This document shows, piece after piece, positions 1 to 64,000 of a DNA stretch of 64,000 nt (the stretch's first letter is position 1; each line of letters starts with the position of its first letter). Made by a program: the position numbers and the translations under genes. The notes under the pieces were generated by a model that saw nothing but the letters and a program-made list of their open reading frames with translations, was not told where the DNA came from and did no database searches. Source of the DNA: Phormidium tenue FACHB-1052 (lineage in GTDB: Bacteria; Cyanobacteriota; Cyanobacteriia; Phormidesmidales; Phormidesmidaceae); NCBI RefSeq assembly GCF_014696675.1, contig NZ_JACJQN010000011.1:62001-126000 (forward strand). The letters run 5' to 3'.

Positions 1-1
1 C

Positions 2-1924
2 GCCTCGCTGTTTACCGATCGCGCTATTTCCTACCGCACTACCAAGCACTTCGACCACTTTGATGTAGCGCTGTCGGTCTGCATTCAGCGCATGGTGCGC
101 TCTGACCTGGCCACTTCCGGCGTCATGTTCTCGATCGATACCGAAACGGGCTTTCAAGATGCGGTGCTGATTACTGCCGCCTACGGCCTGGGCGAAAACG
201 TGGTGCAGGGCACGGTAAACCCCGACGAGTACGTGGTGTTTAAGCCCACTCTCAAGTCGGGCCATAAACCTATTCTCAGCAAGCGTTTGGGCACCAAGGC
301 GCTGCGCATGGTTTACAACACCACCGGCACCGAGCTGACCAAAAACGAGCCGGTGCCCCAGGCCGATCAGGGTCGCTTTGCGATCGGAGAAGAGGATATT
401 CTTCAGCTAGCCCACTGGGCCTGCACCATCGAAGCGCACTACACCGAGCTGCGCGGCGTCAACAGCCCCATGGATATTGAGTGGGCCAAGGATGGCCACA
501 CGGGCGAGCTGTTTATTGTGCAGGCCCGGCCCGAGACGGTGCAGTCGCAGAAGTCGCAAAATGAGCTGCGATCGTACATTCTTGACGTGCCCGAGGGCGT
601 AGAGCCGGTCGCCCGAGGGCGCGCTGTAGGTGACCTGATTGGCCAGGGTGAGGCCTGCGTCATTTTAGATGTCTCTCAGATTACTCAGTTCCGCCCTGGT
701 GAGGTGCTGGTCACCGCCCGCACCGACCCCGACTGGGAGCCGATTATGAAACAGGCCAGCGCGATCGTGACTGACCAGGGTGGGCGCACCTGCCACGCTG
801 CTATCATTGCGCGGGAATTGGGGATACCTGCGATCGTTGGCTGCGACAACGCCACCCAAATGCTCACCATGGGCGAACCTGTGACTGTCTCCTGCGCCGA
901 GGGCGAAGAAGGGGTGATCTACCGGGGCGAGCTGCCCTTTAGGGTCGAAACCACCAAACTCGACAGCCTGCCCGAAACCCGCACCAAGATTATGATGAAT
1001 GTGGGCAACCCCGAGCTGGCCTTTACCCTAGCCGCCCTGCCCAATGACGGCGTCGGCCTGGCCCGTCTCGAATTTATCATTGCCAACCACATCAAGGTGC
1101 ATCCGCTGGCTCTGCTCAACTTCGACAGCCTCGCCAATGGCTCTGAAAAGCGCGAAATTCAGCAGCTTACCGCCCTTTACGACCACAAACCCGACTATTT
1201 TGTCGATAAGCTCGCCCAGGGCGTTGGCACCCTGGCTGCGGCCTTTTATCCCAAACCGGTCGTCGTCCGGCTATCCGACTTTAAGAGCAACGAGTATGCC
1301 CACCTGCTGGGGGGCAGCACCTTCGAACCCGACGAAGAAAACCCGATGCTGGGCTGGCGTGGTGCCTCGCGCTACTACGACGATCGCTACCGCGATGGCT
1401 TTGCCCTAGAGTGCCAGGCGCTCAAGCGGGTGCGCGATGACATGGGCCTCACCAACGTGATACTGATGGTGCCTTTCTGCCGCACCCCCGACGAGGGCCG
1501 CCGAGTGCTCGAAGAAATGGCCCAGCACGGCCTGGTGCGTGGCGAAAATGAGCTGAAGGTCTACGTGATGTGCGAACTGCCCAATAACGTAATCTTGGCC
1601 GACGAGTTCAGCCAGGTGTTCGACGGTTTCTCCATTGGCTCCAACGATCTGACGCAGCTCACCCTGGGTCTCGATCGCGACTCTTCCCTGGTGGCCCACT
1701 TGTTTGATGAACGCAGCACCGGGGTCAAGCGCATGGTGAAGATGGCGATTGCAACCGCGAAGGAGTACAACCGCAAGATCGGCATCTGCGGCCAGGGGCC
1801 GAGCGACTACCCCGAATTTGCCCGCTTCTTAGTGGAGCAGGGCATTGACTCCATCAGCCTCAACCCCGACACGGTGATTAAAACCCGCCTAGAGATCGCC
1901 GATATGGAACAGCAGATGGGCTAG
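2..1924 (+). CDS. ppsA: Phosphoenolpyruvate synthase (5' end outside window)
   Basis: Makes PEP from pyruvate and ATP, releasing AMP and phosphate (gluconeogenic direction). The frame is open from base 2 without a start, so about 640 codons of a protein normally about 800-840 residues long are present. Visible are the end of the ATP-grasp-like nucleotide domain, the phosphohistidine swivel motif GGRTCHAAI at about bases 780-806 (the His carries the phosphate), and the C-terminal PEP/pyruvate barrel ending in CGQGPSDYPEF and GIDSISLNPDTV. The swivel plus barrel order is that of PpsA and not of PPDK, whose N-terminal region differs. A strong terminator follows 32 bases after the stop, so the gene ends its own transcript. 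Confidence 0.95.
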   Translation, partial: ASLFTDRAISYRTTKHFDHFDVALSVCIQRMVRSDLATSGVMFSIDTETGFQDAVLITAAYGLGENVVQGTVNPDEYVVFKPTLKSGHKPILSKRLGTKALRMVYNTTGTELTKNEPVPQADQGRFAIGEEDILQLAHWACTIEAHYTELRGVNSPMDIEWAKDGHTGELFIVQARPETVQSQKSQNELRSYILDVPEGVEPVARGRAVGDLIGQGEACVILDVSQITQFRPGEVLVTARTDPDWEPIMKQASAIVTDQGGRTCHAAIIARELGIPAIVGCDNATQMLTMGEPVTVSCAEGEEGVIYRGELPFRVETTKLDSLPETRTKIMMNVGNPELAFTLAALPNDGVGLARLEFIIANHIKVHPLALLNFDSLANGSEKREIQQLTALYDHKPDYFVDKLAQGVGTLAAAFYPKPVVVRLSDFKSNEYAHLLGGSTFEPDEENPMLGWRGASRYYDDRYRDGFALECQALKRVRDDMGLTNVILMVPFCRTPDEGRRVLEEMAQHGLVRGENELKVYVMCELPNNVILADEFSQVFDGFSIGSNDLTQLTLGLDRDSSLVAHLFDERSTGVKRMVKMAIATAKEYNRKIGICGQGPSDYPEFARFLVEQGIDSISLNPDTVIKTRLEIADMEQQMG

Positions 1925-1956
1925 CACGCTACAACTCCTAAAAACGCCACAAGAGC

Positions 1957-1990
1957 AAGCCCCAGCTTTACAAAAAAGCTGGGGCTTTTA
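1957..1990 (+). terminator. Rho-independent terminator of ppsA
   Basis: A perfect 12-13 bp stem (AAGCCCCAGCTT pairing with AAGCTGGGGCTT) has a short A-rich loop. The 3' arm runs into TTTTATTATTTG. Confidence 0.9.
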
Positions 1991-2022
1991 TTATTTGCTT
2001 TATTTGCCTCAGAGGGAGGTGC

Positions 2023-2181
2023 TTACCCTGCTTTGCTTAGCGCTCTGCTGGGGTTAATGCGACGGGGCATCACGCTGATATATTTGCCGTTGCGCCCGGT
2101 AGCATGGGGTCGATCAGGTAACGCGATCGCAGAACTCCACAAAACTAGCTTTGGCGTTGGGTGACCGTGCCTTTCAACCAA
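2023..2181 (-). other. Possible small gene or coding remnant downstream of TetR (52 codons)
   Basis: A TTG-initiated frame of 52 codons ends in TAA, 18 bases after the TetR stop on the same strand. Its product starts LVERHGHPTPK and ends YISVMPRRINPSRALSKAG. The HPTPK string recalls a motif common in DNA methyltransferases, but no other part fits that family. An AGAGGTGG sequence lies just before the TTG, rather close for a ribosome site. It may be a decayed gene end or chance. Confidence 0.2.
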
Positions 2182-2199
2182 TCCACCTCTAAAATTTTG

Positions 2200-2829
2200 T
2201 CAGTCGTCTATTTTTTTCACTAAATAGGCTGACAGCATCGCCATCAGTTCTTGCTCAAATTCCTCAGTATTGAACAACTCAGGGCGATCGATCATCGCCC
2301 CATGAATCAAGGCTCGAATCGTGCGCTCAACCATGAAAACCGTTAACTCTAGATTTTTCGGTTGCAGCTGATCAGAGCGTTGCGCGAGAAACGATCGCAG
2401 CATATTTTCCATTTTTGCTTCATCCAATCGCCGCATCACGTCACTGTGGGGAATCTGTTCATGCAGAACGCGATGCAGTTTCGGATTGACGGCATGGGCA
2501 GCGATCGCAGCTTTGACAATTTGCCGCAGCACCTTTGGAATCGTGCGTTCGCCAACGCTTGATTCCTTTAAGTGGTGTTGAGCCAACTGCACCATTTCAT
2601 TAGCGTGATGCTCGGCCAAGGCAAAGATCAAAGCCTCTTTATTCGGAAAGTATTGGTACAGCGAGCCGATACTCACACCAGCCCGTTCTGCCACCCGATT
2701 TGTCGTCAACTGGTCGTACCCGTTTTCCGTCAAAATATGAGCCGTTGCTGTGAGAATTGCCTCAACCGTGGCCTGCGATCGCTCTTGTTTCGGGTGTTTA
2801 CGCGGGTTTGCAGCGGGTTTAGGGGGCAT
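2200..2829 (-). CDS. TetR/AcrR family transcriptional regulator
   Basis: 209-residue one-component repressor. Residues about 15-65 form the TetR helix-turn-helix (TVEAILTATAHILTENGYD, then GVSIGSLYQYFPNKEALI). The rest is an all-helical ligand-binding and dimerisation domain of normal length. It is divergent from the glycosyltransferase at 2946, and the 116-bp gap contains a small palindrome, so it most likely controls that gene and itself. The ligand cannot be read from sequence. Confidence 0.9.
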   Translation of the reverse strand: MPPKPAANPRKHPKQERSQATVEAILTATAHILTENGYDQLTTNRVAERAGVSIGSLYQYFPNKEALIFALAEHHANEMVQLAQHHLKESSVGERTIPKVLRQIVKAAIAAHAVNPKLHRVLHEQIPHSDVMRRLDEAKMENMLRSFLAQRSDQLQPKNLELTVFMVERTIRALIHGAMIDRPELFNTEEFEQELMAMLSAYLVKKIDD

Positions 2830-2884
2830 TGGTAGGTCTTGTAGAAATGCGAGTTGTCAGGGCAGTGCGATCTTCATAAAATAC

Positions 2885-2896
2885 GAGCAATCGCTC
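2885..2896. promoter_or_regulatory. Candidate operator between TetR and glycosyltransferase genes
   Basis: The 4+4+4 palindrome GAGC-AATC-GCTC is in the divergent intergenic region, next to a TAAAAT hexamer that could serve as a -10 box. It is short, and it is proposed mainly because TetR repressors usually bind the gap next to their own gene. Confidence 0.3.
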
Positions 2897-2945
2897 ACAT
2901 TTTAGGCATAAGTCCCTCGGTGAACAACAAAACGGAGCATCATTT

Positions 2946-4229
2946 ATGCGAATTGCAATCATTGCCATGGGAAGTCGAGGCGATGTTCAGCCCTACGTTG
3001 CGTTGGGTAAGGGCTTAAAAGCAGCCGGGCACAGCGTTCGACTCGCCACCCATGAAAACTTTGAATCGTTAGTCACTTCCCATGGGCTAGCGTTCTATCC
3101 TCTCAAGGGCAACGTCCAAGCCTTTCTGGAAGATCCTAAGAACCGTCAACTGCTGGAAAGCAGAAATTTTCTAAAGATTAATGCGCGCACGGCGGTAGCT
3201 TATCAACGGGCCGCGATTGACTGGGCAAAAGGGGGGGTCGTGGCTTGTCAGGATGCAGATCTGATAGTTGCCGGGGTGGGTGGACTGTTCTTAAGTGTTG
3301 CGCTTGCCGAAAAGCTGAATCTACCCTTACTACAAGCGTACATTTTTCCGTTCACGCCCACCACCGCTTTTCCGGCTATTTTGTTTCCCCAAGCAATTTC
3401 TAAACTGGGTGGCGCTGTTAATCGGCTCTCCCATCAGTTATTTCGACAGATTATGTGGCAGGGCTCTCGCAAAGGGGATACATTAGCTCGCCAACAAGTC
3501 CTTCATTTGCCGCCGACCCCATTTTTTGGCAACTATGGCGCGGTGCAGTTTCAGCAATACCCGATTCTGTATGGGCTAAGTCCATCGGTGATTGCGAAAC
3601 CCTCGGACTGGCAAAATACCCATGTAACAGGCTATTGGTTCCTGGAAGAAGCACCAGATTGGACTCCACCCGCCGCAGTCCTAGAGTTTCTGCAAAAAGG
3701 CGCTCCACCTGTGTTTATCGGCTTTGGCAGTATGGTGAGCCGAAACCCAGAAGAAACAGCCGATCTCGTCTTACAGGCGATCCAACTTACGGGGCAGCGC
3801 GCTATTTTGCAGTCGGGTTGGAGTGGTTTGAGCAAGAGCGACTTACCAGACACAGTTCTAATGGTGGATTCAATTCCTCATTCCTGGCTGTTCCCACGGG
3901 TTGCAGCGGTCGTTCACCATGGGGGCGCGGGAACTACGGCGGCTGGACTGAGAGCAGGGGTGCCTGCGGTCGTGATTCCATTCTTTGGCGATCAGCCCTT
4001 TTGGGGGCAGCGGGTCGCAGAATTAGGCGTGGGGACAGCATCAATTCCCCGCAACCAACTCACTGCGGAAAGACTAGCAGCAGCAATTCACCAGGCTGTG
4101 GGCGATCGCGCCATGGGTCAACGCGCCGCCGATCTTGGGGCAAAAATTCAAGCCGAAGCTGGGGTCGCCAATGCAGTCGAAATCATATCCGAACTGCCCT
4201 ACGCTACCCCGGCAAACATGGCTTCGTAG
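2946..4229 (+). CDS. GT1-type (UGT/MGT-like) glycosyltransferase
   Basis: 427 residues with the two-domain GT-B layout of sterol- and macrolide-type glycosyltransferases. The N-terminus has MRIAIIAMGSRGDVQPYVALG, the usual acceptor-domain signature. The C-terminal nucleotide-sugar site reads HHGGAGTTAAGLRAGVP followed by PFFGDQPFWGQRV. It probably transfers a sugar from a UDP donor to a lipid or small hydrophobic acceptor; the acceptor is unknown. The last 31 bases overlap tail-to-tail with the SDR-fold gene on the other strand. Codon choice and GC look lower than in flanking genes, which would fit acquisition together with the divergent TetR. Confidence 0.88.
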   Translation: MRIAIIAMGSRGDVQPYVALGKGLKAAGHSVRLATHENFESLVTSHGLAFYPLKGNVQAFLEDPKNRQLLESRNFLKINARTAVAYQRAAIDWAKGGVVACQDADLIVAGVGGLFLSVALAEKLNLPLLQAYIFPFTPTTAFPAILFPQAISKLGGAVNRLSHQLFRQIMWQGSRKGDTLARQQVLHLPPTPFFGNYGAVQFQQYPILYGLSPSVIAKPSDWQNTHVTGYWFLEEAPDWTPPAAVLEFLQKGAPPVFIGFGSMVSRNPEETADLVLQAIQLTGQRAILQSGWSGLSKSDLPDTVLMVDSIPHSWLFPRVAAVVHHGGAGTTAAGLRAGVPAVVIPFFGDQPFWGQRVAELGVGTASIPRNQLTAERLAAAIHQAVGDRAMGQRAADLGAKIQAEAGVANAVEIISELPYATPANMAS

Positions 4230-4861
4230 GGCTGAGGATTGGCGTTGTCTTGGGCCACAATTTCTACAATTTTGTTGCGCGACTGGGGTAGGTAGAGCGC
4301 TTCTACGCAGACCTCAGCCACCTTCTGCCGGGCCACACTGCCCTCAGACAGCGTATCTGCCGGAGCCATCACTAGGGTACGGGTATCGGCATCGTCGTCC
4401 TTAAGGCCGCCGGGGCGAACGATGGTGTAGGTGAGGCCGCTGGCTTGCAGGTAAGCCTCAGCCTGATGCTTCCAGTAGAGAATCAGAAAGAACAGATTGA
4501 GTGGGTGGAAAAAGCGGGAGGCGCAGAGCGACGACACCATGACAAAGTGCTCAATGCCGGTTTCTTTGGCCACATCGATCAGGTTTTTGTTGCCTTCGTA
4601 GTCAACCTGGTAGGGGCCGGTGGGGTCAAAGCCGGGACGGGCACCAGTGGCCGATAGCAGTACGGTGCAGCCTGCGATCGCCTTGCGAATGCTCTCTTTA
4701 TCGGTCACACTGCCCTCCATTAGGGTGACCTCAATGGGCAGCTTGTCTCGGGCAGCGGCGGCATCGCGCACAAAGGCCACCACGGGCACGCCGCGACCTA
4801 CGAGCTGGTTCACAATTTTTGAACCTGTGGCTCCAGTTGCCCCGGCGACAAATGCTTTCAC
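4199..4861 (-). CDS. NAD(P)-binding SDR/NmrA-like protein
   Basis: 220 residues. The Rossmann motif GATGATG at residues 7-13 and the downstream order (SATGARPGFDPTGPYQVDYEG, then VMVSSLCASRF, then IVRPGG) are those of atypical SDR proteins of the NmrA/YwnB/Ycf39 type. These bind NAD(P) and often lack the full Tyr-x3-Lys catalytic pair; a YWKHQAE string is present where YxxxK would lie. The start is GTG, with GGGGAAG about 10 bases upstream. The substrate is unknown. The 3' end overlaps the convergent glycosyltransferase gene. Confidence 0.85.
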   Translation of the reverse strand: MKAFVAGATGATGSKIVNQLVGRGVPVVAFVRDAAAARDKLPIEVTLMEGSVTDKESIRKAIAGCTVLLSATGARPGFDPTGPYQVDYEGNKNLIDVAKETGIEHFVMVSSLCASRFFHPLNLFFLILYWKHQAEAYLQASGLTYTIVRPGGLKDDDADTRTLVMAPADTLSEGSVARQKVAEVCVEALYLPQSRNKIVEIVAQDNANPQPYEAMFAGVA

Positions 4862-5074
4862 GGCTGCTTCCCCAATAGTTATCTAGCTGGCTTGATCTTA
4901 CGGAAAGCGATATGAAAAGAAACCAACCCTAAGGCGGGTTACATGAAACCGTGATAGGCATGACAGTTCTGAGGGGCACACTTGAGATACTAAAGCCTTA
5001 CGATGGGTTAAGCCTGGGACGCAACCTTCGGCGTAATTACATTGTCTGATGTTGTTTAAGCAAGTGGTTGCACA

Positions 5075-5827
5075 GTGACTCTCGAATTCATGCCATCTGC
5101 CCAAAATCCCAACGCTTCTCCTTCGCCCAGGGATGAGGGAGTTGGTGCTGAGGAGGCGATGGTCAACAAGCAAATTTCCCCAGCCAGTGCTGACCATGGG
5201 GCACCCCAACCTGCCCACGACCCGGCACCCCTTGTAGACGGAGCCTTGCTCTTAGAGGGGCATTACGCTGGCAAAATGGATATGGCCGCCGACAGCGACA
5301 CCGTCGGTCGCTACCTCAACAGTCACCGAGGGTGGTTTACTCGCTGCGCTCACCCGATGCAGGTAGAGCATATCTCAGACCACGGCTATGGGCTGGTGGT
5401 TGGGCGCTTCTCGGTGCTGGGCTATGAAGTGGAGCCTAAGGTGGGGCTATATCTGTCGCCCCTCGACCATCAGGTCTATCGTATCGATACGATTCCGGTG
5501 CCGGGGTATGTGCCTCCCGGCTATGATGTCGATTTTCATGCGGTGATGCGCTTGCAGGATGGCCCCGAGGCTACCCCTCCCGCCACCGATCTGACCCAGG
5601 TTGACTGGGATCTGAGCCTGGCGGTCAAGATTCACATGCCGCGCCTGCTAAACTCGGTGCCGCGATCGCTGCTCAAGTCCTCGGGCGATCGCCTGCTCAA
5701 CCAGGTGGTGCGCCAGGTTTCTAAGCGCCTCACCCGCAAGGTGCAGGAAGATTTTCACCACAGCCATAACTTGCCCCTGCCTGAGAGCTACCGGGGCCAC
5801 CACTTTTGGTCAAACTGGGGGCGGTGA
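5075..5827 (+). CDS. DUF1997 family protein
   Basis: 250 residues with a GTG start; an internal ATG at 5090 is possible. After a disordered, proline-rich leader of about 60 residues comes the conserved domain: residues about 65-250 include FTRCAHPMQVEHI, VGRFSVLGYEVEPKVGLYL and the closing DFHHSHNLPLP. The family is found mainly in cyanobacteria and chloroplasts, and no biochemical role can be read from the sequence. It lacks a signal peptide and membrane segments. It stands alone between divergent and convergent neighbours. Confidence 0.8.
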   Translation: MTLEFMPSAQNPNASPSPRDEGVGAEEAMVNKQISPASADHGAPQPAHDPAPLVDGALLLEGHYAGKMDMAADSDTVGRYLNSHRGWFTRCAHPMQVEHISDHGYGLVVGRFSVLGYEVEPKVGLYLSPLDHQVYRIDTIPVPGYVPPGYDVDFHAVMRLQDGPEATPPATDLTQVDWDLSLAVKIHMPRLLNSVPRSLLKSSGDRLLNQVVRQVSKRLTRKVQEDFHHSHNLPLPESYRGHHFWSNWGR

Positions 5828-5908
5828 GCGGGGGACGGCATCCACGACGGCCAAGCCGAAGCCAGGCCTGGAGGCTAGATCTGGGGATAGTTTGCACCGA
5901 CAACACAA

Positions 5909-5949
5909 AGCGATCGCGGCCTAGGAGTTCCCTTTGGGCTGCGATCGCT
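5909..5949. terminator. Hairpin with HIP1-containing arms between convergent genes
   Basis: Perfect 9-bp arms (AGCGATCGC and GCGATCGCT) extend by a short GCC/GGC step across a 23-base interior. It lies between the stops of the DUF1997 and DUF4079 genes. It has no clear T-run, so terminator activity is inferred from position. Confidence 0.4.
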
Positions 5950-5991
5950 GAAGAATTTATTGACTAGGACTTGCTTAGGTTGCCCGACAAA

Positions 5992-6471
5992 CTAGGATCC
6001 AGCCGAGGCCTGAAGGTCAGTCAGCAGCCGCTGCACAATTTTCATGCCGGTAAAAGCTTGCCAGCTAAATAGACCAACTAGCACCACGTTGAGGGTGATG
6101 TGGGTGAGGCGGGCCGTCTCACTGCCCTTCTGCATGAACGGCACTAGGGCGGCAGAGACAGCAATCAAGATTGTCATACCCAGGCCTGCTAGCAGATGAG
6201 GCCCCACAAATAGCTTGCCGGCCTCCAAGTAAGTAGCTCCCATGCCACCCACAGTGCCAATCACCATGAAGGCTAGCAGCACAGAGCCGACCTTGTGGTG
6301 CTTGAGGGCAAATTTGCCTTTGATCAACTCTTTGCGGGTTTCGGCATCAGACAAACGGGTGCGGCGCGACTGAACTCCCAGGTAAAGGGCGTAGAGGGTG
6401 ATCGCTAGCAGCAGCCACATGGTTATGGGGTGAACAAAGTTGAGCCAGGGTTTGATCGTGTCTAAGGTCAT
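5992..6471 (-). CDS. DUF4079 family membrane protein
   Basis: 159 residues with four predicted membrane helices, at about residues 13-30, 60-80, 90-115 and 125-145. The HPITMWLLLAITLYALYLG start, the charged RKELIKGKF loop and KHHKVGS match the DUF4079 pattern common in cyanobacteria and plastids. The conserved His residues near helix ends might bind a cofactor such as heme, but this is not established here. It is divergent from the M48 protease gene. Confidence 0.8.
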   Translation of the reverse strand: MTLDTIKPWLNFVHPITMWLLLAITLYALYLGVQSRRTRLSDAETRKELIKGKFALKHHKVGSVLLAFMVIGTVGGMGATYLEAGKLFVGPHLLAGLGMTILIAVSAALVPFMQKGSETARLTHITLNVVLVGLFSWQAFTGMKIVQRLLTDLQASAGS

Positions 6472-6693
6472 GGGGCTCCGTTGTTGCGTTTTCCGGCGTT
6501 ACATTTATTTAACAAAATTATAGGAGTACAGATTCTGGCTTGGCAAAGCATTGGTCAGAATAAATAAGTTGTTAGGCAAGAACCTGATTCTAGGGATAGC
6601 TTCGTGCAAACATAATCCTGTGTCTCGCCCTCACCCGTCACATAGGGAGCATGGCTCCATTTGTTGTAGAGAAACCAGTTTTAGGGAGATGCC

Positions 6694-8439
6694 ATGCGGC
6701 GATCGCAGCGGTTTGTGACAGCATTACTCGCTAGTTTCTTGGGGGTGGTGCTGCTTAGCCAAGGGTTTTCAGGATTTGCGGTAGAGCCTACGGGAGTAGC
6801 GACGCAGCCAGCAGCAACGGCGCAGGCCAATGCCGAGGATGTGCTGCCGGTGGATCCGGTCGCGCGGCCCGAAAACACGCTGCCTACGCCATTCCCAGCG
6901 CAACCTGATGGCACCCTGAAGCTGCCGCCCAAGGAACCCGATATTCCCGAAATTCCTGGGGCTGGCTCTGAGGCGGTTCCAGCAGCCGCAGACATTGATG
7001 CCGATTCAACTGTAGGGCGGGCGCTGCTGCTATCTGGCCTTTCGCCAGAAGTGGCCAAGCGCAGCGAGATCTTGATCGAGGCCGATCGCCTCTACCAAGC
7101 GGGCAATCGCGACGATGCTGAACTCCTCTATCGGGCGGCCAAAGATCCAGAGTGGCTGGCAGAGACAGGGTCAGAGGTGGCGATCGCTCCCCTCACCGAT
7201 CCCGCTGAGCTACCTCCGGCTGGGCAGGTCTACTGGCGTGAGGCCCAGGCCGGAGCCGAGTCGGAGTTCCCCAATCGGGTGCTGGTTCCCCTAGAGCTGC
7301 TGGTGGAGAACTACCCCGAGTTTTTGCCGGGGCAGGCCCTCTACGCCCGCTACCTTGTGGCGAATGATCGGGCTGACGAAGCGGCTCGGGTGTTGGATGG
7401 GGCGATCGCCCGCTATCCCTACAACCCCGACTTGCTTAAGGCCCAGGCCGAGGTGCAGATGGCCCACGAACAGTGGATTGAAGCCGCCATTACCGCTAAC
7501 CAGTTCGCCATTCTCAATCCCGAGCACCCCGAAGCTGAGGCCATGGGTAATCTGGCGCGGCAGAACCTCGATCGCTTTCGCGGCGAGACGAATCAGTCCC
7601 TGACTCGCAACTTAATATCAAATATTGTCACTGGGGCGGCGGGGTACATTCTCACCGGGGGGCTGCTGGGGCCGTTCAGCGCGCTTAATTCTGGCATTTT
7701 GCTCATGCAGGGTGAAAGCGGTCTGGGCAATCAGGTGGCTGAGCAGGTGAAGCGACAGCTGCCCATTGTCGATGATCCTGAGATTCGCGCCTATGTGAAT
7801 GACATGGGCCAGCGGCTAGCCGCCCTGGCCGGGCGAGACGAGTTTGACTACACGTTTGAGGTGATCATGGATGACAGCCTCAACGCCTTTGCCCTGCCTG
7901 GCGGCAAGATCTTTCTCAATGCCGGAGCGCTTACCAAAAGCCACTCCGAAGCCGAACTGGCCGGATTGGTCGGCCACGAACTGGCCCACGCGGTGCTCTC
8001 CCACAGCTTTCAGATGGTGACCCAGGGTAACCTCACCGCCAGCCTGGCCTCGTTTATTCCCATTCCTGAGGTGGCTAATGTCGCCGCTGGGCTGGTGGTG
8101 TCGAGCTACTCTCGCGACATGGAGCGCCAGTCAGACATTTTGGGCACTAAGCTGCTGGCTACCAGCCGCTATGCCGCCGACGGGTTGCACAATCTGATGA
8201 TGACCCTCGAAGACGAGTACGGCAATCAGGGTATAACTTGGTTTGCCTCGCACCCCAATCCGGGCGATCGCGTCAGCTACCTCAAGCAGCTAATCGACCA
8301 GGGCAACTTCGACCGCTACACCTACGAAGGGGTCGAAACTCACCTCAAGATGCGCTACAAAATGAACCAGCTGATCACCCAGTACAAGCTGGAGCAAGGC
8401 ATTCCAGAAGATGAACCGATTCAAGATAGGCGGCGCTAA
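6694..8439 (+). CDS. M48 family zinc metallopeptidase with TPR-like N-terminal region
   Basis: 581 residues. A hydrophobic N-terminus (about 7-30) is a signal peptide or anchor, followed by a Pro/Glu-rich linker. TPR-like helices at about 125-290 include WREAQAG and ARVLDGAIARYPYNPDLLKAQAE. The peptidase domain lies at about 330-560. The zinc site is HELAH near residue 428 (VGHELAHAVLSH), with the third ligand expected in MERQSDILGTKLL. The family includes BepA and LoiP, periplasmic proteases of envelope quality control, but BepA carries its TPRs at the C-terminus. A ribosome site (AGGGAG) precedes the ATG. Confidence 0.9.
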   Translation: MRRSQRFVTALLASFLGVVLLSQGFSGFAVEPTGVATQPAATAQANAEDVLPVDPVARPENTLPTPFPAQPDGTLKLPPKEPDIPEIPGAGSEAVPAAADIDADSTVGRALLLSGLSPEVAKRSEILIEADRLYQAGNRDDAELLYRAAKDPEWLAETGSEVAIAPLTDPAELPPAGQVYWREAQAGAESEFPNRVLVPLELLVENYPEFLPGQALYARYLVANDRADEAARVLDGAIARYPYNPDLLKAQAEVQMAHEQWIEAAITANQFAILNPEHPEAEAMGNLARQNLDRFRGETNQSLTRNLISNIVTGAAGYILTGGLLGPFSALNSGILLMQGESGLGNQVAEQVKRQLPIVDDPEIRAYVNDMGQRLAALAGRDEFDYTFEVIMDDSLNAFALPGGKIFLNAGALTKSHSEAELAGLVGHELAHAVLSHSFQMVTQGNLTASLASFIPIPEVANVAAGLVVSSYSRDMERQSDILGTKLLATSRYAADGLHNLMMTLEDEYGNQGITWFASHPNPGDRVSYLKQLIDQGNFDRYTYEGVETHLKMRYKMNQLITQYKLEQGIPEDEPIQDRRR

Positions 8440-8470
8440 TCCTTCTGTACTGCAACGGAAAGCCTGGATT

Positions 8471-8815
8471 ATGGATATTAAAACTTGGCAGGAAAAAATT
8501 ATAGAAGTATTAAAGGATATATCGGACGAAGAATTTCAAAGAGAATCTTGGCTTGGTCGAAGCGATAAAATCTCCTCCCCAGAAGAACTATACTGCAATC
8601 TTTTTGACGACTTTATCTTTAAGGATTTCATTGAGGAACAGAAAAGTTTATTTTCCAGTGCTCAGCTAGGCTGGGGACAGGAACTCGTGAAGAAGATGGA
8701 AGCCTTCAAAGAAACAATATTTTCTTACCCTGACCCTCAAGAAATTATAGATGATGAAAGATGGATAGAAATCCGCCAGCTTGCAGATCGCTTGAAAGCA
8801 ACTTTTGAGGCTTAA
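8471..8815 (+). CDS. Small acidic protein of unknown function, immunity-like context
   Basis: 114 residues, starting at MDIKTWQEKI; a longer in-frame start at 8411 would overlap the M48 gene. The product is acidic and helical, with a conserved-looking LFDDFIFKDFIEEQ block and no signal or membrane segment. The DNA is clearly more AT-rich than its neighbours. It is 16 bases upstream of another small gene with the same composition. Such short AT-rich acidic pairs often turn out to be immunity genes of polymorphic toxins, but no toxin is present here, so this is inference. Confidence 0.65.
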   Translation: MDIKTWQEKIIEVLKDISDEEFQRESWLGRSDKISSPEELYCNLFDDFIFKDFIEEQKSLFSSAQLGWGQELVKKMEAFKETIFSYPDPQEIIDDERWIEIRQLADRLKATFEA

Positions 8816-8831
8816 AGAAGGTAAAAGCGCG

Positions 8832-9074
8832 ATGAATGTTCTGAACTCAGGGTTTGAAATAATTCGCTTCAGTGATTCAAGATACGAAAAAATTACTGTT
8901 GAAATTCAGTATAAAGAAGAGCAAATTGCCCAGATCAATAAAGATAAGGGTGATGATTTGGTTGAGATAGAACTTCTTGCCGACTTCGTTGATTCAGATT
9001 TCTCCCCAAAATTCTTCTTGAATGACTTTCTGAATGCTCTAAATGAAGCTCGCAATCTACTTGAGAACTCATAG
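8832..9074 (+). CDS. Small protein of unknown function, immunity-like
   Basis: 80 residues. The start is ATG at 8832, with AGAAGG about 10 bases upstream, and not the earlier in-frame ATG at 8805 that overlaps the previous gene. The product is short and acidic, with beta-strand-like stretches (EKITVEIQYKEEQIAQINKD) and a helical tail. I associate the EIQYK-EQIAQINKDKG pattern with small orphan or immunity-type proteins, from memory and without a search. AT-rich, and probably cotranscribed with the 8471 gene. Confidence 0.65.
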   Translation: MNVLNSGFEIIRFSDSRYEKITVEIQYKEEQIAQINKDKGDDLVEIELLADFVDSDFSPKFFLNDFLNALNEARNLLENS

Positions 9075-9140
9075 CTTTGCAGTTTGCCGTTATTTACCCC
9101 ATAGTAGAGTCTGTCACTAATTCTGGTTTGAATCTCGACA

Positions 9141-9938
9141 TTACCCCACGATCGCCGCTAACAGCAGCACCACCCCCACCCCAAGGCACCCTACCATCGA
9201 CCAAAACGCAATTTTGGCGCTTTGATCAACGCTCTTGGTAATGGCCTCGTGGGATTTCAGCGTGATGATGTAGGGCTGGTCGTCCTGGGCGGGCTTCTCA
9301 ATGGCGATGGTGCCGGTGCGATCGCTCGCCATGCCCACTACCAGCAGGGGGCGATCGAGCGGTAGAACGGTCTCCCGATAGCGATAGCCCAGGGTGCGGC
9401 GGGGGCCACCCATACTCTCTTCTCCCAGCGCCAGCGAAAACGGGCCAAAGGAGAGCATGCCCCCAGCAGGGTTGCCCGGTCGAAACTCGTCCAGCACCTC
9501 TACTTGCTCGATCTTGGCCTCTTCAGGATCCACTCGTACCTGCCCCGACGGGTCTACCAGGTCGAAGGGAATGTGCTGACTGTGCTCGCTGATGGTTTCT
9601 GAACCCCTCTGAATGCTGGTCGTGACTTTGCCGTCACTGTCTTTCTGGCGCACGGTTTCTTCGTACTCGCGCACGACGGTGCTGGTGTAGCCCACGCAAG
9701 GGATTGCTTTAAATTCTGAGGTGAGGGGAACTTCGGCTTTGACAGTGCCCCATAGCCACACATAGTCGCGCCAGTCGCCGCCGCCAATTTCCTTTGAGAC
9801 GGCAGTAGCCATGGCTTCTAGGTCTGTCGCCTGACAGGCGCGGGCCAGCTTGAGCTGGCGACAGCGGCCCTGCTGGCGTTTTTGCACCCACCCGAGCACG
9901 GCCCCAGCGATAATGAAAATAATGCCTGCGATCGCCAT
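9141..9938 (-). CDS. GIDE-domain (E3 ubiquitin ligase-like) membrane protein
   Basis: 265 residues. I chose ATG at 9938 because AGGAG lies 9 bases before it; a longer frame from 9992 has no such site. An N-terminal membrane helix (MAIAGIIFIIAGAVLGWVQ) and a C-terminal helix pair (about 235-263) flank a soluble region. That region resembles the GIDE domain of mitochondrial MULAN-type proteins but lacks a RING finger. Bacterial members are common in cyanobacteria and have no known function. TSEFKAIPCVGY and YRYRETVLPLDRPL are the most typical stretches. Confidence 0.75.
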   Translation of the reverse strand: MAIAGIIFIIAGAVLGWVQKRQQGRCRQLKLARACQATDLEAMATAVSKEIGGGDWRDYVWLWGTVKAEVPLTSEFKAIPCVGYTSTVVREYEETVRQKDSDGKVTTSIQRGSETISEHSQHIPFDLVDPSGQVRVDPEEAKIEQVEVLDEFRPGNPAGGMLSFGPFSLALGEESMGGPRRTLGYRYRETVLPLDRPLLVVGMASDRTGTIAIEKPAQDDQPYIITLKSHEAITKSVDQSAKIAFWSMVGCLGVGVVLLLAAIVG

Positions 9939-10082
9939 GCTGCTCTCCTGCCAATAACTGTCAGTTCTGGCTATCAGCTTGCCCAGACGCAACGCCAGAA
10001 ACCCTGTCCCTTAACGAATTTGCACGAAAGGCTTTTGGGCTAGCGTTATCTACCGAAAGGTTTTGTTGCAAAACTTAAAGCG

Positions 10083-10113
10083 TTGCCGACTGTCCTAAAA
10101 GCCCTGATACACT
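10083..10113 (+). promoter_or_regulatory. Candidate acsF promoter within the 323-bp upstream gap
   Basis: TTGCCG (10083-10088) and TACACT (10108-10113) are spaced 19 bp apart. A TG two bases before the second hexamer gives it an extended -10 look. This leaves a leader of about 140 bases before the acsF ATG. I see no other clear element in 9939-10261. Confidence 0.35.
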
Positions 10114-10261
10114 GACATTTAGCGATTCATTGGACAGTTGTCCGCTCCTCTGTTCTCAGGATGTGAATTAGTCCAGAGCGTGCAGAGTTTAAAGACGGCT
10201 TCCCTAGCATCGCCCGCCGGAAGATAGACCGGCCCACGTTCACCGCGCCATCGAAGGACTC

Positions 10262-11338
10262 ATGGTAGATTCCCTTAAAAAGCCCGAATTGCAAGAGCTT
10301 CGCCCAGGGGTAAAGGCTCCCGCCAAAGACACCATTCTCACCCCTCGGTTTTATACCACCGACTTTGACGAGATGGCCGCCATGGATCTCTCGATCAACG
10401 AAGACGAGATGCTCGCCATCCTCGACGAGTTGCGGGCTGACTACAACCGCCATCACTTCGTCCGCAGCGAAGTCTTTGACCAGTCTTGGGACTGCGTTAC
10501 TGGCGAAACCCGGCAGGTGTTTGTAGAATTTCTAGAGCGCTCTTGCACCTCCGAGTTCTCTGGCTTTTTGCTCTACAAAGAATTGAGCCGTCGCCTCAAG
10601 GGCAAGAACCCTCTGCTGTCTGAGTGCTTTGACCTCATATCGCGCGACGAAGCGCGTCACGCTGGCTTTCTCAACAAGGCCATGGCTGACTTCAACATGC
10701 AGCTAGACCTGGGCTTTTTGACCAAGACCAAAGACTACACCTTCTTTAAGCCCAAGTTCATTCTCTACGCCACCTACCTGTCAGAGAAGATCGGCTACTG
10801 GCGCTATATCACCATCTTCCGCCACCTCGAGTCTCACCCTGAGAACGAAATCTACCCCATCTTCCGGTTCTTTGAGAACTGGTGCCAAGACGAAAACCGC
10901 CACGGCGATTTCTTCTCGGCCCTGATGAAGTCTCAGCCCCAAATTCTCAACGACTGGAAGGCCAGGCTGTGGTGCCGATTCTTCCTGCTGTCGGTGTTTG
11001 CCACTATGTACCTCAACGATCTCCGGGCCAGAGGCTTTTATGAGTCCCTCGGGTTGAATGTCCGTGAGTACGACATTGAGGTGATTGAGAAAACCAACAG
11101 CACTGCCGGACGCGTGTTCCCAGTGACGCTGAATGTTGAGCACCCCAGCTTCTTCAAGCGGTTGGATGTGGCTGCCGCGGCTAACTCTAAGCTAAGCAAG
11201 ATTGCTGAGTCGAATCAGCCTAAGCCGTTGAAGAAGCTGCAACAACTGCCTCACATTGCCACTATCGGTTGGCAGCTAGTGCAGCTCTACTTCCTCAAAC
11301 CCATAGACGCCATGGCGACACGCGGCCAGGTGCGCTAG
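10262..11338 (+). CDS. acsF: Mg-protoporphyrin IX monomethyl ester oxidative cyclase
   Basis: 358 residues, full length. This diiron enzyme forms the fifth (isocyclic) ring of chlorophyll, converting Mg-protoporphyrin IX monomethyl ester to divinyl protochlorophyllide using O2. Iron-ligand motifs are DEARH (Glu130, His133) and DENRH (Glu211, His214), with an earlier Glu in [14 protein letters not shown]. The conserved C-terminus is present ([16 protein letters not shown]). It is monocistronic, with a terminator about 40 bases downstream. Cyanobacteria often carry two cyclase isoforms for high and low oxygen; which one this is cannot be told from here. Confidence 0.96.
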
Positions 11339-11380
11339 AGGACATTAGCCATTTATCGGAACGCTATCCTCGTTTCCCCC

Positions 11381-11415
11381 AGCGGTTTTGCTCTTTGAGT
11401 GAGGCCGCTTTTTTT
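11381..11415 (+). terminator. Terminator of acsF
   Basis: AGCGG pairs with CCGCT across a 19-base interior and is followed immediately by seven Ts. The stem is short but the T-run is strong. Confidence 0.7.
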
Positions 11416-11495
11416 GCCCGTCCACAAGGTGGCAGCGCTGCTGAGCGAAGGCGGTAAGATGCATAGGATTCATTGTGTGAGCTAGGAGCCGCCGA

Positions 11496-12380
11496 GTGGT
11501 GTCAACAAAAACTCAACTGTTGCGACTGGGGGGCTGCTTAGCGGTGTTTGGGATTGGGCAGAGTGCAATGGCGCTTGAGGATCGGTCTAACGGTGTTCAA
11601 TCGCTTACGCCTACAACACCTAACTTTGAAACGCCCCACAACCCGACAACCTCGGGCTTAGCCCTTTGCCCTCAGGCCGTCGATTTTGTGGAATCTTGTA
11701 CGGTTTCCTTTGAGGCGACCCTGCCAACCGTTAGCGCCGTTACTCCGTCAGAGACTCTAGCCCTCGAGCCTGAGGCCGTGGCCCCTACCCTCGACCTCGA
11801 CCCGGCTGTGATCGAAGGCAGCCCAACGCTCCAGCGCTGGCTAGAGGAGGTGCCCGATGTGGCCGATGAAATTCGCCACCAGCCCAGCTTTCGCACCAGG
11901 CTGCGGGTCGGCTATGCTCAGTTTCCCTCGACGGGGCAGATCGGTGGCTTTGGGGCAGCGGTAGAAGACGTCTTTGTGCCGGGCACGGGCCTCGCCGCCA
12001 GTGTTGACTACAGCCGCAGCTGGAATGGCCAGCGCGAATCTTACGGCGGTGAGGCGCGGTACTACCTGCTGCCTTTGGGCGGCTATTTTAACCTTGCGCC
12101 TACGGTGGGCTATCGATCGCTCAGCACCCCGGCCTACCAGATCGATGGACTAGACGTAGGTCTGCGCCTGATGCTGGTGCCGTCGCGGGGCGGTGGGGCC
12201 GACTTGGCTCTGAGCCAGCGGTGGGTGGCACCCGGCAGTGAGAATGAGGTGGGCATTACGAGCCTGGCGATCGGCTATGCCGTGACCCGGCAGCTGCGGC
12301 TAGGCACTGATTTTCAGCGGCAAAACTCTCGCTTTGGCCAAGACAGCCGTGTGGGAGTTTCTTTAGAACTGCTGCTGTAG
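11496..12380 (+). CDS. Putative outer-membrane beta-barrel-like protein
   Basis: 294 residues, GTG start after TAGGAG. An N-terminal hydrophobic segment ending in SAMALED looks like a signal peptide. A low-complexity Thr/Pro region follows. From about residue 125 alternating hydrophobic and aromatic strands appear (RVGYAQFPSTG, VDYSRSWNGQRESYGGEARYYLLPLGGYF), as in cyanobacterial outer-membrane barrels. No named family is recognised. The gene converges on dnaK across a shared terminator. Confidence 0.65.
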   Translation: MVSTKTQLLRLGGCLAVFGIGQSAMALEDRSNGVQSLTPTTPNFETPHNPTTSGLALCPQAVDFVESCTVSFEATLPTVSAVTPSETLALEPEAVAPTLDLDPAVIEGSPTLQRWLEEVPDVADEIRHQPSFRTRLRVGYAQFPSTGQIGGFGAAVEDVFVPGTGLAASVDYSRSWNGQRESYGGEARYYLLPLGGYFNLAPTVGYRSLSTPAYQIDGLDVGLRLMLVPSRGGGADLALSQRWVAPGSENEVGITSLAIGYAVTRQLRLGTDFQRQNSRFGQDSRVGVSLELLL

Positions 12381-12411
12381 TAGTTGTCGTTATAGGGCAG
12401 TGTCCAGGTAC

Positions 12412-12445
12412 GTCGGGTCAAAGCAAAAGTCGGGTCAAAGCAAAA
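12412..12445. repeat. Tandem 17-bp direct repeat
   Basis: Two perfect, adjacent copies of GTCGGGTCAAAGCAAAA occupy 12412-12428 and 12429-12445, directly before the dnaK terminator palindrome. This looks like a local slippage duplication. Confidence 0.85.
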
Positions 12446-12476
12446 AAAGGTGGAGAGCGATCGCTCTCCACCTTTT
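12445..12476. terminator. Bidirectional terminator between the 11496 gene and dnaK
   Basis: A 32-bp perfect palindrome with 16-bp arms, AAAAGGTGGAGAGCGA and its complement, is centred on GCGATCGC. A-rich and T-rich ends allow termination of either convergent transcript. Confidence 0.85.
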
Positions 12477-12518
12477 AGCTAGCCGAAGCAAGGCTGTGGG
12501 CTAGGGCGGGGTGCCCGG

Positions 12519-14426
12519 TTAGTTCGAGCCCGGTTCAGAGAACTCAGCATCGATCACATCGTCGCCACCGGAGCTATCGCCAGGGGTAGCGTCGGGGCCA
12601 GGGGCTGCACCAGCCGCGTCGCCACCGGCCTGTTGATACAGGTTGGTGCTGATGCCGTAAAGGGTCTGTTGCAGTTCGCCGGTGAGGGTTTTGATGGTGT
12701 CAAAGTCCTCGGCTTCAATGGCGGTTCTCAGCGCCTTGATCTGCTCTTCAGCTTTTTCCTTGTCGGCGGCGGGCACTTTGTCGCCCATGTCGGCTAGCTG
12801 CTTCTCAGCTTGGTAGGAGAGAGAGTCAGCCTGGTTTTTGAGGTCGATGCGCTCGCGCCGCTCTTTGTCAGCGGCGGAGTTGGCTTCAGCATCCTTGACC
12901 ATGCGCTCGACCTCATTCTCATCGAGGGTAGAGGCCCCCGAGATCGTGATGGTCTGCTCTTTACCGGTGCCCTTGTCTTTGGCAGTGACATTGAGAATGC
13001 CGTTGGCGTCAATGTCGAAGATCACCTCGACTTGGGGCACGCCGCGGGGCGCGGGGGGAATGCCAGAGAGCTGGAAGTTACCCAGACTCTTGTTGTCGGC
13101 AGCCATTTCGCGCTCGCCCTGGAGCACCTTAATCTCCACGTTGGTTTGGCCGTCTTGGGCGGTGGAGAACACCTCTGACTTCTTGGTGGGGATGGTGGTA
13201 TTGCGGGTGATCAGCTTGGTCATCACGCCGCCTAGGGTTTCAACCCCTAGAGACAGGGGGGTGACATCGAGCAGCAGAATGTCTTTTACTTCCCCAGCCA
13301 ACACACCACCCTGGATGGCGGCACCTACGGCTACGACCTCGTCAGGGTTGACGGTTTCATTAGGCTCTTTGTCGAGGGTGCGCTTGACCACGTCTTTGAT
13401 GGCGGGAATGCGGGTAGAACCACCCACCAGCACCACTTCGTCAATGGCGGTTTTGGCGATCTTGGCATCCTTGAGGGCCTGCTCGACAGGGATGCGGCAG
13501 CGATCGATCAGATCGGCGCATAGCTCCTCAAATTTGGCCCGGGTAAGGGTCATTTCCAGGTGCTTAGGGCCATCCTGGGTCGCGGTGATAAAGGGCAGGT
13601 TGATTTCGGCCTGGGTGACGCTCGACAGCTCAATTTTGGCTTTCTCAGCAGCCTCAGTTAGGCGCTGTAGGGCCTGCTTGTCTTTGCGTAGGTCGATGCC
13701 TTCCATTTTCTGAAACTCAGCCGCCAAGTAGTCGACGATCTTTTTGTCAAAGTCGTCGCCGCCCAGGTGGGTGTCGCCTGAGGTAGCCAGCACTTCAAAT
13801 ACGCCGTCGCCCACTTCGAGAATGGAGACGTCGAAGGTACCACCACCCAGGTCAAAGACCAAGATAGTTTCGTTGCTCTTGCGATCGAGACCATAGGCTA
13901 ACGAAGCGGCAGTCGGCTCGTTAATGATGCGCAGGACTTCGAGACCCGCAATCTTACCAGCGTCTTTGGTAGCCTGGCGCTGGGAGTCGTTGAAGTAGGC
14001 CGGCACGGTGATCACGGCCTGGGTGACTTTTTCGCCCAGGTACTTACCGGCATCGTCGGCCAGCTTGCGCAGAATTTGAGCTGAAATTTCTTCAGGGGAA
14101 AACTGCTGACCCGCCTGGGGACAGTCAATTTTGACGTTGTTGCCGACATTCATCACTTTGTAGGCGACTTCGGTCGACTCGGTGGTGACTTCGTCGAAGC
14201 GGCGACCGATGAAGCGTTTGACCGAGTAAAAGGTGTTCTCGGTGTTCATGACTGCCTGGCGCTTGGCGATTTGGCCAACGAGGCGATCGCCGTTCTTAGC
14301 GTAAGCAACGACCGAGGGGGTAGTGCGAAAGCCTTCGGCGTTAGCGATAACGGTAGGCTTGCCCCCTTCCATAACGGCAACCACAGAGTTAGTGGTGCCT
14401 AGGTCGATTCCAACTACTTTACCCAT
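12519..14426 (-). CDS. dnaK: Chaperone DnaK (Hsp70)
   Basis: 635 residues, full length. The ATPase domain begins [21 protein letters not shown] and contains [11 protein letters not shown] and [14 protein letters not shown] linker with [17 protein letters not shown] leads into the substrate-binding beta domain and helical lid. The C-terminal Gly/Ala-rich tail ends [14 protein letters not shown]. It refolds and protects client proteins together with DnaJ and GrpE, neither of which is encoded here. Cyanobacteria usually have several DnaK paralogues, and this one resembles the main heat-inducible type (DnaK2). The ATG is preceded by CCGGAG. Confidence 0.97.
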
Positions 14427-14510
14427 ATTGTCTTTGCTCCGGCTTGACAGCTATATCATCTATAGTGCTTGCTCAAGCCATTTCTCTGAAGGAGGGGATA
14501 CCGAACCGTG

Positions 14511-14573
14511 GAAGGCGGGGTGTGGGGTAGGGAGGTGGATGAGGGCGGTGAGGGGGGTAGGGAAGATGGGGGA
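14511..14573 (+). repeat. G-rich tract upstream of dnaK
   Basis: At least six runs of three to six Gs occur within about 60 bases, roughly 85-145 bases upstream of the dnaK start. The opposite strand is the same C-rich spacer type seen before several other genes in the window. It could form a G-quadruplex, which is inference. Confidence 0.5.
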
Positions 14574-14620
14574 GTTATCCTGGCCCTAGGGTGTGCCTGA
14601 TAGGTGGATCTTGTAGTCGG

Positions 14621-14980
14621 TTACGATGACTGCTCGCATTCAAGGATCGACTGTAACGGCTTGACGAGGGGCGGTAGGCTGCGATGAATCGTTCGCCAAA
14701 TGGTGGGTATATCTAGCTGAAAGTATTCGTGGGCAGCTACGTTGCGCATGTCTTTCATCAAGCGCCAGGGCAGGTCAGAGTAGCGCTGTTGAATCGCTTC
14801 AGGAATGTTGGCTGAGGCCTCACCAATGATGATGAAGTCGTAAAGCACCGCCTTAAGGATAGTTTCGTCATCTTCAAACATTTCAAAGTTGATGGTTGAG
14901 GTGCGTGCTTGAATAGCGCTGATTGCGGTCAGGATGTCGTGAATGCGAAGCAGCCAGTCTCTAGAAGACACGAACAGCAT
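14621..14980 (-). CDS. hepT: HEPN-domain toxin of an MNT/HEPN module (HepT-like, DUF86)
   Basis: 119 residues, all helical. The R-x4-H-x-Y motif of HepT is at Arg79, His84 and Tyr86 (RNVAAHEY). In characterised pairs HepT is an RNase toxin and the tyrosine is AMPylated by the partner nucleotidyltransferase. The start overlaps the end of the partner gene by 20 bases, so translation is probably coupled, antitoxin first. Confidence 0.88.
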   Translation of the reverse strand: MLFVSSRDWLLRIHDILTAISAIQARTSTINFEMFEDDETILKAVLYDFIIIGEASANIPEAIQQRYSDLPWRLMKDMRNVAAHEYFQLDIPTIWRTIHRSLPPLVKPLQSILECEQSS

Positions 14981-15263
14981 CCTTAGTGACGGGTTCTCGG
15001 AGATGGGCTTTGAGTGCTGCCCGAGTTCCTATATCTACGTCACAGCCTAAAAGATCTTCGAGATAATGCTGTACCCGAAATACATCAAACAGAGTTGGCT
15101 CAATGGCGAAATCGACCAAAAAATCAACATCACTATGGTGGCGGGCCTCATCACGGGCCACTGAGCCAAACAGTTCCAATGCTTTAACTCCAAGCAATTC
15201 AAGCTCGCTTTGGTGAGCCTGGGCTAATGCTAAAACGTGCTTGCAATTCAGCGGCAAAGTCAT
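14961..15263 (-). CDS. mntA: MNT-type nucleotidyltransferase antitoxin
   Basis: 100 residues. The minimal nucleotidyltransferase motif GS-x10-DxD is at Gly33-Ser34 and Asp45/Asp47 (LFGSVARDEARHHSDVDFLVD, split by the loop). A further Asp in CDVDIG supplies the third metal ligand. It is expected to transfer AMP from ATP to the HepT tyrosine and silence it. It is first in the two-gene operon. A second, divergent copy of this module lies at 37923-38601. Confidence 0.88.
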   Translation of the reverse strand: MTLPLNCKHVLALAQAHQSELELLGVKALELFGSVARDEARHHSDVDFLVDFAIEPTLFDVFRVQHYLEDLLGCDVDIGTRAALKAHLREPVTKDAVRVF

Positions 15264-15380
15264 GCTAGAAAGCCTTGAGCTAATTTTGCCCTATTTATAG
15301 GGTCTATTTGTAGGGTAAGGTTGCTGCTTATGTTTTGGCTCTACCCTTACTGCCAGTGATAAGCGTAGCTTGATCTTAAT

Positions 15381-15836
15381 TCATTGCCAGTAGCGGCTGC
15401 CCTCGGGAGTGAGGTGCAGATTGACCACAGCCCGCTCATACACCACGATCAACCCCTGTGCTGCCAGTCTCTCGAGCAACCGCTGGCGATCGCCCACTGA
15501 CACCCGCCGATGGATCTGGCTGGGGCTAATGCGGCCCCCCTGGCACGATCGCAGAATCATCAACTCGTCGGGGGTAACAGGCCATACGGAAAGATCCAAC
15601 TTAAGCAGGGTTTTGCCGGTGAGGGTAAGGCCAAATTGAGCGATGTCATGGTCGTAGGCTAGCCAGCCCCTGGCCTGAAGCTGCTGGCAGGCTTTGACCC
15701 GCTGGCGCATAGAACTTTTGCGCTCGACGGGTAGCGCGGTGAGGGCATCGCAGGTGCCGCCAGTAGCCTTGAGTTGGCCCAGAATAGCTAACTCAAGGGG
15801 GGTTGGGGCCAGAGAGGTGGTCTGGGTCGCGCTCAT
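15381..15836 (-). CDS. Conserved hypothetical, probable tandem winged-helix protein
   Basis: 151 residues. Two similar halves each have helix-turn-helix-like spacing: ELAILGQLKATGG through VKACQQLQARGWLAYD, and DELMILRSCQGGRISPSQIH through LLERLAAQGLIVVYE. Each half ends in a strand pair (FGLTLTGKTLL, VNLHLTPEGSRYW) typical of the wing. It may bind DNA or mediate protein contacts. No family name is recognised. It has no signal peptide or membrane segment. Confidence 0.55.
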   Translation of the reverse strand: MSATQTTSLAPTPLELAILGQLKATGGTCDALTALPVERKSSMRQRVKACQQLQARGWLAYDHDIAQFGLTLTGKTLLKLDLSVWPVTPDELMILRSCQGGRISPSQIHRRVSVGDRQRLLERLAAQGLIVVYERAVVNLHLTPEGSRYWQ

Positions 15837-15904
15837 TGGGGCTGAAAATGATGCTGGCGTCCTGAAACGATTGGCGTGGAGTGAAGTGTAATGGAAGGGG
15901 GCGG

Positions 15905-15945
15905 GGCGATTCGCGAAGCGTAAAGCCTATGGCATCCAGAAACGG
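15905..15945 (+). repeat. Dispersed repeat, copy A (intergenic)
   Basis: Begins GGCGATTCGCGAAGCGTA and ends CAGAAACGG. It matches copy B at 19589-19630 with two substitutions and one indel. It contains the palindrome TTCGCGAA. Both copies are followed within about 30 bases by a CGGAATC string. Confidence 0.85.
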
Positions 15946-16052
15946 AAACTCGAAACAAGTATCCGTTTCGGAATCGTGCTCAGGGCTGGTCTCTGACCGT
16001 CGCGCTAGTTCATAGTAACTAGTTTTATCATGCCGCTTGCATCTTAACCACC

Positions 16053-18290
16053 GTGACCGCTGCTGTGTCTTTGAATTCTCAAACCTACCTGGGGCACAAC
16101 CAGGAAGCCTATCAAGAGCTGCGACTGGCTCTACAACTCAACTTGCGACGGCAGTTGCTGATTGCGGTGTGCGACGACCTGGCCCTGCAAGAGCAGCTAG
16201 CCCAGCGCCTGGAGGCCAACTTTAGCCCTCTGCCTGAGACGGTGCCTTTGGCGGCAGAGGTGCGGGCGCGGCAGTTTACGCTGGTGACGCTGCGGCTGAG
16301 CGGCGATCGCCCCGACCTAGTGCGCGAGGTGTTGCTGTGGCTGAAGCAGCAGCGTCGGCTCCAGAGCAGCCTACCGACTACGCCCGTGTTTCAGATTGTG
16401 GGTATTGATCAGCTCACCCGCCAGTCGCCCACGGTGCAAAATCGGTTTTTGGCCTCGCTGATTCGGGTCGATGCGCTGCTGACCCAGCTCGACTGTCGGC
16501 TGGTGGTGTGGGTGCCGCGCCCTTGGCTAGGCAAAATTCGCCAGTCGGTGCCGGGGTTTTGGCGATCGCGCAGCGGTCTGTTTGAGTTCATGGGCGAACC
16601 CGGTGCGTTTCCTTCGGTTCCGGCTGAGCCAGCGGTGCCACCAGGGCCAAATAATCCCTCGGCTAATCCCCCCGATCTCTGGCGGGTGCTGCGAGATGAT
16701 CTTTCGACTTTTGAGCAGCCTGCGCTAAAGAATCCTGTTTTGCAGGATGCGGCGGCACGGCCAGCAGTACCGCCCGCAGACCTGCCTACTCTGCCCGCCT
16801 CAGATGCTAAGGCTGCTCGCAGCCATGATCAGCCACAAAATCTCCAGGGCTACACCGTTATAGAGCAAGGGACGTTTTCGAGTATTGTCATGCCGCCGAT
16901 GGGGGCAATGGCAGCGGAGACCTTGGCGGCCCTACAGCGGGCTGAGCCTGTGCTGCCAACCGTTGAGCCGGTTCCTGCCCCCGCCTCGCCCGGTTCGACA
17001 TCTCCGCGCCCGGCGGGGGCTCTACAACTGCCCCCAGACTTAGCTGAAGATGTGGAGCTGACAAACCTATGGCGCTATATTCAGGGGTTGGTTGAGCAGC
17101 AGGCGGGGCCGCTGACCCTAGCGCGAGCGTACCTGGCGCTGGGCCAGATCGGGCGCGATCGCCTCTCGGTCGATGCCCCCGCTGCCAGCGTGTTGGACTT
17201 TGCGACGGCAGTGTATGACTTGGCGATCGCCGGTTTGCCCCAGGGCAGCAATGACTGGTGCGACGCCCTCAACGACCTAGCTAGCCTCTACTGGCTCCAG
17301 GGGCAGCAGGAGAGCACGCCTGACCCCACCCCCTGGCTGCGCCGCAGCGCCAGCACCTACGAAAAAGCCCTCCAGGGTGGTGCTAAAGCGATCCCCGCCG
17401 ACACCCTAGGGCGCATCTACGGCAACCTGGGCACCGTATACGGGCTGTTGGCTAACCTGGAGGAGCCAGCCCCCTGTTTAGAGAAAGCCGTAGCAGCGTA
17501 TCAGCAGGCTCTATTGCACAGCCCGGCGGCGCGATCGCCCATCGACTACGCCAATCTGCAAAACAGCCTGGGGGCGATCCACTGGCGGCTATCCCAGTAT
17601 GACCAGCCCCAGCATCACCTGGCCCAGGCTATTGCCGCCTACGGTGAAGCCCTGGCTCACCGCTCTGCCCAGGATGAACCGCTGGAATATGCCATGGTGC
17701 AAAACAACCTGGGTATTGCCTACTGGAGTTTGGCCCAGCACCAGCAGCCGGTATTTTTGCTCGAGCGGGCGATCGCTGCCTACCAAGCTGCCCTCAAATA
17801 CCGCACTGTGGACGCTGCCCCGGCTGGCTGTGCTGCCACCGCCAACAACCTGGGCACCGCCTACTGGGATCTGGCGCAGCAGGCGGCGATCGCAGGCGAA
17901 CGGCGCATTGACACCCTACAACAGGCCGTTGCCGCCTACGAAACTGCCCTGGCCGCTGCCCAGATCGCCCTGCAAGAAACGCCACCCCCTTCTCTGGGGT
18001 TTGACCTGTGGGCCACTTGCCACAGCGCCGGAGTGGTTCACGATCAGCTGGCTCAGGCACTGCCAGAAACTCAGCCAGAAGCCCGTCAGCACCATCTAGA
18101 AACGGCCCTCAGCCAATACCTGTTGGCCTACCAGGGCTGGTACGACGACCCTCAGCAGGTGGAGGTGCTGATCACAGCCTTGGTCTACAACGCCCACCTC
18201 AACTTTGAAATCTTCGGCATTCCCGGTCAGCAGGTGGTGCTCTCTAAGCTGCCGGGGGAGCTGTTGGCACAGGTGTTGCGGCGGTTGTAG
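16053..18290 (+). CDS. Large TPR protein with nucleotide-binding-like N-terminal region
   Basis: 745 residues, GTG start, weak ribosome site. Residues about 20-180 (LRRQLLIAVCDDLALQEQLAQRLE, then LTQLDCRLVVWVPRPWL) look like a degenerate P-loop or AAA-type domain without a clear Walker A. A Pro/Ala-rich linker follows (about 185-335). Residues about 345-735 hold several TPR repeats with the pattern NLGxAYWxLAQ and AIAAYxxAL. TPR arrays bind proteins; the partner is unknown. Architecture of this kind is common in cyanobacterial hypothetical proteins. It is followed by hemJ after 185 bases with no sign of coupling. Confidence 0.75.
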   Translation: MTAAVSLNSQTYLGHNQEAYQELRLALQLNLRRQLLIAVCDDLALQEQLAQRLEANFSPLPETVPLAAEVRARQFTLVTLRLSGDRPDLVREVLLWLKQQRRLQSSLPTTPVFQIVGIDQLTRQSPTVQNRFLASLIRVDALLTQLDCRLVVWVPRPWLGKIRQSVPGFWRSRSGLFEFMGEPGAFPSVPAEPAVPPGPNNPSANPPDLWRVLRDDLSTFEQPALKNPVLQDAAARPAVPPADLPTLPASDAKAARSHDQPQNLQGYTVIEQGTFSSIVMPPMGAMAAETLAALQRAEPVLPTVEPVPAPASPGSTSPRPAGALQLPPDLAEDVELTNLWRYIQGLVEQQAGPLTLARAYLALGQIGRDRLSVDAPAASVLDFATAVYDLAIAGLPQGSNDWCDALNDLASLYWLQGQQESTPDPTPWLRRSASTYEKALQGGAKAIPADTLGRIYGNLGTVYGLLANLEEPAPCLEKAVAAYQQALLHSPAARSPIDYANLQNSLGAIHWRLSQYDQPQHHLAQAIAAYGEALAHRSAQDEPLEYAMVQNNLGIAYWSLAQHQQPVFLLERAIAAYQAALKYRTVDAAPAGCAATANNLGTAYWDLAQQAAIAGERRIDTLQQAVAAYETALAAAQIALQETPPPSLGFDLWATCHSAGVVHDQLAQALPETQPEARQHHLETALSQYLLAYQGWYDDPQQVEVLITALVYNAHLNFEIFGIPGQQVVLSKLPGELLAQVLRRL

Positions 18291-18475
18291 GAGTAGGGAG
18301 TGGGGAGTGGGGGTAAGAACAATCACTCAAAATCGCAAAGCCACAATCCAAAATCGTTAAGAACCATCGCGCTCGCCTTCTCAAGGGCAAACCCTTGCAG
18401 GACAATAAAAGGCGTACTTAACGGTTTGCAACATCTCGCCAGAGCAGAGCCTTTGGCCGGATGACAGGAATACCT

Positions 18476-19072
18476 ATGGCCTACTACTGGTTCAAAGCGT
18501 TTCACATTGTCGGCGTGGTGGTGTGGTTCGCCGGGTTGTTTTACCTGGTACGCCTGTTTATCTATCACGTTGAGGCGGAGGCTGAGCCAGAGCCAGCTCG
18601 CAGCATTCTCAAGAACCAGTACACCGTGATGGAAAAGCGCCTCTACGGCATCATTACCAACCCCGGCATGATAGTGACGGTGGTGATGGCTATTGGGCTG
18701 CTGGTGCAGATGCCCGATTACCTCAAAGATGGCTGGATGCACGCCAAGCTTGGGCTAGTGGCGGTGCTGTTGGCCTATCACCACTACTGCGCTCGGCTGA
18801 TGCGTCAGCTGCACCGGGGCGAGTGCAAGTGGTCGGGGCAGCAATTGCGAGCGCTCAACGAAGCCCCCACCCTGCTGCTGGTGGCGATCGTCATGCTGGT
18901 GATCTTTAAGAACAACTTCCCCACGGGGGCGACCACTTGGCTGATGGTGGGGCTGGTGGTGTTTATGGCGGCAACGATTCAGCTCTATGCCCGCAAGCGG
19001 CGGCTAGATAAAGAAAAGGCAGCTTTAGAAGCTCTAGACGATGTGCCTGAGCCTCAAGCTGTGCAGAGCTAA
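18476..19072 (+). CDS. hemJ: Protoporphyrinogen IX oxidase, HemJ type
   Basis: 198 residues. Oxidises protoporphyrinogen IX to protoporphyrin IX, the last shared step of heme and chlorophyll synthesis. I chose ATG at 18476 (MAYYWFKAFHIVGVVVWFAG) because CAGGAA is 7 bases upstream and the family starts this way. Four to five membrane helices are visible. Typical HemJ features are the early His in KAFHIVGVVVWFAGLFYLVRLF, the YGIITNPGM loop and KLGLV; the conserved His and Lys are implicated in heme binding and catalysis. The next gene follows after 51 bases in the same direction. Confidence 0.92.
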   Translation: MAYYWFKAFHIVGVVVWFAGLFYLVRLFIYHVEAEAEPEPARSILKNQYTVMEKRLYGIITNPGMIVTVVMAIGLLVQMPDYLKDGWMHAKLGLVAVLLAYHHYCARLMRQLHRGECKWSGQQLRALNEAPTLLLVAIVMLVIFKNNFPTGATTWLMVGLVVFMAATIQLYARKRRLDKEKAALEALDDVPEPQAVQS

Positions 19073-19123
19073 TCTAGCTCCAGTTGAGGGCATCTTGGTG
19101 ACAACAGAGATCGTAGGGTAGCA

Positions 19124-19831
19124 ATGAACAACTGGGATCGCTGGTTGCTGCCGGGCATATTTGCCGCCGTGGGCGTTTCTTTTTTGATTGCCGGGGGAGT
19201 GCTTTGGGCAGTGGTGCCTGGGAAAGTTGCCAACCATGCCAAGGAGGTGGCGCGGCTGCCCGTAGCCACGGCGGCTACTCTCAACGAGCGAGGTGCGCCG
19301 GTGCTGCTGGAGGGAAAGGTGAGCGATCGCAACTCCCCTAGCGATCGCCCGCCCCTGGTGGCCTACGACGAATATCACCGGGTGTACCGAGACGACGAGT
19401 GGGAATGGGATTATGTGCGCAGCTATAACCCCACGCTTTGGGTGCAGATTCCAGGCAAGGAGGTGGAGATCGCGGCGGGATATACCCTGCGATCGACGGT
19501 TTCTCAGGTAGAGGAGGGGAGCGATCGCAGCTACGAAGGCTTTAAGGTCAACGATCCAGTTTTGGTGTTGGGCACCTTGAGCATCGCGGGCGATTCGCGA
19601 AGCGTAGAGCCTACGGCATCCCAGAAACGGGAACCGACTCGGAATCACCCCGTGGTAGACAAAGCCGAAATTGGGTTTGAAACCAAAGCCGCCTACCTAC
19701 TGTCGCTTGAGCAAGACCAGGCGACCGCTCGCTGGCTGGGCCTAGTGTTTTCGGGTTTGGGTAGTCTGCTGACCCTGATTGCTGCGTTAGTTGTTTATCT
19801 GAACTTGCGGGAGATTGGCCGCGATCGCTAG
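19124..19831 (+). CDS. Membrane protein with GIDE-like lumenal region and in-frame repeat insert
   Basis: 235 residues, ATG after GTAGGGTAG. There are two membrane helices, about 8-35 and 205-228. The middle (LLEGKVSDRNSPSDRPPLVAY, then NPTLWVQIPGKEVEI) resembles a GIDE-type domain, distantly like the protein at 9141-9938. Residues about 156-169 (GDSRSVEPTASQKR) are encoded entirely by dispersed repeat copy B, so this segment is probably a late insertion. Function unknown. It may share a transcript with hemJ. Confidence 0.65.
   Translation: MNNWDRWLLPGIFAAVGVSFLIAGGVLWAVVPGKVANHAKEVARLPVATAATLNERGAPVLLEGKVSDRNSPSDRPPLVAYDEYHRVYRDDEWEWDYVRSYNPTLWVQIPGKEVEIAAGYTLRSTVSQVEEGSDRSYEGFKVNDPVLVLGTLSIAGDSRSVEPTASQKREPTRNHPVVDKAEIGFETKAAYLLSLEQDQATARWLGLVFSGLGSLLTLIAALVVYLNLREIGRDR
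19589..19630 (+). repeat. Dispersed repeat, copy B, inside a coding sequence
   Basis: A 42-base near-copy of 15905-15945 (two substitutions, one indel) lies within the 19124 gene. Its length is a multiple of three and it has no stop in the frame used, so the reading frame is preserved. Confidence 0.85.
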
Positions 19832-19963
19832 AGCACTGTCTCAAGCCTGTTGACTCGGTTCGTGCGATCGCCAAGCTCGCCGATAAACTACACCGAATTT
19901 TCACACGTGTAACTTTGGAGAAATGCCACATTAGGCGTAGACACTCGACCCGAGGATACACTG

Positions 19964-21292
19964 ATGCAAAATCTGGAAATGCGGCGACCCCTCGGTGTCG
20001 GCCTCGAACCATTACATTTGCGCCCCGGCACCCGGCGACTCAACTTGGCGGCAGGGCTAACGACCTTTCCAGAAGAAATTCTTGAGTTGGCAGACAGCCT
20101 CGAAGTCCTCGATCTGTCAAACAATGCTCTGACTACCCTGCCCGACAGCTTTGCTCAGCTGCACAACCTGCGAGTGGCATTCTTCAGCAACAACGCCTTT
20201 GAGGTGTTGCCCGAGGTGCTGGCCCACTGTCCCAAGCTGTCGATGATTGGGTTTAAGGCCAACCAAATCACCACCGTGCCCGCTGGGGCGCTACCCCTAG
20301 CTACCCGCTGGCTGATCTTGACCGACAACCGCATTGAGTCGCTGCCCGAGTCCATTGGTCAGCTCACCGATCTGCAAAAGCTGATGCTGGCTGGCAACCA
20401 GCTGCGGGCTTTGCCCGAGAGTCTAGCCAACTGCCAAAATTTAGAGCTAGTGCGCTTGGCCGCCAACCAGCTTGAGGCCTTGCCCTCTCAGCTTCTCGCC
20501 CTGCCCCGCCTAAGCTGGCTGGCCTACGCGGGCAACCCTTTCTGCCAGGGCTGGGACAGTGAACCTCTGCCGCTCCCGCAAATCGCTTGGGATAACTTGA
20601 CGGTAGGCGATATCCTCGGGGAGGGGGCCTCCGGCGTAATTTCGCGCGGCACTTGGCGACAGGGCCAGGATGAAATGCCCGTTGCCCTCAAGCTGTTTAA
20701 AGGCGCGATCACCAGCGACGGCCTGCCCGAAGACGAAATGCTGGCCTGCATAGCGGCGGGGGCACACCCCAACCTGATTGGGCCCCTGGGGCAAATTGTC
20801 GGCCATCCCGAGCAGAAATCTGGGCTGGTATTGCCGCTGGTAGATTCTACCTACCAAGTGATGGGCGGCCCTCCCAGCTTGGAAAGCTGTACCCGTGATA
20901 CCTATCCTCCAGAGGTCACCTATTCTCTAGAGGCGGCTGTGGGCATTGCGCTTGGAGTGGCCGCTGCTGCCGCCCACCTGCATCGGCGCGGCATTCTCCA
21001 CGGCGATCTATACCCCCACAACACCCTGGTTACTGTGGTGGGAGACGCCTGCTTAAGCGACTTTGGGGCGGCCAGCTTCTACGACCGGGCGGGGCAGGCC
21101 GCTCCGGTCCTAGAGCGGCTGGAGGTACGGGCCTTTGGCTGTCTGCTGGAGGATTTGCTCGATCGCTGCCCCACCTTCTCTGATCCAGTGCGGCGACTGC
21201 GCCAGCTACAGTTCGCCTGTATGCAGCCTGAGGTGCTGGCTCGTCCAGCCTTTGAGGACGTGCTGGATGAGCTGGTGGCCTTAGCTCTCTAA
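19964..21292 (+). CDS. Leucine-rich-repeat protein kinase
   Basis: 442 residues, soluble. Residues about 20-192 hold about seven leucine-rich repeats of the bacterial/plant type (SLEVLDLSNNALTTLPDSF and similar). Residues about 212-440 form a protein-kinase domain: glycine loop LGEGASGVISRG (219-229), lysine in VALKLF (Lys243), catalytic loop HGDLYPHN (Asp348, Asn353) and DFG at 366-368. The catalytic loop has Gly in place of Arg before Asp, so it is a non-RD kinase, but all metal and ATP residues are present. The LRRs probably recognise a protein. It lies 243 bases before the TIR gene. Confidence 0.88.
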   Translation: MQNLEMRRPLGVGLEPLHLRPGTRRLNLAAGLTTFPEEILELADSLEVLDLSNNALTTLPDSFAQLHNLRVAFFSNNAFEVLPEVLAHCPKLSMIGFKANQITTVPAGALPLATRWLILTDNRIESLPESIGQLTDLQKLMLAGNQLRALPESLANCQNLELVRLAANQLEALPSQLLALPRLSWLAYAGNPFCQGWDSEPLPLPQIAWDNLTVGDILGEGASGVISRGTWRQGQDEMPVALKLFKGAITSDGLPEDEMLACIAAGAHPNLIGPLGQIVGHPEQKSGLVLPLVDSTYQVMGGPPSLESCTRDTYPPEVTYSLEAAVGIALGVAAAAAHLHRRGILHGDLYPHNTLVTVVGDACLSDFGAASFYDRAGQAAPVLERLEVRAFGCLLEDLLDRCPTFSDPVRRLRQLQFACMQPEVLARPAFEDVLDELVALAL

Positions 21293-21535
21293 GGCCGGTC
21301 TTTTGCAAGGGCTCAGCCCGCCGCTGGGGACAGTCAAAATCCTGGCCTTACCTGCAATGGGCTTAAAAGACAGTTGCAGACTAAGTGAGCAGGTGTATCC
21401 GGCGATAGCAAGCCAATTTGAAAAAATGGGTATGCTCAAGGCGCGGGCAGTTGGAGCAACAACCCCAGACAACGCATAGCGCGTTGGCCAATCTGGGCAC
21501 AGGGTTTGAGTGCATGGCAAGCATAGGTACAGCTT

Positions 21536-22279
21536 TTGAACAACGCAAATGTTGCTGGCCATCGCCAGTCTGCCACTGATCCCACGGCTCAGGTATTTTT
21601 GGCCTACGCGGTCGAGGATGGTGGCCATACCCCTGGGGACGCGATCGCCGGGCCTGGTGGTGCCGAGGTGGTAGAGGCATTGCGCCAGCTACTGACCCAG
21701 GCTCAGATTACCTACCGGCAATGCCCCTACCCCTGGCCCGCTGACGCCGACCCTGAGGCGCTGATCTCTCGGGCAGCTGAGGCCTGCGATAACTATGTGC
21801 TGGTGCTGTCGCCCTACACCCTGGCCGATGTCTTTTGTCTACAGGGGCTGCTGTTTGCCCTGAGCCTGAACAAACGCATTGTGCCGGTGCTGATCGAAAC
21901 CATCTCTGCCCATCACCTGCCCGAACCCTTGCAAACCCTCGAAACCATTGACCTCCGGAACCGATCGCTGCCCCTGGCACAGACCGACGGGGGCCGTCAC
22001 CTTTTGCAGACCTTACACCACGCTGCTGATTATCACGATGCCCATACCCAGCTTTTGGTGAGAGCCCTGCAATGGGAGCGACAGCAACGCCACCCAGATC
22101 TGCTGCTTCAGGGTGATGAGCTGGCCCAATACCAGCGCTGGCTGGTGCAAGCTAACGGGCGATCGCACCATCGACCAATCCAGCTACAAATTCTGTATAT
22201 CGCTGAAAGCGCCCGCCACCGCAGCAGCCAGGGCAATGCCGTAGCTCTAGGGATGAGCTGGATCAAGCGCTGGCTCTAG
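21536..22279 (+). CDS. Orphan TIR-domain protein lacking the catalytic glutamate
   Basis: 247 residues, TTG start; an in-frame stop lies 12 bases upstream and there is no alternative ATG. Residues about 18-135 match a TIR fold (VFLAYAVEDGG, then DNYVLVLSPYTLADVFC, then NKRIVPVLIE). Residues about 165-230 match the linker that follows TIR in cyanobacterial TIR-WD40/STAND proteins (HTQLLVRALQWERQQR, LLLQGDEL, WLVQANG). The expected C-x-x-E of active TIR NADases reads Cys101-L-Q-Gly104, so NADase activity is unlikely. The sensor or effector part that normally follows is missing. It may be a truncated gene or a scaffold. Confidence 0.75.
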   Translation: MNNANVAGHRQSATDPTAQVFLAYAVEDGGHTPGDAIAGPGGAEVVEALRQLLTQAQITYRQCPYPWPADADPEALISRAAEACDNYVLVLSPYTLADVFCLQGLLFALSLNKRIVPVLIETISAHHLPEPLQTLETIDLRNRSLPLAQTDGGRHLLQTLHHAADYHDAHTQLLVRALQWERQQRHPDLLLQGDELAQYQRWLVQANGRSHHRPIQLQILYIAESARHRSSQGNAVALGMSWIKRWL

Positions 22280-22284
22280 CTGAC

Positions 22285-23067
22285 CTAGCTCGATGCGCTG
22301 GTGTAAAACCGCAGGGCAAACCGCCAAAACCGATTCGCCACCACCATGAGTACCGCTGCCAGCAGTGCCGAGGCCAGCAGCCAGCCGCGCCCGCCCTGGT
22401 TGAGCATGGTCTGGGCCGGTACGGTCGTCAAAAACGCCACCGGCACCACAAAGGTAAAGAACGCTCGATAGGCGACTGGATAGGCTGCGATCGGAAACCG
22501 CCCTGCCTCTAGCAGCCCCCGCAACACCTCGGTGACGTTGTAGATTTTGACAAACCAAATGCTGGTGGCCCCCAGCATAAACCACAGGCTGTAGAGAGTC
22601 AGCGCCCCAAACAGCAGGGGCAAGATTGCCAGGGCGTAGTCGGCCCAGCCCAGGCCCAGCCGCGTGCCGCCATAGCCGATCATCACCAGGCCAAACAGCA
22701 CGTCGGGCAGACCCCAGGGCGAGATCACGCGGGTTGAGAGCCAAAACTGCGAGCTAATCGGCTTCAGCAGCACAAAGTCGAGGGTGCCCTGCTGCACCTG
22801 GCTAACGATTTTGTTGAGGTTGGGAATTAGCACCGTGGCGGCAAAGCCCTGCAGCACGGTAAATAGCCCTAGCACTAGCAAGGCGGCTTCCCAACTCCAT
22901 CCGGCGAACTCGTAGCCGGTGCGATAGAACAAAAACAGGCCAAATAAGCTGCCCACCAGCCCGCCCAGGCTAATCAGGGCGGTGACCAAGAAATTGAGGC
23001 GATACTCTAGCTCGGCGGCGATCGCCGTACCCCAAAACAGCCGCAGCACCTTCCAATAGCGCTCCAT
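22285..23067 (-). CDS. ABC-2 type transporter permease (second subunit)
   Basis: 260 residues from MERYWKVLRLF; a longer frame upstream would overlap the previous gene. Six membrane helices are arranged as in the COG3694 permease family. EYRLNFLVTAL and IPNLNKIVSQVQQGTLDFVLLKPIS are typical. The ATG overlaps the TAA of the preceding permease gene by one base (TAATG), implying coupled translation and a heteromeric exporter. The matching ATPase (COG4586) is not in this window. The cargo is unknown. Confidence 0.88.
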   Translation of the reverse strand: MERYWKVLRLFWGTAIAAELEYRLNFLVTALISLGGLVGSLFGLFLFYRTGYEFAGWSWEAALLVLGLFTVLQGFAATVLIPNLNKIVSQVQQGTLDFVLLKPISSQFWLSTRVISPWGLPDVLFGLVMIGYGGTRLGLGWADYALAILPLLFGALTLYSLWFMLGATSIWFVKIYNVTEVLRGLLEAGRFPIAAYPVAYRAFFTFVVPVAFLTTVPAQTMLNQGGRGWLLASALLAAVLMVVANRFWRFALRFYTSASS

Positions 23068-23867
23068 TAGGCCCCCATGCCAGAATATTGCTTCAGCCCC
23101 CGCCGCCACAGCCAGCGGTTTAGCCCCCAAAACAGCGCCGACCAGAGCACCATTGCCGCAAACCCTTGAGCCACATGCTCCGGGCGGTTGATCAGCAGAC
23201 TGGCCGGAAAGTAAATTAGGTAAGGAAATGGCGTCCACAGCACCACCTCTCGCACCGCGTCAGGAAAGAGGGAGAGGGGGGCGATCATGCCCGACAGGAA
23301 TGTGTAGAGCAAAAACCAAAACTGCTCCAGGGCGCTGGCTCGTTCCGTCCAAAAGGCGGCTAGGGCAAAGGTGTACTGCATGAGAAACCGCAGGCAAAAG
23401 GCCAGGGCGATCGCCAGCAGCCCTAGCAGCAGATTGCCCAGGCTGGGCAACCAGGCGGCATAGGGGTAGAGCAGCAAAAAGAAACCCACCAGCAAAAAAG
23501 CGAAGGGCAGCCGAGCAAAGCGTTCTGACACGTGGCTAAAAAAGTGTCGCCAGGCGGGGTCGATGGGCTGCAACAGGTAGGGCGACAGTCGGCCTTCCAC
23601 CACCTCCCGCTCAAATTCCCAGATTACCCAGACGACGGTGAACTGCCGCACCAAAAATACCGCCAAGAAATACTGCACCAGCTCGGTTGGGCTGAGGTTA
23701 AATTGGTCGCCCTGGGCCGCTTCGACCCACAGCCCCATGAGAATCAAAGGGAATGTGCCTGAAAGCACCCAAAACACCAGCTCAGCCCGGTATTCCACCA
23801 TATAGGCGTAATACACCGACAGCATGACGCGGGAAATTTTCAGCGCTTGTTTCACCACGGATTTCAC
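23067..23867 (-). CDS. ABC-2 type transporter permease (first subunit)
   Basis: 266 residues from a GTG at 23867 with AAGGA 10 bases upstream. The frame stays open to 24002 but that part looks non-coding. It has six membrane helices and belongs to the COG4587 family by its order VEYRAELVFWVLSGTFPL, FEREVVEGRLSPYLLQPIDP and LWTPFPYLIYFPASLL. It forms the exporter with the gene at 22285. The start is divergent from the small gene at 24067. Confidence 0.86.
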   Translation of the reverse strand: MKSVVKQALKISRVMLSVYYAYMVEYRAELVFWVLSGTFPLILMGLWVEAAQGDQFNLSPTELVQYFLAVFLVRQFTVVWVIWEFEREVVEGRLSPYLLQPIDPAWRHFFSHVSERFARLPFAFLLVGFFLLLYPYAAWLPSLGNLLLGLLAIALAFCLRFLMQYTFALAAFWTERASALEQFWFLLYTFLSGMIAPLSLFPDAVREVVLWTPFPYLIYFPASLLINRPEHVAQGFAAMVLWSALFWGLNRWLWRRGLKQYSGMGA

Positions 23868-24066
23868 TTGGGGGTTCCTTATTGGCCTTGATCCTACCAG
23901 GATGCTACCGCTGGCTGGGGGAGCAGGCGCTACGGTCTGTCGCTGGGCAGATTTTTTCCAAAGTTTGATGTTTTCTGTGGCTAGCCTTGACTCTTTTCTC
24001 AAAAGAAAAGATATGCTTGGAATTGTATTCGGTAACTTTAGATACAGAATTTTTGGAGTGTTCGCT

Positions 24067-24195
24067 ATGTTATCTACTCAAGAGCAGGCTCGGCAGCTAT
24101 TAGCCCGTACCCGTCAGCAGCAGCAGCATCGCCGAGCCAACATGCTAGGACGGTCTACCCACGAAGTTCTGCCTTCTGAGACCCCTCAGGCTTAG
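24067..24195 (+). CDS. Possible 42-residue basic protein
   Basis: The frame begins MLSTQEQARQLLARTRQQQQ and ends VLPSETPQA. GGAG lies 8 bases before the ATG, and a plausible AT-rich promoter region precedes it. The product is a short basic amphipathic helix with a glutamine run and no known match. It is divergent from the ABC-2 permeases. Confidence 0.5.
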   Translation: MLSTQEQARQLLARTRQQQQHRRANMLGRSTHEVLPSETPQA

Positions 24196-24524
24196 GCCAA
24201 GATTCTCAGCTTTGATGCCTGTGCTGGCAGCGGATTGGCCCGTAGCCCGATACGACTCAGAGACTTGGGCTAGCTTAACCGCTCATTAACCCCAGCGATC
24301 GCCCCTACAACCATGATGACAGTGAACCACCCGTGCATTCTTGCAATGCGGTGCGCACCTGACTCATATCTAGGCCCGGCGATCGCTGGGCCTTTTTTAT
24401 GTCTAAACCTGCCTGAAATCGCTGCTTAAGTTTCACTCCCAGGCGGTGCCAATCGCACGACGTTCTCTCATCTCCTTTAAGATCAAGTTTCCAGACCTAA
24501 TTCGCGCCCGCTGTTAGTGAGAGA
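24196..24524. other. 329-bp gap; possible small RNA ending at a terminator
   Basis: The gap has no coding signal. A small hairpin (GCATT and AATGC arms, about 24333-24347) precedes the terminator at 24372-24399. This layout would suit a short RNA of about 90 bases, or the 3' end of the 24067 transcript. No known RNA family is recognised. Confidence 0.3.
24372..24399 (+). terminator. Rho-independent terminator with HIP1 core
   Basis: 11-bp arms (AGGCCCGGCGA and TCGCTGGGCCT, one G-U pair) have GCGATCGC at the tip. They are followed by TTTTTT. Confidence 0.85.
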
Positions 24525-25271
24525 GTGCTTCGCTTTATGTTCTGGTTGAGTGTTGCGTTAGTGAGTGCCCCAGCAGCCTCTGTCCTAGCCCAGGGATCAG
24601 GGGCAGACCCGTCGTTGTTTGCGTCGCTTCAGCAGCAGCTGGTGCAGGCACTGGCTTGGATTGACGGTCTGGGGGCGATCGCACCCCTAGCTTTTATCCT
24701 GCTCTATATCGTAATTACCGTTGCCTTTGTGCCCGCCTCAATCGTGACTCTGGGAGCGGGCGTGGTGTTTGGCGTGCTCAAAGGCTCGGCCCTGGTGTTT
24801 GTAGGGGCGATGCTAGGGGCCACGGCAGCATTTTTGGTAGGCCGCTACGTGGCGCGGGGCTGGGTCGCTAGCAAAATTGCCAACAACCCACGTTTTCGAG
24901 CCGTTGACAATGCGATCGCTAGGGATGGCCGCAAGATCATCTTGTTGCTGCGGCTATCGCCAGTGTTTCCCTTTAACCTGCTCAACTATTCCCTAGGACT
25001 GAGCCAAATTTCCCTCAAAGACTATGTGGTGGGCACGGTAGGCATTTTGCCCGGCACAATTATGTACGTTTACCTGGGGTCGCTGGTGGGCAACCTCGCT
25101 ACCCTAGGGGCCGACAGCAGCCAACCTCCCGAGGCCGCCACAGTACAGTGGATCCTTCGCATTATCGGCCTGGTAGCCACGGTGGCGGTGACCCTCTACA
25201 TCACCCGCATTGCCCGCCGTGCCTTAACCGAGGCCATTCCCGAAGACTCGCCCTCTCCAGAAAACCCTTAG
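24525..25271 (+). CDS. TVP38/TMEM64 (VTT domain) family membrane protein
   Basis: 248 residues, GTG start. An N-terminal signal-like helix is followed by the VTT (SNARE-associated/DedA-like) domain: ASIVTLGAGVVFGVLKG, then GAMLGATAAFLVGRYVARGW, then RLSPVFPFNLLNYSLGLSQI and a final helix. Members are membrane proteins with re-entrant loops. Eukaryotic relatives are lipid scramblases, so a lipid-handling role is possible but unproven for cyanobacteria. It stands alone before the MscS gene. Confidence 0.9.
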   Translation: MLRFMFWLSVALVSAPAASVLAQGSGADPSLFASLQQQLVQALAWIDGLGAIAPLAFILLYIVITVAFVPASIVTLGAGVVFGVLKGSALVFVGAMLGATAAFLVGRYVARGWVASKIANNPRFRAVDNAIARDGRKIILLLRLSPVFPFNLLNYSLGLSQISLKDYVVGTVGILPGTIMYVYLGSLVGNLATLGADSSQPPEAATVQWILRIIGLVATVAVTLYITRIARRALTEAIPEDSPSPENP

Positions 25272-25311
25272 TTATCCTCTCAATCTCTCATCCACCGCTT
25301 CCCCCTAGCCC

Positions 25312-25384
25312 TCAATTCAAAATTCAAAACTTCCCCAACCCCAACCCCCTTACCCTCCCACTCCTCCCCACCCTCCCGTCCGCT
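25312..25384 (+). repeat. Spacer repeat (AT-rich core plus C-rich tract), copy 1
   Basis: The core AATTCAAAATTCAAAAC is followed by a pyrimidine tract of short C-runs, reaching to about 35 bases before the MscS start. The same type recurs at 35784, 44739 and 54380. Confidence 0.75.
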
Positions 25385-25419
25385 ATGCTGGTGTCGGTGT
25401 CTCGGTCGGGTCTAGACGC

Positions 25420-26994
25420 ATGCTGATGGGAATAAACCCGATGGGTTGGCTAGGCCGTCTGGTCTGGGGAATTGTGCTATCGCTGGCGCTGCATGGGGCC
25501 ATGGTAGGGCCAGGCATGGCCCAGACTATCGACACTGAGCCGGTCTTTCTAGATGGCCTCTTTCTATTTGAGGTACCCGCCGCCGGAGACCTCACCGCCG
25601 TGGAGCGGGCGCTGGCTATTGAAATCAACCTGGAATCTTTAATAGAAGACGCTAACCCGGCGCTGGTGCGCACCGAAACTCGCAGCACTGGGGACACAGG
25701 GGGGAGTAACCCCATCATTTTTGCGGGCGATCGCTACATCATGACGGTCACCAGCGCCGATGTCGCCGTGGGCGGAGCCAGCACCCCCCAAGCCCAAGCC
25801 GATCGCTGGGCAGATGCTCTAGCTGCTGCCCTCAGCCAGGCTCGCACCGAACGCCAGTCAGGCTTTTTGACCCAGGCGCTAGTCAAAGCTCTGGCCGCGC
25901 TGGCTGCCGCCCTGGTGCTGCACCTGTTGACGGGCTGGCTGTGGCACCGCTGGCTCAAGCCGCTGCTTGAACGCCTATCCTTCTGGCCCACCGACTCAGA
26001 GCAGCACAGCACCGGGCTGAAGCTGTTGTTTCGGCTGACGCTGGTGCTGGTGCGCGGGGTGGTGTGGTTTTTGGCGGTGAGCTATGTTGCCAACCTGTTT
26101 CCCCTCACGCGGCGGGTCAGCTACCGGGTGTCGAGCAGTTTGCAGGAGGGCCTGTTTGACCGCAGCCTATTGCTGGGCAGCCGCTCTTACTCGCTGTTTG
26201 ATTTGCTGATGGTCATGGCCACCCTGCTGGCCCTGGTGGTGATCGCCAGTACGGTGACCAACCTGATGCGATCGCGGGTCTTGCAGGTCACCGGCATCAG
26301 CCTCGCCGCCCAGGAAGCGATCTCGGTGCTCTCAAAATACACCCTGATTTTGCTGGGCACCGTGGTCGTGCTTCAGCTCTGGGGCATCGATCTCAGCTCC
26401 ATCGCCCTGATCGCCAGCGGTCTTGGCATTGGGGTGGGTCTGGGTCTGCAAGGGCTAGTCAAAGACTTTGTCAGCGGTCTGGTGCTGGTGTTTGAGCGCC
26501 CGGTGCAGGTGGGTGACTTCGTTGACTTTGGCCAGGTCAACGGCACCGTGGCCCGCATTGGCTCGCGCAGCACCGAGATTCGTACCCTTGATCATGTCTC
26601 GATCATCGTGCCCAACTCCCGTTTTTTAGACTCAGAGGTGATCAACTGGAGCCACGGTAACCCCGTATCGCGCATTCGCCTGCCGGTGGGGGTGTCCTAC
26701 AGTGCCGATCCCCAGCAGGTCAAAATTGCTCTGCTCGAAGCTTGCCAAAAAAACCAGGAAATTTTGACGGCTCCCGCCCCCCAAGTATTTTTTCTGGGTT
26801 TTGGCGAGAGCGCCCTTAACTTTGAGCTATTGGTGTGGATTGCCCAGCCCAGTCGTCAATTGGTGATCAAAAGCGACCTGTACTTTGTGATTGAGGCCAG
26901 CCTGCGCCACCACGATATTGAGGTGCCGTTTCCCCAGCGCGACCTGCACATTCGTTCGGGATATCTACCCATGTCCCGTCCATCGGAGGCATAG
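25420..26994 (+). CDS. MscS-family mechanosensitive channel
   Basis: 524 residues. A signal peptide (about 1-28) leads into a periplasmic region of about 130 residues. Membrane helices follow at about 145-170, 205-225, 260-285 and 305-330. The pore helix and beta domain are the best conserved: GLGIGVGLGLQGLVKDFVSG, then VGDFVDFGQVNGTV and VPNSRFLDSEVINWSHG. It opens under membrane tension to release solutes on hypo-osmotic shock. It is longer than E. coli MscS because of the N-terminal extension usual in cyanobacteria. Confidence 0.93.
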   Translation: MLMGINPMGWLGRLVWGIVLSLALHGAMVGPGMAQTIDTEPVFLDGLFLFEVPAAGDLTAVERALAIEINLESLIEDANPALVRTETRSTGDTGGSNPIIFAGDRYIMTVTSADVAVGGASTPQAQADRWADALAAALSQARTERQSGFLTQALVKALAALAAALVLHLLTGWLWHRWLKPLLERLSFWPTDSEQHSTGLKLLFRLTLVLVRGVVWFLAVSYVANLFPLTRRVSYRVSSSLQEGLFDRSLLLGSRSYSLFDLLMVMATLLALVVIASTVTNLMRSRVLQVTGISLAAQEAISVLSKYTLILLGTVVVLQLWGIDLSSIALIASGLGIGVGLGLQGLVKDFVSGLVLVFERPVQVGDFVDFGQVNGTVARIGSRSTEIRTLDHVSIIVPNSRFLDSEVINWSHGNPVSRIRLPVGVSYSADPQQVKIALLEACQKNQEILTAPAPQVFFLGFGESALNFELLVWIAQPSRQLVIKSDLYFVIEASLRHHDIEVPFPQRDLHIRSGYLPMSRPSEA

Positions 26995-27393
26995 CAATAT
27001 TTGGATCAAGTGGCTAACGAGTCAGCCCATGGGTCAGAAAAGGCTTAGCAACACCATTGATCTCTGTAAGGCTGAAGGTGATTGTTCTCCCGGTGGTCAT
27101 AACGATAGAGACCTAATGCTGAATGCTGGTTGGTGCGCCTTGCCTCCATAGGAAAAGTGACGGTTTTTCTGGTGGAGACGACCTCTTTTTACACCGAGGC
27201 AATTGAATCTAGACTTAGCCTGATCAGGGCAAACCGTAGCGCTTTGGAAAGCAGCAAAAAAAAGGAGCGCTTTAGGGAAAGTTAGCTAAAATTACAGCCG
27301 TATTTGCAGAGAAACCGGGGTTCTATACCCGCACGTTCCCGAATTGGTCGCCTAACGGGTTTCTCGAATGAGGAGTATAGGGAGCTAATTTTC
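26995..27393. other. 399-bp gap upstream of the secreted protein
   Basis: I see no gene I can support. The last 90 bases hold an 8-bp inverted pair, GAGAAACC (about 27309) and GGTTTCTC (about 27359), around a small GGG/CCC hairpin. That could fold the leader of the next mRNA. A run of nine As at about 27256 is not followed by a hairpin. Confidence 0.4.
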
Positions 27394-28617
27394 ATGCAAC
27401 CAGTCTGGCCCAATGTCCCCCTTAGCCGCTGGTCGAAGCGGTTGTTTAAGTCGCTTGCGCTATTTATTACCTCGGTTTTTCTGGTTACGGGCCTATCGGT
27501 GCCCGGCTACGGTGCGGCTCAGCCCCCAGCACTGACGCCCAACGCCGCTGCCGAGGCCGGATTGGATATGTTGATCGCCCAGGAACCCAACACCTCGGGC
27601 AACGCCACCCTCTACTTTGAAACCGCTACCTTTACCGTTAGCGTCTTTCCCAGGAGTTCTCAAACTCTGCGGATGAACGTCTACAACCGAGAAACTCGGC
27701 AGTCTGAACAACTCAATGCTTCCGTTACCCGCCGCGACGGAATTATTAGTAGTGATTGGATAAGCTATGACAGCTTTGGCTCGCGTGCAGGCCGCAGCGT
27801 CGTCTACCGGGCTAGTGGCAACCTACGTAACAACCAGGCCCGCCTCGAAATCGTTGAGGTCTCCACCAGTGCTATATTGCTTAGCCAAAACAGCACCAGC
27901 GTTCGGGACTTTTTCCTTCCCGGAGCCAACCCTAACCCCAACCCTAACCCTAACCCTGGACAAGGCGACCTGCTCAACCGCACGATTGTGGGCTTTGATA
28001 CCCAAAATCACGCGGTTCGGGTGTTTAACGACAGCGGCGTAACCAAGATGAATGTCTACAACAGAGTCACTGGTCAAGCGCTGGTCAATGGTCTGACTGC
28101 CACCGCAGAAGCCACTGAGGCTGCCCCCTACAGATGCTGGGTCAACTACTTTGGCGGTCAAAGTTTTGGCGGTGCTGCGGCCCGCTACTTCATTCGAGTC
28201 AGCGGTGATGGACAGGCTCGGCTGGATGTGATTGCCCCCAACAACGGGGTGCTACTGTCAGAACCTCGAATTAACTCTGCGCCTCTGATAACTAATATTC
28301 CCCAGGCCGATCGCCCCGCTTGTTTTGGCGGCGGGGGCACTGTGCCCGATGGGGCTGGCCTAGCGCCTTTTGTGGCCGCCGTCTTTGGTGGTGACAATGA
28401 ACTTCAGCAGGTGCGCCAGGTGCTACCCAGTGGCAGCAGCCAGGGTGTAGGTGGTTTGACCTGTGTAATCAACCCTCGCCTTGAGAATGCGCCCCAGGGT
28501 CAATTTATCAATGCGGCGGAGTGCACCGATCGCAACGATGCTGGTGCTGTAGTTAGCTTCCTGAGAGGTCGCGGCCTCAACTCTCGTCTGGTCTACCGCA
28601 ACTTCCGGTACCGTTAG
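27394..28617 (+). CDS. Secreted protein with tandem duplicated domain
   Basis: 407 residues from ATG 27394 (GGGAG upstream); an in-frame TTG at 27304 is less likely. A twin-basic, hydrophobic leader (about 15-45) ends near GYGAAQ and looks like a signal peptide. Two homologous domains follow, with shared strings TLRMNVYNRETRQ and VTKMNVYNRVTGQ, and RLEIVEVSTSAILLS and RLDVIAPNNGVLLS. They are joined by an Asn-Pro repeat linker. A Cys-containing C-terminal region ends LNSRLVYRNFRYR. No named family recognised; probably periplasmic or extracellular. Confidence 0.7.
   Translation: MQPVWPNVPLSRWSKRLFKSLALFITSVFLVTGLSVPGYGAAQPPALTPNAAAEAGLDMLIAQEPNTSGNATLYFETATFTVSVFPRSSQTLRMNVYNRETRQSEQLNASVTRRDGIISSDWISYDSFGSRAGRSVVYRASGNLRNNQARLEIVEVSTSAILLSQNSTSVRDFFLPGANPNPNPNPNPGQGDLLNRTIVGFDTQNHAVRVFNDSGVTKMNVYNRVTGQALVNGLTATAEATEAAPYRCWVNYFGGQSFGGAAARYFIRVSGDGQARLDVIAPNNGVLLSEPRINSAPLITNIPQADRPACFGGGGTVPDGAGLAPFVAAVFGGDNELQQVRQVLPSGSSQGVGGLTCVINPRLENAPQGQFINAAECTDRNDAGAVVSFLRGRGLNSRLVYRNFRYR
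27926..27958 (+). repeat. CCCTAA microsatellite in coding sequence
   Basis: About five near-perfect AACCCT units encode the NPNPNPNPG linker between the two domains of the secreted protein. Confidence 0.9.
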
Positions 28618-28660
28618 GGTCGAGTAGCCGGGTTTCCTATTCAGAGTTATTCAGAACCTC

Positions 28661-28702
28661 ACACAAAAAAGGGGAGACGACACCGTCTCCCCTTTTTTGT
28701 GT
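28661..28702. terminator. Bidirectional terminator between convergent genes
   Basis: Perfect 19-bp arms (ACACAAAAAAGGGGAGACG and its complement) enclose a 4-base loop. The A/T runs serve both the 27394 and thyX transcripts. Confidence 0.92.
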
Positions 28703-28709
28703 CATTGCT

Positions 28710-29432
28710 TTAGGGGGCCAGGCGGGCCTTTTTAAGACGGTTCTCTTCGTACCAGGCGGCGATCGCCGGTACCCAAGCGGCAAAGTGGGGCCAGATCTCT
28801 TCGCACATTTTCTGGGCTTCGAGCTGGGCGTCGGCCTTCCAGCGCAGGTCGAGCAGGTGCATCACCGATCGCACGTTGGCCGACATCACCCAGTGCTGAC
28901 GAATATCAAAGGGAATCAGCCCTCGGGCGTGCTCTTCGGCAAAGCCTTGGTCGATGCGGGTTTTGTAGCGGTGGCTGGCTTCCAGGCACCAGTCAAGATC
29001 TTGCTGGCGAGCTTCGGGGGTGTATTCGTACTTTTTGCCCTGGCGATCGCTATAAAAGCCTAGGGGCCGTAGATAGAAGACCTCCTCGACCTCGCGCTTG
29101 CCGTCTACCACATCGAGAATGCGCTGCCCGGTATATCGAAAACTCTGAACATCGAATGAAATTCCCACGCGATGAGTACGAATCTGCTGCATGGTGCTGT
29201 GGGGAAACCAGCCAACGTTAAACACAATCTGCGGGTGCTCCAGCGGGCCGTAGTGACCACGCCCCCCCTTTAGTAAGCTGGTGACTAAGATTTCGCCGCA
29301 GCGCTCTTCGCTGGGCCATTGCGCGCGATCGTGCGCCACAAAGCCCTCGGCGTAGTCTTGGTGCATGGCGGCATACATGGTCTGTTGAGGGTTTGGGGTC
29401 TGGGAAATGACCTCAACGGTGAAGCGATCCAT
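28710..29432 (-). CDS. thyX: Flavin-dependent thymidylate synthase
   Basis: 240 residues. Makes dTMP from dUMP using methylene-tetrahydrofolate and FAD/NADPH, replacing ThyA. The signature RHR-x7-S appears in the common variant RTHRVGISFDVQS (Arg85, His87, Arg88, Ser97), followed by FRYTGQR. C-terminal NVRSVMHLLDLRW is also typical and supplies substrate-binding Arg residues. The start lies 18 bases after the stop of the upstream gene on the same strand, so the two are probably cotranscribed. The terminator at 28661 ends the transcript. Confidence 0.95.
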   Translation of the reverse strand: MDRFTVEVISQTPNPQQTMYAAMHQDYAEGFVAHDRAQWPSEERCGEILVTSLLKGGRGHYGPLEHPQIVFNVGWFPHSTMQQIRTHRVGISFDVQSFRYTGQRILDVVDGKREVEEVFYLRPLGFYSDRQGKKYEYTPEARQQDLDWCLEASHRYKTRIDQGFAEEHARGLIPFDIRQHWVMSANVRSVMHLLDLRWKADAQLEAQKMCEEIWPHFAAWVPAIAAWYEENRLKKARLAP

Positions 29433-29450
29433 AGCGCAGATTTCTAGAGT

Positions 29451-30512
29451 CTAAACGTCTAAGTATTCCACGTATTCGTATTCGACAGTGCGCCGTCCCT
29501 TCGGCGCAGGTTCAGACACACGAGTCGGTGTGGTGGTAGATGTCTCTGGCATTTTTTCCAAGGCGCTGCTTGGATGCTGCCCCAGGTCGATTTGCTCTGG
29601 TGATGCTTCTACATGCTTTAAATTGGGAGGCTTGAGGGATTCTGAAAGGCCTGATGCTGCAACCAGTTGAGTTTCTAATTCTGGCTGTTTCAGCTCAGCA
29701 GCGTCAGAGGCAGAGTCTACAACGAAGGCCGTGGCGGAACTGGGCGATAATGGCTTGGCCGATCGCAGCAAGCTCTGCCCTTCTTCTATAGCCGATCGCA
29801 CGATCGCATCGCTCTCCTGCTCCAGCCGAATTTGAAAGCAGTCGAGGAGGTGCGATCGCACCGACATCCCCGCCAGATACTCTTCATTGCCCTGGGCCAG
29901 GCGCACCAGCCGCCGCACCGCCACCAGTCGCTTTAGCGGGTCGGGGTGGCTCAGCAGACCCAAATTGTGATCTACCTGAGCTACAGGAGCGGCATCCCAC
30001 AGGTCATCAGTGCGCTCGGTCGAACGGGACGATCGCAGCAGTGCCCCCACCGCAAACAGCGCCAGTGCCCCCTGCCCGGTGAGCAGTAGCGCCATCAGCA
30101 GCGAGTGGGTGCTGTGCCACAGGGCAGTAAAGGTATAAGTGCTGACTCCTGTGACCAAACCCAAGCTCAACGCCTGCTGCTGCGGGGTGGCGGGCAGCGG
30201 CAGCCCCTGCTGAAGACGCTGCATCAACCCCTTGCGCTGGCGCGGCGAGAGCTGCAAGATCTGCTGATAGGCCACTAGCCCGATCCCTGCTGAGATGACC
30301 AAAGCACCGTTGACCAAGCCCAGGGCTAAGCTACCAAAACCCAGGCCCCACATTTGAGGATGCTTGAGCTGCGGCAGCGATCGCTGCCACCCCTGGCGTA
30401 GCGCTGACCTGGGGCGCGGCGACGGCGACGGCGAAACATCCAGAGCGGGTCGAGGGATAACGGGAGAAACCACGGGAAGCTGTTGTAGTCGTGATGAATC
30501 AAGGCTTAGCAT
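29451..30512 (-). CDS. Hypothetical membrane protein upstream of thyX
   Basis: 353 residues. A proline-rich N-terminus (about 15-35) precedes three or four hydrophobic helices (about 55-85, 108-130, 135-155). A soluble stretch follows with a short HEAT-like pair (HPDPLKRLVAVRRLVRLAQGNEEYL, interrupted). The C-terminal third (about 255-340) is low-complexity. No family recognised. Its 18-base spacing to thyX suggests a shared transcript, but nothing in it points to nucleotide metabolism. Confidence 0.65.
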   Translation of the reverse strand: MLSLDSSRLQQLPVVSPVIPRPALDVSPSPSPRPRSALRQGWQRSLPQLKHPQMWGLGFGSLALGLVNGALVISAGIGLVAYQQILQLSPRQRKGLMQRLQQGLPLPATPQQQALSLGLVTGVSTYTFTALWHSTHSLLMALLLTGQGALALFAVGALLRSSRSTERTDDLWDAAPVAQVDHNLGLLSHPDPLKRLVAVRRLVRLAQGNEEYLAGMSVRSHLLDCFQIRLEQESDAIVRSAIEEGQSLLRSAKPLSPSSATAFVVDSASDAAELKQPELETQLVAASGLSESLKPPNLKHVEASPEQIDLGQHPSSALEKMPETSTTTPTRVSEPAPKGRRTVEYEYVEYLDV

Positions 30513-30573
30513 AGCCTGCTCCCCTATCTTAGGCTCCTTTTTGCAGGAAAACTAAAAGCTCCAGCTCTCGAAG

Positions 30574-31491
30574 TTAGTAATCTAGAAGCTGTAGCTGTCG
30601 ATATTTCCAGGAATCGTTGTAAAGATCAGCGTAGCGATGAAAGAGCTGCATTGCTTGGTTCGATCGCCGTTTTTCTGAGACTTGGCTAAATAGCCGCCCA
30701 TAGTTGCGTCTGGCTAAATGATTCAGATAGGGCAAGTCTTCTAAAAGGGTAAGGCTAGAAGCCAGAATCAACACAGCTTTAAACAATTCCTTAGGCCATG
30801 CTAAGTTGCTAAACATTTGAATTGATAGGTGATGTTCTTCGGCGTTGAGAGGCACTACATTAAACAAAATGCGAATAAACTTTTGGCCATAGGCTGGCAC
30901 CTTTAGCTCAATTTGGTGAGGCGAATGGATCGTTAGCTCTACCTCAACCACTGGGTTGCGCCACAGCCGCAGAACGTTAAACGGAGAATCCAGCATCGTT
31001 TCGAAGCGAATCTTGCCGCCCTCCTGGGTTTTTTGGAAATCGCTGACCTTGACGACCTTCAAATTTCCCAAGCTGAAGCGGTGAATATCTTCTAAGTGTT
31101 GAACGTTGAGCAGATGGTAAACCTGACACAGGTAAGGAAACGGCAGTCGATAGGTCTGTTGAGCGATGTAGTCTGAGGCGGGGGCGATCGCAGACTTAAT
31201 TTTCTCAGTCTCTTCCAAGGAAACCATGGCAGAGGGGTCGTCGGCCAAACCGATGCATATCCATGCCAACAGGATAACTAGCCCTATTAAACAATAGGAG
31301 AGGTTGGTCACATCGAGGACAGAGCCAGAGAAGGCGGCTACACCGCGGTCAATCGCTCCATAGATAATTGCCGGAATTGCTAGAAGCCACAAGCCATACT
31401 TAAAAACGTTGCGTTTGAGCACGTCTTCCACAGGAGAATGGCTTTCGCTAATCGAGGTTAAGTAAGCCTGCACTTTGTCTGGCCGATACAT
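30574..31491 (-). CDS. Hypothetical membrane-anchored protein
   Basis: 305 residues, ATG after AAGGGG. Two membrane helices (about 30-50 and 65-85) are followed by a soluble domain of about 215 residues. That domain has strand-rich segments (VVEVELTIHSPHQIELKVPAYG) and a helical end. No recognised family. Slightly AT-richer than the thyX neighbours. It does not appear coupled to either side. Confidence 0.6.
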   Translation of the reverse strand: MYRPDKVQAYLTSISESHSPVEDVLKRNVFKYGLWLLAIPAIIYGAIDRGVAAFSGSVLDVTNLSYCLIGLVILLAWICIGLADDPSAMVSLEETEKIKSAIAPASDYIAQQTYRLPFPYLCQVYHLLNVQHLEDIHRFSLGNLKVVKVSDFQKTQEGGKIRFETMLDSPFNVLRLWRNPVVEVELTIHSPHQIELKVPAYGQKFIRILFNVVPLNAEEHHLSIQMFSNLAWPKELFKAVLILASSLTLLEDLPYLNHLARRNYGRLFSQVSEKRRSNQAMQLFHRYADLYNDSWKYRQLQLLDY

Positions 31492-31857
31492 AAAAATCCC
31501 CTTTTACTGGGAATAAGAAAAATCTTTACTTAAGTAGACAGTAATTTTTTCTTTGCATTGCCAACCTCAACCACAAGAATGAGATGGTTTAACGTTATAC
31601 AAATAGATAGATTCAAAAAATCTTTCGATATACTCCTTTTTTCTGAGCTTGGGAAGCGTCTTGAAAAATAGCTTGGGTGCTGATTTGACAAGCGAAAACC
31701 CGCCTGCTTTTAGGGTCTAGCCCTAAAAGCAGGCGCATCGACATGGAAACAATTCGCTGAGTGCGATCGCACAATCTACTCAGCAAAAAAGGTATTATTT
31801 TCAAGGGCGTTGCCCCAGGCACAGTGTGCTAAAACTAGCCCTATGCTCTATGGAAAA
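31492..31857. other. 366-bp gap between two minus-strand genes
   Basis: The gap contains the 31701-31735 hairpin and an AT-rich promoter-like zone near 31500-31560 with the palindrome TACTTAAGTA. A 69-codon frame at 31613-31822 reads straight through the hairpin and has no ribosome site, so I do not call it a gene. Confidence 0.5.
31701..31735 (-). terminator. Hairpin downstream of saccharopine-dehydrogenase-like gene
   Basis: Perfect 15-bp arms (CGCCTGCTTTTAGGG and its complement) enclose a 5-base loop. On the minus strand the arm is followed by GGTTTTCGCTTG, a weak T-tract, so termination is likely. Confidence 0.65.
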
Positions 31858-32976
31858 TTAGGCATTCACCTCAGCCTGGCGCAGAGTTTCATGAATTTCT
31901 AGCTGGCGAGAATTCATCGTCGTTTTGAACAAATCTGTGGACAGCGCTTGCTCTACTGGGTACACCCCAGGACGTTTGAGCTTGCCGGTTAGCATCAGTT
32001 CGGCGATACTGCCCGTGCCCAGACCAGTGGCGATCGCAGCGTTTTCGTGGGCAAAGGTGCTGACATAGTGCGCTTCCTGGCCCCCCTGCTGCCCCTTGAT
32101 ATCACAGCGCATGGCCACCCCAGTACCGCTAAAGCGATCGGTCACACTGGTCATGGAATGACTGACATGGGCCAAAAACTCTACCGTTTGCGGATTGCGC
32201 AGCACCACCGAGGGTAGCCAATGGGCCATTGTCCAAGTGGCGTGGTTATAAAAGTCAGGCACTACGCCAAACTTTGTGATTACGTTGTCCACCGGAAAAG
32301 TTTGCTGTAGGGTAATCGACTCGGGCATGTCATACCAGTAAACATGGGCCTTACCATAGGGGGCTGGGAACTCTAAAGATTCACGGCCTGTATAGGGTTT
32401 CACCGGTTGCCAGACGCCATTCAGCCAGGCATCAAAGGGGCGTTGCAGACCAATAAAGGTGGTTCGCATCACCGTCACACCGGCACCACCAGATCCAGCG
32501 ACAATGTAGCTTAGCTGAATAGAACTTGCCTTGTCTAAGGTTTCAACCCCCTGGCGCACCATGCTGTTTGAAATACCAGGAAACACCCCAGTATTAATGA
32601 CGGCTGTTACCCCCGCAGCCTCGGCTTCGGCATGCATCGCCAGAGCTTTGCGGGTAAAACTGCGTTCATCGCTAACGTCGGTATAGTCAACCCCCTGCTC
32701 AATGCAGACAGACAAAACATCAGCATTTCGGTAGTGAAAGGGGCCAGCCGAATGCACTACCAGGTCTGCTTTGGCGATCGCTGTTTTCACCTCTGGCTGA
32801 TTTGACAGATCCAACCGTTGGAACTGCACTTTGGAACCCAGTCGTTCTAAGGCAGCGGTACCCAGTTGGGGATTGCGCCCGGTAATTGTCACTTCAGCGT
32901 CAGTGTGAGCCAAAATGTCTTTAGCAATACTGCCGCCAATTCGTCCACAGCCACCGATGATTAGTACTCGTTGCAT
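31858..32976 (-). CDS. Saccharopine dehydrogenase-like NAD(P)-binding oxidoreductase
   Basis: 372 residues. The N-terminal Rossmann motif GGCGRIGGSIAKD and the flow GRNP, DLSNQPEV, DLVVHSAGPFHYRN and CIEQGVDYTDVSDE are those of the saccharopine dehydrogenase (LYS9/trans-acting enoyl reductase-like) family. The catalytic domain follows with AVINTGVFPGISNSMV. Bacterial members act on varied substrates, including carboxynorspermidine, and many are uncharacterised, so the substrate is open. Its long leader contains two competing hairpins near 33231-33269. Confidence 0.88.
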   Translation of the reverse strand: MQRVLIIGGCGRIGGSIAKDILAHTDAEVTITGRNPQLGTAALERLGSKVQFQRLDLSNQPEVKTAIAKADLVVHSAGPFHYRNADVLSVCIEQGVDYTDVSDERSFTRKALAMHAEAEAAGVTAVINTGVFPGISNSMVRQGVETLDKASSIQLSYIVAGSGGAGVTVMRTTFIGLQRPFDAWLNGVWQPVKPYTGRESLEFPAPYGKAHVYWYDMPESITLQQTFPVDNVITKFGVVPDFYNHATWTMAHWLPSVVLRNPQTVEFLAHVSHSMTSVTDRFSGTGVAMRCDIKGQQGGQEAHYVSTFAHENAAIATGLGTGSIAELMLTGKLKRPGVYPVEQALSTDLFKTTMNSRQLEIHETLRQAEVNA

Positions 32977-33318
32977 AATTTTTGGTTAATCTCTGCAATT
33001 CATTGTTACCAAAGGTTTTTAGAAGAATAGACGTTAAAAACTAACTAAGCAAAACCCTTCAAGTAGCGTCTTCTGATAACCGTATTAAGATTGTCCTTGA
33101 GGCCTTGCTATTCATCTGTATTTTCCAATAAGACGGCCTCAAACTTAAACTGACACCATTTCAAGCCTGACCAACTCTAGGCTGGCCAGCCCGTCACCAA
33201 ACAATATTGTAAAATTCTAAGATTTTTCAACCTGTTCACCCTCTTACCTGGGAGGGAACAGGTAAGAGGTCTAAAGAATATAGCCGCTCAAATGCGAAGA
33301 TTTTTGGGAGCAGCAACG
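32977..33318. other. 342-bp gap with overlapping hairpins
   Basis: No gene seen. The only clear structure is the mutually exclusive hairpin pair at 33231-33269, listed separately. The rest is AT-rich and probably contains the promoter of the 31858 gene. Confidence 0.5.
33231..33269 (-). promoter_or_regulatory. Two mutually exclusive hairpins
   Basis: Stem 1 pairs CCTGTTC-A-CCCTC (33231-33243) with GAGGGAACAGG (33252-33262). Stem 2 pairs CCTCTTACCTG (33240-33250) with CAGGTAAGAGG (33259-33269). They share bases, so only one can form. The structure lies 49 bases past the 33319 gene stop and about 255 upstream of the 31858 gene start, both on the minus strand. No T-run follows. Confidence 0.5.
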
Positions 33319-34728
33319 TCAGCTAAGCTGCTTGCGCAAAAGCTCTGTGTGGCTGGCTAGCGTCTCGCCACCCGCCTCTGCCAAAGCCTTCACATATTTG
33401 ATTTTGAACTTGTCCAAGGCGCTGACGAGCCTCGATTCGATCTCTTTGCGGGTATTGTATTGACTCAGTTCATGGGCGATCGCCTCGCGTAAATTATGCT
33501 GCAAGCGGGCGGTAATTTCTGCACCTCTAGCATCTGAAAAGCTTCCAGCAACGCTGCGATAAAGACCTTGGGCTACCGAATGAGACAGGTGCTTGACCAT
33601 CTGCACAGATACCTGCTCTAAGCCCGGCAAATGGTTGAGCTGGGGGTATCCTGGCATCTGCTCTAGGGTTCGAGCAATGCTGTGCTGTACCAACTCTTCA
33701 ATGTCGGGTTGAACCTGAGGCAAAATATTGTCTACCCCCACCTGGTAGAGACGATTGCCGATCGCCGTAATTTCTTCCTCAGCCACCAGGCCAACTGAGT
33801 TTTCAGAGTTAGCCACTGGGTCAATTAAGGCGATCCAATTCAGCAGCTCCCCCTGCCGGATCGAATCCTGAAGTTGCTCGATGATCTCAATGCCAGCAAT
33901 GCCAGCAATGTCAGCCCCAACCGTGACAATTACATCCCGCTGGGCCTCGGCCTGCACCGCGTCTAGGGCTAGCAAATCCACCTGATACAAGCGCAGGGCT
34001 ACAGGCAAAATTCGCCACCCGCGCCAAAATGGCAGTAGCAAGAACAGGTCAGACCAGCGCCGCAGGCCAGCCTCCACCCAAGTTAGATCGGGGTTGCGCC
34101 GCCGAGTAGCACTGATGCGTGCCAAAACATCCACCGCAAAAATTAGCACGAACGGTAGATCAATCAGCCAAAAATAATCCGTTGGTGCGCCCCATCGGTT
34201 GACGGTGCGGTAATAATTACCCTGAAAAAAGGGTTGAATTTGCCTGTCCCAAAATTCAAGCTCCGTTTGCCAACTCGTCTGTTCGAGGTAGTCCGCACTC
34301 CAAAATTTGGCAAACGCATCCTGGGCTGAGGGTTCACCTGTGCGCGATCGCAGGGCTTGCTGAATTGCAACTAAGGCAAGGTCACCGTGGGGCTCAGCAA
34401 AGGCGCTCTCTGTCGAGAGTTGCTGGCTGAGATTTTGCAAGTCTGATAGTGAGTTTTGGGTGGGAAGCGCTCGCAGCCCAGTCTGATCAAGCTGGCTTTT
34501 GAGCTGTTCAACTTGAGATGAATAGCGCTCTGTTAAAGGATGAGCCTTAATTCCTTTGACAGGGTCATAGACCTGGGTAACAGAGGGTAAATACTGTTTG
34601 TAAACTGGCCGCAGACTGAGATAGGTGAGATCGAAAAAGACTAGCGCCAAGTTGACTAGAGCAATGATGGCGATAACGCGCTCTAGGTAAGGATAGTGGC
34701 GCTCAAAATAAGATTTAAACTTGACCAT
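33319..34728 (-). CDS. Hypothetical membrane protein, ion-channel-like topology
   Basis: 469 residues from ATG 34728; a GTG at 34749 would add seven. One membrane helix lies near the N-terminus (about 15-38) and another at about 188-205 (FWLIDLPFVLIFAVDVLARI). A region of about 150 helical residues separates them. The second helix and the following LRRWSDLFLLLPFWRGWRILPVALRLYQVD recall the S3-S5 part of voltage-sensor proteins, but a pore is not evident. A long helical soluble C-terminus ends the protein. No family confirmed. Confidence 0.6.
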   Translation of the reverse strand: MVKFKSYFERHYPYLERVIAIIALVNLALVFFDLTYLSLRPVYKQYLPSVTQVYDPVKGIKAHPLTERYSSQVEQLKSQLDQTGLRALPTQNSLSDLQNLSQQLSTESAFAEPHGDLALVAIQQALRSRTGEPSAQDAFAKFWSADYLEQTSWQTELEFWDRQIQPFFQGNYYRTVNRWGAPTDYFWLIDLPFVLIFAVDVLARISATRRRNPDLTWVEAGLRRWSDLFLLLPFWRGWRILPVALRLYQVDLLALDAVQAEAQRDVIVTVGADIAGIAGIEIIEQLQDSIRQGELLNWIALIDPVANSENSVGLVAEEEITAIGNRLYQVGVDNILPQVQPDIEELVQHSIARTLEQMPGYPQLNHLPGLEQVSVQMVKHLSHSVAQGLYRSVAGSFSDARGAEITARLQHNLREAIAHELSQYNTRKEIESRLVSALDKFKIKYVKALAEAGGETLASHTELLRKQLS

Positions 34729-34925
34729 GGGTAAGCGGCCTAGGCGCACAATGACTGAGCTACCGGCATTGGACTGGAGTACAGAAAATCCGCATGGCCG
34801 CTGCCTTCAAGCTTTGATTATTGTTCTCTTGGCTGGCTTCGCCATCAATCATCGGTAGGAGTTGCGATCGCCCCCCTTGCTAGCCCCATATACCGAATGG
34901 TGTTAGCCCGAGTACAGTGCCCAAT

Positions 34926-34963
34926 CAAGGACTGGTTTACTGGGGGCAGCAGCCCAGTCCTTG
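34926..34963 (-). terminator. Hairpin downstream of zur
   Basis: Perfect 10-bp arms (CAAGGACTGG and CCAGTCCTTG) enclose an 18-base interior and begin 11 bases past the zur stop. No T-run, so termination is inferred from position. Confidence 0.45.
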
Positions 34964-34973
34964 GCCTTAAACC

Positions 34974-35381
34974 TCAGGAAACTGAAGCTTCAGCGCTGGA
35001 CAGACTGCCCTGGCAGCGGGGACAGAGGCCAAAGAACTCTAGGGTGTGGTAAAAGATTTTGAACTCGTGGGCCTTATGCAGCTGTTTTTCTAGGTCGTGG
35101 ACGGGGCACTGGTCAATGGCGATAGTGTTGCCGCACTGGAGGCAGGTGAGGTGGTGGCGGTCTTCTTGAGGCAAGCTGTAGAGCGCTTCGCCAGAGGGCA
35201 GAGTGCGCATCTGCACCGCCCCTTCAAGCTTGAGGGCATCCAACGCTCGGTAGACTGTGGCAAGCCCCGTGGTGTTGCCGTCCTGCCGCATTTCAACATA
35301 GAGAGCTTGGGCCGAAATTGGCTTGCTCAAACCCTTTAGAACGGTCAGAACTTTTTCTTGGCTGCGGGTGCGTCGTACCAT
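34974..35381 (-). CDS. zur: Fur-family zinc uptake regulator
   Basis: 135 residues. Winged-helix DNA-binding domain with GLATVYRALDALKLEGAVQ (residues 39-57). The dimerisation domain has the structural zinc site CxxC twice: Cys80/Cys83 (HHLTCLQC) and Cys120/Cys123 (FGLCPRC). HEFKIFYHTLEFFGLC closely matches what I recall of cyanobacterial Zur (FurB) rather than FurA or PerR. Expected to repress zinc-uptake genes when zinc is replete. It is divergent from purS across 98 bases holding a palindrome. Confidence 0.82.
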   Translation of the reverse strand: MVRRTRSQEKVLTVLKGLSKPISAQALYVEMRQDGNTTGLATVYRALDALKLEGAVQMRTLPSGEALYSLPQEDRHHLTCLQCGNTIAIDQCPVHDLEKQLHKAHEFKIFYHTLEFFGLCPRCQGSLSSAEASVS

Positions 35382-35408
35382 GCTGGCTCACTTGTACTGA
35401 CTCAATTT

Positions 35409-35424
35409 TATCAATCGGTTGATA
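35409..35424. promoter_or_regulatory. Palindrome between zur and purS
   Basis: TATCAA-TCGG-TTGATA is a perfect 6-bp inverted repeat, 27 bases upstream of the zur start. It partly resembles the AT-rich Zur operator (TGATAAT-type) and may be an autoregulatory site. Confidence 0.35.
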
Positions 35425-35479
35425 CGGTAGGATGAGGGGTGCAAACTATTATGGATTTCCCCCACCACCGGAGTCAGCC

Positions 35480-35743
35480 TTGCCCCACTACAGCGCTCGC
35501 ATCTATGTCACCCTGCGCCCCTCGGTGCTCGACCCAGCGGGCACCGCAGTGCAGTCTGGCCTGGCCCACATGGGCTACGACAACGTCGGCCCGATTCGCA
35601 TCGGCAAATATATTGAGCTAACCCTCGATGCTGAGAATGAATCTGCCGCCAGTCAGCAACTCGATCGCATGTGCGATCAGCTCTTAGCCAACCCAGTGAT
35701 CGAGAATTATCGCTTTGAGCTGCAAACCCTGGCAACGGCTTAG
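35480..35743 (+). CDS. purS: Phosphoribosylformylglycinamidine synthase subunit PurS
   Basis: 87 residues. I chose TTG at 35480 ([21 protein letters not shown]) because GGAG lies 8 bases upstream and homologues start near this point; the frame extends back to ATG 35432. Small alpha/beta protein that bridges PurQ and PurL in the FGAM synthase complex, step 4 of purine synthesis. GIxxMGYDNV-type and [12 protein letters not shown] segments are typical. purQ follows 101 bases downstream, after an AT-rich spacer repeat. purL is not in this window. Confidence 0.93.
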
Positions 35744-35744
35744 A

Positions 35745-35844
35745 AATTTTGAGTTTTAAGTGTTTAGTTTTGAGTTCAGTAGAGCAAACTCAACACTCAA
35801 AATTCAAAACTCAAAACTTTCCCCCTTACTTCCCCTCAACTCCC
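35745..35844 (+). repeat. Spacer repeat, copy 2 (purS-purQ)
   Basis: GAGTTTTAAGTGTTTAG at the left is partly complementary to ACTCAAAATTCAAAACTC (about 35784-35801) at the right. A C-rich tract then runs up to the purQ ATG. No ribosome site is visible before the ATG. Confidence 0.75.
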
Positions 35845-36540
35845 ATGAAATTCGCCGTCATCGTCTTCCCCGGGGCCAACTGCGATCGCGACGTGGCCTA
35901 TGTCACCCGCGACATGCTTGGCCAGCCCACCCGTATGGTCTGGCATGAAGACAGCGACCTGAGCGATGTGGATATCGTGGTGGTGCCTGGGGGCTTTAGC
36001 TACGGAGACTATCTGCGGTGTGGAGCGATCGCCCGCTTTTCGCCCGCCATGCAGGCCACGGTGGAGCACGCCAAGGCAGGCAAGCCGGTGCTGGGCATCT
36101 GCAACGGGTTTCAGATTTTGACCGAGGTGGGGCTGCTACCGGGGGCGCTGGTGCGCAATCGAGATATGCGGTTTATCTGCGATCGCGTACCCCTCAAAGT
36201 CGAGCGCACCGACCTGCTGTGGACAGCCAATTATTCTGCGGGCCAGGTGATCACCCTGCCCATTGCCCATGGTGAGGGCTGCTACTACGCCGACGCGGCT
36301 ACCCTGGCCGAGCTAGAGGCCAACCGGCAGATTGTTTTTCGCTACAGTGGCATAGATGGGTCTGTGGATGAGGAAGCTAACCCCAATGGCTCTTTAGGCA
36401 ACATTGCAGGTATCTGCAACCGAGCGGGCAACGTGCTGGGCCTGATGCCCCACCCCGAGCGAGCCGCCGATGCGGTGCTGGGCGGGGTGGATGGGTTGCC
36501 GCTATTCGAGGGTTTGGTGCGATCGCTAGTGGCCGTCTAG
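35845..36540 (+). CDS. purQ: Phosphoribosylformylglycinamidine synthase subunit PurQ
   Basis: 231 residues from ATG 35845 ([16 protein letters not shown]); the frame upstream is repeat DNA. Class I glutamine amidotransferase that supplies ammonia to PurL. Nucleophile Cys86 sits in [14 protein letters not shown], and the His203/Glu205 of the triad in LMPHPERA. Length is normal. Expected to work with PurS, encoded just upstream. Confidence 0.96.
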
Positions 36541-36774
36541 GTCAAGCTTCGTCATTCCTTCACCAAGATCCGCCTCCCAAGGCATAAACTTCACCAAAAC
36601 CCTTGTCACGGCAACCAAGCTGGGTACACTTAACCCTCAAGGAACCAACCTTGGTCTGGGTATCGCCGTGGGCCATTGGTGGTTTGGGGGTTGCCATGCC
36701 GGTTACCCGTTGCTGTGTTGTTCGATTAAACCCTGAGCCCAGTCGGCTTGGGTCCATGGCTGTAGGAGACCCCC

Positions 36775-37092
36775 ATGTCAGACTCTGACGAATGGCTCAG
36801 TAGCGCCCTGGCCTACCGCCCCACGGTCTACGAATATTGCCAGTTAGCGCTGCTCCCCACCCTCGATCAGGTGGCCGCAGAGCGCATGGGTGAGATTTTG
36901 CGGCAGGCCGAAGCAGAGCCGTTGCTAAACTTTTTGATTGACGAAGCCGACGAGCTAGTGGCGCGCTTGCAGCCCTGCCTCAGCCCCCAGACGCTCCGCC
37001 AGCAGCAGCGGCGGCTCCAGGGTGCGATCGATGCGCTTTGGGTGAATGAACTGTTAGCTGTCTACGGATCTTGCTCGAAGACTGGCCTCTAA
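36775..37092 (+). CDS. Conserved hypothetical, small helical protein
   Basis: 105 residues, ATG after GTAGGAG. All helical and acidic in the first half (MSDSDEWLSSALAYRPTVYE, then DQVAAERMGEILRQAEAEPLL). No signal or membrane segment and no recognised family. It lies alone between purQ and the ferredoxin-like gene, with 104 bases to the latter. Confidence 0.7.
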   Translation: MSDSDEWLSSALAYRPTVYEYCQLALLPTLDQVAAERMGEILRQAEAEPLLNFLIDEADELVARLQPCLSPQTLRQQQRRLQGAIDALWVNELLAVYGSCSKTGL

Positions 37093-37196
37093 ACGGTTTA
37101 GTGAAGCTCATGGGACAGTTGTCCTAGGGGCGATAGGGCAGACTTAGGGATAACGGCTTCACGGTTAAGACGCCCATTGAGAGGAAATATCGATCT

Positions 37197-37505
37197 GTGG
37201 TTTCCAAACGTTGGCTAGTGCAGGTGTGCCGGCATCGCTCGTGCGATCGCGGCGGTTCGGCAGCGGTACTGGCAGCGTTTCAGCAGCACCAGAGCCCGAC
37301 CATTCTGGTGGCCGAGAGCGACTGCATGGGCCAGTGCAGCGCTGGGCCGACGGTCAAAATAATGCCCGGCAATACCTGGTACTGCCGGGTCACCCCTGAA
37401 GATGTGCTGCGCATTGTGGAGCAGCATTTGGTAGGAGGCGAATTGGTGCGCGATCGCCTCCACCCCCGCTTCCACCCTGTAGACCTAGATACATCAGCAC
37501 CCTAA
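37197..37505 (+). CDS. Thioredoxin-like [2Fe-2S] ferredoxin-domain protein
   Basis: 102 residues, GTG start after GAGAGGA. The four expected Cys ligands are present: Cys11 and Cys16 in VCRHRSC, and CMGQC further on (about 43-47). This is the pattern of (2Fe-2S) ferredoxin-domain proteins related to the NuoE/HoxE fold. GPTVKIMPGNTWYCRVTPEDVLRIVEQHL is the usual ending. Probably a small electron carrier; the partner is unknown. Confidence 0.85.
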   Translation: MVSKRWLVQVCRHRSCDRGGSAAVLAAFQQHQSPTILVAESDCMGQCSAGPTVKIMPGNTWYCRVTPEDVLRIVEQHLVGGELVRDRLHPRFHPVDLDTSAP

Positions 37506-37599
37506 GCGTTGCCTTGTTGCCAAAAGATCTATTGGCTGATGAGCAACCCTATAATTTGATGAATAGCAATGCTTGTTTACCCAGTTGGTAGAAGCGTTT

Positions 37600-37803
37600 A
37601 TGGACACTATCGTTGAACAGCTCGATACCAAGCTAGGTCAGTGGGAACCCGAGATTGCCAACCAGGTACGCCGATTTATCTGGGAGATTATTCAACTGGC
37701 GGATCAAGGTATTCCGGTAGAGTTGATGCGATGGCCCTATGGGCCGTTTCTCCAACCCTCGCGGGCCGTAGAACAAGAGGTGCTAAGTTTGCTCGATGAG
37801 TAA
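37600..37803 (+). CDS. Small conserved hypothetical protein
   Basis: 67 residues from MDTIVEQLDTKLGQWEPEIA; an in-frame TTG at 37573 is also possible. Helical, with a conserved-looking IWEIIQLADQGIPVELMR. No recognised family, though short proteins of this type are common in cyanobacteria. The ribosome site is weak. Confidence 0.55.
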   Translation: MDTIVEQLDTKLGQWEPEIANQVRRFIWEIIQLADQGIPVELMRWPYGPFLQPSRAVEQEVLSLLDE

Positions 37804-37808
37804 AAGGC

Positions 37809-37888
37809 CAATTGTAGGGTGCATTCGCGACCAGCCAACCCCAGTCAACCATCGCAGGATTTGCTTTGGGGCCGCAATGCACCAATTG
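37809..37888. repeat. Inverted-repeat element of the GTAGGGTGCATTCGCGA type, copy 1
   Basis: The inner arms GGTGCATT (37818-37825) and AATGCACC (37876-37883) pair perfectly, as do the outer arms CAATT and AATTG. A spacer of about 50 bases separates them. It shares TAGGGTGCATTCGCGA with the shorter element at 55482-55530. Confidence 0.7.
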
Positions 37889-37922
37889 AGGATAGAGTGT
37901 TGCCCCTCCTAGTTAAAGCGCT

Positions 37923-38225
37923 ATGGCTACAGAGACTCCCCAACTCAGCAAAGTCTTAGAGATGCTGCACCAGCTCAAACCTCTCTTGGTAGAAACATAT
38001 GGTGTCACTCGCCTAGGAATTTTTGGCTCTGTTGCTAGAGATCGATCGAAGGAAGTCAGCGACGTAGACATCGTGGTTGAAATGGCTCCTGACTTATTCA
38101 CTATGGTTCATCTCAAAGAGCATCTTCAAAGCGTTTTGCAAGTCCCCGTTGATATTGTTAGATATCGACCAACAATGAACCCAGTGCTGAAGCAACGCAT
38201 TGAGCGAGATGTCATCTATGTATGA
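37923..38225 (+). CDS. mntA: MNT-type nucleotidyltransferase antitoxin (second module)
   Basis: 100 residues. GS-x10-DxD at Gly35-Ser36 and Asp47/Asp49 (FGSVARDRSKEVSDVDIVVE), followed by VPVDIVRYRP with the third acidic residue. Expected to AMPylate and neutralise its HEPN partner, whose start overlaps this stop by 8 bases. It differs enough from the 14961 copy that it is not a recent duplicate. Confidence 0.88.
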   Translation: MATETPQLSKVLEMLHQLKPLLVETYGVTRLGIFGSVARDRSKEVSDVDIVVEMAPDLFTMVHLKEHLQSVLQVPVDIVRYRPTMNPVLKQRIERDVIYV

Positions 38226-38601
38226 TCGCGAGGTGTTGCGAGAGATCCTTCACCAAATTTCAGCAGCTATTGATCGAATTGAGCGGCGATTTGCAGGAAT
38301 TCAATCTGCCGAAGATTTTATCCAAGATGATGAGGGCGTAGACAAGCTTGATGGCATTGCTATGATGCTCATTTGGATGGGAGAGAGTATTAAGAACCTA
38401 GAAAAGGTGGGGGGAAAAGACTTACTGAATGCGTATCCAAATGTTGACTGGAAAGGCGCTAAAGGTACTCGTGATATTCTCAGCCATCATTACGAAGATA
38501 TAGATGCAGAGGTTGTTTTTTATATTTGCGATCGCTACCTTGGCTCCATAAAGATAGCAATCAACGGGATGATTCAACAGCTAGAGAATCATGATTGTTA
38601 A
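38218..38601 (+). CDS. hepT: HEPN-domain toxin (HepT-like, second module)
   Basis: 127 residues from ATG 38218 (MYDREVLREILHQISAAIDR). An all-helical protein with R-x4-H-x-Y at Arg85, His90 and Tyr92 (RDILSHHYEDID), the RNase and AMPylation motif of HepT. DDEGVDKLDGIAMMLIWMGESIKNL is typical of the DUF86 clade in cyanobacteria. Translationally coupled to the antitoxin gene. Confidence 0.87.
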   Translation: MYDREVLREILHQISAAIDRIERRFAGIQSAEDFIQDDEGVDKLDGIAMMLIWMGESIKNLEKVGGKDLLNAYPNVDWKGAKGTRDILSHHYEDIDAEVVFYICDRYLGSIKIAINGMIQQLENHDC

Positions 38602-38673
38602 AGCTAGCATAGCAAATGAACCTCGGTTCCCTTCCCCTTCGTCATACTTTTTGAGTTAAGCTAAAACTTTAGA

Positions 38674-38737
38674 TTTTCGCTGGCTAGACCACTGCAAAAT
38701 AGGTCTAAAATCCGCATTCTACCGATGCCAGCGAAAA
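38674..38737. repeat. Nested inverted repeat
   Basis: Outer 11-bp perfect arms TTTTCGCTGGC and GCCAGCGAAAA enclose an inner hairpin of TAGACC (38685-38690) and GGTCTA (38702-38707). It lies between the convergent hepT and desC genes. It may be a non-autonomous element or an RNA structure. Confidence 0.6.
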
Positions 38738-38762
38738 CTGTCCAGAGTGTTCTAATAAACAG

Positions 38763-38800
38763 CTAACCCCGCGAATCTGTTAAGAAGATTGCGAGGTTAG
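38763..38800. terminator. Hairpin between hepT and desC
   Basis: CTAACC-C-CGC-G-AATC pairs with GATT-GCG-A-GGTTAG (one mismatch, one bulge). It lies 28 bases from the desC stop. Probable terminator for desC, and perhaps for the convergent operon too. Confidence 0.5.
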
Positions 38801-38827
38801 GGAAGGAGTAAAGCTATTCAAACACGA

Positions 38828-39688
38828 TTACTGATGTGCCTGGGCCATTGCCTCTGCGGGGGGACGCACCACACGACGAGCTAAACCCAGTTTTTCTAAG
38901 ACCCAAATGGCGTACCAGGTGACATCGACTTCCCACCAGCGCCAGCCTGCGGGGGCCACGTTGGGGAAGGCGTGGTGGTTATTGTGCCAGCCTTCACCGT
39001 AGGTGAGCAGCGCCGTCCACCACAGATTGCCCGAGCTGTCTTCGATGTGAAAGCGGCGCTTGCCCCACATGTGGGTTGCCGAGTTGATCAGCCAGGTCGA
39101 GTGCCACAGCAGGGTAATTCTCAGAAAGCCGCCGTAGATGACAAAAGACCAGCCGCCGAGGGCAAAGAGGGCGATCGCAACCGGCACTTGCAGCAGCAGA
39201 AAGTTGCGATCGAGCCAGCGGTAGTAGGGGTCGCGGGCAATATCGGGAGCATAGCGACGATAAATCTGGCCGTTAAAGACTGCCGGATTGCGGTACACCA
39301 TCCACAGCATGTGGCTCCACCAAAACCCGCGACTGGCGGCGTAGGGATCTTTTTCAGCATCTTCAGTGTAGAGGTGGTGCTGGCGATGCCCCGCCACCCA
39401 AAAGATCGGGCCACCCTGGAGCGCCATCGCGCCAATTGTCGCGATCGCATATTCTAACCACTGGGGCACCTGCAAGCTGCGGTGGGTGAGCAATCGGTGA
39501 TAGCCCAAACAAATGCCAATGCTGCCAAACAGCCAGTGCAGCGCCACCATCACTCCTAGGGCCGACCATGAAAAGAACCACGGGGCCAGCAGGGCCGCGC
39601 CGTGAATAGCGGCCAAAAAACCTACCAATGTCCAATCCAGGTCTTTGACTCCCCGTTTTTCTGGGGCTTGCTTCAGCGTTGTTGTCAT
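38828..39688 (-). CDS. desC: Acyl-lipid delta-9 fatty acid desaturase
   Basis: 286 residues. Introduces the first double bond at C9 of lipid-bound stearoyl/palmitoyl chains using ferredoxin and O2. The diiron His boxes are HRLLTH (His64, His69), HRQHH (His101, 104, 105) and HNNHH (His235, 238, 239), with membrane helices between them. The short length and GEGWHNNHHAFP match cyanobacterial DesC. Membrane desaturases in cyanobacteria are often cold-responsive. The leader of about 125 bases is predicted to hold two hairpins, and an unusual TetR-like gene lies divergent upstream. Confidence 0.93.
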   Translation of the reverse strand: MTTTLKQAPEKRGVKDLDWTLVGFLAAIHGAALLAPWFFSWSALGVMVALHWLFGSIGICLGYHRLLTHRSLQVPQWLEYAIATIGAMALQGGPIFWVAGHRQHHLYTEDAEKDPYAASRGFWWSHMLWMVYRNPAVFNGQIYRRYAPDIARDPYYRWLDRNFLLLQVPVAIALFALGGWSFVIYGGFLRITLLWHSTWLINSATHMWGKRRFHIEDSSGNLWWTALLTYGEGWHNNHHAFPNVAPAGWRWWEVDVTWYAIWVLEKLGLARRVVRPPAEAMAQAHQ

Positions 39689-39718
39689 AGCACGTCCTTT
39701 TTCCTTTTAGGGTTAAAA

Positions 39719-39797
39719 CCCTCAATCGAACTTGCGAACTGATTGAGGGGAAGTCCTTGCCCGACTCCTTTGCACCCCTTGGGGACTGACTGGAGTC
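39719..39797 (-). promoter_or_regulatory. Two hairpins in the desC leader
   Basis: Hairpin 1: CCCTCAATC (39719-39727) with GATTGAGGG (39741-39749), 13-base loop. Hairpin 2: GACTCC (39763-39768) with GGAGTC (39792-39797), containing an inner CCCC-TT-GGGG. Both fall between the proposed start of transcription and the desC ATG, so a role in mRNA stability or temperature control is possible. Confidence 0.5.
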
Positions 39798-39818
39798 TTT
39801 GCAAGTGTCGCTTGCAAA
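39798..39818. promoter_or_regulatory. Operator candidate 1 (desC/TetR gap)
   Basis: The 8-bp perfect arms TTTGCAAG and CTTGCAAA are separated by TGTCG. It would cover the transcription start of desC and abut the -35 box of the regulator gene. Confidence 0.6.
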
Positions 39819-39847
39819 TTAACTCTAGCAAACTTCTCTGGTAAAAT
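39819..39847. promoter_or_regulatory. Overlapping divergent promoters
   Basis: Plus strand: TTAACT (39819-39824), 17-bp spacer, TAAAAT (39842-39847). Minus strand: TTGCAT (39851-39846), 18-bp spacer, TAGAGT (39827-39822). The two share nearly the same 30 bp, so they would compete or be co-repressed. Confidence 0.55.
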
Positions 39848-39860
39848 GCAAGTGTTGCTT
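39847..39860. promoter_or_regulatory. Operator candidate 2 (degenerate)
   Basis: TGCAAGTGTTGCTT repeats the left arm, spacer and part of the right arm of operator candidate 1. It overlaps the predicted transcription start of the regulator gene, about 10 bases before its ATG. Confidence 0.45.
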
Positions 39861-39870
39861 TCTTTTTGCT

Positions 39871-41172
39871 ATGGCAGGTCAGCGCCAATCAGCCCGACAG
39901 CGTCTCGTAGATGCGGCATTTCAGCTTTTTTCTAGCCAGGGGGTGGGCACTACCACCACTCGCCAGGTGGCCGATCTGGCGGGGGTGAACGAGGTCACGC
40001 TGTTTCGCCAGTTTGGCAGCAAGCATGGCTTGCTTGCTGCGGTCATGACTGAGGCTGAGGTGTTGTCTGGTTCAGACTATGGTTTTGATCTGGCGGCTCT
40101 AGCTCAAACTCCTATCGACCAGTCTCTAAGGGAGTTTCTGAGTCAGTGCTTGGCTACCCTCGATCAACTCTCCGAGCTGGTGCGATCAGTAATCGGTGAG
40201 GCCGGGCAATTTTCCGCCGACAATAGCCAGGCTATGGGGCGCGGGTTACAGACCATTCGTAACTTTATCGCTGAGTACCTGGAGGCGCATTTGGCTCCAG
40301 GGGACACCGCTGGCCTGTCGCCGGAGGAGGTGGCGGGGCTGGTGATGGCACTGCTGCTGGGCTATGCGGCGATCGACAGCACCACCGCAGGTGCTAACGA
40401 GAACGGCATGGAATTTCATCGGCTGTGGTCTAGCAGGAACGCCTTTATCGAGAGTATCGTCAGTTGGCTGCTCAGCCTCCGGCCCCATGCCGAGGCTGGG
40501 CTTACCCCAGCTCAGCCCAGCCTTACTCCACCCGACACAGAGAGCTGGATCGACCTACCCGCCCCGGTGATCCATGAGATTATGCAGGCCGCTCGCAAGG
40601 CTGGCAATCAGACCCATGCCCTGATCTACGTGCTGCTGGGGGCCGGGGTGGCGGCAGCAGAGGTGCCGCTGCTAACCCGCGCTAGCGCCCTTTACGACAG
40701 TAGCCAGCACATCTTGCTGATTGGCCCTCAGCAACGCCAAGTACCGCTGAACCAGTGGATTATGGGAAAGCGCTACGGCACCTACACCAAAAACCCGCTT
40801 ACCCGCTGGATCAAAAGCCGCAGCGATGCGTCACCAGCCATGTTTTTGGGGCCGGATGATCAGCCAATTACGCCTTTGCGGGTGCGGCAGCTGTGGGCCG
40901 AGGTCACAACCGGCATCATGTCGTCCACTAGTGAGCCGCTTGGGGTTGAGCAGGCTCGCGCCACCTGGTGTGTTGAGATGCTGCTGAGGGGGCTAAACCG
41001 TCAGGAACTGAGCCTGTTGAGTGGACTGTCGGTAGAGCAACTCGACCCGCTAGTGCAAAAGGCCCAGGCGCGATCGGCCCTGGCCCTGGCCCTACGCCTT
41101 GATCAACAGCCCGGTTCAGCCCCAGTCACTCTCGACAAGCCTGGGGATATTAGCGCGGGGGGCAATGACTAG
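39871..41172 (+). CDS. TetR-family regulator fused to a recombinase-like C-terminal domain
   Basis: 433 residues, about twice the usual TetR length. Residues 1-205 are a TetR protein (HTH at about 28-50: TTTTRQVADLAGVNEVTLFR). Residues about 228-400 follow the tyrosine-recombinase catalytic layout. ALIYVLLGAGVAAAEVPLL aligns with the arginine-I box (Arg replaced by Ala261), QARATWCVEMLLRGL with the HxxR box (His replaced by Glu360, Arg363 kept), LLSGLS with LLGHS, and Val395 stands where the Tyr should be. It is therefore expected to be catalytically dead. Divergent from desC over shared promoters and operator-like repeats. No ribosome site; the predicted leader is only about 17 bases. Confidence 0.8.
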   Translation: MAGQRQSARQRLVDAAFQLFSSQGVGTTTTRQVADLAGVNEVTLFRQFGSKHGLLAAVMTEAEVLSGSDYGFDLAALAQTPIDQSLREFLSQCLATLDQLSELVRSVIGEAGQFSADNSQAMGRGLQTIRNFIAEYLEAHLAPGDTAGLSPEEVAGLVMALLLGYAAIDSTTAGANENGMEFHRLWSSRNAFIESIVSWLLSLRPHAEAGLTPAQPSLTPPDTESWIDLPAPVIHEIMQAARKAGNQTHALIYVLLGAGVAAAEVPLLTRASALYDSSQHILLIGPQQRQVPLNQWIMGKRYGTYTKNPLTRWIKSRSDASPAMFLGPDDQPITPLRVRQLWAEVTTGIMSSTSEPLGVEQARATWCVEMLLRGLNRQELSLLSGLSVEQLDPLVQKAQARSALALALRLDQQPGSAPVTLDKPGDISAGGND

Positions 41173-41314
41173 CACCATAGTTAAAAAAGAAAATAGAAGA
41201 GCGAAGAGGGGCGGGTCGGCTTGACCTTGGCAGTTGGGCTGTTCTGGCTGGGACTTAACCTGCTATGGACGTAAGCAACGGTTTTGACTAGGGCTATGCT
41301 GCTTTGGCAGGAGG

Positions 41315-41812
41315 TTATGCCAGCGGTAGCCAGGGTAAATCAGTAGGGCCAGGGTCAATACCAAGCTGACTTAGCAGGGTGGTGACTTGTCCCCGGTGAT
41401 GGGTTTGGTGGTTAAACAGGTGGGTGATCAGCAGCCAGGTGGGCAGCAGGCGAACCTGCTGGTCGATGTTGCTGGTGTACTCAAAGGGCTGGGCCAGCCA
41501 GTCGGGGGTGAAGGTGGCTACCCAGTCGATGAGCGCGGCATCCATCTCGGTGCGGGCCTGGCGGAGTTGGTCGAAGTTGGCGTAGAGGTCTTGCCCGAGG
41601 TGAGCATTGGGGTAAGGCTGGTGGCTGAGACGGCCTATCCAGACGCGATCGCCGTACAGCAGATGGTTGAGCGTGCCATGGATGGACTTAAAAAACGCGC
41701 CCCGGTCGGCCTTGCGATCGCCATCCGGGAGCTGAGCGCAGCAGGCATAAATGCTCTCGTTCATCCACTGGTTGTAGCGAGCCATGGTGTGGTAGTAGTC
41801 GGGATGATTCAT
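41315..41812 (-). CDS. DinB-family protein
   Basis: 165 residues, four-helix DinB/YfiT-like fold. Metal-binding His residues are at His49 or His45-like positions (SIHGTLNHLLYGDRVW) and HLFNHQTHHRGQ near residue 135. Members include thiol-dependent S-transferases acting with bacillithiol or similar cofactors, and many are uncharacterised. The start overlaps the stop of the GNAT gene by 4 bases (ATGA), so it is the last gene of a coupled run. Confidence 0.88.
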   Translation of the reverse strand: MNHPDYYHTMARYNQWMNESIYACCAQLPDGDRKADRGAFFKSIHGTLNHLLYGDRVWIGRLSHQPYPNAHLGQDLYANFDQLRQARTEMDAALIDWVATFTPDWLAQPFEYTSNIDQQVRLLPTWLLITHLFNHQTHHRGQVTTLLSQLGIDPGPTDLPWLPLA

Positions 41813-42366
41813 GGCTGTGGGTGGGGATTGCTGTTGGGCCAGGGGCCGGGTGGTTCGTCGGGCAGGTCTTCGATCGCGACCTTGGTGTCGTAGCGGGTGA
41901 ACCCTCGCGACTCATAGTTCTTGTAGGCAACAGGGCCGTCGAGGCTACAGGTATGTACCCATACGCGACTGGTTCCCTTGCCCCAGGCGCGCTGCACGCC
42001 CACCGTCAGCAAATGGCCACCAATGCCCTGACCGATGAACTGGGGCAGCAGACCAAAGCAGGTGATTTCAATATCGCCTTGGGGATGGGCTTCTAGCTCG
42101 ATGTAGCCCGCTGGGGTACCCGAAATGTAGGCTACCCAGGTTTCGACCTGGGGACGGTTGAGGTAGGTGAGCCAGCGATCGTAAGACCAGGAAAGGCGAT
42201 CGCACCAGTACCACTGGCCACCCACGCTGGCATAGAGAAACCGGCTCAACTCTGGGCAGGGCACCTCAGCCTGGCGAATCTCCAAACTGGGATGCTTGCT
42301 GAGCTTGGGCCGCAGTTGGGCCGAGTCGAGCATTTCCAAATACCAGGTGGTGACCTCGATTGGCAT
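41809..42366 (-). CDS. GNAT-family N-acetyltransferase
   Basis: 185 residues. The acetyl-CoA site is the LLPQFIGQGIGGHLLTVGVQRAW block (motif Q/R-x2-G-x-G/A), preceded by GTPAGYIELEAHPQGDIEI. It ends in the usual CSLDGPVAYKNYESRGF. The substrate is unknown. Coupled on both sides: its ATG overlaps the TAA of the PhzF-like gene (TAATG), and its stop overlaps the DinB start. Confidence 0.9.
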   Translation of the reverse strand: MPIEVTTWYLEMLDSAQLRPKLSKHPSLEIRQAEVPCPELSRFLYASVGGQWYWCDRLSWSYDRWLTYLNRPQVETWVAYISGTPAGYIELEAHPQGDIEITCFGLLPQFIGQGIGGHLLTVGVQRAWGKGTSRVWVHTCSLDGPVAYKNYESRGFTRYDTKVAIEDLPDEPPGPWPNSNPHPQP

Positions 42367-43154
42367 TAGTGCAGCAAATCTCCTTTGAAGACGGTGATAG
42401 CCTGGCCGCTGAGGCGAATGCGATCGCCTTCATCCTGCACTTTGACTATGCCACCCCGGGCCGATGACTGGTGGGCGAGAAAGGTGGTTTTGCCGAGCTT
42501 TTCGCGCCAGTAGGGGCTGAGGCAACAGTGGGCCGCTCCGGTGACCGGGTCTTCGTTGATGCCGAGGGCAGGGGCAAAAAACCGAGAGACAAAGTCGTAG
42601 GGCGCGTCGCCCCGGCTGGTGACAATCACGCCGTGGACGGGGAATTGCCCGAGGGCGACAAAGTCGGGTCGCAGATCGCGTACTGCCGCTGCTGACTCTA
42701 GCTCGACCAGGTAGCCCAGGGAGTTTTCAGCAACGGCTTGGGGGGTTGCGCCTAGGGCTTCTGCCAGACCGTCGGGTTCAGCGATGGGGTGGGACGGGTT
42801 GGCTGGAAAATTGAGCTCAATCCAATCGTCGAGGCGGCGGGCTGTGAGCACCCCGCTGCGGGTATGGAACGTCGCGGGCTGTTCGTTGCTCAGGTGACCC
42901 TCGCTCCACAGCACGTGGCAGGTAGCTAGGGTGGCATGGCCGCACAGGTCGATCTCTACGGTGGGGGTAAACCAGCGCAGTCGGTAGCCGTCGCCCTCAG
43001 GGTAGAAAAAAGCGGTTTCTGAGAGGTTCATCTCTTGGGCCACTTGCTGCATCCAGCGATCGGGGCGGGCCTCGGGCAGGGCGCACACCGCTGCTGGGTT
43101 GCCGCCAAAGGCGGCATCAGTAAAAGCATCAACCTGAGTTAGCGAAATGGTCAT
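42366..43154 (-). CDS. PhzF-family isomerase
   Basis: 262 residues, the usual two-lobe PhzF/diaminopimelate-epimerase-like fold. N-terminal VDAFTDAAFGGNPAAVC and the acid-base Glu in MNLSETAFFYPEG are diagnostic. CGHATLATCHVLW and the C-terminal EDPVTGAAHCCLSPYW complete the family pattern. Known members isomerise small metabolites such as DHHA, but most are uncharacterised. Second gene of the possible YdcF-PhzF-GNAT-DinB run, 26 bases after the YdcF-like gene. Confidence 0.93.
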   Translation of the reverse strand: MTISLTQVDAFTDAAFGGNPAAVCALPEARPDRWMQQVAQEMNLSETAFFYPEGDGYRLRWFTPTVEIDLCGHATLATCHVLWSEGHLSNEQPATFHTRSGVLTARRLDDWIELNFPANPSHPIAEPDGLAEALGATPQAVAENSLGYLVELESAAAVRDLRPDFVALGQFPVHGVIVTSRGDAPYDFVSRFFAPALGINEDPVTGAAHCCLSPYWREKLGKTTFLAHQSSARGGIVKVQDEGDRIRLSGQAITVFKGDLLH

Positions 43155-43180
43155 TGGACTCTACCCTGATTCTTAAAATT

Positions 43181-44005
43181 TTAGCTGAGCATTAACGCCT
43201 GCCGAATTTGCTCAGCGGTCATAAAGCAGCGATCGGCAGGAAAGTCGTCAGCTACTGCTTTGGCCACCTCAGGCAGGGTGTTGGGCGACTGCCCTTCAAA
43301 CCGACCCAAGACCGCATAACTAGCCAGGCCCAAGTACTCGCGAATGGCGAGCACCGATCGCTCACGACTGACCACCTCCTCTGGCAGCGGCTCAACATGG
43401 GGAATCACGGTAAACCCCAGCCCTTTAAAGGTAAGCCAGGCCCGCAGCATGTGGGGCGTATCGGTGATTAAAATGATCTGCTTCAATCCCCTGGCCCCAA
43501 GGGCGGCAGCGGCTGACTCTGCCTCTTGCTTAGTTGTTCTCACGCAGACAGCACTGAGCATCAGATTGGGAGACAGGTTGCGCTCATCGAGGGCTTTGAG
43601 CACATCGTTCCCCTGGGAACGGCCCATGATCAACAGGTTAGGCGATCGCCCCTCGGCTACCATGCCTAAGGCAGTATTGTAGCGATCGCCCTGGAGGCGG
43701 CTGTTGCGGGCCAGCACCACAATGGCATCGGCTGATTCCCCATTGTCTGTGGGTACAAAACTTGATAGCAGGGCCGTTGCCGGGGTCGCAAACAGCGGCG
43801 ACAGCACAAACCAGTAGGCGACCAGTAACCCTAAGCTGCCGACAGTTAGGCGGCGACGATATTTGGGTTTACTGGCGACCAGCGCTACTGCGGCAATGAC
43901 CAGCAAGGCCAGGGTTACTTTTTTGGGACTAGAAAACCAGTAATACAGTTTCCAAGTCAATTTTGGCCAATACTGACCCAGTACGCTCCGAAGTAGCTCT
44001 AGCAT
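43181..44005 (-). CDS. YdcF/ElyC/SanA family (DUF218) membrane protein
   Basis: 274 residues from MLELLRSVLGQYWP; earlier in-frame starts up to 44080 are possible. Two or three N-terminal membrane helices (about 28-45, 58-75) precede the DUF218 domain. There, SADAIVVLARNSRLQGDRYNTAL, NLLIMGRSQGND and ILITDTPHMLRAWLTFKGLG match the family. Relatives influence envelope polysaccharide synthesis in E. coli, with no known catalytic mechanism. Probably heads the PhzF-GNAT-DinB run. Confidence 0.83.
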   Translation of the reverse strand: MLELLRSVLGQYWPKLTWKLYYWFSSPKKVTLALLVIAAVALVASKPKYRRRLTVGSLGLLVAYWFVLSPLFATPATALLSSFVPTDNGESADAIVVLARNSRLQGDRYNTALGMVAEGRSPNLLIMGRSQGNDVLKALDERNLSPNLMLSAVCVRTTKQEAESAAAALGARGLKQIILITDTPHMLRAWLTFKGLGFTVIPHVEPLPEEVVSRERSVLAIREYLGLASYAVLGRFEGQSPNTLPEVAKAVADDFPADRCFMTAEQIRQALMLS

Positions 44006-44173
44006 GGCAGATTCCAGGCGGTGAGAAAAGCGCATTCCCGAGAAAATTCTCAAGTCTAGCCTACGCATCGGCGCGCTCACTTCGGCACATACCCCGCGCT
44101 GTCGAGCAAAGTTTACAGATTTATGTAGTCACCGCAAACCCTGCGATCGCAGCCTTAGATCTGCCAGGTTCTA

Positions 44174-44214
44174 ATCCTGCGGGAATGACAGTCGGCTAAC
44201 CCGCCCCGCAGGAT
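44174..44214 (-). terminator. Hairpin downstream of the 44230 gene
   Basis: Perfect 10-bp arms (ATCCTGCGGG and CCCGCAGGAT), interior 21 bases, 15 bases past the stop. No T-run. The GGTTCTAATCC just before it superficially resembles a tRNA T-arm. Confidence 0.4.
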
Positions 44215-44229
44215 CGAAGGTGTTACCCA

Positions 44230-44526
44230 CTACTGGTAGTAGCGTTGGTCGGCCCACACCCGCAGCTCTTGCTCAGAGCTGAAGGTGCGACGCTGCTGGC
44301 TCACCGGGTCGTAGGCGACAAATAGCGTATTGCCCCGCAGGTCGCGCTTCACGGTCACACTGAGGTCTGTGGAACCACAGAGGTAAGTCAGCAGGGCACC
44401 GCCCGCCCGCCTGAGATACCGCTTGGCCCCGGCCCACACCCGAGCAATAGAGTAATCGGTTTGGATAGGGTTACCGAGCGGCTCTTGAATTAGCTCAAGC
44501 TGAGCGTACAAACTATTCGGTTTCAT
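44230..44526 (-). CDS. Conserved hypothetical cyanobacterial protein
   Basis: 98 residues, MKPNSLYAQLELIQEPLGN. A basic middle (YLRRAGGALLTYLCGSTDLSV) and a strand-rich end (LFVAYDPVSQQRRTFSSEQELRVW) are seen. No signal, no recognised family. Well-formed start with AGAGGACAG about 10 bases before the ATG. Divergent from the MocR gene. Confidence 0.72.
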   Translation of the reverse strand: MKPNSLYAQLELIQEPLGNPIQTDYSIARVWAGAKRYLRRAGGALLTYLCGSTDLSVTVKRDLRGNTLFVAYDPVSQQRRTFSSEQELRVWADQRYYQ

Positions 44527-44738
44527 GGAGCTGTCCTCTAAGAAAGGCGATGGGCCAACGGGAACAGCACGAATCGATTCGGCATAGGTAAAGTTTCTTC
44601 GATCTTCCCCTATCGAAACAGAGGCAGTTAGCGTAAATTGTCTTGGTAACAGTTTGGATTTCTACAACTGTTCTGGTCTCCCCACCCCAAAACTGTTCCT
44701 ACCCTCTCCCAAAAATCCCCCCTACTTCATCACTCCAC

Positions 44739-44822
44739 TCAATTCAAAATTCAAAACTATCCCCACCCCCTCACTCCCCACCTCCCCTACCCTCACCCCC
44801 TACTCCCCCACCCCACACCCTC
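44739..44822 (+). repeat. Spacer repeat, copy 3 (before the MocR gene)
   Basis: AATTCAAAATTCAAAAC is followed by about 65 bases of almost pure pyrimidine with C-runs, ending at the ATG. This leaves no room for a purine-rich ribosome site. Confidence 0.8.
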
Positions 44823-46331
44823 ATGCCCCTCTCCCCCATCACCCTCGCTCCGCACCAAATCCTCTACGAACAGGTGGCCGATCGCCTTCAGCAACTGATT
44901 ACCGAAGGCACGCTTAAACCGGGCGATCGCCTGCCCTCGGTGCGCAAGCTGCGGGCTCAGCTCTCAGTCAGCACCTCCACGGTGATGGAAGCCTATCGCC
45001 TGCTGGAAGACCGAGGCCTGATTGTGGTGCGACCCCAATCGGGCTACTACGTCAAACAGACAACCCTACAACTGCCCCAGGAACCCGCCCCCACCGCGCC
45101 TCCCCGGCAGGCCACCGATATTGATATCTCCCTGGCCTTTGAGGTGATTAGCCTGATGCGCGATCCGGGGTTGATTCAGCTCGGGGCGGCGCTACCTGCC
45201 CTAGAACACTTGCCCCTGGCTCAGCTCAATCGGCTGATGGGCAAGATATTGCGAGACAACACCAACGCAGCCCACTCCTACGGCACACCCCTGGGCTGCC
45301 CCGAGCTGCGGGCCGAGTTTGCCAAGCGCATGCTCGACGCGGGCTGCTCAGTCCACCCCGACCAGATGGTGATTACCAACGGAGCCAACGAGGCAATCTA
45401 TTTTTGCCTGCAAGCGCTGACCCAGCCCGGCGACACCGTGGCGATCGAGTCGCCTACCTACTTCGCCGTGCTAGAAGCATTGAAATGCCTAGGGTTGAAG
45501 GCACTGACCCTGCCCACCCACCCCCGCGACGGCATTAGCCTGCCCCACCTCGAAGAAGCGCTGCAAACCGGCGATGTCAAGGTGGTGCTGCTGGTATCGA
45601 ATTTCAGCAACCCCCTGGGTAGCTGTATGGATGATCGCAAGAAAAAGCACCTGGTGGAGCTACTCAACCAGTACGACAGGCCGCTGATCGAGGACGATGT
45701 CTACGGCGATCTCTGCTTTGAGGGAACTCGCCCCAAGGCGATCAAAGCCTTTGATAGCGAAAATCGGGTGCTCTACTGCGCGTCAGTGAGCAAAACCCTG
45801 TCGCCGGGGCTGCGGGTGGGCTGGTGCACCGGGGGCCGCTACCACGGCAAGATTGCCCACATGAAGTCGATTCTCAACCAAAACACGGCGATCGCACCTC
45901 AGCTGACGGTGGCGGCCTTTTTGGCCAACGGCGGCTACGATCGCCACCTCCGCCACCTGCGCCGCGTCTACCAAGACCAAATGGTGCACATTCAGCAGGC
46001 GATTCGCGACTACTTTCCCGCCGAGACCTGCGTGACCCGGCCCACCGGGGGCCATGTGCTGTGGCTCGAAATGCCGGCGGGATTTGATTCACTGCGGCTG
46101 TATCAGGAGGCGCTAGCCCAGGGAATTGCGATCGCCCCCGGCGTCATGTTTTCGGCCTCGGGACAGTGCTATGGCAACTGCTTGCGGCTAAATACGGCGG
46201 TCTCTTGGTCAGAGCAAGTTGAGCAGGCGATCCAAACCCTGGGCCTGTTGGCCAAAAAACAGCTAGCCGAAAATTTCCTGCGGGACGATGGCCACCGCAG
46301 GAAAAATTTGCTGACCTCTAACGCTGTTTGA
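44823..46331 (+). CDS. MocR-type GntR/aminotransferase regulator
   Basis: 502 residues from ATG 44823; the upstream frame is repeat DNA. The N-terminal GntR winged helix (about 10-75: LYEQVADRLQQLITEGTLKPGDRLP, split by the turn; TVMEAYRLLEDRGLI) is fused to a fold-type I aminotransferase domain. The PLP lysine is Lys324 in SVSKTLSPGLRVGW. MocR proteins such as PdxR and GabR use PLP or an aldimine as the effector that changes DNA binding. The target gene is unknown; neither neighbour is an obvious PLP or amino-acid gene. Confidence 0.92.
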   Translation: MPLSPITLAPHQILYEQVADRLQQLITEGTLKPGDRLPSVRKLRAQLSVSTSTVMEAYRLLEDRGLIVVRPQSGYYVKQTTLQLPQEPAPTAPPRQATDIDISLAFEVISLMRDPGLIQLGAALPALEHLPLAQLNRLMGKILRDNTNAAHSYGTPLGCPELRAEFAKRMLDAGCSVHPDQMVITNGANEAIYFCLQALTQPGDTVAIESPTYFAVLEALKCLGLKALTLPTHPRDGISLPHLEEALQTGDVKVVLLVSNFSNPLGSCMDDRKKKHLVELLNQYDRPLIEDDVYGDLCFEGTRPKAIKAFDSENRVLYCASVSKTLSPGLRVGWCTGGRYHGKIAHMKSILNQNTAIAPQLTVAAFLANGGYDRHLRHLRRVYQDQMVHIQQAIRDYFPAETCVTRPTGGHVLWLEMPAGFDSLRLYQEALAQGIAIAPGVMFSASGQCYGNCLRLNTAVSWSEQVEQAIQTLGLLAKKQLAENFLRDDGHRRKNLLTSNAV

Positions 46332-46339
46332 GGTTTGGG

Positions 46340-49300
46340 TTAGGCCTTCTTCAAGGCCTTAGGCTCAGCTAGAGCGCCCTCAGGGGCAACATTCAAAAGA
46401 TGAAGAATGCGGCGCAGGGGAATGTTGATGCGGTTGGTTTGGTTAGTTAGCTCGCGACCCAGGTTGTAGATCGCCTGCTCGACCAGGTAGTTGTTGAGCA
46501 TGACCTCTAGCTCTTGCTGGGTTTTGGGCAAAAAGCTATCGCGGGCAGCGGTAGTCAAGTAGGCCTTGACGAAGGTGGTGCTCACCCAGCGATACCAAAA
46601 TTCGGCCCACTGCTGCATTTGATGGTGATGGTCGGGTTGCCCCATGCCGCTCTCTACTTCCTTGTCGAGGGCAACGTTGACGGCATAGTAGAACGATTGC
46701 AGCATGCAGGCGACATCGCGCAGGGGCGATCGCTTCATGCGGCGCTCGTTGAGACTCCGGGCTGGGTCACCCTCAAAGTCAATGATGTAGAAGTCTTTGC
46801 CGGTGTATAGCACCTGCTCTAGGTGATAGTCGCCATGATAGCGAGTTCGCAGAGCGGTGATTTTGTGGTTCAACACCGACTGAAACTGCTGCAAACAGGC
46901 GTCATGCTGTTCTAAGACCAGGGTGGCGAGCGATCGCGTCTCCGGCGGCATCGTATTCAGGCGATTCTTCAACAGCAAGAAGACCTGGCCGGTCAGGTTG
47001 CGGCTGTACTGGTAGACCGATCGCTGGTAGAGCGAGGTAAAGGGTTCCGGCATGAAGGCAGGCTGGTCAGCATCCACCGCCAGGGCTATGTGGAGTTCGG
47101 CGGTGCGCTGCCCTAGGAGCTGCATGTTGGCCAGATAGCTGTTGATCGCCTTGCAGGCCGGAATTTGAGACTCGACGGAGGGCAGCGGGCAATAGGGCAG
47201 CGGGAAAAAGACCTCAGTTGGAGAGGCATCCACGGCCACCGGCTCAAGCTCAAAGGGCGACCCAACGGGCATGGGTGCTTCGGCGATATCCGACTGATCC
47301 ATCACGACGAGATCGAAATAGTCGCGCAAATGGTCGAGGGTGTAGTCCCAACCGCTGCGGGTGTCGGGGATAAACTCTTGCAGCAAACCGATGGTGATCG
47401 GCTCCGTCGCCGGGCGATGGTAGGTCAGGGTGCCTGCGATTGAAGGAATGTTAGTAAAGTGCTGGTGCTCGTCGAGGAAGCGGCGCACTTCGAGATCGGG
47501 ATGCTGACCCTCCTCCACTTTTTGAAAGAGTTTGAGAATCAGGCGATTTTGGGCGGCGACGCTGCCGGTTTTGGCGTAGGCAATCGACGTGTTGTTGTGG
47601 AAGCCTTTCATCAGCGACGCTTCAAAGGGCAGGCCGTCTCCCATTTGCTCCTCACCCAGGGATGGGCTGGGCTCACTGCGGCTCAGCTCATCGAATAAGG
47701 GCGTGGTAGCCGCCACCAGCTTGCCGGCGGCATTTTCATAGACCCGGTGATGGGCGATGCCGTCGAGCAGAGCGGTTAAGAACGTCTTGTCGGCGATCGC
47801 ATCAAACAACACCGCCGCCTCATCGCTGCTGGCCAGATTGAGCCGCGCTACAACCGACTGCGGGGACTCTTTTAGCAGACGGAGCGCCTGCTCCCCTGCG
47901 GCCATCGCCAAAAACAGCACGTAGGTCTGCGGGCTGCCCTGGATGTAGTCAACCTGTAGCTCCAGCATTTGGGCATGGCTATCACCGTAGGGCATGGAGA
48001 TGACTTCGGTGATGCGAGCCGTTTGCACCGTACGGGTTCTGCCGCCAAACCAGGGGTGGCTAGACAAATACTGGGGTAGCAACATTTCTAAACTCGCCGT
48101 AAACCCGCGCGTCTGAGCCGATTGCAGCTGAGAAAACGCCGTGGGCCAGGCCCCGGCTAGTTGCAGCATCGGCAGCTCGACCTTGGGTTTGACCTCGGTT
48201 AGGGGCACGACCTGGGGCTTGAGCATAAACCAGTAGACCGCGTAGGCCCCAATGCTGAGGAAGTAGGGCGACTCCTCGATGGGCGGAAACTCGGTGCGGC
48301 CAAAGATTTCGACTGGTACCCACCCCTTTAACCCCGGCAGCTCTAGCTCAACGGTCTGCACAAAGCGGGACAGGTTGGCCACTACCAAAATCCGCTCGTC
48401 TTCGTAGGTGCGGGTAAAGGCCAGCACCTTGCGGTTGTCGGGGTGCAAAATTTGAAAATCGCCGCTGCCCAGGGCGCGAAAGTGATTGCGCATGGAGATC
48501 AGCCGCTTGGTGGCGTTGAGCAGCGAGCTGGGGTTGGCCCGCTGGGCCTCAACGTTGACCGTGGCGTAGTGGTACTCGGCCTCGACGATCAGGGGCAAAA
48601 ACAGCCGCTGGGGGCTGGCGCTGCTAAAGCCGGCGTTGCGGTCAAAGTTCCACTGCATGGGGGTGCGCACCCCGTTGCGATCGCCCACGTAGACGTTGTC
48701 GCCCATGCCAATTTCGTCGCCGTAGTAGAGCACAGGCGTGCCCGGCAGCGACAGCAGCAGGCTATTGAGCAGCTCGATCTGGCGGCGATCGTTGCCCAGC
48801 AGCGGGGCCAGCCGCCGCCGAATGCCCAGGTTCACCCGCATTTCGGGGTCTTGGGCGTAGACGCGATACATAAAGTCGCGGTCTTCGTCGGTGACCATTT
48901 CCAGGGTCAGCTCGTCGTGGTTGCGCAGAAACAGGCCCCACTGGCAGTTGTCGGGAATGGCGGGGGTCTGCTGTAGGATGTCGGCGATCGGGAAGCTGTC
49001 CTCCATGCGCAGCGCCATAAACAGGCGCGGCATCAGGGGAAAGTGAAAGTTCATGTGGCACTCGTCGCCATCGCCGTAGTAGGCGGCGGCATCTTCGGGC
49101 CACTGGTTGGCCTCGGCCAGCAGCATGCGGTTGGGGAATTTTTCGTCGACGTGCTTCCGCAGCTTTTTCAGGAAGGCGTGGGTTTCGGGCAAGTTTTCGC
49201 AGTTGGTGCCTTCACGCTCGTAGAGGTAGGGCACGGCATCCATGCGCAGCCCGTCAACCCCCATTTCTAGCCAAAAATCCATGACGTCAAAGACGGCCTG

Positions 49301-49852
49301 CTGCACCGCCGGGTTGTCATAGTTCAAGTCGGGCTGGTGGGAATAAAAGCGGTGCCAGAAGTAGGCGTTAGCCACCGAGTCCCAGGTCCAGTTGGAGGTT
49401 TCAAAATCCTGGAAGATAATCCGCGCTTCCTGATACTTCTCGTAGGTATCGCTCCAGACGTAAAAATCGCGCTCGGGGCTGCCCTTGGGCGATCGCCGCG
49501 CCCGCTGAAACCACGGGTGCTGATCAGAGGTGTGGTTGACGATCAGCTCGATAATGACGCGGATGCCCCGCTGGTGCGCCGCCTGCAAGAGATCCTTGAA
49601 GTCGTCCAGGGTGCCGTAGATCGGGTTGACATTGACGTAGTCGGCAATGTCGTAGCCGTCATCGCGCAGCGGCGACGGGAAGAAGGGCAACAGCCAAATG
49701 GCGGTGACACCCAGGTCTTGAAGATAGTCCAGCTTGCCAGTCAGGCCGCGAAAGTCGCCAATGCCATCGCCATTGCTGTCGGCGAAGGCCCGCACAGGCA
49801 CTTCGTAGATGATGGCATTCTTAAACCATAGGGGCTCATTCTTCAAGGTCAA
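46340..49852 (-). CDS. treS: Trehalose synthase fused to maltokinase (TreS-Mak/Pep2)
   Basis: 1170 residues. Residues about 1-545 are a GH13 trehalose synthase interconverting trehalose and maltose: nucleophile Asp205 ([10 protein letters not shown]), acid/base Glu247 (LLAEANQW), Asp313 ([11 protein letters not shown]). Residues about 590-1150 are a maltokinase that forms maltose-1-phosphate from ATP: His1006/Asp1008 ([10 protein letters not shown]) and Asp1025 (IIDFEGDP). Together they feed the GlgE alpha-glucan pathway; no GlgE is present here. Divergent from malQ across 425 bases, so shared control is likely. Confidence 0.95.
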
Positions 49853-50277
49853 CCTACCCGTTTAGCAGTACGCAATGTCCGCCCATCACGTTAGCGGAAT
49901 TCACACGAAGCGACATCGGCCCCAGGTAAGAGCGATCGCGCCATCGCTCCCCGCTACAACGGCGTTGAATCAACCTATTCCTGATCGCTGAAAGCCTTGC
50001 TCCTTAGTAGAATGGGCGGTGCTCACCGTTCTCACTGCTGCCCATCACGCCGAGCCACAACACGCGCCACAGAATTCATGGAATCCACAAGAGCGCAAAT
50101 AGAATGCAAAGTCTATACAGCACTTGGGAACTAACAACCCCCAACCCTTAGGAGGATGCGCTGAGCAGTCATTTTCTCCTACCAATGACAGTGCCGGTAG
50201 AGTGAAAATTCGCCCTCAGGCGTCACTTTTCTGTATTCTAAGACCCTTTCAAATTTCTAACGCATCGCCGAACCCCT
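49853..50277. other. 425-bp divergent gap between treS-mak and malQ
   Basis: No gene seen. A TATACA hexamer near 50114 and AGGAGG near 50152 are the only signals on the malQ side. Neither gives a full promoter with correct spacing that I can support. AGCGATCGCGCCATCGCT near 49933 is a HIP1 site. Confidence 0.4.
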
Positions 50278-51786
50278 ATGAGTTTTCAACGTGCCAGTGG
50301 CGTTTTACTGCATCCCACCTCGTTCCCCAGCCGCTACGGCATTGGGGATCTGGGGCCAGCCGCCTATACCTTTGTCGACTTTTTGGCGAAGAGTGGCCAA
50401 AAGCTGTGGCAAATTTTGCCGCTGGGGCCCACTGGCTACGAGCATTCGCCCTACATCATGAACTTCAGCACCTTTGCCGGCAACCCGCTGCTGATTAACT
50501 TAGACCAGCTGGCGGATGAAGGACTGTTGGCAGAAGACGAACTGGAGCCTCTGACCGATGTCGATCCGGAGAAGGTCGATTTTGAGAAGGTGATTGCCCA
50601 CAAAACGCAGTTTCTCAAGCTGGCCCACGAGCGCTTTCTGACGACGCGATCGCCCGAGCAGCAGGCCAAGTTTGACCAGTTTTGCCAAGAGCAAGCCTCC
50701 TGGCTAGATGACTTTGTGCTGTTTATGGCCCTGCTGGAGGCCCACGAGGGCAAAAGCTGGAATTTTTGGGATCCGGCGATCGCCCGTCGCGAGCCCGAGG
50801 CGCTGCAAGCCCAGCGGGAGGCGCTGAAAGATCAGATTCAATACCACCAGTTTGTGCAGTTTAAATTCTTTGAGCAGTGGCAAAATTTGCGCCGCTACGC
50901 CAACGACAAAAACATTCAGATCGTGGGCGATATTTCGATCTACGTGTGCCACAACAGCTCCGACGTTTGGGCCGACCCCGAGCTGTTTAAGCTCGACCCC
51001 AACACCTTTGAACCCGCCTTTATCGCCGGTGTGCCGCCCGACTATTTTAGCGAGACGGGTCAGCTCTGGGGCAACCCGGTTTACAACTGGGATAAGGCCG
51101 AAAAAACCAATTTTGCCTGGTGGATTAAGCGCTTTCAGGTGACGTTGCAGTACGTCGACATTGTGCGAGTCGATCACTTTCGCGGCTTTGAAGCCTACTG
51201 GCAGGTGCCTGCGGGCGAAGAAACCGCCATCAACGGCGAGTGGATTGAAGCCCCCGGCGAAAAGTTTTTCACCGCCCTCGGCGAAGCTCTAGGAACGCTG
51301 CCAATCATGGCGGAAGACTTAGGGATTATTACGCCCGAAGTTGAGGCGCTGCGCGATCGCTTCGACTTTCCCGGCATGCGCATTTTAATGTTTGCCTTTG
51401 GTGACGATCCCGACAACGCCTACCTGCCCCATAACTACACCCGCAACACGGTGGTTTACCCCGGCACCCACGACAACGACACGGCGATCGGCTGGTGGCA
51501 GCAGGCCAGCGACACCGAGAAACAGTTTGTGGCTCGCTACTCGGGCTACAGTTCGCCCGATGCGATCGAAGATATCAACTGGCTGTTGATTCGCACGGCG
51601 CTGGCTTCGGTGGCCGATCTGGCGATTATTCCGCTGCAAGATCTGCTGGATTTGGACGGGCGATCGCGCATGAATGACCCTAGCCGCAACGACGGCAACT
51701 GGCGCTGGCGCTACCGCAGCTCGGCGTTGCTGACCAATGCTTTGAGCGATCGGTTACGTACCCTAACTCAGCTCTATAGTCGCTAA
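50278..51786 (+). CDS. malQ: 4-alpha-glucanotransferase (amylomaltase)
   Basis: 502 residues, GH77. Transfers malto-oligosaccharide units between glucans in glycogen breakdown. Nucleophile Asp299 lies in IVRVDHFRGFEAYW. The acid/base Glu is in AEDLGIITPEV and the third Asp in GTHDNDT. N-terminal SGVLLHPTSFPSRYGIGDLG is the standard family start. 29 bases before the histidine kinase gene, so possibly cotranscribed. Confidence 0.96.
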   Translation: MSFQRASGVLLHPTSFPSRYGIGDLGPAAYTFVDFLAKSGQKLWQILPLGPTGYEHSPYIMNFSTFAGNPLLINLDQLADEGLLAEDELEPLTDVDPEKVDFEKVIAHKTQFLKLAHERFLTTRSPEQQAKFDQFCQEQASWLDDFVLFMALLEAHEGKSWNFWDPAIARREPEALQAQREALKDQIQYHQFVQFKFFEQWQNLRRYANDKNIQIVGDISIYVCHNSSDVWADPELFKLDPNTFEPAFIAGVPPDYFSETGQLWGNPVYNWDKAEKTNFAWWIKRFQVTLQYVDIVRVDHFRGFEAYWQVPAGEETAINGEWIEAPGEKFFTALGEALGTLPIMAEDLGIITPEVEALRDRFDFPGMRILMFAFGDDPDNAYLPHNYTRNTVVYPGTHDNDTAIGWWQQASDTEKQFVARYSGYSSPDAIEDINWLLIRTALASVADLAIIPLQDLLDLDGRSRMNDPSRNDGNWRWRYRSSALLTNALSDRLRTLTQLYSR

Positions 51787-51815
51787 GTGTTGCAAAGAAC
51801 GTTGCGAAGAATGCT

Positions 51816-53036
51816 GTGAAGATCGATTTCAGCACCATTTTGGATCAAAAACGCGACACGATTATCGAGTTGTGGATTAAGGCGGTTTTTGACGATCAGC
51901 AGATTGAAGCCACCAACGAATTAACCTTCAATGCAGTGCGCGACAGTTTGCCCAAGGTGCTCGAATCTCTTGCCGCCATGATGGCCAACAGCGATCTGGA
52001 AGGTTTTGAAACGATCGATGAGGCCAGTCTAGAACATGGTCTAATTCGCGCTGAGCAGGGGTTTGAACCGGCGGAAATTGCGCGCGAATATCGTCTGCTG
52101 CGATCGGTAATTTTCTCGGAGCTAGAGGCCGATCTGGTGCAGGCTGAACCCAAGGATGTGCTGTGGGCCATTCGATTGATTGATGCGGTGATCGATGAGG
52201 CGATCGCCCGCTGTTTTGACAGCTATACCCAAACCCGCATGGAGGAGTTAGACCAGCTCAGAGCCCAGATGCAGCTCACCAATCAAGAGCTGACGCGTCT
52301 GGTGCGGGCCAGCCACGACAATATGTCAAAACTGACCCACGAACTCAAAACTCCGTTGACCTCAATTATTGGCTATGCCGACCTATTTCTGCGCCAGCAG
52401 CAGCAGGCCGAAATCAAAGATTCTTACGCTCACTTAGAGAGCATTGAGCGCGTCTTGCGCAGCGGAAGGCTTTTGCTGCGGTTGATCAACGATACCCTGC
52501 AACTGCAAAAAAGCGACGGCCAGATCAAGCTCAAGCTGGTGACGATCGCACCCCATGAGTTGATTCAGTCGGTGATCGAAATCATTGAACCGCTAGTGCG
52601 CACAAAGGGTCTAGAGCTGTTGGTAAATTGCGATCGCATTCCTCCAGCAGTGCAGACCGACCCCCTGCGCCTCCAGCAGATTATTACCAACCTGCTGAGC
52701 AACGCGATTCGCTATACCGAGACGGGATATGTCTCTATTGCGGCTGAGACCCTGAGTAAAGCCTCTTCAGAGGACAATCGCCGCTGGTCAATTACCGTCA
52801 CCGACAGCGGCGTCGGCATTCCCCCGGCTGAGCAAAAATATATTTTTGAACCCTACTACCGGGTTAGCCACGGCCCCACCCCTGATGGTGACCAGGGCAC
52901 CGGCTTAGGCCTAGCCATTGTTGCCCAGCTAGTGAAGCTGATGCAGGGCGAAATTTCAGTCTCATCCCAGCCGGGCCAAGGCTCGACCTTCACAGTACTC
53001 TTGCCGATCGACCAGCCTGAGCTTAGGCAGGGTTAG
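51816..53036 (+). CDS. Sensor histidine kinase with RsbRD-like N-terminal domain
   Basis: 406 residues, GTG start. Residues about 5-140 are helical and resemble the RsbRD/RsbR N-terminal sensor module (FDDQQIEATNELTFNAVRDSL, interrupted). A short coiled coil leads to the HisKA dimerisation helix with phospho-acceptor His175 (THELKTPLTSIIGY). The ATPase domain has NLLSNAIRYTETG, DSGVGIPPAEQ and GTGLGLAIVAQLV. It has no membrane helix, so it senses a cytoplasmic signal. No response regulator is adjacent. Position after malQ hints at a carbohydrate-related cue. Confidence 0.9.
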   Translation: MKIDFSTILDQKRDTIIELWIKAVFDDQQIEATNELTFNAVRDSLPKVLESLAAMMANSDLEGFETIDEASLEHGLIRAEQGFEPAEIAREYRLLRSVIFSELEADLVQAEPKDVLWAIRLIDAVIDEAIARCFDSYTQTRMEELDQLRAQMQLTNQELTRLVRASHDNMSKLTHELKTPLTSIIGYADLFLRQQQQAEIKDSYAHLESIERVLRSGRLLLRLINDTLQLQKSDGQIKLKLVTIAPHELIQSVIEIIEPLVRTKGLELLVNCDRIPPAVQTDPLRLQQIITNLLSNAIRYTETGYVSIAAETLSKASSEDNRRWSITVTDSGVGIPPAEQKYIFEPYYRVSHGPTPDGDQGTGLGLAIVAQLVKLMQGEISVSSQPGQGSTFTVLLPIDQPELRQG

Positions 53037-53091
53037 CCACCGCCAGCGTCTAGCTCCCAGCCTGAGTTGCCATACCAGCAGGTAGAAACAG

Positions 53092-53502
53092 ATGCCTGGA
53101 GAAACCAATCTCACGAGACTGCTATCGTCTATGCAACCAACTCTTCGCGAGGGGGAGTATGTGTTTTGCACCCTTCCATCCCTCAACGGTCAAGACCTCG
53201 ACCCCCTTGGTTTTTTTAGAGAAGAGGAAGGGATGACGCTGATCTTGCCGCGACACCAGGCCGAGGCGGCAGGCCTGCCCTACTCGGCGGTCTTTGCCAT
53301 GATCACGCTGTCAGTGCATTCCAGCCTGGAGGCGGTGGGGTTTTTGGCAGCGATCGCCACCCGACTTGCTAGCCACGGCATCAGCGTCAACCCCGTTTCA
53401 GCCTTTTACCACGACCACCTGTTTGTGCCCGTAGCCCAGGCTGAGACTGCGATCGCCCTGCTCCACGAGCTTGTGGCAGAAAACGGCACCAACGGTTCTT
53501 AA
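53092..53502 (+). CDS. ACT-domain protein
   Basis: 136 residues. A short N-terminal region is followed by ACT-like halves (YVFCTLPSLNGQDLDPLGFF, then AMITLSVHSSLEAVGFLAAIATRLASHGISVNPVSAFYHDHLFVP). ACT domains bind amino acids or other small ligands. This stand-alone form is annotated in many bacteria without a known role. 55 bases downstream of the kinase gene. Confidence 0.85.
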   Translation: MPGETNLTRLLSSMQPTLREGEYVFCTLPSLNGQDLDPLGFFREEEGMTLILPRHQAEAAGLPYSAVFAMITLSVHSSLEAVGFLAAIATRLASHGISVNPVSAFYHDHLFVPVAQAETAIALLHELVAENGTNGS

Positions 53503-53581
53503 GCATCGGCTTGTCGGTTTCAGAACAGAAGTGCTAGTCTTATGTCAGATAGTTCTAGTTAAAACTATCTAGATCAAAACT

Positions 53582-54358
53582 ATGGCTTCCCTACCCAGTC
53601 TGTTTATTTCCCACGGGGCACCCGACCTGCCTCTCCGCGCTGGCCCGACTCAGGACTTTCTGCGATCGCTCTTGCAGACCCTGCCCAAGCCAAAGGCAAT
53701 CCTTGCCATTTCGGCCCACTGGCTCACGGCCCAGCCCACGGTCAGCGCCGCCAAGCAGCCCAAGACCATCTACGACTTTGGCGGTTTTTCCCAGGCGCTC
53801 TACGAGTTGACTTACCCCGCTCCAGGGAATCCAAAGCTGGCAGAGCAGGTGATGTCGAGGCTTGCTGAGGCCGGGTTCTCGGCTCGTGTAAATTGCGATC
53901 GCGGCTTCGACCACGGTGTTTGGACGCCGCTGATTTTGGCAGCCCCAGAGGCCACCATCCCCGTCGTGCAGCTATCGCTTCAGCCCCACGAAACGCCGCT
54001 GCACCATTACCAACTCGGCAAAGCCCTCGCCCCCCTGCGTGATGAAGGTGTGCTGATTTTCGCCAGCGGTGCCGCCACCCACAACCTGGGGGCCTTTGAC
54101 GGCAGCTACAACGCCCCACCGCCCGCTTGGGCCACAGCCTTTGATGACTGGCTGGCCGAGGCGATCGCCGCCAACGACATCCAAGCTCTGCTTGACTATC
54201 GCCAGCAAGCCCCCCACGCCGCCAAAAACCACCCCAGCGAAGAACACCTGCTGCCCCTGTTCGTGGCCCTCGGTGCTGGTGGCCCCGGCCAGCAAATCCA
54301 CCACGGCTTCACCTACGGAGCCTTCAGCATGGCTGCCTATCAATTTGATCAGTTTTGA
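53582..54358 (+). CDS. Extradiol dioxygenase of the DODA/YgiD (LigB) type
   Basis: 258 residues. Class III extradiol dioxygenase fold. SHGAPDLPL (His11), AISAHW (His about 42), a mid-chain GFDHGVWTPL with the catalytic His, and FASGAATHNLG are the family landmarks that bind non-heme metal. Relatives cleave the ring of L-DOPA and other catechols; the natural substrate here is unknown. Alone on its strand segment, before a GST gene. Confidence 0.9.
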   Translation: MASLPSLFISHGAPDLPLRAGPTQDFLRSLLQTLPKPKAILAISAHWLTAQPTVSAAKQPKTIYDFGGFSQALYELTYPAPGNPKLAEQVMSRLAEAGFSARVNCDRGFDHGVWTPLILAAPEATIPVVQLSLQPHETPLHHYQLGKALAPLRDEGVLIFASGAATHNLGAFDGSYNAPPPAWATAFDDWLAEAIAANDIQALLDYRQQAPHAAKNHPSEEHLLPLFVALGAGGPGQQIHHGFTYGAFSMAAYQFDQF

Positions 54359-54440
54359 GTTTTGAGTGTTGAATTCATCCCCAAATTCAAAATTAAAAGT
54401 TCAAAATTCAAAACTCGCCTCTTAACCTCATACTCCCTAC
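54356..54440 (+). repeat. Spacer repeat, copy 4
   Basis: GAGTTTTGAGTGTTGAATTC is followed by ATTCAAAATTAAAAG and TTCAAAATTCAAAACTC, partly self-complementary. A C-rich tract follows before the GST start. Same type as copies 1-3. Confidence 0.75.
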
Positions 54441-54472
54441 TTTCCCCAACCCCCTACCTATAGGAACCACCC

Positions 54473-55465
54473 ATGGCACTCGGCAGACTGATTGACGGCA
54501 AATGGTCTACAGAATGGACAGAACGCAGCGAATCCGGTGAATTTCAGCGCATGCCAACCCTGTTTCACGACCGGGTGACGGCGGATGGCTCCAGCGGTTT
54601 TAAGGCCGAGCCGGGGCGCTACCACCTGTATGTATCGTTGGGCTGTCCCTGGGCGCACCGCACGGTGCTGCTGCGATCGCTGAAAGGTCTGCAAGGGGCG
54701 ATCGGCCTCTCCATTGTGGATCCGGTCATCAGCGACCAGGGTTGGAAATTCTCAGAGCGCTTCGGCAGCATTCCCGACAACCTCTACGGGGCGGAATATC
54801 TGTGGCAGATTTACACCCGCGCTAAGGCCAACTACACGGGCCGCGTCACCGTGCCCGTGCTGTGGGATAGGCAGACTCAAACCATCGTCAACAACGAGTC
54901 GCGCCAGATCATTCAAATGCTGAACTCTGAGTTCAATGAGTTTGCCAAGTTTCCTCAGCGCGACTTCTACCCCGAAGCGTTGCGCCCCCAGATTGATGCA
55001 GCGATGGATGCCATCTACCAGCCGATCAACAACGGCGTCTACCGCAGCGGCTTCGCGGCTTCCCAAAATGCTTACAACGGCGCAGTGACCGAGCTGTTTG
55101 AGGCGCTGGATCACTGGGAGGGTGTTCTCAGTCAGCAGCGCTACCTGGTGGGCGACCAGATTACCCTAGCCGACTGGTGCATGTTTACCACCCTGTTTCG
55201 GTTTGACTTGGCCTACTACGGGCTGTTTAAGACCAACCTCAAGCGCTTGGTAGACTATCCCAACCTGTGGGGCTACTGCCGCGAGCTGTATCAGCAGCCG
55301 GGGGTGGCTGAATGGTGCAGCGCAGAGCACGTTAAGCAGCTTTACTATGGGGGCTTGCCCGAACTCAACCCCAGCGGCATTGTGCCTGCCGGGCCAGCGA
55401 TCGACTATGGGGCACCCCATGGGCGAGATCACCAGACCGCGCCTTTGCAGGGGATCGCAGCCTAG
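54473..55465 (+). CDS. Glutathionyl-hydroquinone reductase (Xi-class GST)
   Basis: 330 residues, ATG after AGGAACCACCC. Catalytic Cys in SLGCPWAHRTVLLRSLKGL (CPWAHR motif) distinguishes it from Ser/Tyr GSTs. The C-terminal helical domain has QRYLVGDQITLADWCMFTTLFRFD, split by the helix break. These enzymes reduce glutathionyl-hydroquinones and probably protect against quinone stress. No link to neighbours is evident. Confidence 0.92.
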   Translation: MALGRLIDGKWSTEWTERSESGEFQRMPTLFHDRVTADGSSGFKAEPGRYHLYVSLGCPWAHRTVLLRSLKGLQGAIGLSIVDPVISDQGWKFSERFGSIPDNLYGAEYLWQIYTRAKANYTGRVTVPVLWDRQTQTIVNNESRQIIQMLNSEFNEFAKFPQRDFYPEALRPQIDAAMDAIYQPINNGVYRSGFAASQNAYNGAVTELFEALDHWEGVLSQQRYLVGDQITLADWCMFTTLFRFDLAYYGLFKTNLKRLVDYPNLWGYCRELYQQPGVAEWCSAEHVKQLYYGGLPELNPSGIVPAGPAIDYGAPHGRDHQTAPLQGIAA

Positions 55466-55470
55466 GTTTT

Positions 55471-55547
55471 GCCGCTAGTCGCCTAGCTCTGGTAGGGTGC
55501 ATTCGCGAAGCAATGCACCGCAGAGCTAGGTAGCGCCGCTAGTCGCC
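55471..55547. mobile_element. Palindromic element flanked by 13-bp direct repeats
   Basis: GCCGCTAGTCGCC at 55471-55483 and 55535-55547 brackets 51 bases. Those carry a two-tier inverted repeat: CCTAGCTCTG with CAGAGCTAGG outside, GGTGCATT with AATGCACC inside, TTCGCGAA at the tip. Looks like a small non-autonomous insertion with target duplication. The right copy runs into the tlyA stop codon. It may also serve as the GST/tlyA terminator. Confidence 0.55.
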
Positions 55548-56366
55548 CAATGTCAGGCGAGCATTGGTGGCTAGAGCCTTTAAGGCAGCTAGATCAGGGG
55601 TTGCCGATCGCACGTCATTCGCCTCAGTCTGGCTCAACCACAGCAGATATTCGATGTTGCCCGCTGGGCCGAGCAAGGGTGACCAGGTGAGCCCCTGGTA
55701 AACCCATCCGAGGGACTGAGCCGAGGCCAGCACGCTGGCGATCGCATCCGCCTGATCCCCAGGGTCGCGCACGACGCCCTTTTTGCCGACGCGATCGCGC
55801 CCCACCTCAAACTGGGGTTTTACCAGCAGCACCACTTCTCGCGGCGGCACTAGCAGCGCCCAAAAAGCGGGCAGCACCTTGGTCAGCGAGATAAACGACA
55901 CATCCATCACCCCCAAGTCGGGGCGGGGATCATTCTCGCTGTAGAGCTGCTCGGGAGTGAGATGCCGCAGGTTGGTGCGCTCGCGCAGCACCACTCGCGG
56001 ATCTTGGCGCAGCGCCCAGGCGACCTGACCATAGCCCACATCGATGCCATAGACCTGCTCAACCCCGGCTTGTAGCAGGCAGTCGGTAAAGCCGCCGGTC
56101 GAAATTCCCCCATCCAGCGCAATCCGTCCCTTGGGCTCAATCGGGAATTCGCCCAGGGCTTTGGCCAGCTTTTCGCCGCCGCGCGAGACGTAGGGCGATC
56201 GCGCCTTCACCAGCAGTTCTACATCTTCGGCAAAGGCTGTGCCTGGTTTATCGACCACGGCGTGGTTCACCTGCACCTCTCCAGCGCGAATCAGTCGCTG
56301 GGCCTGCTGCCGCGATTCGCATAAGCCCCGATCTACCAGCAGGGCATCTAAGCGCTGTTTAGCCAT
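55539..56366 (-). CDS. tlyA: TlyA-family rRNA 2'-O-methyltransferase
   Basis: 275 residues. The S4 RNA-binding domain is at about 1-65 (RLDALLVDRGLCESRQQAQRL, interrupted, then GEVQVNHAVVDKPG). A class I methyltransferase domain follows: ALDGGISTGGFTDCLLQAGV is the SAM loop, with DVSFISLTKVLPAFW and LVKPQFEVGR. Mycobacterial TlyA methylates 16S and 23S rRNA cytidines. The last codons overlap the direct repeat of the palindromic element. 9 bases after the TPR gene, same strand, probably one transcript. Confidence 0.93.
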   Translation of the reverse strand: MAKQRLDALLVDRGLCESRQQAQRLIRAGEVQVNHAVVDKPGTAFAEDVELLVKARSPYVSRGGEKLAKALGEFPIEPKGRIALDGGISTGGFTDCLLQAGVEQVYGIDVGYGQVAWALRQDPRVVLRERTNLRHLTPEQLYSENDPRPDLGVMDVSFISLTKVLPAFWALLVPPREVVLLVKPQFEVGRDRVGKKGVVRDPGDQADAIASVLASAQSLGWVYQGLTWSPLLGPAGNIEYLLWLSQTEANDVRSATPDLAALKALATNARLTLGD

Positions 56367-56375
56367 GATTGCTCC

Positions 56376-56822
56376 CTAGGCAGCGGTGCTGGGTTTGAGG
56401 CCCCGGCGGCTAGCGATTTGTTCGAGCTGCTGCTTGACCAGATCGAGCCGGGGCTTGGTGCTTTGGCGATCGTACAGCTCGCTCGCTTTCAGTAGCGCCT
56501 GTACGGCCTGCCCGTCGGTGCCCATGTTGGCGTAGGCCAAGCCACCGTTGTGAAAGGCTTCGGCACAGTTAGGCTCGGCCACCATCACCGCAGTGAACTG
56601 GTCAATGGCGGCGGGGTAGCGGCCCCTAGCAAAGGCCGCACAGCCCGCTTCAAACTGAGTTCTAGCGTCATCACCGATGGGCATAGAAAGCTCCACCACC
56701 GGAGCCGGGAAGAGGGCGCTATTGCCCAGGGGGCGGCGATAGGCCCACACCATTACCCCCATGCCAAAGCCCAGCACCGCCAGCACCACCGATAGCCAAA
56801 TCACCAGTTCCACAGGGTTCAA
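56376..56822 (-). CDS. Membrane-anchored TPR protein
   Basis: 148 residues. One N-terminal membrane helix (about 5-27: LVIWLSVVLAVLGFGMGVMVW, broken by start charge) precedes about two TPR-like repeats (FEAGCAAFARGRYPAAIDQFT, interrupted; AEAFHNGGLAYANMGTDGQAV). Short one-helix TPR proteins of this form are common in cyanobacteria and usually have no assigned role. First gene of the tlyA transcript. Confidence 0.8.
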   Translation of the reverse strand: MNPVELVIWLSVVLAVLGFGMGVMVWAYRRPLGNSALFPAPVVELSMPIGDDARTQFEAGCAAFARGRYPAAIDQFTAVMVAEPNCAEAFHNGGLAYANMGTDGQAVQALLKASELYDRQSTKPRLDLVKQQLEQIASRRGLKPSTAA

Positions 56823-56988
56823 TCTCCAATAAGTAGACCCAAAACCGTTTAGACGCCTCTGCTAAAAGCTGCGGTCAACACCGACCATATCACCGACTTG
56901 CTGTCTCCCCTTGCCGGAAAATCAGCGTCTCAAACTGAATAACCTAAAGACATGACACAGCACTCTGACCCTTAGCCCCACCCTAACT

Positions 56989-57795
56989 ATGCAATATGTT
57001 TTAAGGGGAATCGCGATCGCCCTCAGGGGCCGTTCAAAGACCATCTCCCTCAACGGCCAATCCCTAACCATCGCCCTGTTGATAGCAGGGGGCATGGCCC
57101 TCGCTGGCTGCGAGCAGGCCTCAACCCCTGAGACACCCGTTGAGCCAGCCCAGGAAACACAATCGGCAACCGATTCTGAGGGTCAAACTGACGCGATCGC
57201 CACCATCCAAGCCATTGTCGCCAACCCCGTCTCGGTCACCCTTGGCCAGGGCGAGCCTGAGCCAGCCCAAATCAATCAAACCATGGCCTACGGCGACCAA
57301 ATTCACACCGCCGATCAGGCTTTGGCCGAGGTGGGCTTGGTCACTGGGGCAATGTTTCGCATCGGCGGCAATGCGTCCCTTACCCTACAACCCAACCAAC
57401 TCCAGCTCAACTCTGGGCAAATGATTACTTGGGTTGAAGGCGCATTGTCAGAGCCTATAGATATTGTCACCCCGGCAGGCATTGCCGGCATTCGCGGCAC
57501 CACGGTGTTTGTCAATATCGACGACGATCCCAATGCCCCGGTCGAAATTTTTTCCTGGGAAGGAGAAGTCGCCTTTCGGCTAGCTGACGGTGAGAACGAG
57601 GTGGTTTTGAGCAGTGGCGAGCAGCTATTTATCTACCCGGGTGAGCGAGATATCGAAGCGCTGAGTCAGCAGGTGCAGCCCCTCGATCGGGCCGCAGCTC
57701 AGGAGCGCTTGGAAGGAAGCCCGCTGATCAACGGGTTTAGCAGCCCGCTACCGACGCGATCTGAGCTTGAAGCCACCGTCGAGGCTCTTGACTAA
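56989..57795 (+). CDS. FecR-domain lipoprotein
   Basis: 268 residues. Signal peptide with lipobox LAGC near residue 41, so a lipid-anchored periplasmic or outer-membrane protein is expected. The FecR domain at about 85-215 has YGDQIHTADQALAEV and PAGIAGIRGTTVFVNID, the family's typical strand pair. Not linked to a sigma factor here, so this is not the FecR of iron signalling but one of the common cyanobacterial stand-alone FecR proteins. Confidence 0.88.
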   Translation: MQYVLRGIAIALRGRSKTISLNGQSLTIALLIAGGMALAGCEQASTPETPVEPAQETQSATDSEGQTDAIATIQAIVANPVSVTLGQGEPEPAQINQTMAYGDQIHTADQALAEVGLVTGAMFRIGGNASLTLQPNQLQLNSGQMITWVEGALSEPIDIVTPAGIAGIRGTTVFVNIDDDPNAPVEIFSWEGEVAFRLADGENEVVLSSGEQLFIYPGERDIEALSQQVQPLDRAAAQERLEGSPLINGFSSPLPTRSELEATVEALD

Positions 57796-57853
57796 CGACC
57801 TAGGCGAACCCCTGTATCATGAAACATAGTCACACTTCGTTACATCTCTGACT

Positions 57854-58762
57854 ATGGTTGCTGAATTGGTTTCCCTCTCGCTGGCGTCAATTGAAAAGCA
57901 CACCTGGACGTGGCGGAGCTATGCGATCGCCTATACCGTCGCAGGCGAAGGAACACCCATCGTGCTCATCCATGGTTTTGGCGCTTCCCTCGGCCACTGG
58001 CGCAAAAATATTCCAGCCCTGGCCGCTGCTGGGCACCGAGTCTATGCGATCGACCTCCTGGGCTTTGGCGATTCCGACCAGCCCGAAATTCCCTACACCC
58101 TCGACCTCTGGCAAGACCTGCTGGCCGACTTTTGGGCTGAGTTCATCCACACCCCCGCTGTCTACGTCGGCAATTCCATCGGCGGGCTGCTGACTCTGAT
58201 GATGCTGGCCAACCACCCCGACAAAGCCAGGGCTGGGGCCGTGCTCAACTGCGCCGGGGGCCTCAACCACCGCCCCGAAGAACTCTATCCACCCCTGACC
58301 TGGATCATGGGAACCTTCACCTGGCTGGTGAGTTCGCCCCGAATTGGGCCATTGGTGTTTAACCAGGTGCGCCGCAAGGGCCGCATTCGCAGCTCGCTCC
58401 GGCAGGTCTACCGCAACTCCGCCGCCATCACCGACGAGCTGATCGAGATGATCTACACCCCCGCCTGCAAGCCCACAGCGCAGAAGGTATTTGCGGCGAT
58501 CGTTACCGCACCACCGGGGCCAAAACCCGAAGAACTGCTGCCCCAGATCACCCAACCGCTCCTGGTGCTCTGGGGCGAAAACGATCCCTGGACGCCGATC
58601 AAAGGCGCTCAGGTCTACCGCAAGCTGGCCGAAGATGTAGCTCGCCCCAGCCTGGTTACCTTCCACAGCATCGCCAATACCGGCCACTGCCCCCACGACG
58701 AGCGCCCCGAAGTCGTCAACCCTCTGCTGATCGACTGGCTACAAGATTTACCGGTGGCTTAG
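57854..58762 (+). CDS. Alpha/beta-hydrolase fold protein
   Basis: 302 residues. Oxyanion-hole HGFGASLGHWR, nucleophile elbow VGNSIGGLL (Ser), Asp in LWGENDPW and His in NTGHCPHDERPE form the hydrolase triad. The IDLLGFGDSDQP string is common to this cyanobacterial/plastid clade, some members of which act on chlorophyll-type or lipid esters, but the substrate here is not determined. 58 bases downstream of the FecR gene. Confidence 0.88.
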   Translation: MVAELVSLSLASIEKHTWTWRSYAIAYTVAGEGTPIVLIHGFGASLGHWRKNIPALAAAGHRVYAIDLLGFGDSDQPEIPYTLDLWQDLLADFWAEFIHTPAVYVGNSIGGLLTLMMLANHPDKARAGAVLNCAGGLNHRPEELYPPLTWIMGTFTWLVSSPRIGPLVFNQVRRKGRIRSSLRQVYRNSAAITDELIEMIYTPACKPTAQKVFAAIVTAPPGPKPEELLPQITQPLLVLWGENDPWTPIKGAQVYRKLAEDVARPSLVTFHSIANTGHCPHDERPEVVNPLLIDWLQDLPVA

Positions 58763-58838
58763 GCAATTCCGAACCCGAACGCTTAGCGAATCGTCCCCTA
58801 AACTTAAGCTCAATGAGAGATTCCCACTCTCGCCATAG

Positions 58839-59285
58839 CTACGGATGCCAATCTATGGGGGCTTTAAAGATATCTATCTCTGAGAATGGGCAGTCCTGAG
58901 GAAGGCATATAGGGTCAAGCGGTGTTTCTCGGCCCACCAGGTTCAGCCCCTGCTCGTAACCCACTGCGATCGCTTCTCTTAAGTAGGGCTTTAAGCTAGG
59001 GTTTTCTTTGAGGTGACGCTGAATCTCCTGGCGCTGCTCTTTGATGGTATAAACCCAGCTCTTAGATCGAGACTCAGGCTGATAATGCCACTTGAGCAGA
59101 TGCCCCAGCAGCACCCCCAATCGATTACGCAACTCCTGCCGCTCCTGCCGACCCAATGATTCGATCTCCTCAATCAGATTCTCAACATCGAGTTCCCCCA
59201 GCTGACCGGTGCGCAGCAGTGCAGCCTGACGCTGAGTCCAGGCGTAGAAGTCTTGCGCGTAGAGAGTGGTGGTTTGCATGGGCAA
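58839..59285 (-). CDS. DUF29-family protein
   Basis: 148 residues (or 146 from the second Met). YAQDFYAWTQRQAALLRTGQL, split by the first helix turn, then DVENLIEEIESLGRQERQELRNRL and LLKWHYQPE, match DUF29. The family is very common in cyanobacteria and has no known function. All-helical, soluble. Convergent with the hydrolase gene. Confidence 0.92.
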   Translation of the reverse strand: MPMQTTTLYAQDFYAWTQRQAALLRTGQLGELDVENLIEEIESLGRQERQELRNRLGVLLGHLLKWHYQPESRSKSWVYTIKEQRQEIQRHLKENPSLKPYLREAIAVGYEQGLNLVGRETPLDPICLPQDCPFSEIDIFKAPIDWHP

Positions 59286-59520
59286 TGCTGTGCTGGGTTT
59301 TTCCTAATTTTAAGAGCACTGACAGCGGCACATACAGTGTCTTATGAATTCGCCACCAGCCAGCGCAAAGGAAGTATTTCAGACCTATGCCTAGCAAGGA
59401 TCCACACTCGATCATCAGAATTCTGTAATCTCCATGACTATTCCCTGGCCGATCGCCCCTAGAGTGGGTTAAAACCCGATTAACTTTCACTGTCCGCCGT
59501 TGTTCCTACCGCCACTGTCT

Positions 59521-62500
59521 ATGTCTTCAGCTTCCCTTCAGGAGCGGCTCGATCGCTACTATCAGCAGGTCAAAACCGTGATTTTGTCGCGGCAGCACCC
59601 GGTTAGCGGCCTCTTGCCCGCCAGCACGGCAGTGAATGTGCATGGTGACTACACCGACGCCTGGGTGCGCGACAACGTCTACAGCATTCTGGCAGTGTGG
59701 GGAGTGGGGCTGGCCTACCGCCACCTCGACGACGACCGGGGCCGCACGGTGGAGCTAGAGCAGAGCGTTGTCAAGCTCATGCGCGGCCTGCTTCAGGCTA
59801 TGCTGCGCCAGGCCAAAAAAGTTGAGCACTTTAAAGAACGACAGGATCCGCTTCAGGCGCTGCACGCCAAGTACGACACCGGCACTGGGCTACCGGTAGT
59901 GGCGGATGACGAGTGGGGCCACCTGCAAATCGACGCCACCTCAGTGTTTTTGCTCATGCTGGCCCAGATGACGGCCTCGGGGCTGCAAATCATCTACACC
60001 CAAGATGAAGTCAACTTTGTGCAAAATCTGGTCTATTACATTGGCCGCGCCTACCGCACCTCTGACTACGGCATTTGGGAACGGGGCAACAAAATGAACC
60101 ATGGCAAGCCCGAGCTCAACGCCAGCTCTGTGGGGATGGCCAAGGCGGCTTTAGAGGCGCTGCGGGGGTTTAACCTATTTGGCATGCGCGGCGGGCAGTC
60201 CTCCACGATTCACGTGCTCACCGATGAAATTGCCCGCGCCCGCATTACCCTGGAGTCGCTGCTGCCCCGTGAGTCGGGGTCGAAGGAAATTGATGCGGCG
60301 CTGCTGAGCGTGGTGGGCTATCCGGCTTTTGCGATCGACGACGAGCAACTGGCCCAAAAGACCCGGCAAAAAATTATCGACAAGCTGCAAGGCCCCTACG
60401 GCTGCAAGCGGTTTTTGCGCGACGGCCACCAAACGGTGATTGAAGACACCCACCGCCTGCACTACGAGCCGGAGGAACTGCGGCAGTTTGAGCACATCGA
60501 GTGCGAGTGGCCGCTGTTTTTTACCTATCTGTGGCTAGATAGTCTGTTTGCTGGAGACAAAGACCAGATCCAGTTTTACCAAGAGCGACTGAAGGCCCTG
60601 GAGGTCGAGCGCAACGGGGTGGGCCTGCTACCCGAGCTGTACTACGTACCCGAAGACAGCCTGACAGCCGAGCGGGCCAAACCCGGCAGCCAGCCCCGCC
60701 TGCCCAACGACAACCTGCCCCTGGTGTGGGCCCAGAGCCTCTACCTGCTGGGTCAGCTGCTGCAAGATGGGCTGCTCAAACCCAGCGACATTGACCCCCT
60801 AGGACGGCACCGCGCTCTGGGCGACCACCGCTACCCGGTGGTGCAAGTGGCGCTGCTAGCCGAAGACAAGGCCCTGCAAACGGAGCTGGCCACCTACGGC
60901 CTGCCCACCCAAACCCTCGAAGAGATCGACCCGGTGCAGGTGTTTCCCGCCACTGAGCTGTCGTCGATCTACTCCGAAATTGGCAAGAACGACAAGCTAG
61001 ACCTCAGCGGTCGTCCGGTGCGGCGGCTGCGCAGCCTAACCACCTCGCGCATCTTTCGCATCAAGGGCACGTCGGTGGTGTTTTTGCCGTCGTTCTTAGA
61101 CCAGCAGCGGTTTTATCTCACCCTCGACTATCACTTTCTCGTCGCCCAAATTCGCAGCGAGCTGGCCTACATCTACGACCACTGGCGCGAGCCAGGACGG
61201 CCCACCGTGACGCTGCTGCTGACTCACGCCATGTTTGAGCTGGGTCATAAACCGATTTACGATTCGCCGCTGATGGCGCTAATGCACGAGCTGCAGGACG
61301 ATCGCTGCGATCATGTCCCGGTCAAGCTCGGCCCCCTGCACCAGCTGATGATGACCACCAGCCTAGAGCGGGTCGAAAATGTCAACGGCTACCAGTTGGG
61401 CAGCACCTCCGTGGGCTACACTCCCCTGTGGACAGCCTACCTGGGCTTTGAGCCCGATCGCGACGGCCCCCTATCGCTGCTCGAAGAATACACCCTAGAG
61501 AACGAAACCAACCTCGATCGCCTGCTCACCCAGCTGCGCGAGTCAAACAACATCTACGAGCAGCTAGAGCTGCTGGCTACCCTCAAGCATTTGCACGGCA
61601 GCGGCTTTAACACGGGCTTTGGCGGCCCCAACCACGTGATCACCGTCGAAGACCTGCTGGATGAGGTTTATGCCAAGGCCAGTCAGCTAGAGCAGTGGGG
61701 CATCCTGCGCCGCGCCGCCGGTTTGCTAGAGAAGGCCGACATTACCCTGTCGGATGCGGTGACTGAGCTGCTGGTGCGCCAGAAGCAAATCTCCGTAGGC
61801 AAATCCTATAGCGAGGAATCGCTGATCAGTGAGCCCATGGGCCACAGCGAGATCGTCGATAAAATTCGCACCTTCTGCGGCGACGACGTGCGTGACCATG
61901 TGCTCACCCAGGAGGTGCTGATCGACCTCAGCATTTTGATCAAAGCCGAGCCTTCCCTCTTCAAAGGGTTGATGACCCTGCGAGTGGGCTACCTGCTGCT
62001 GCTGATCACCAGCGAGCTAGCCCGCGAGCGAGGCATTACCCAAGACGAGGCCTACGGTCAGCTAATCGACCTCAGCCCCTTTGAACTCAAGACTCGCCTG
62101 CGCCAGGTGCTGGCCGGGTTCGACGGGCTCAATCAGTCGATCTTTCGCCGCGAGTCACTGCACGTTAAGCCCCACAATCCGATCAACTGGCAGGTGGTGC
62201 CCACTGACATTGAGCCCGCCGCCGAAGAAGCCGAAGCACCCACTGCCCACGACTGGTGGCGTAAGCGGGTGATCGACGGCGAAATCGCCCGCATCTCGGA
62301 GGAGTTTTATACCCAGGTGTGGGAGGTGCTGAAGCACTCTAGGGGAATCGTGATCGGCAATAAGTTTGACCGCAAGAATAGGTTGGATAGCGATCGCATC
62401 CTCTCCGAAATGACCCCCGGTGAGCAAAACTTTGAGCGCCGCATCACCCACCTGCTAAACAAGATTCAGGCTCCCGAATACCGCCATGTCAACCTCGAAG

Positions 62501-62781
62501 CCCTGCGCGAAATGGGCGAAATTTTTAAGGTCAACCCCGATCTCTACTTTGAAGACCACATCTATCTCGATGTGCTGATCGGCCACGCCGTCCGCCTTGG
62601 CTGGCTCGACCACCAGCCCGATCGCGCCGCCTTCTACGAATCCGAGAAAGCCGCTGCCTGGCAGGCGTTTTATCGGCTACCGCCGACCCAGTGCGCCACC
62701 TATATTGCCATGGGGCTTCAGTTCCTCACGGTGCTAGGTGAAACCGAGACCGGTTCTGAGGCTGTGGAAGACGTGGCATAA
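59521..62781 (+). CDS. GH15-like / phosphorylase-kinase alpha-subunit-like protein
   Basis: 1086 residues from ATG 59521; an upstream TTG at 59500 is possible. Residues about 1-480 follow the (alpha/alpha)6 glycoside hydrolase family 15 pattern (HGDYTDAWVRDNVYSILAVWG, interrupted; WERGNKMNHGKPELNASSVG). The remaining half matches the regulatory subunit of eukaryotic phosphorylase kinase. Cyanobacterial homologues are about this long. Whether it hydrolyses glucan or only binds it is not known. Fits the carbohydrate theme with TreS-Mak and MalQ. Confidence 0.85.
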   Translation: MSSASLQERLDRYYQQVKTVILSRQHPVSGLLPASTAVNVHGDYTDAWVRDNVYSILAVWGVGLAYRHLDDDRGRTVELEQSVVKLMRGLLQAMLRQAKKVEHFKERQDPLQALHAKYDTGTGLPVVADDEWGHLQIDATSVFLLMLAQMTASGLQIIYTQDEVNFVQNLVYYIGRAYRTSDYGIWERGNKMNHGKPELNASSVGMAKAALEALRGFNLFGMRGGQSSTIHVLTDEIARARITLESLLPRESGSKEIDAALLSVVGYPAFAIDDEQLAQKTRQKIIDKLQGPYGCKRFLRDGHQTVIEDTHRLHYEPEELRQFEHIECEWPLFFTYLWLDSLFAGDKDQIQFYQERLKALEVERNGVGLLPELYYVPEDSLTAERAKPGSQPRLPNDNLPLVWAQSLYLLGQLLQDGLLKPSDIDPLGRHRALGDHRYPVVQVALLAEDKALQTELATYGLPTQTLEEIDPVQVFPATELSSIYSEIGKNDKLDLSGRPVRRLRSLTTSRIFRIKGTSVVFLPSFLDQQRFYLTLDYHFLVAQIRSELAYIYDHWREPGRPTVTLLLTHAMFELGHKPIYDSPLMALMHELQDDRCDHVPVKLGPLHQLMMTTSLERVENVNGYQLGSTSVGYTPLWTAYLGFEPDRDGPLSLLEEYTLENETNLDRLLTQLRESNNIYEQLELLATLKHLHGSGFNTGFGGPNHVITVEDLLDEVYAKASQLEQWGILRRAAGLLEKADITLSDAVTELLVRQKQISVGKSYSEESLISEPMGHSEIVDKIRTFCGDDVRDHVLTQEVLIDLSILIKAEPSLFKGLMTLRVGYLLLLITSELARERGITQDEAYGQLIDLSPFELKTRLRQVLAGFDGLNQSIFRRESLHVKPHNPINWQVVPTDIEPAAEEAEAPTAHDWWRKRVIDGEIARISEEFYTQVWEVLKHSRGIVIGNKFDRKNRLDSDRILSEMTPGEQNFERRITHLLNKIQAPEYRHVNLEALREMGEIFKVNPDLYFEDHIYLDVLIGHAVRLGWLDHQPDRAAFYESEKAAAWQAFYRLPPTQCATYIAMGLQFLTVLGETETGSEAVEDVA

Positions 62782-62959
62782 AGTTACTGCCTGCCCTAGA
62801 CCCCAGGGTTCTGGCCCTAAACCCTGAAACCATCGGCAATGACTGTAGACTCCTGGGATCTTCTTGCTCTAAAAACAGTGAGAGGTTAAGGCAAGAGAAC
62901 CGTATGATCTCTAGGGTTGAGGCTTGTACCCCAATGGAATATGCCAGCGAATTAAATCA

Positions 62960-63952
62960 ATGAAAACTGTTTTTGTCGCTGTATCGCTAGCGCTGGGACT
63001 GCCGCTAGTGGCCCTGGCAGGCACCTTCGCTTACATTAGCTCGCCTAACGGTAATGAGGCTGACTACGACAATCTGCTCACCTATGAGGCCTACCCGCCC
63101 GGCACCGCTAACCCTGAGCAGCTTAGCGTAGTCAGCTACAACATTGGCTACCTGTCGGGGCTGACCAACCAGCAGGCGGTCGAGCGGGACAAAACCCTGT
63201 TTGAGGCGAACCAGGCCACGGCGATCGCGGCCCTAAAAACTCGCCAACCCGATATTCTGGCGCTGCAAGAAATCGACTTCGACGCCTACCGCTCGTTTAA
63301 CCTCAACCAGCAGTACGCGGTTTCGGCGGCGCTGGAGATGGCCTTTGGGGCGATCGCCGTCAACTGGGACAAACGCTACGTGCCCTTTCCCTACTGGCCA
63401 CCCCAGGCTCACTACAAACAGGTGATCTCGGGGCAGGCCGTGCTCAGCCGCTACCCCATTCGCCGCAATGAACGGCTAGTGCTAGAAAAGGTGCCCACGA
63501 ATCCGTTTTACTACAATGCGCTGTACCTCGATCGCGTCGCCCAAGTCACCGAAATCGACGTCTCCGACCAAACACTGATCGTGATCAACGTTCACCTCGA
63601 AGCGTTTGACGCCCCTACCCGCACCCGTCAAACTCAGGTGGTGCGCGAGTTAGCCGAGGGCTACGCCAAGGACTACCCCGTTTTGCTGGTGGGCGACTTC
63701 AACAGCAGCCTCAACCGCGACGAGGGCGACGAGCCGCGATCGATTGGCATCCTGCTCGACTCCCCGGTGCTGGCCTCGGCCCTGCCCACCGCTCCGTCGT
63801 CATTTACCTTTCCGTCTGACCAGCCCCAGGACGTTCTCGACTACATCTTTTACACCCCCGCCACCCTAGAAGTGGTAGCTGCCGAAGTCGTCGCCGAGGC
63901 GGCCCAGGCATCAGACCACCTACCCATACAGGCTCAGGTGCGGCTGCGCTGA
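62960..63952 (+). CDS. Endonuclease/exonuclease/phosphatase (EEP) family protein, exported
   Basis: 330 residues from ATG 62960 (MKTVFVAVSLALGLPLVALA, a signal peptide); an in-frame TTG lies at 62924. EEP fold landmarks are SVVSYNIGYLSG, ILALQEIDFDA (metal Glu), VINVHLEA, LLVGDFNSS (Asp/Asn) and SDHLPIQ (catalytic Asp-His) at the end. The group covers DNases, sphingomyelinases and inositol phosphatases; the substrate is not determined. Secretion suggests periplasmic or extracellular nuclease or phosphatase activity. The last 48 bases of the window hold nothing recognisable. Confidence 0.88.
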   Translation: MKTVFVAVSLALGLPLVALAGTFAYISSPNGNEADYDNLLTYEAYPPGTANPEQLSVVSYNIGYLSGLTNQQAVERDKTLFEANQATAIAALKTRQPDILALQEIDFDAYRSFNLNQQYAVSAALEMAFGAIAVNWDKRYVPFPYWPPQAHYKQVISGQAVLSRYPIRRNERLVLEKVPTNPFYYNALYLDRVAQVTEIDVSDQTLIVINVHLEAFDAPTRTRQTQVVRELAEGYAKDYPVLLVGDFNSSLNRDEGDEPRSIGILLDSPVLASALPTAPSSFTFPSDQPQDVLDYIFYTPATLEVVAAEVVAEAAQASDHLPIQAQVRLR

Positions 63953-64000
63953 GCGGTAATTTCAACTGTTCGTCCCCGACCCAGATTGCTGAAGAGCGAT

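Follow-up and report, generated by a model that had tools for sequence, protein, structure and literature searches.

A TetR regulator with a relic tyrosine-recombinase domain and its predicted control of a cyanobacterial desaturase gene

Why should a bacterium keep, at the end of a transcriptional regulator, a recombinase domain that has lost its catalytic residues? The question is raised by one gene in the window, by which we mean the whole stretch of 64,000 nucleotides analyzed here. Judged by its relatives, the gene (39871–41172, + strand, stop codon included; 433 amino acids) encodes a TetR regulator with a relic tyrosine-recombinase domain. The stretch 39798–39870 on its 5′ side is intergenic, and its divergent neighbor is a fatty acid desaturase gene of the desC type (38828–39688, − strand; PF00487, 71 bits), the predicted target of the regulator. 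We call the desaturase gene desC, the name used in an earlier sequence-only reading, which none of the protein models gives. The genome's nearest named relatives carry the labels Nodosilinea and Leptolyngbya.

A recombinase domain without its active site

The N-terminal half is a TetR protein, as the sequence-only reading had stated. Its helix-turn-helix (TetR_N, PF00440) covers residues 12–58 (39904–40044, + strand) at 49 bits, with a cut-off of 24, and is matched in all 73 family members that were scanned singly against Pfam, the window's own protein being counted among them. For the TetR core, a putative ligand and dimer domain (residues about 59–202; 40045–40476, + strand), the window protein reaches 19.9 bits with TetR_C_7, below the cut-off of 22; a TetR C-terminal domain is matched at E ≤ 5 in 37 of the 73 members.

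The relic domain follows at residues of about 226–412 (40546–41106, + strand). Alone, the C-terminal part of the window protein gives no match in Pfam or NCBIfam and a single PDB row at E 0.47, and its gene is not among the 17 places that PF00589 (Phage_integrase) finds in its own genome. The ancestry of the domain hence rests on its relatives. PF00589 is matched at E ≤ 5 by 48 of the 73 members (best E 1.6e-12, 47.9 bits; cut-off 27.1), the window protein being one of the 25 that give no such match. When ten chosen relatives were searched, nine matched PF00589 at E ≤ 1, seven of them above the cut-off of 27.1 bits. The window domain and its counterpart in one relative, L018, share 46% identity, and L018 scores 42 bits with PF00589. 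The PDB was also searched with a profile of the 73 C-terminal parts. The best match is XerA of Pyrococcus abyssi (4a8e; E 3.5e-11, positions 6–185 of 191), followed by the Tn1549 integrase and XerD, and Xer and Tn1549 enzymes are the nearest named matches of the profile. A match to RecC at E 0.016 was taken as chance. Comparison across the family thus points to a Xer-type tyrosine recombinase as the ancestor of the C-terminal domain, and the recombinase-like half noticed in the single sequence is borne out with slightly wider limits. The core-binding domain of recombinases is absent from the Pfam tables of the window protein and the ten relatives, and the 25 Pfam families listed for the 73 members, out of 69, do not include DUF3504.

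From the single sequence it had been claimed that Ala261 replaces the first catalytic Arg, Glu360 the His of the HxxR box and Val395 the Tyr, with Arg363 retained. When the 73 members are aligned, the window residues at the catalytic columns R, H, R, H/W and Y are A261, E360, R363, L386 and L394. Hence, three of these assignments hold, and the residue at the Tyr column is Leu394 rather than Val395, one residue off. Decay of the active site is general: the first Arg is kept in 3 members and lost in 70 (Ser in 40, Thr in 12, Ala in 7), and the His of HxxR is kept in a single member and lost in 72 (Glu in 40). At the second Arg column Arg is found in 24 of 73 and Gln in 38, at the His/Trp column Trp in 23, and at the Tyr column Tyr in 60, Phe in 7 and Leu in 6. 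The full catalytic set is present in none of the 73 aligned members. The residues at these columns make it very likely that the domain is catalytically dead. One relative (L096; domain at 2531–3124 of its stretch, − strand) is little decayed: four of its five catalytic columns still read Arg, Arg, Trp and Tyr, and it scores 45 bits with PF00589.

Loss of catalysis has not led to loss of constraint. Mean pairwise identity among the 73 members is 0.73 in the helix-turn-helix, 0.51 in the relic domain, 0.44 in the TetR core and 0.14 in the linker. A domain that is better conserved than the TetR core, and far better than the linker, is by this measure still under selection. Among the stretches compared outside the helix-turn-helix the best conserved is residues 289–320 (40735–40830, + strand; RQVPxNQWIxGKRYG...NPLTxWLKSRxD); residues 286–320 have a mean pairwise identity of 0.67. 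The alignment to 4a8e places within this conserved stretch an insertion after the VPL strand that is new relative to XerA. The relic domain carries little net charge (+3 in the window protein).

Structure models neither confirm nor refute the recombinase fold. A full-length model built from 19 rows (the window protein and L004–L021) has a mean pLDDT of 57.4, and the list of 50 fold matches to this low-confidence model includes FadR, KstR and DesT. The relic domain, modeled from 17 of the 19 rows (without L006 and L011), has a mean pLDDT of 59.8. Recombinases and integrases fill the first 11 places of the PDB list that Foldseek gave for the domain model; none is significant (best E 0.25, at a mean pLDDT of 60), and for that reason the model was not used as proof of the fold.

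Putative operators and predicted promoters before the desaturase gene

The fusion is not a local oddity, and its generality had been understated in the sequence-only reading. Across the class, 291 genomes were sampled and 163 of them match the window protein at E ≤ 1e-25, a count that includes TetR-only and partial matches, and matches that run through the relic come from 21 family codes. The divergent arrangement with the desaturase gene, noticed before in the window, recurs at 105 of 107 loci. The two exceptions are a tandem locus (L074) and one without a desaturase gene within its stretch (L083); a second tandem locus (L140) lies beyond the 107. These loci include genomes fetched twice and reduce to 94 distinct proteins after merging of identical ones. 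One contig labeled Candidatus Gracilibacteria (L021) bears the cyanobacterial tetR-desC module with both operators and is probably misbinned. The window also contains, at 37923–38601 (+ strand), genes for an MntA-like nucleotidyltransferase (PF18765/PF01909) and then a HepT-like ribonuclease (PF01934), probably a type VII toxin-antitoxin pair, with Pfam matches above and NCBIfam matches below the cut-offs.

The gap holds two putative operators, in agreement with the two repeats built on GCAAGTG that had been read from the window. O1 (TGCAAGTGTCGCTTGCA; 39800–39816, + strand) forms with its flanks a perfect inverted repeat, TTTGCAAG-5-CTTGCAAA, and O2 (TGCAAGTGTTGCTTTCT) lies at 39847–39863 (+ strand). 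We searched the 300 bases before the TetR start for the 17-base pattern TGCAAGTGnnACTTGCA, requiring at least 11 of 15 positions. Among the 94 distinct proteins, the upstream stretch has two sites in 84 cases, three in 2, one in 4 and none in 4. At least two sites are therefore found in 86 of 94 real stretches compared with 1 of 1880 shuffled ones; one site occurs in 65 of 1880. The shuffles were of single bases and preserve base composition alone, a simple control. One strand was read in this main count, and both strands in a follow-up (11 of 15 positions) and in the desaturase controls described below (12 of 15). The four loci that show no site before the TetR gene (L020, L048, L102 and L074) have the pair elsewhere, beside desC. 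Counting fusions only (the 94 minus two TetR-only rows, plus L138, L139 and L140), the pair is present at 92 of 95 loci, and L073, L083 and L101 have a single site. This count leaves aside a protein cut by a contig end (L142), one whose frame is broken near a contig end (L143, which does show the pair) and eight TetR-only rows (L071, L072, L141 and L144–L148). One of the single-site loci, L073 (2480–4063, − strand), encodes a 528-residue form.

Conserved palindromes of this kind before a TetR gene are most likely the binding sites of TetR dimers. An arrangement with one operator for each gene was set aside, as the pair stays with desC where the gene order differs: in L074 and L140, tetR points toward desC, and the intervening gap holds both sites, just before desC. 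The two loci share a genus code and may represent one event. Desaturase genes without a TetR neighbor serve as controls. The pair (sites of at least 12 of 15 positions, both strands) is found at none of 28 such loci from 22 genomes, and the fairest among them are five desaturases that are 65–68% identical to the window enzyme. In the window's own genome, O1 is the sole exact match to the pattern; with one mismatch the scan finds O2 and eight other places, one of them inside desC, and the reversed control gives three. From this distribution the regulator looks dedicated to the desC locus. O2 is itself a one-mismatch site, so there may be real targets among the other eight.

The operators lie on predicted promoter elements. 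On the desC strand, pattern matching gives a −35 element, TTGCAT, inside an O2 half-site (39846–39851, − strand) and an extended −10 element, TGCTAGAGT, of the form TGnTAnnnT (39822–39830, − strand). For tetR, a general promoter scan predicts TTAACT-17-TAAAAT (39819–39847, + strand), which is the only one of the two promoters that it lists; no desC promoter is among its results. Of the overlapping promoters that had been proposed, the one for tetR thus appears in the scan, while the one for desC is supported by comparison. When 84 distinct spacers are compared, 74 have TGnTAnnnT on the desC strand, as against a mean of 5.0 of 84 after shuffling with base composition kept, and 66 of the 74 elements sit 5–7 bases from O1. 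The O2 edge reads TTGCAN in all 84 spacers, which follows largely from the operator sequence itself. TTGCAN and TGnTAnnnT are separated by 17 bases in 49 spacers, 18 in 24 and 16 in 1. Taken together, the extended −10 elements and their distance from TTGCAN imply that O2 overlaps the predicted desC −35 and that O1 covers the predicted transcription start. O2 also lies where the predicted tetR −10 ends. The suggestion of an operator at each predicted start now has comparative support. Self-control is less well supported than control of desC, given that TGnTAnnnT is found on the tetR strand in only 5 of 84 spacers; this tally overlooks any −10 that extends into O2, like the one in the window.

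Spacing between the operators says little about whether they are bridged. Among the 84 two-site loci the distance is 47 bases in 35 and 46 bases in 23, about 4.4 helical turns, which places the two sites on opposite faces of the DNA. Looping forced by this spacing was considered and set aside, as the distance between −35 and −10 already fixes it. For the same reason the spacing is no evidence for bridging.

Relatives without the relic

How the relic joined the regulator can be approached through relatives that lack it. Six genomes of one genus (g13, family f5) carry a TetR-only relative and one operator in the gap. In all six gaps this operator belongs to TTGCAT-17-TAnnnT, that is, O2 without O1. 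Two further TetR-only proteins from one genus of family f24 (L072 and L141) retain both operators. They nest among the fusions in the tree with starred support and look like secondary losses of the relic. The operator pair can therefore persist without the relic.

These observations fit an order of events in which a TetR protein alone with O2 came first and the relic and O1 were then acquired together. The coincidence of a single operator with a missing relic in f5 counts as one event, since this group is a single long-branched lineage. Keeping the fusions, together with the two f24 losses, separate from f5 and the outgroup gives a tree that scores 20 log units above the free quick tree (p-AU 0.81), in which the TetR-only f5 group falls inside a larger mixed group. 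Based on 104 rows, a quick search and long branches, the constrained test is no proof of a clade; seven of 111 rows had been dropped for it (L138, L139, L140, L150, L108, L074 and L094). Separate Xer-like recombinases occur in each of the three f5 TetR-only genomes, out of six, that were searched (L188, L189 and L190; open frames of 336–366 residues). Among ten genomes searched with the relic profile they are the best separate relatives of the relic, and L188 scores 107 bits with PF00589.

A proposed desaturase repressor, its alternatives and known systems

We propose that the protein is a dedicated regulator of the adjoining desC gene, most likely a repressor that would also control its own gene. 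One TetR dimer would bind each palindrome, the two palindromes bracketing the desC promoter. With O2 over the −35 and O1 over the start site, RNA polymerase would have no access. By analogy with DesT and MadR, and from the FadR, KstR and DesT matches of the low-confidence full-length model, an acyl chain is the probable ligand of the TetR core. The relic would most likely retain its ancestral contact with DNA and with neighboring subunits, and so couple the binding of one dimer at O1 to that of the other at O2. As the predicted target, the desaturase gene is well supported by gene context and operators, and its control through O1 and O2 appears highly probable. Given such control, there is good reason to expect repression. 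The relic as a second DNA-binding or dimerization unit, an idea already raised by the sequence-only reading, is what we infer from its descent. The proposal as a whole, a desC repressor and self-regulator acting at two sites with the relic aiding joint action of the dimers, is tentative, and we would put it slightly short of an even chance. Its boldest form is on the unlikely side: there, the relic would keep synapsis and tie both operator-bound TetR dimers into a single higher-order complex at the desC promoter, relic and O1 having been gained together early in cyanobacteria.

The main rival to joint action of the dimers accepts the same desC regulator and differs in what the relic does. The relic could be a protein-interaction or sensing module, for example for RNA polymerase or for a temperature or redox partner, which makes no contact with DNA and leaves O1 and O2 independent of each other. 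We regard this as a possibility to be taken seriously, if a somewhat doubtful one. It would explain why the best-conserved part includes the new insertion and not the old active site alone, and it agrees with the near-neutral charge of the domain, with a promoter geometry that accounts for the operator spacing and with the two TetR-only genomes that keep both operators. It does not explain why the second site is exactly what the single-operator TetR-only lineage is without. It also has the ancestry of the domain against it, as tyrosine-recombinase domains are by descent domains that bind DNA and each other.

The remaining alternatives concern the sign of regulation and whether the relic is either more active or less useful than we propose. 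Activation of desC in place of repression is improbable: sites that cover the predicted start (O1) and the predicted −35 (O2) have the classical geometry of a repressor. Still, O2 borders the promoter on its upstream side and the predicted −35 (TTGCAN) is a poor match, which makes an activator at O2 thinkable. Saturated as well as unsaturated acyl-CoAs are reported to act on FabR of E. coli and DesT of Pseudomonas, with repression enhanced or relieved (PMC8872791). We give hardly any credence to recombination by the domain in some members. The Tyr that most members keep and the little-decayed L096 would speak for it, but the complete catalytic set occurs in no member, the first Arg and the His are lost in nearly all, and Pfam gives the window protein and ten relatives no core-binding domain. 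It is also very improbable that the relic is an inert passenger, even if one genus has lost it with its operators intact, as it is conserved above the TetR core across the 73 members and found in matches from 21 family codes.

Compared with what is known, the proposal of a two-site desC repressor would supply a specific regulator, two operators and a promoter placement for desC, drawn from about ninety distinct loci. When we searched titles and the beginnings of abstracts in the open-licence PMC literature, we found no TetR-recombinase fusion, no description of its operator and no TetR regulator of a cyanobacterial desC, which is weak evidence of novelty, nor did these searches turn up a regulator named for the first step of membrane desaturation in cyanobacteria. 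The passages available from a review of recruited prokaryotic mobile elements describe recombinases that regulate through DNA rearrangement and contain no such fusion (PMC8987985). In Synechococcus 7002, a low-oxygen DesC isoform is described as being under ChlR, a MarR-type regulator (PMC4500134).

The closest functional parallel is with DesT and MadR, and it lies in the regulation of desaturase genes, a target that is predicted here from gene context and operators. The operator and the host group are unlike those of the window regulator. To our knowledge, DesT and MadR are also plain TetR proteins with no recombinase domain. DesT of P. aeruginosa and MadR of M. tuberculosis are described as TetR-type regulators of fatty-acid desaturase genes (PMC8872791). 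With XerA, XerD and other Xer-type enzymes the relic shares homology over nearly the whole catalytic domain; unlike them, it is without the catalytic residues, has an insertion after the VPL strand and has no core-binding domain in Pfam.

If our reading is true, the fusion would add a bacterial case in which a recombinase domain was retained for a regulatory role once catalysis had gone, and should synapsis have been kept as well, it would amount to the domestication of a prokaryotic recombinase in gene control. The tetR-desC system is small enough for testing what such a relic does. A eukaryotic counterpart exists in the DUF3504 domains of animals, described by Kojima and Jurka as Crypton recombinase domains without most of the catalytic tetrad, present in transcriptional regulators (PMC3212892). 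DNA binding or protein-protein contact was proposed for these domains, for which no function had been reported at that date. As in KCTD1, ZMYM2/3/4, QRICH1 and WOC, a catalysis-depleted tyrosine-recombinase domain stands beside another DNA-binding domain (PMC3212892). DUF3504 is eukaryotic and derived from Cryptons, whereas the relic described here is prokaryotic, nearest to Xer-type enzymes and joined to a TetR protein.
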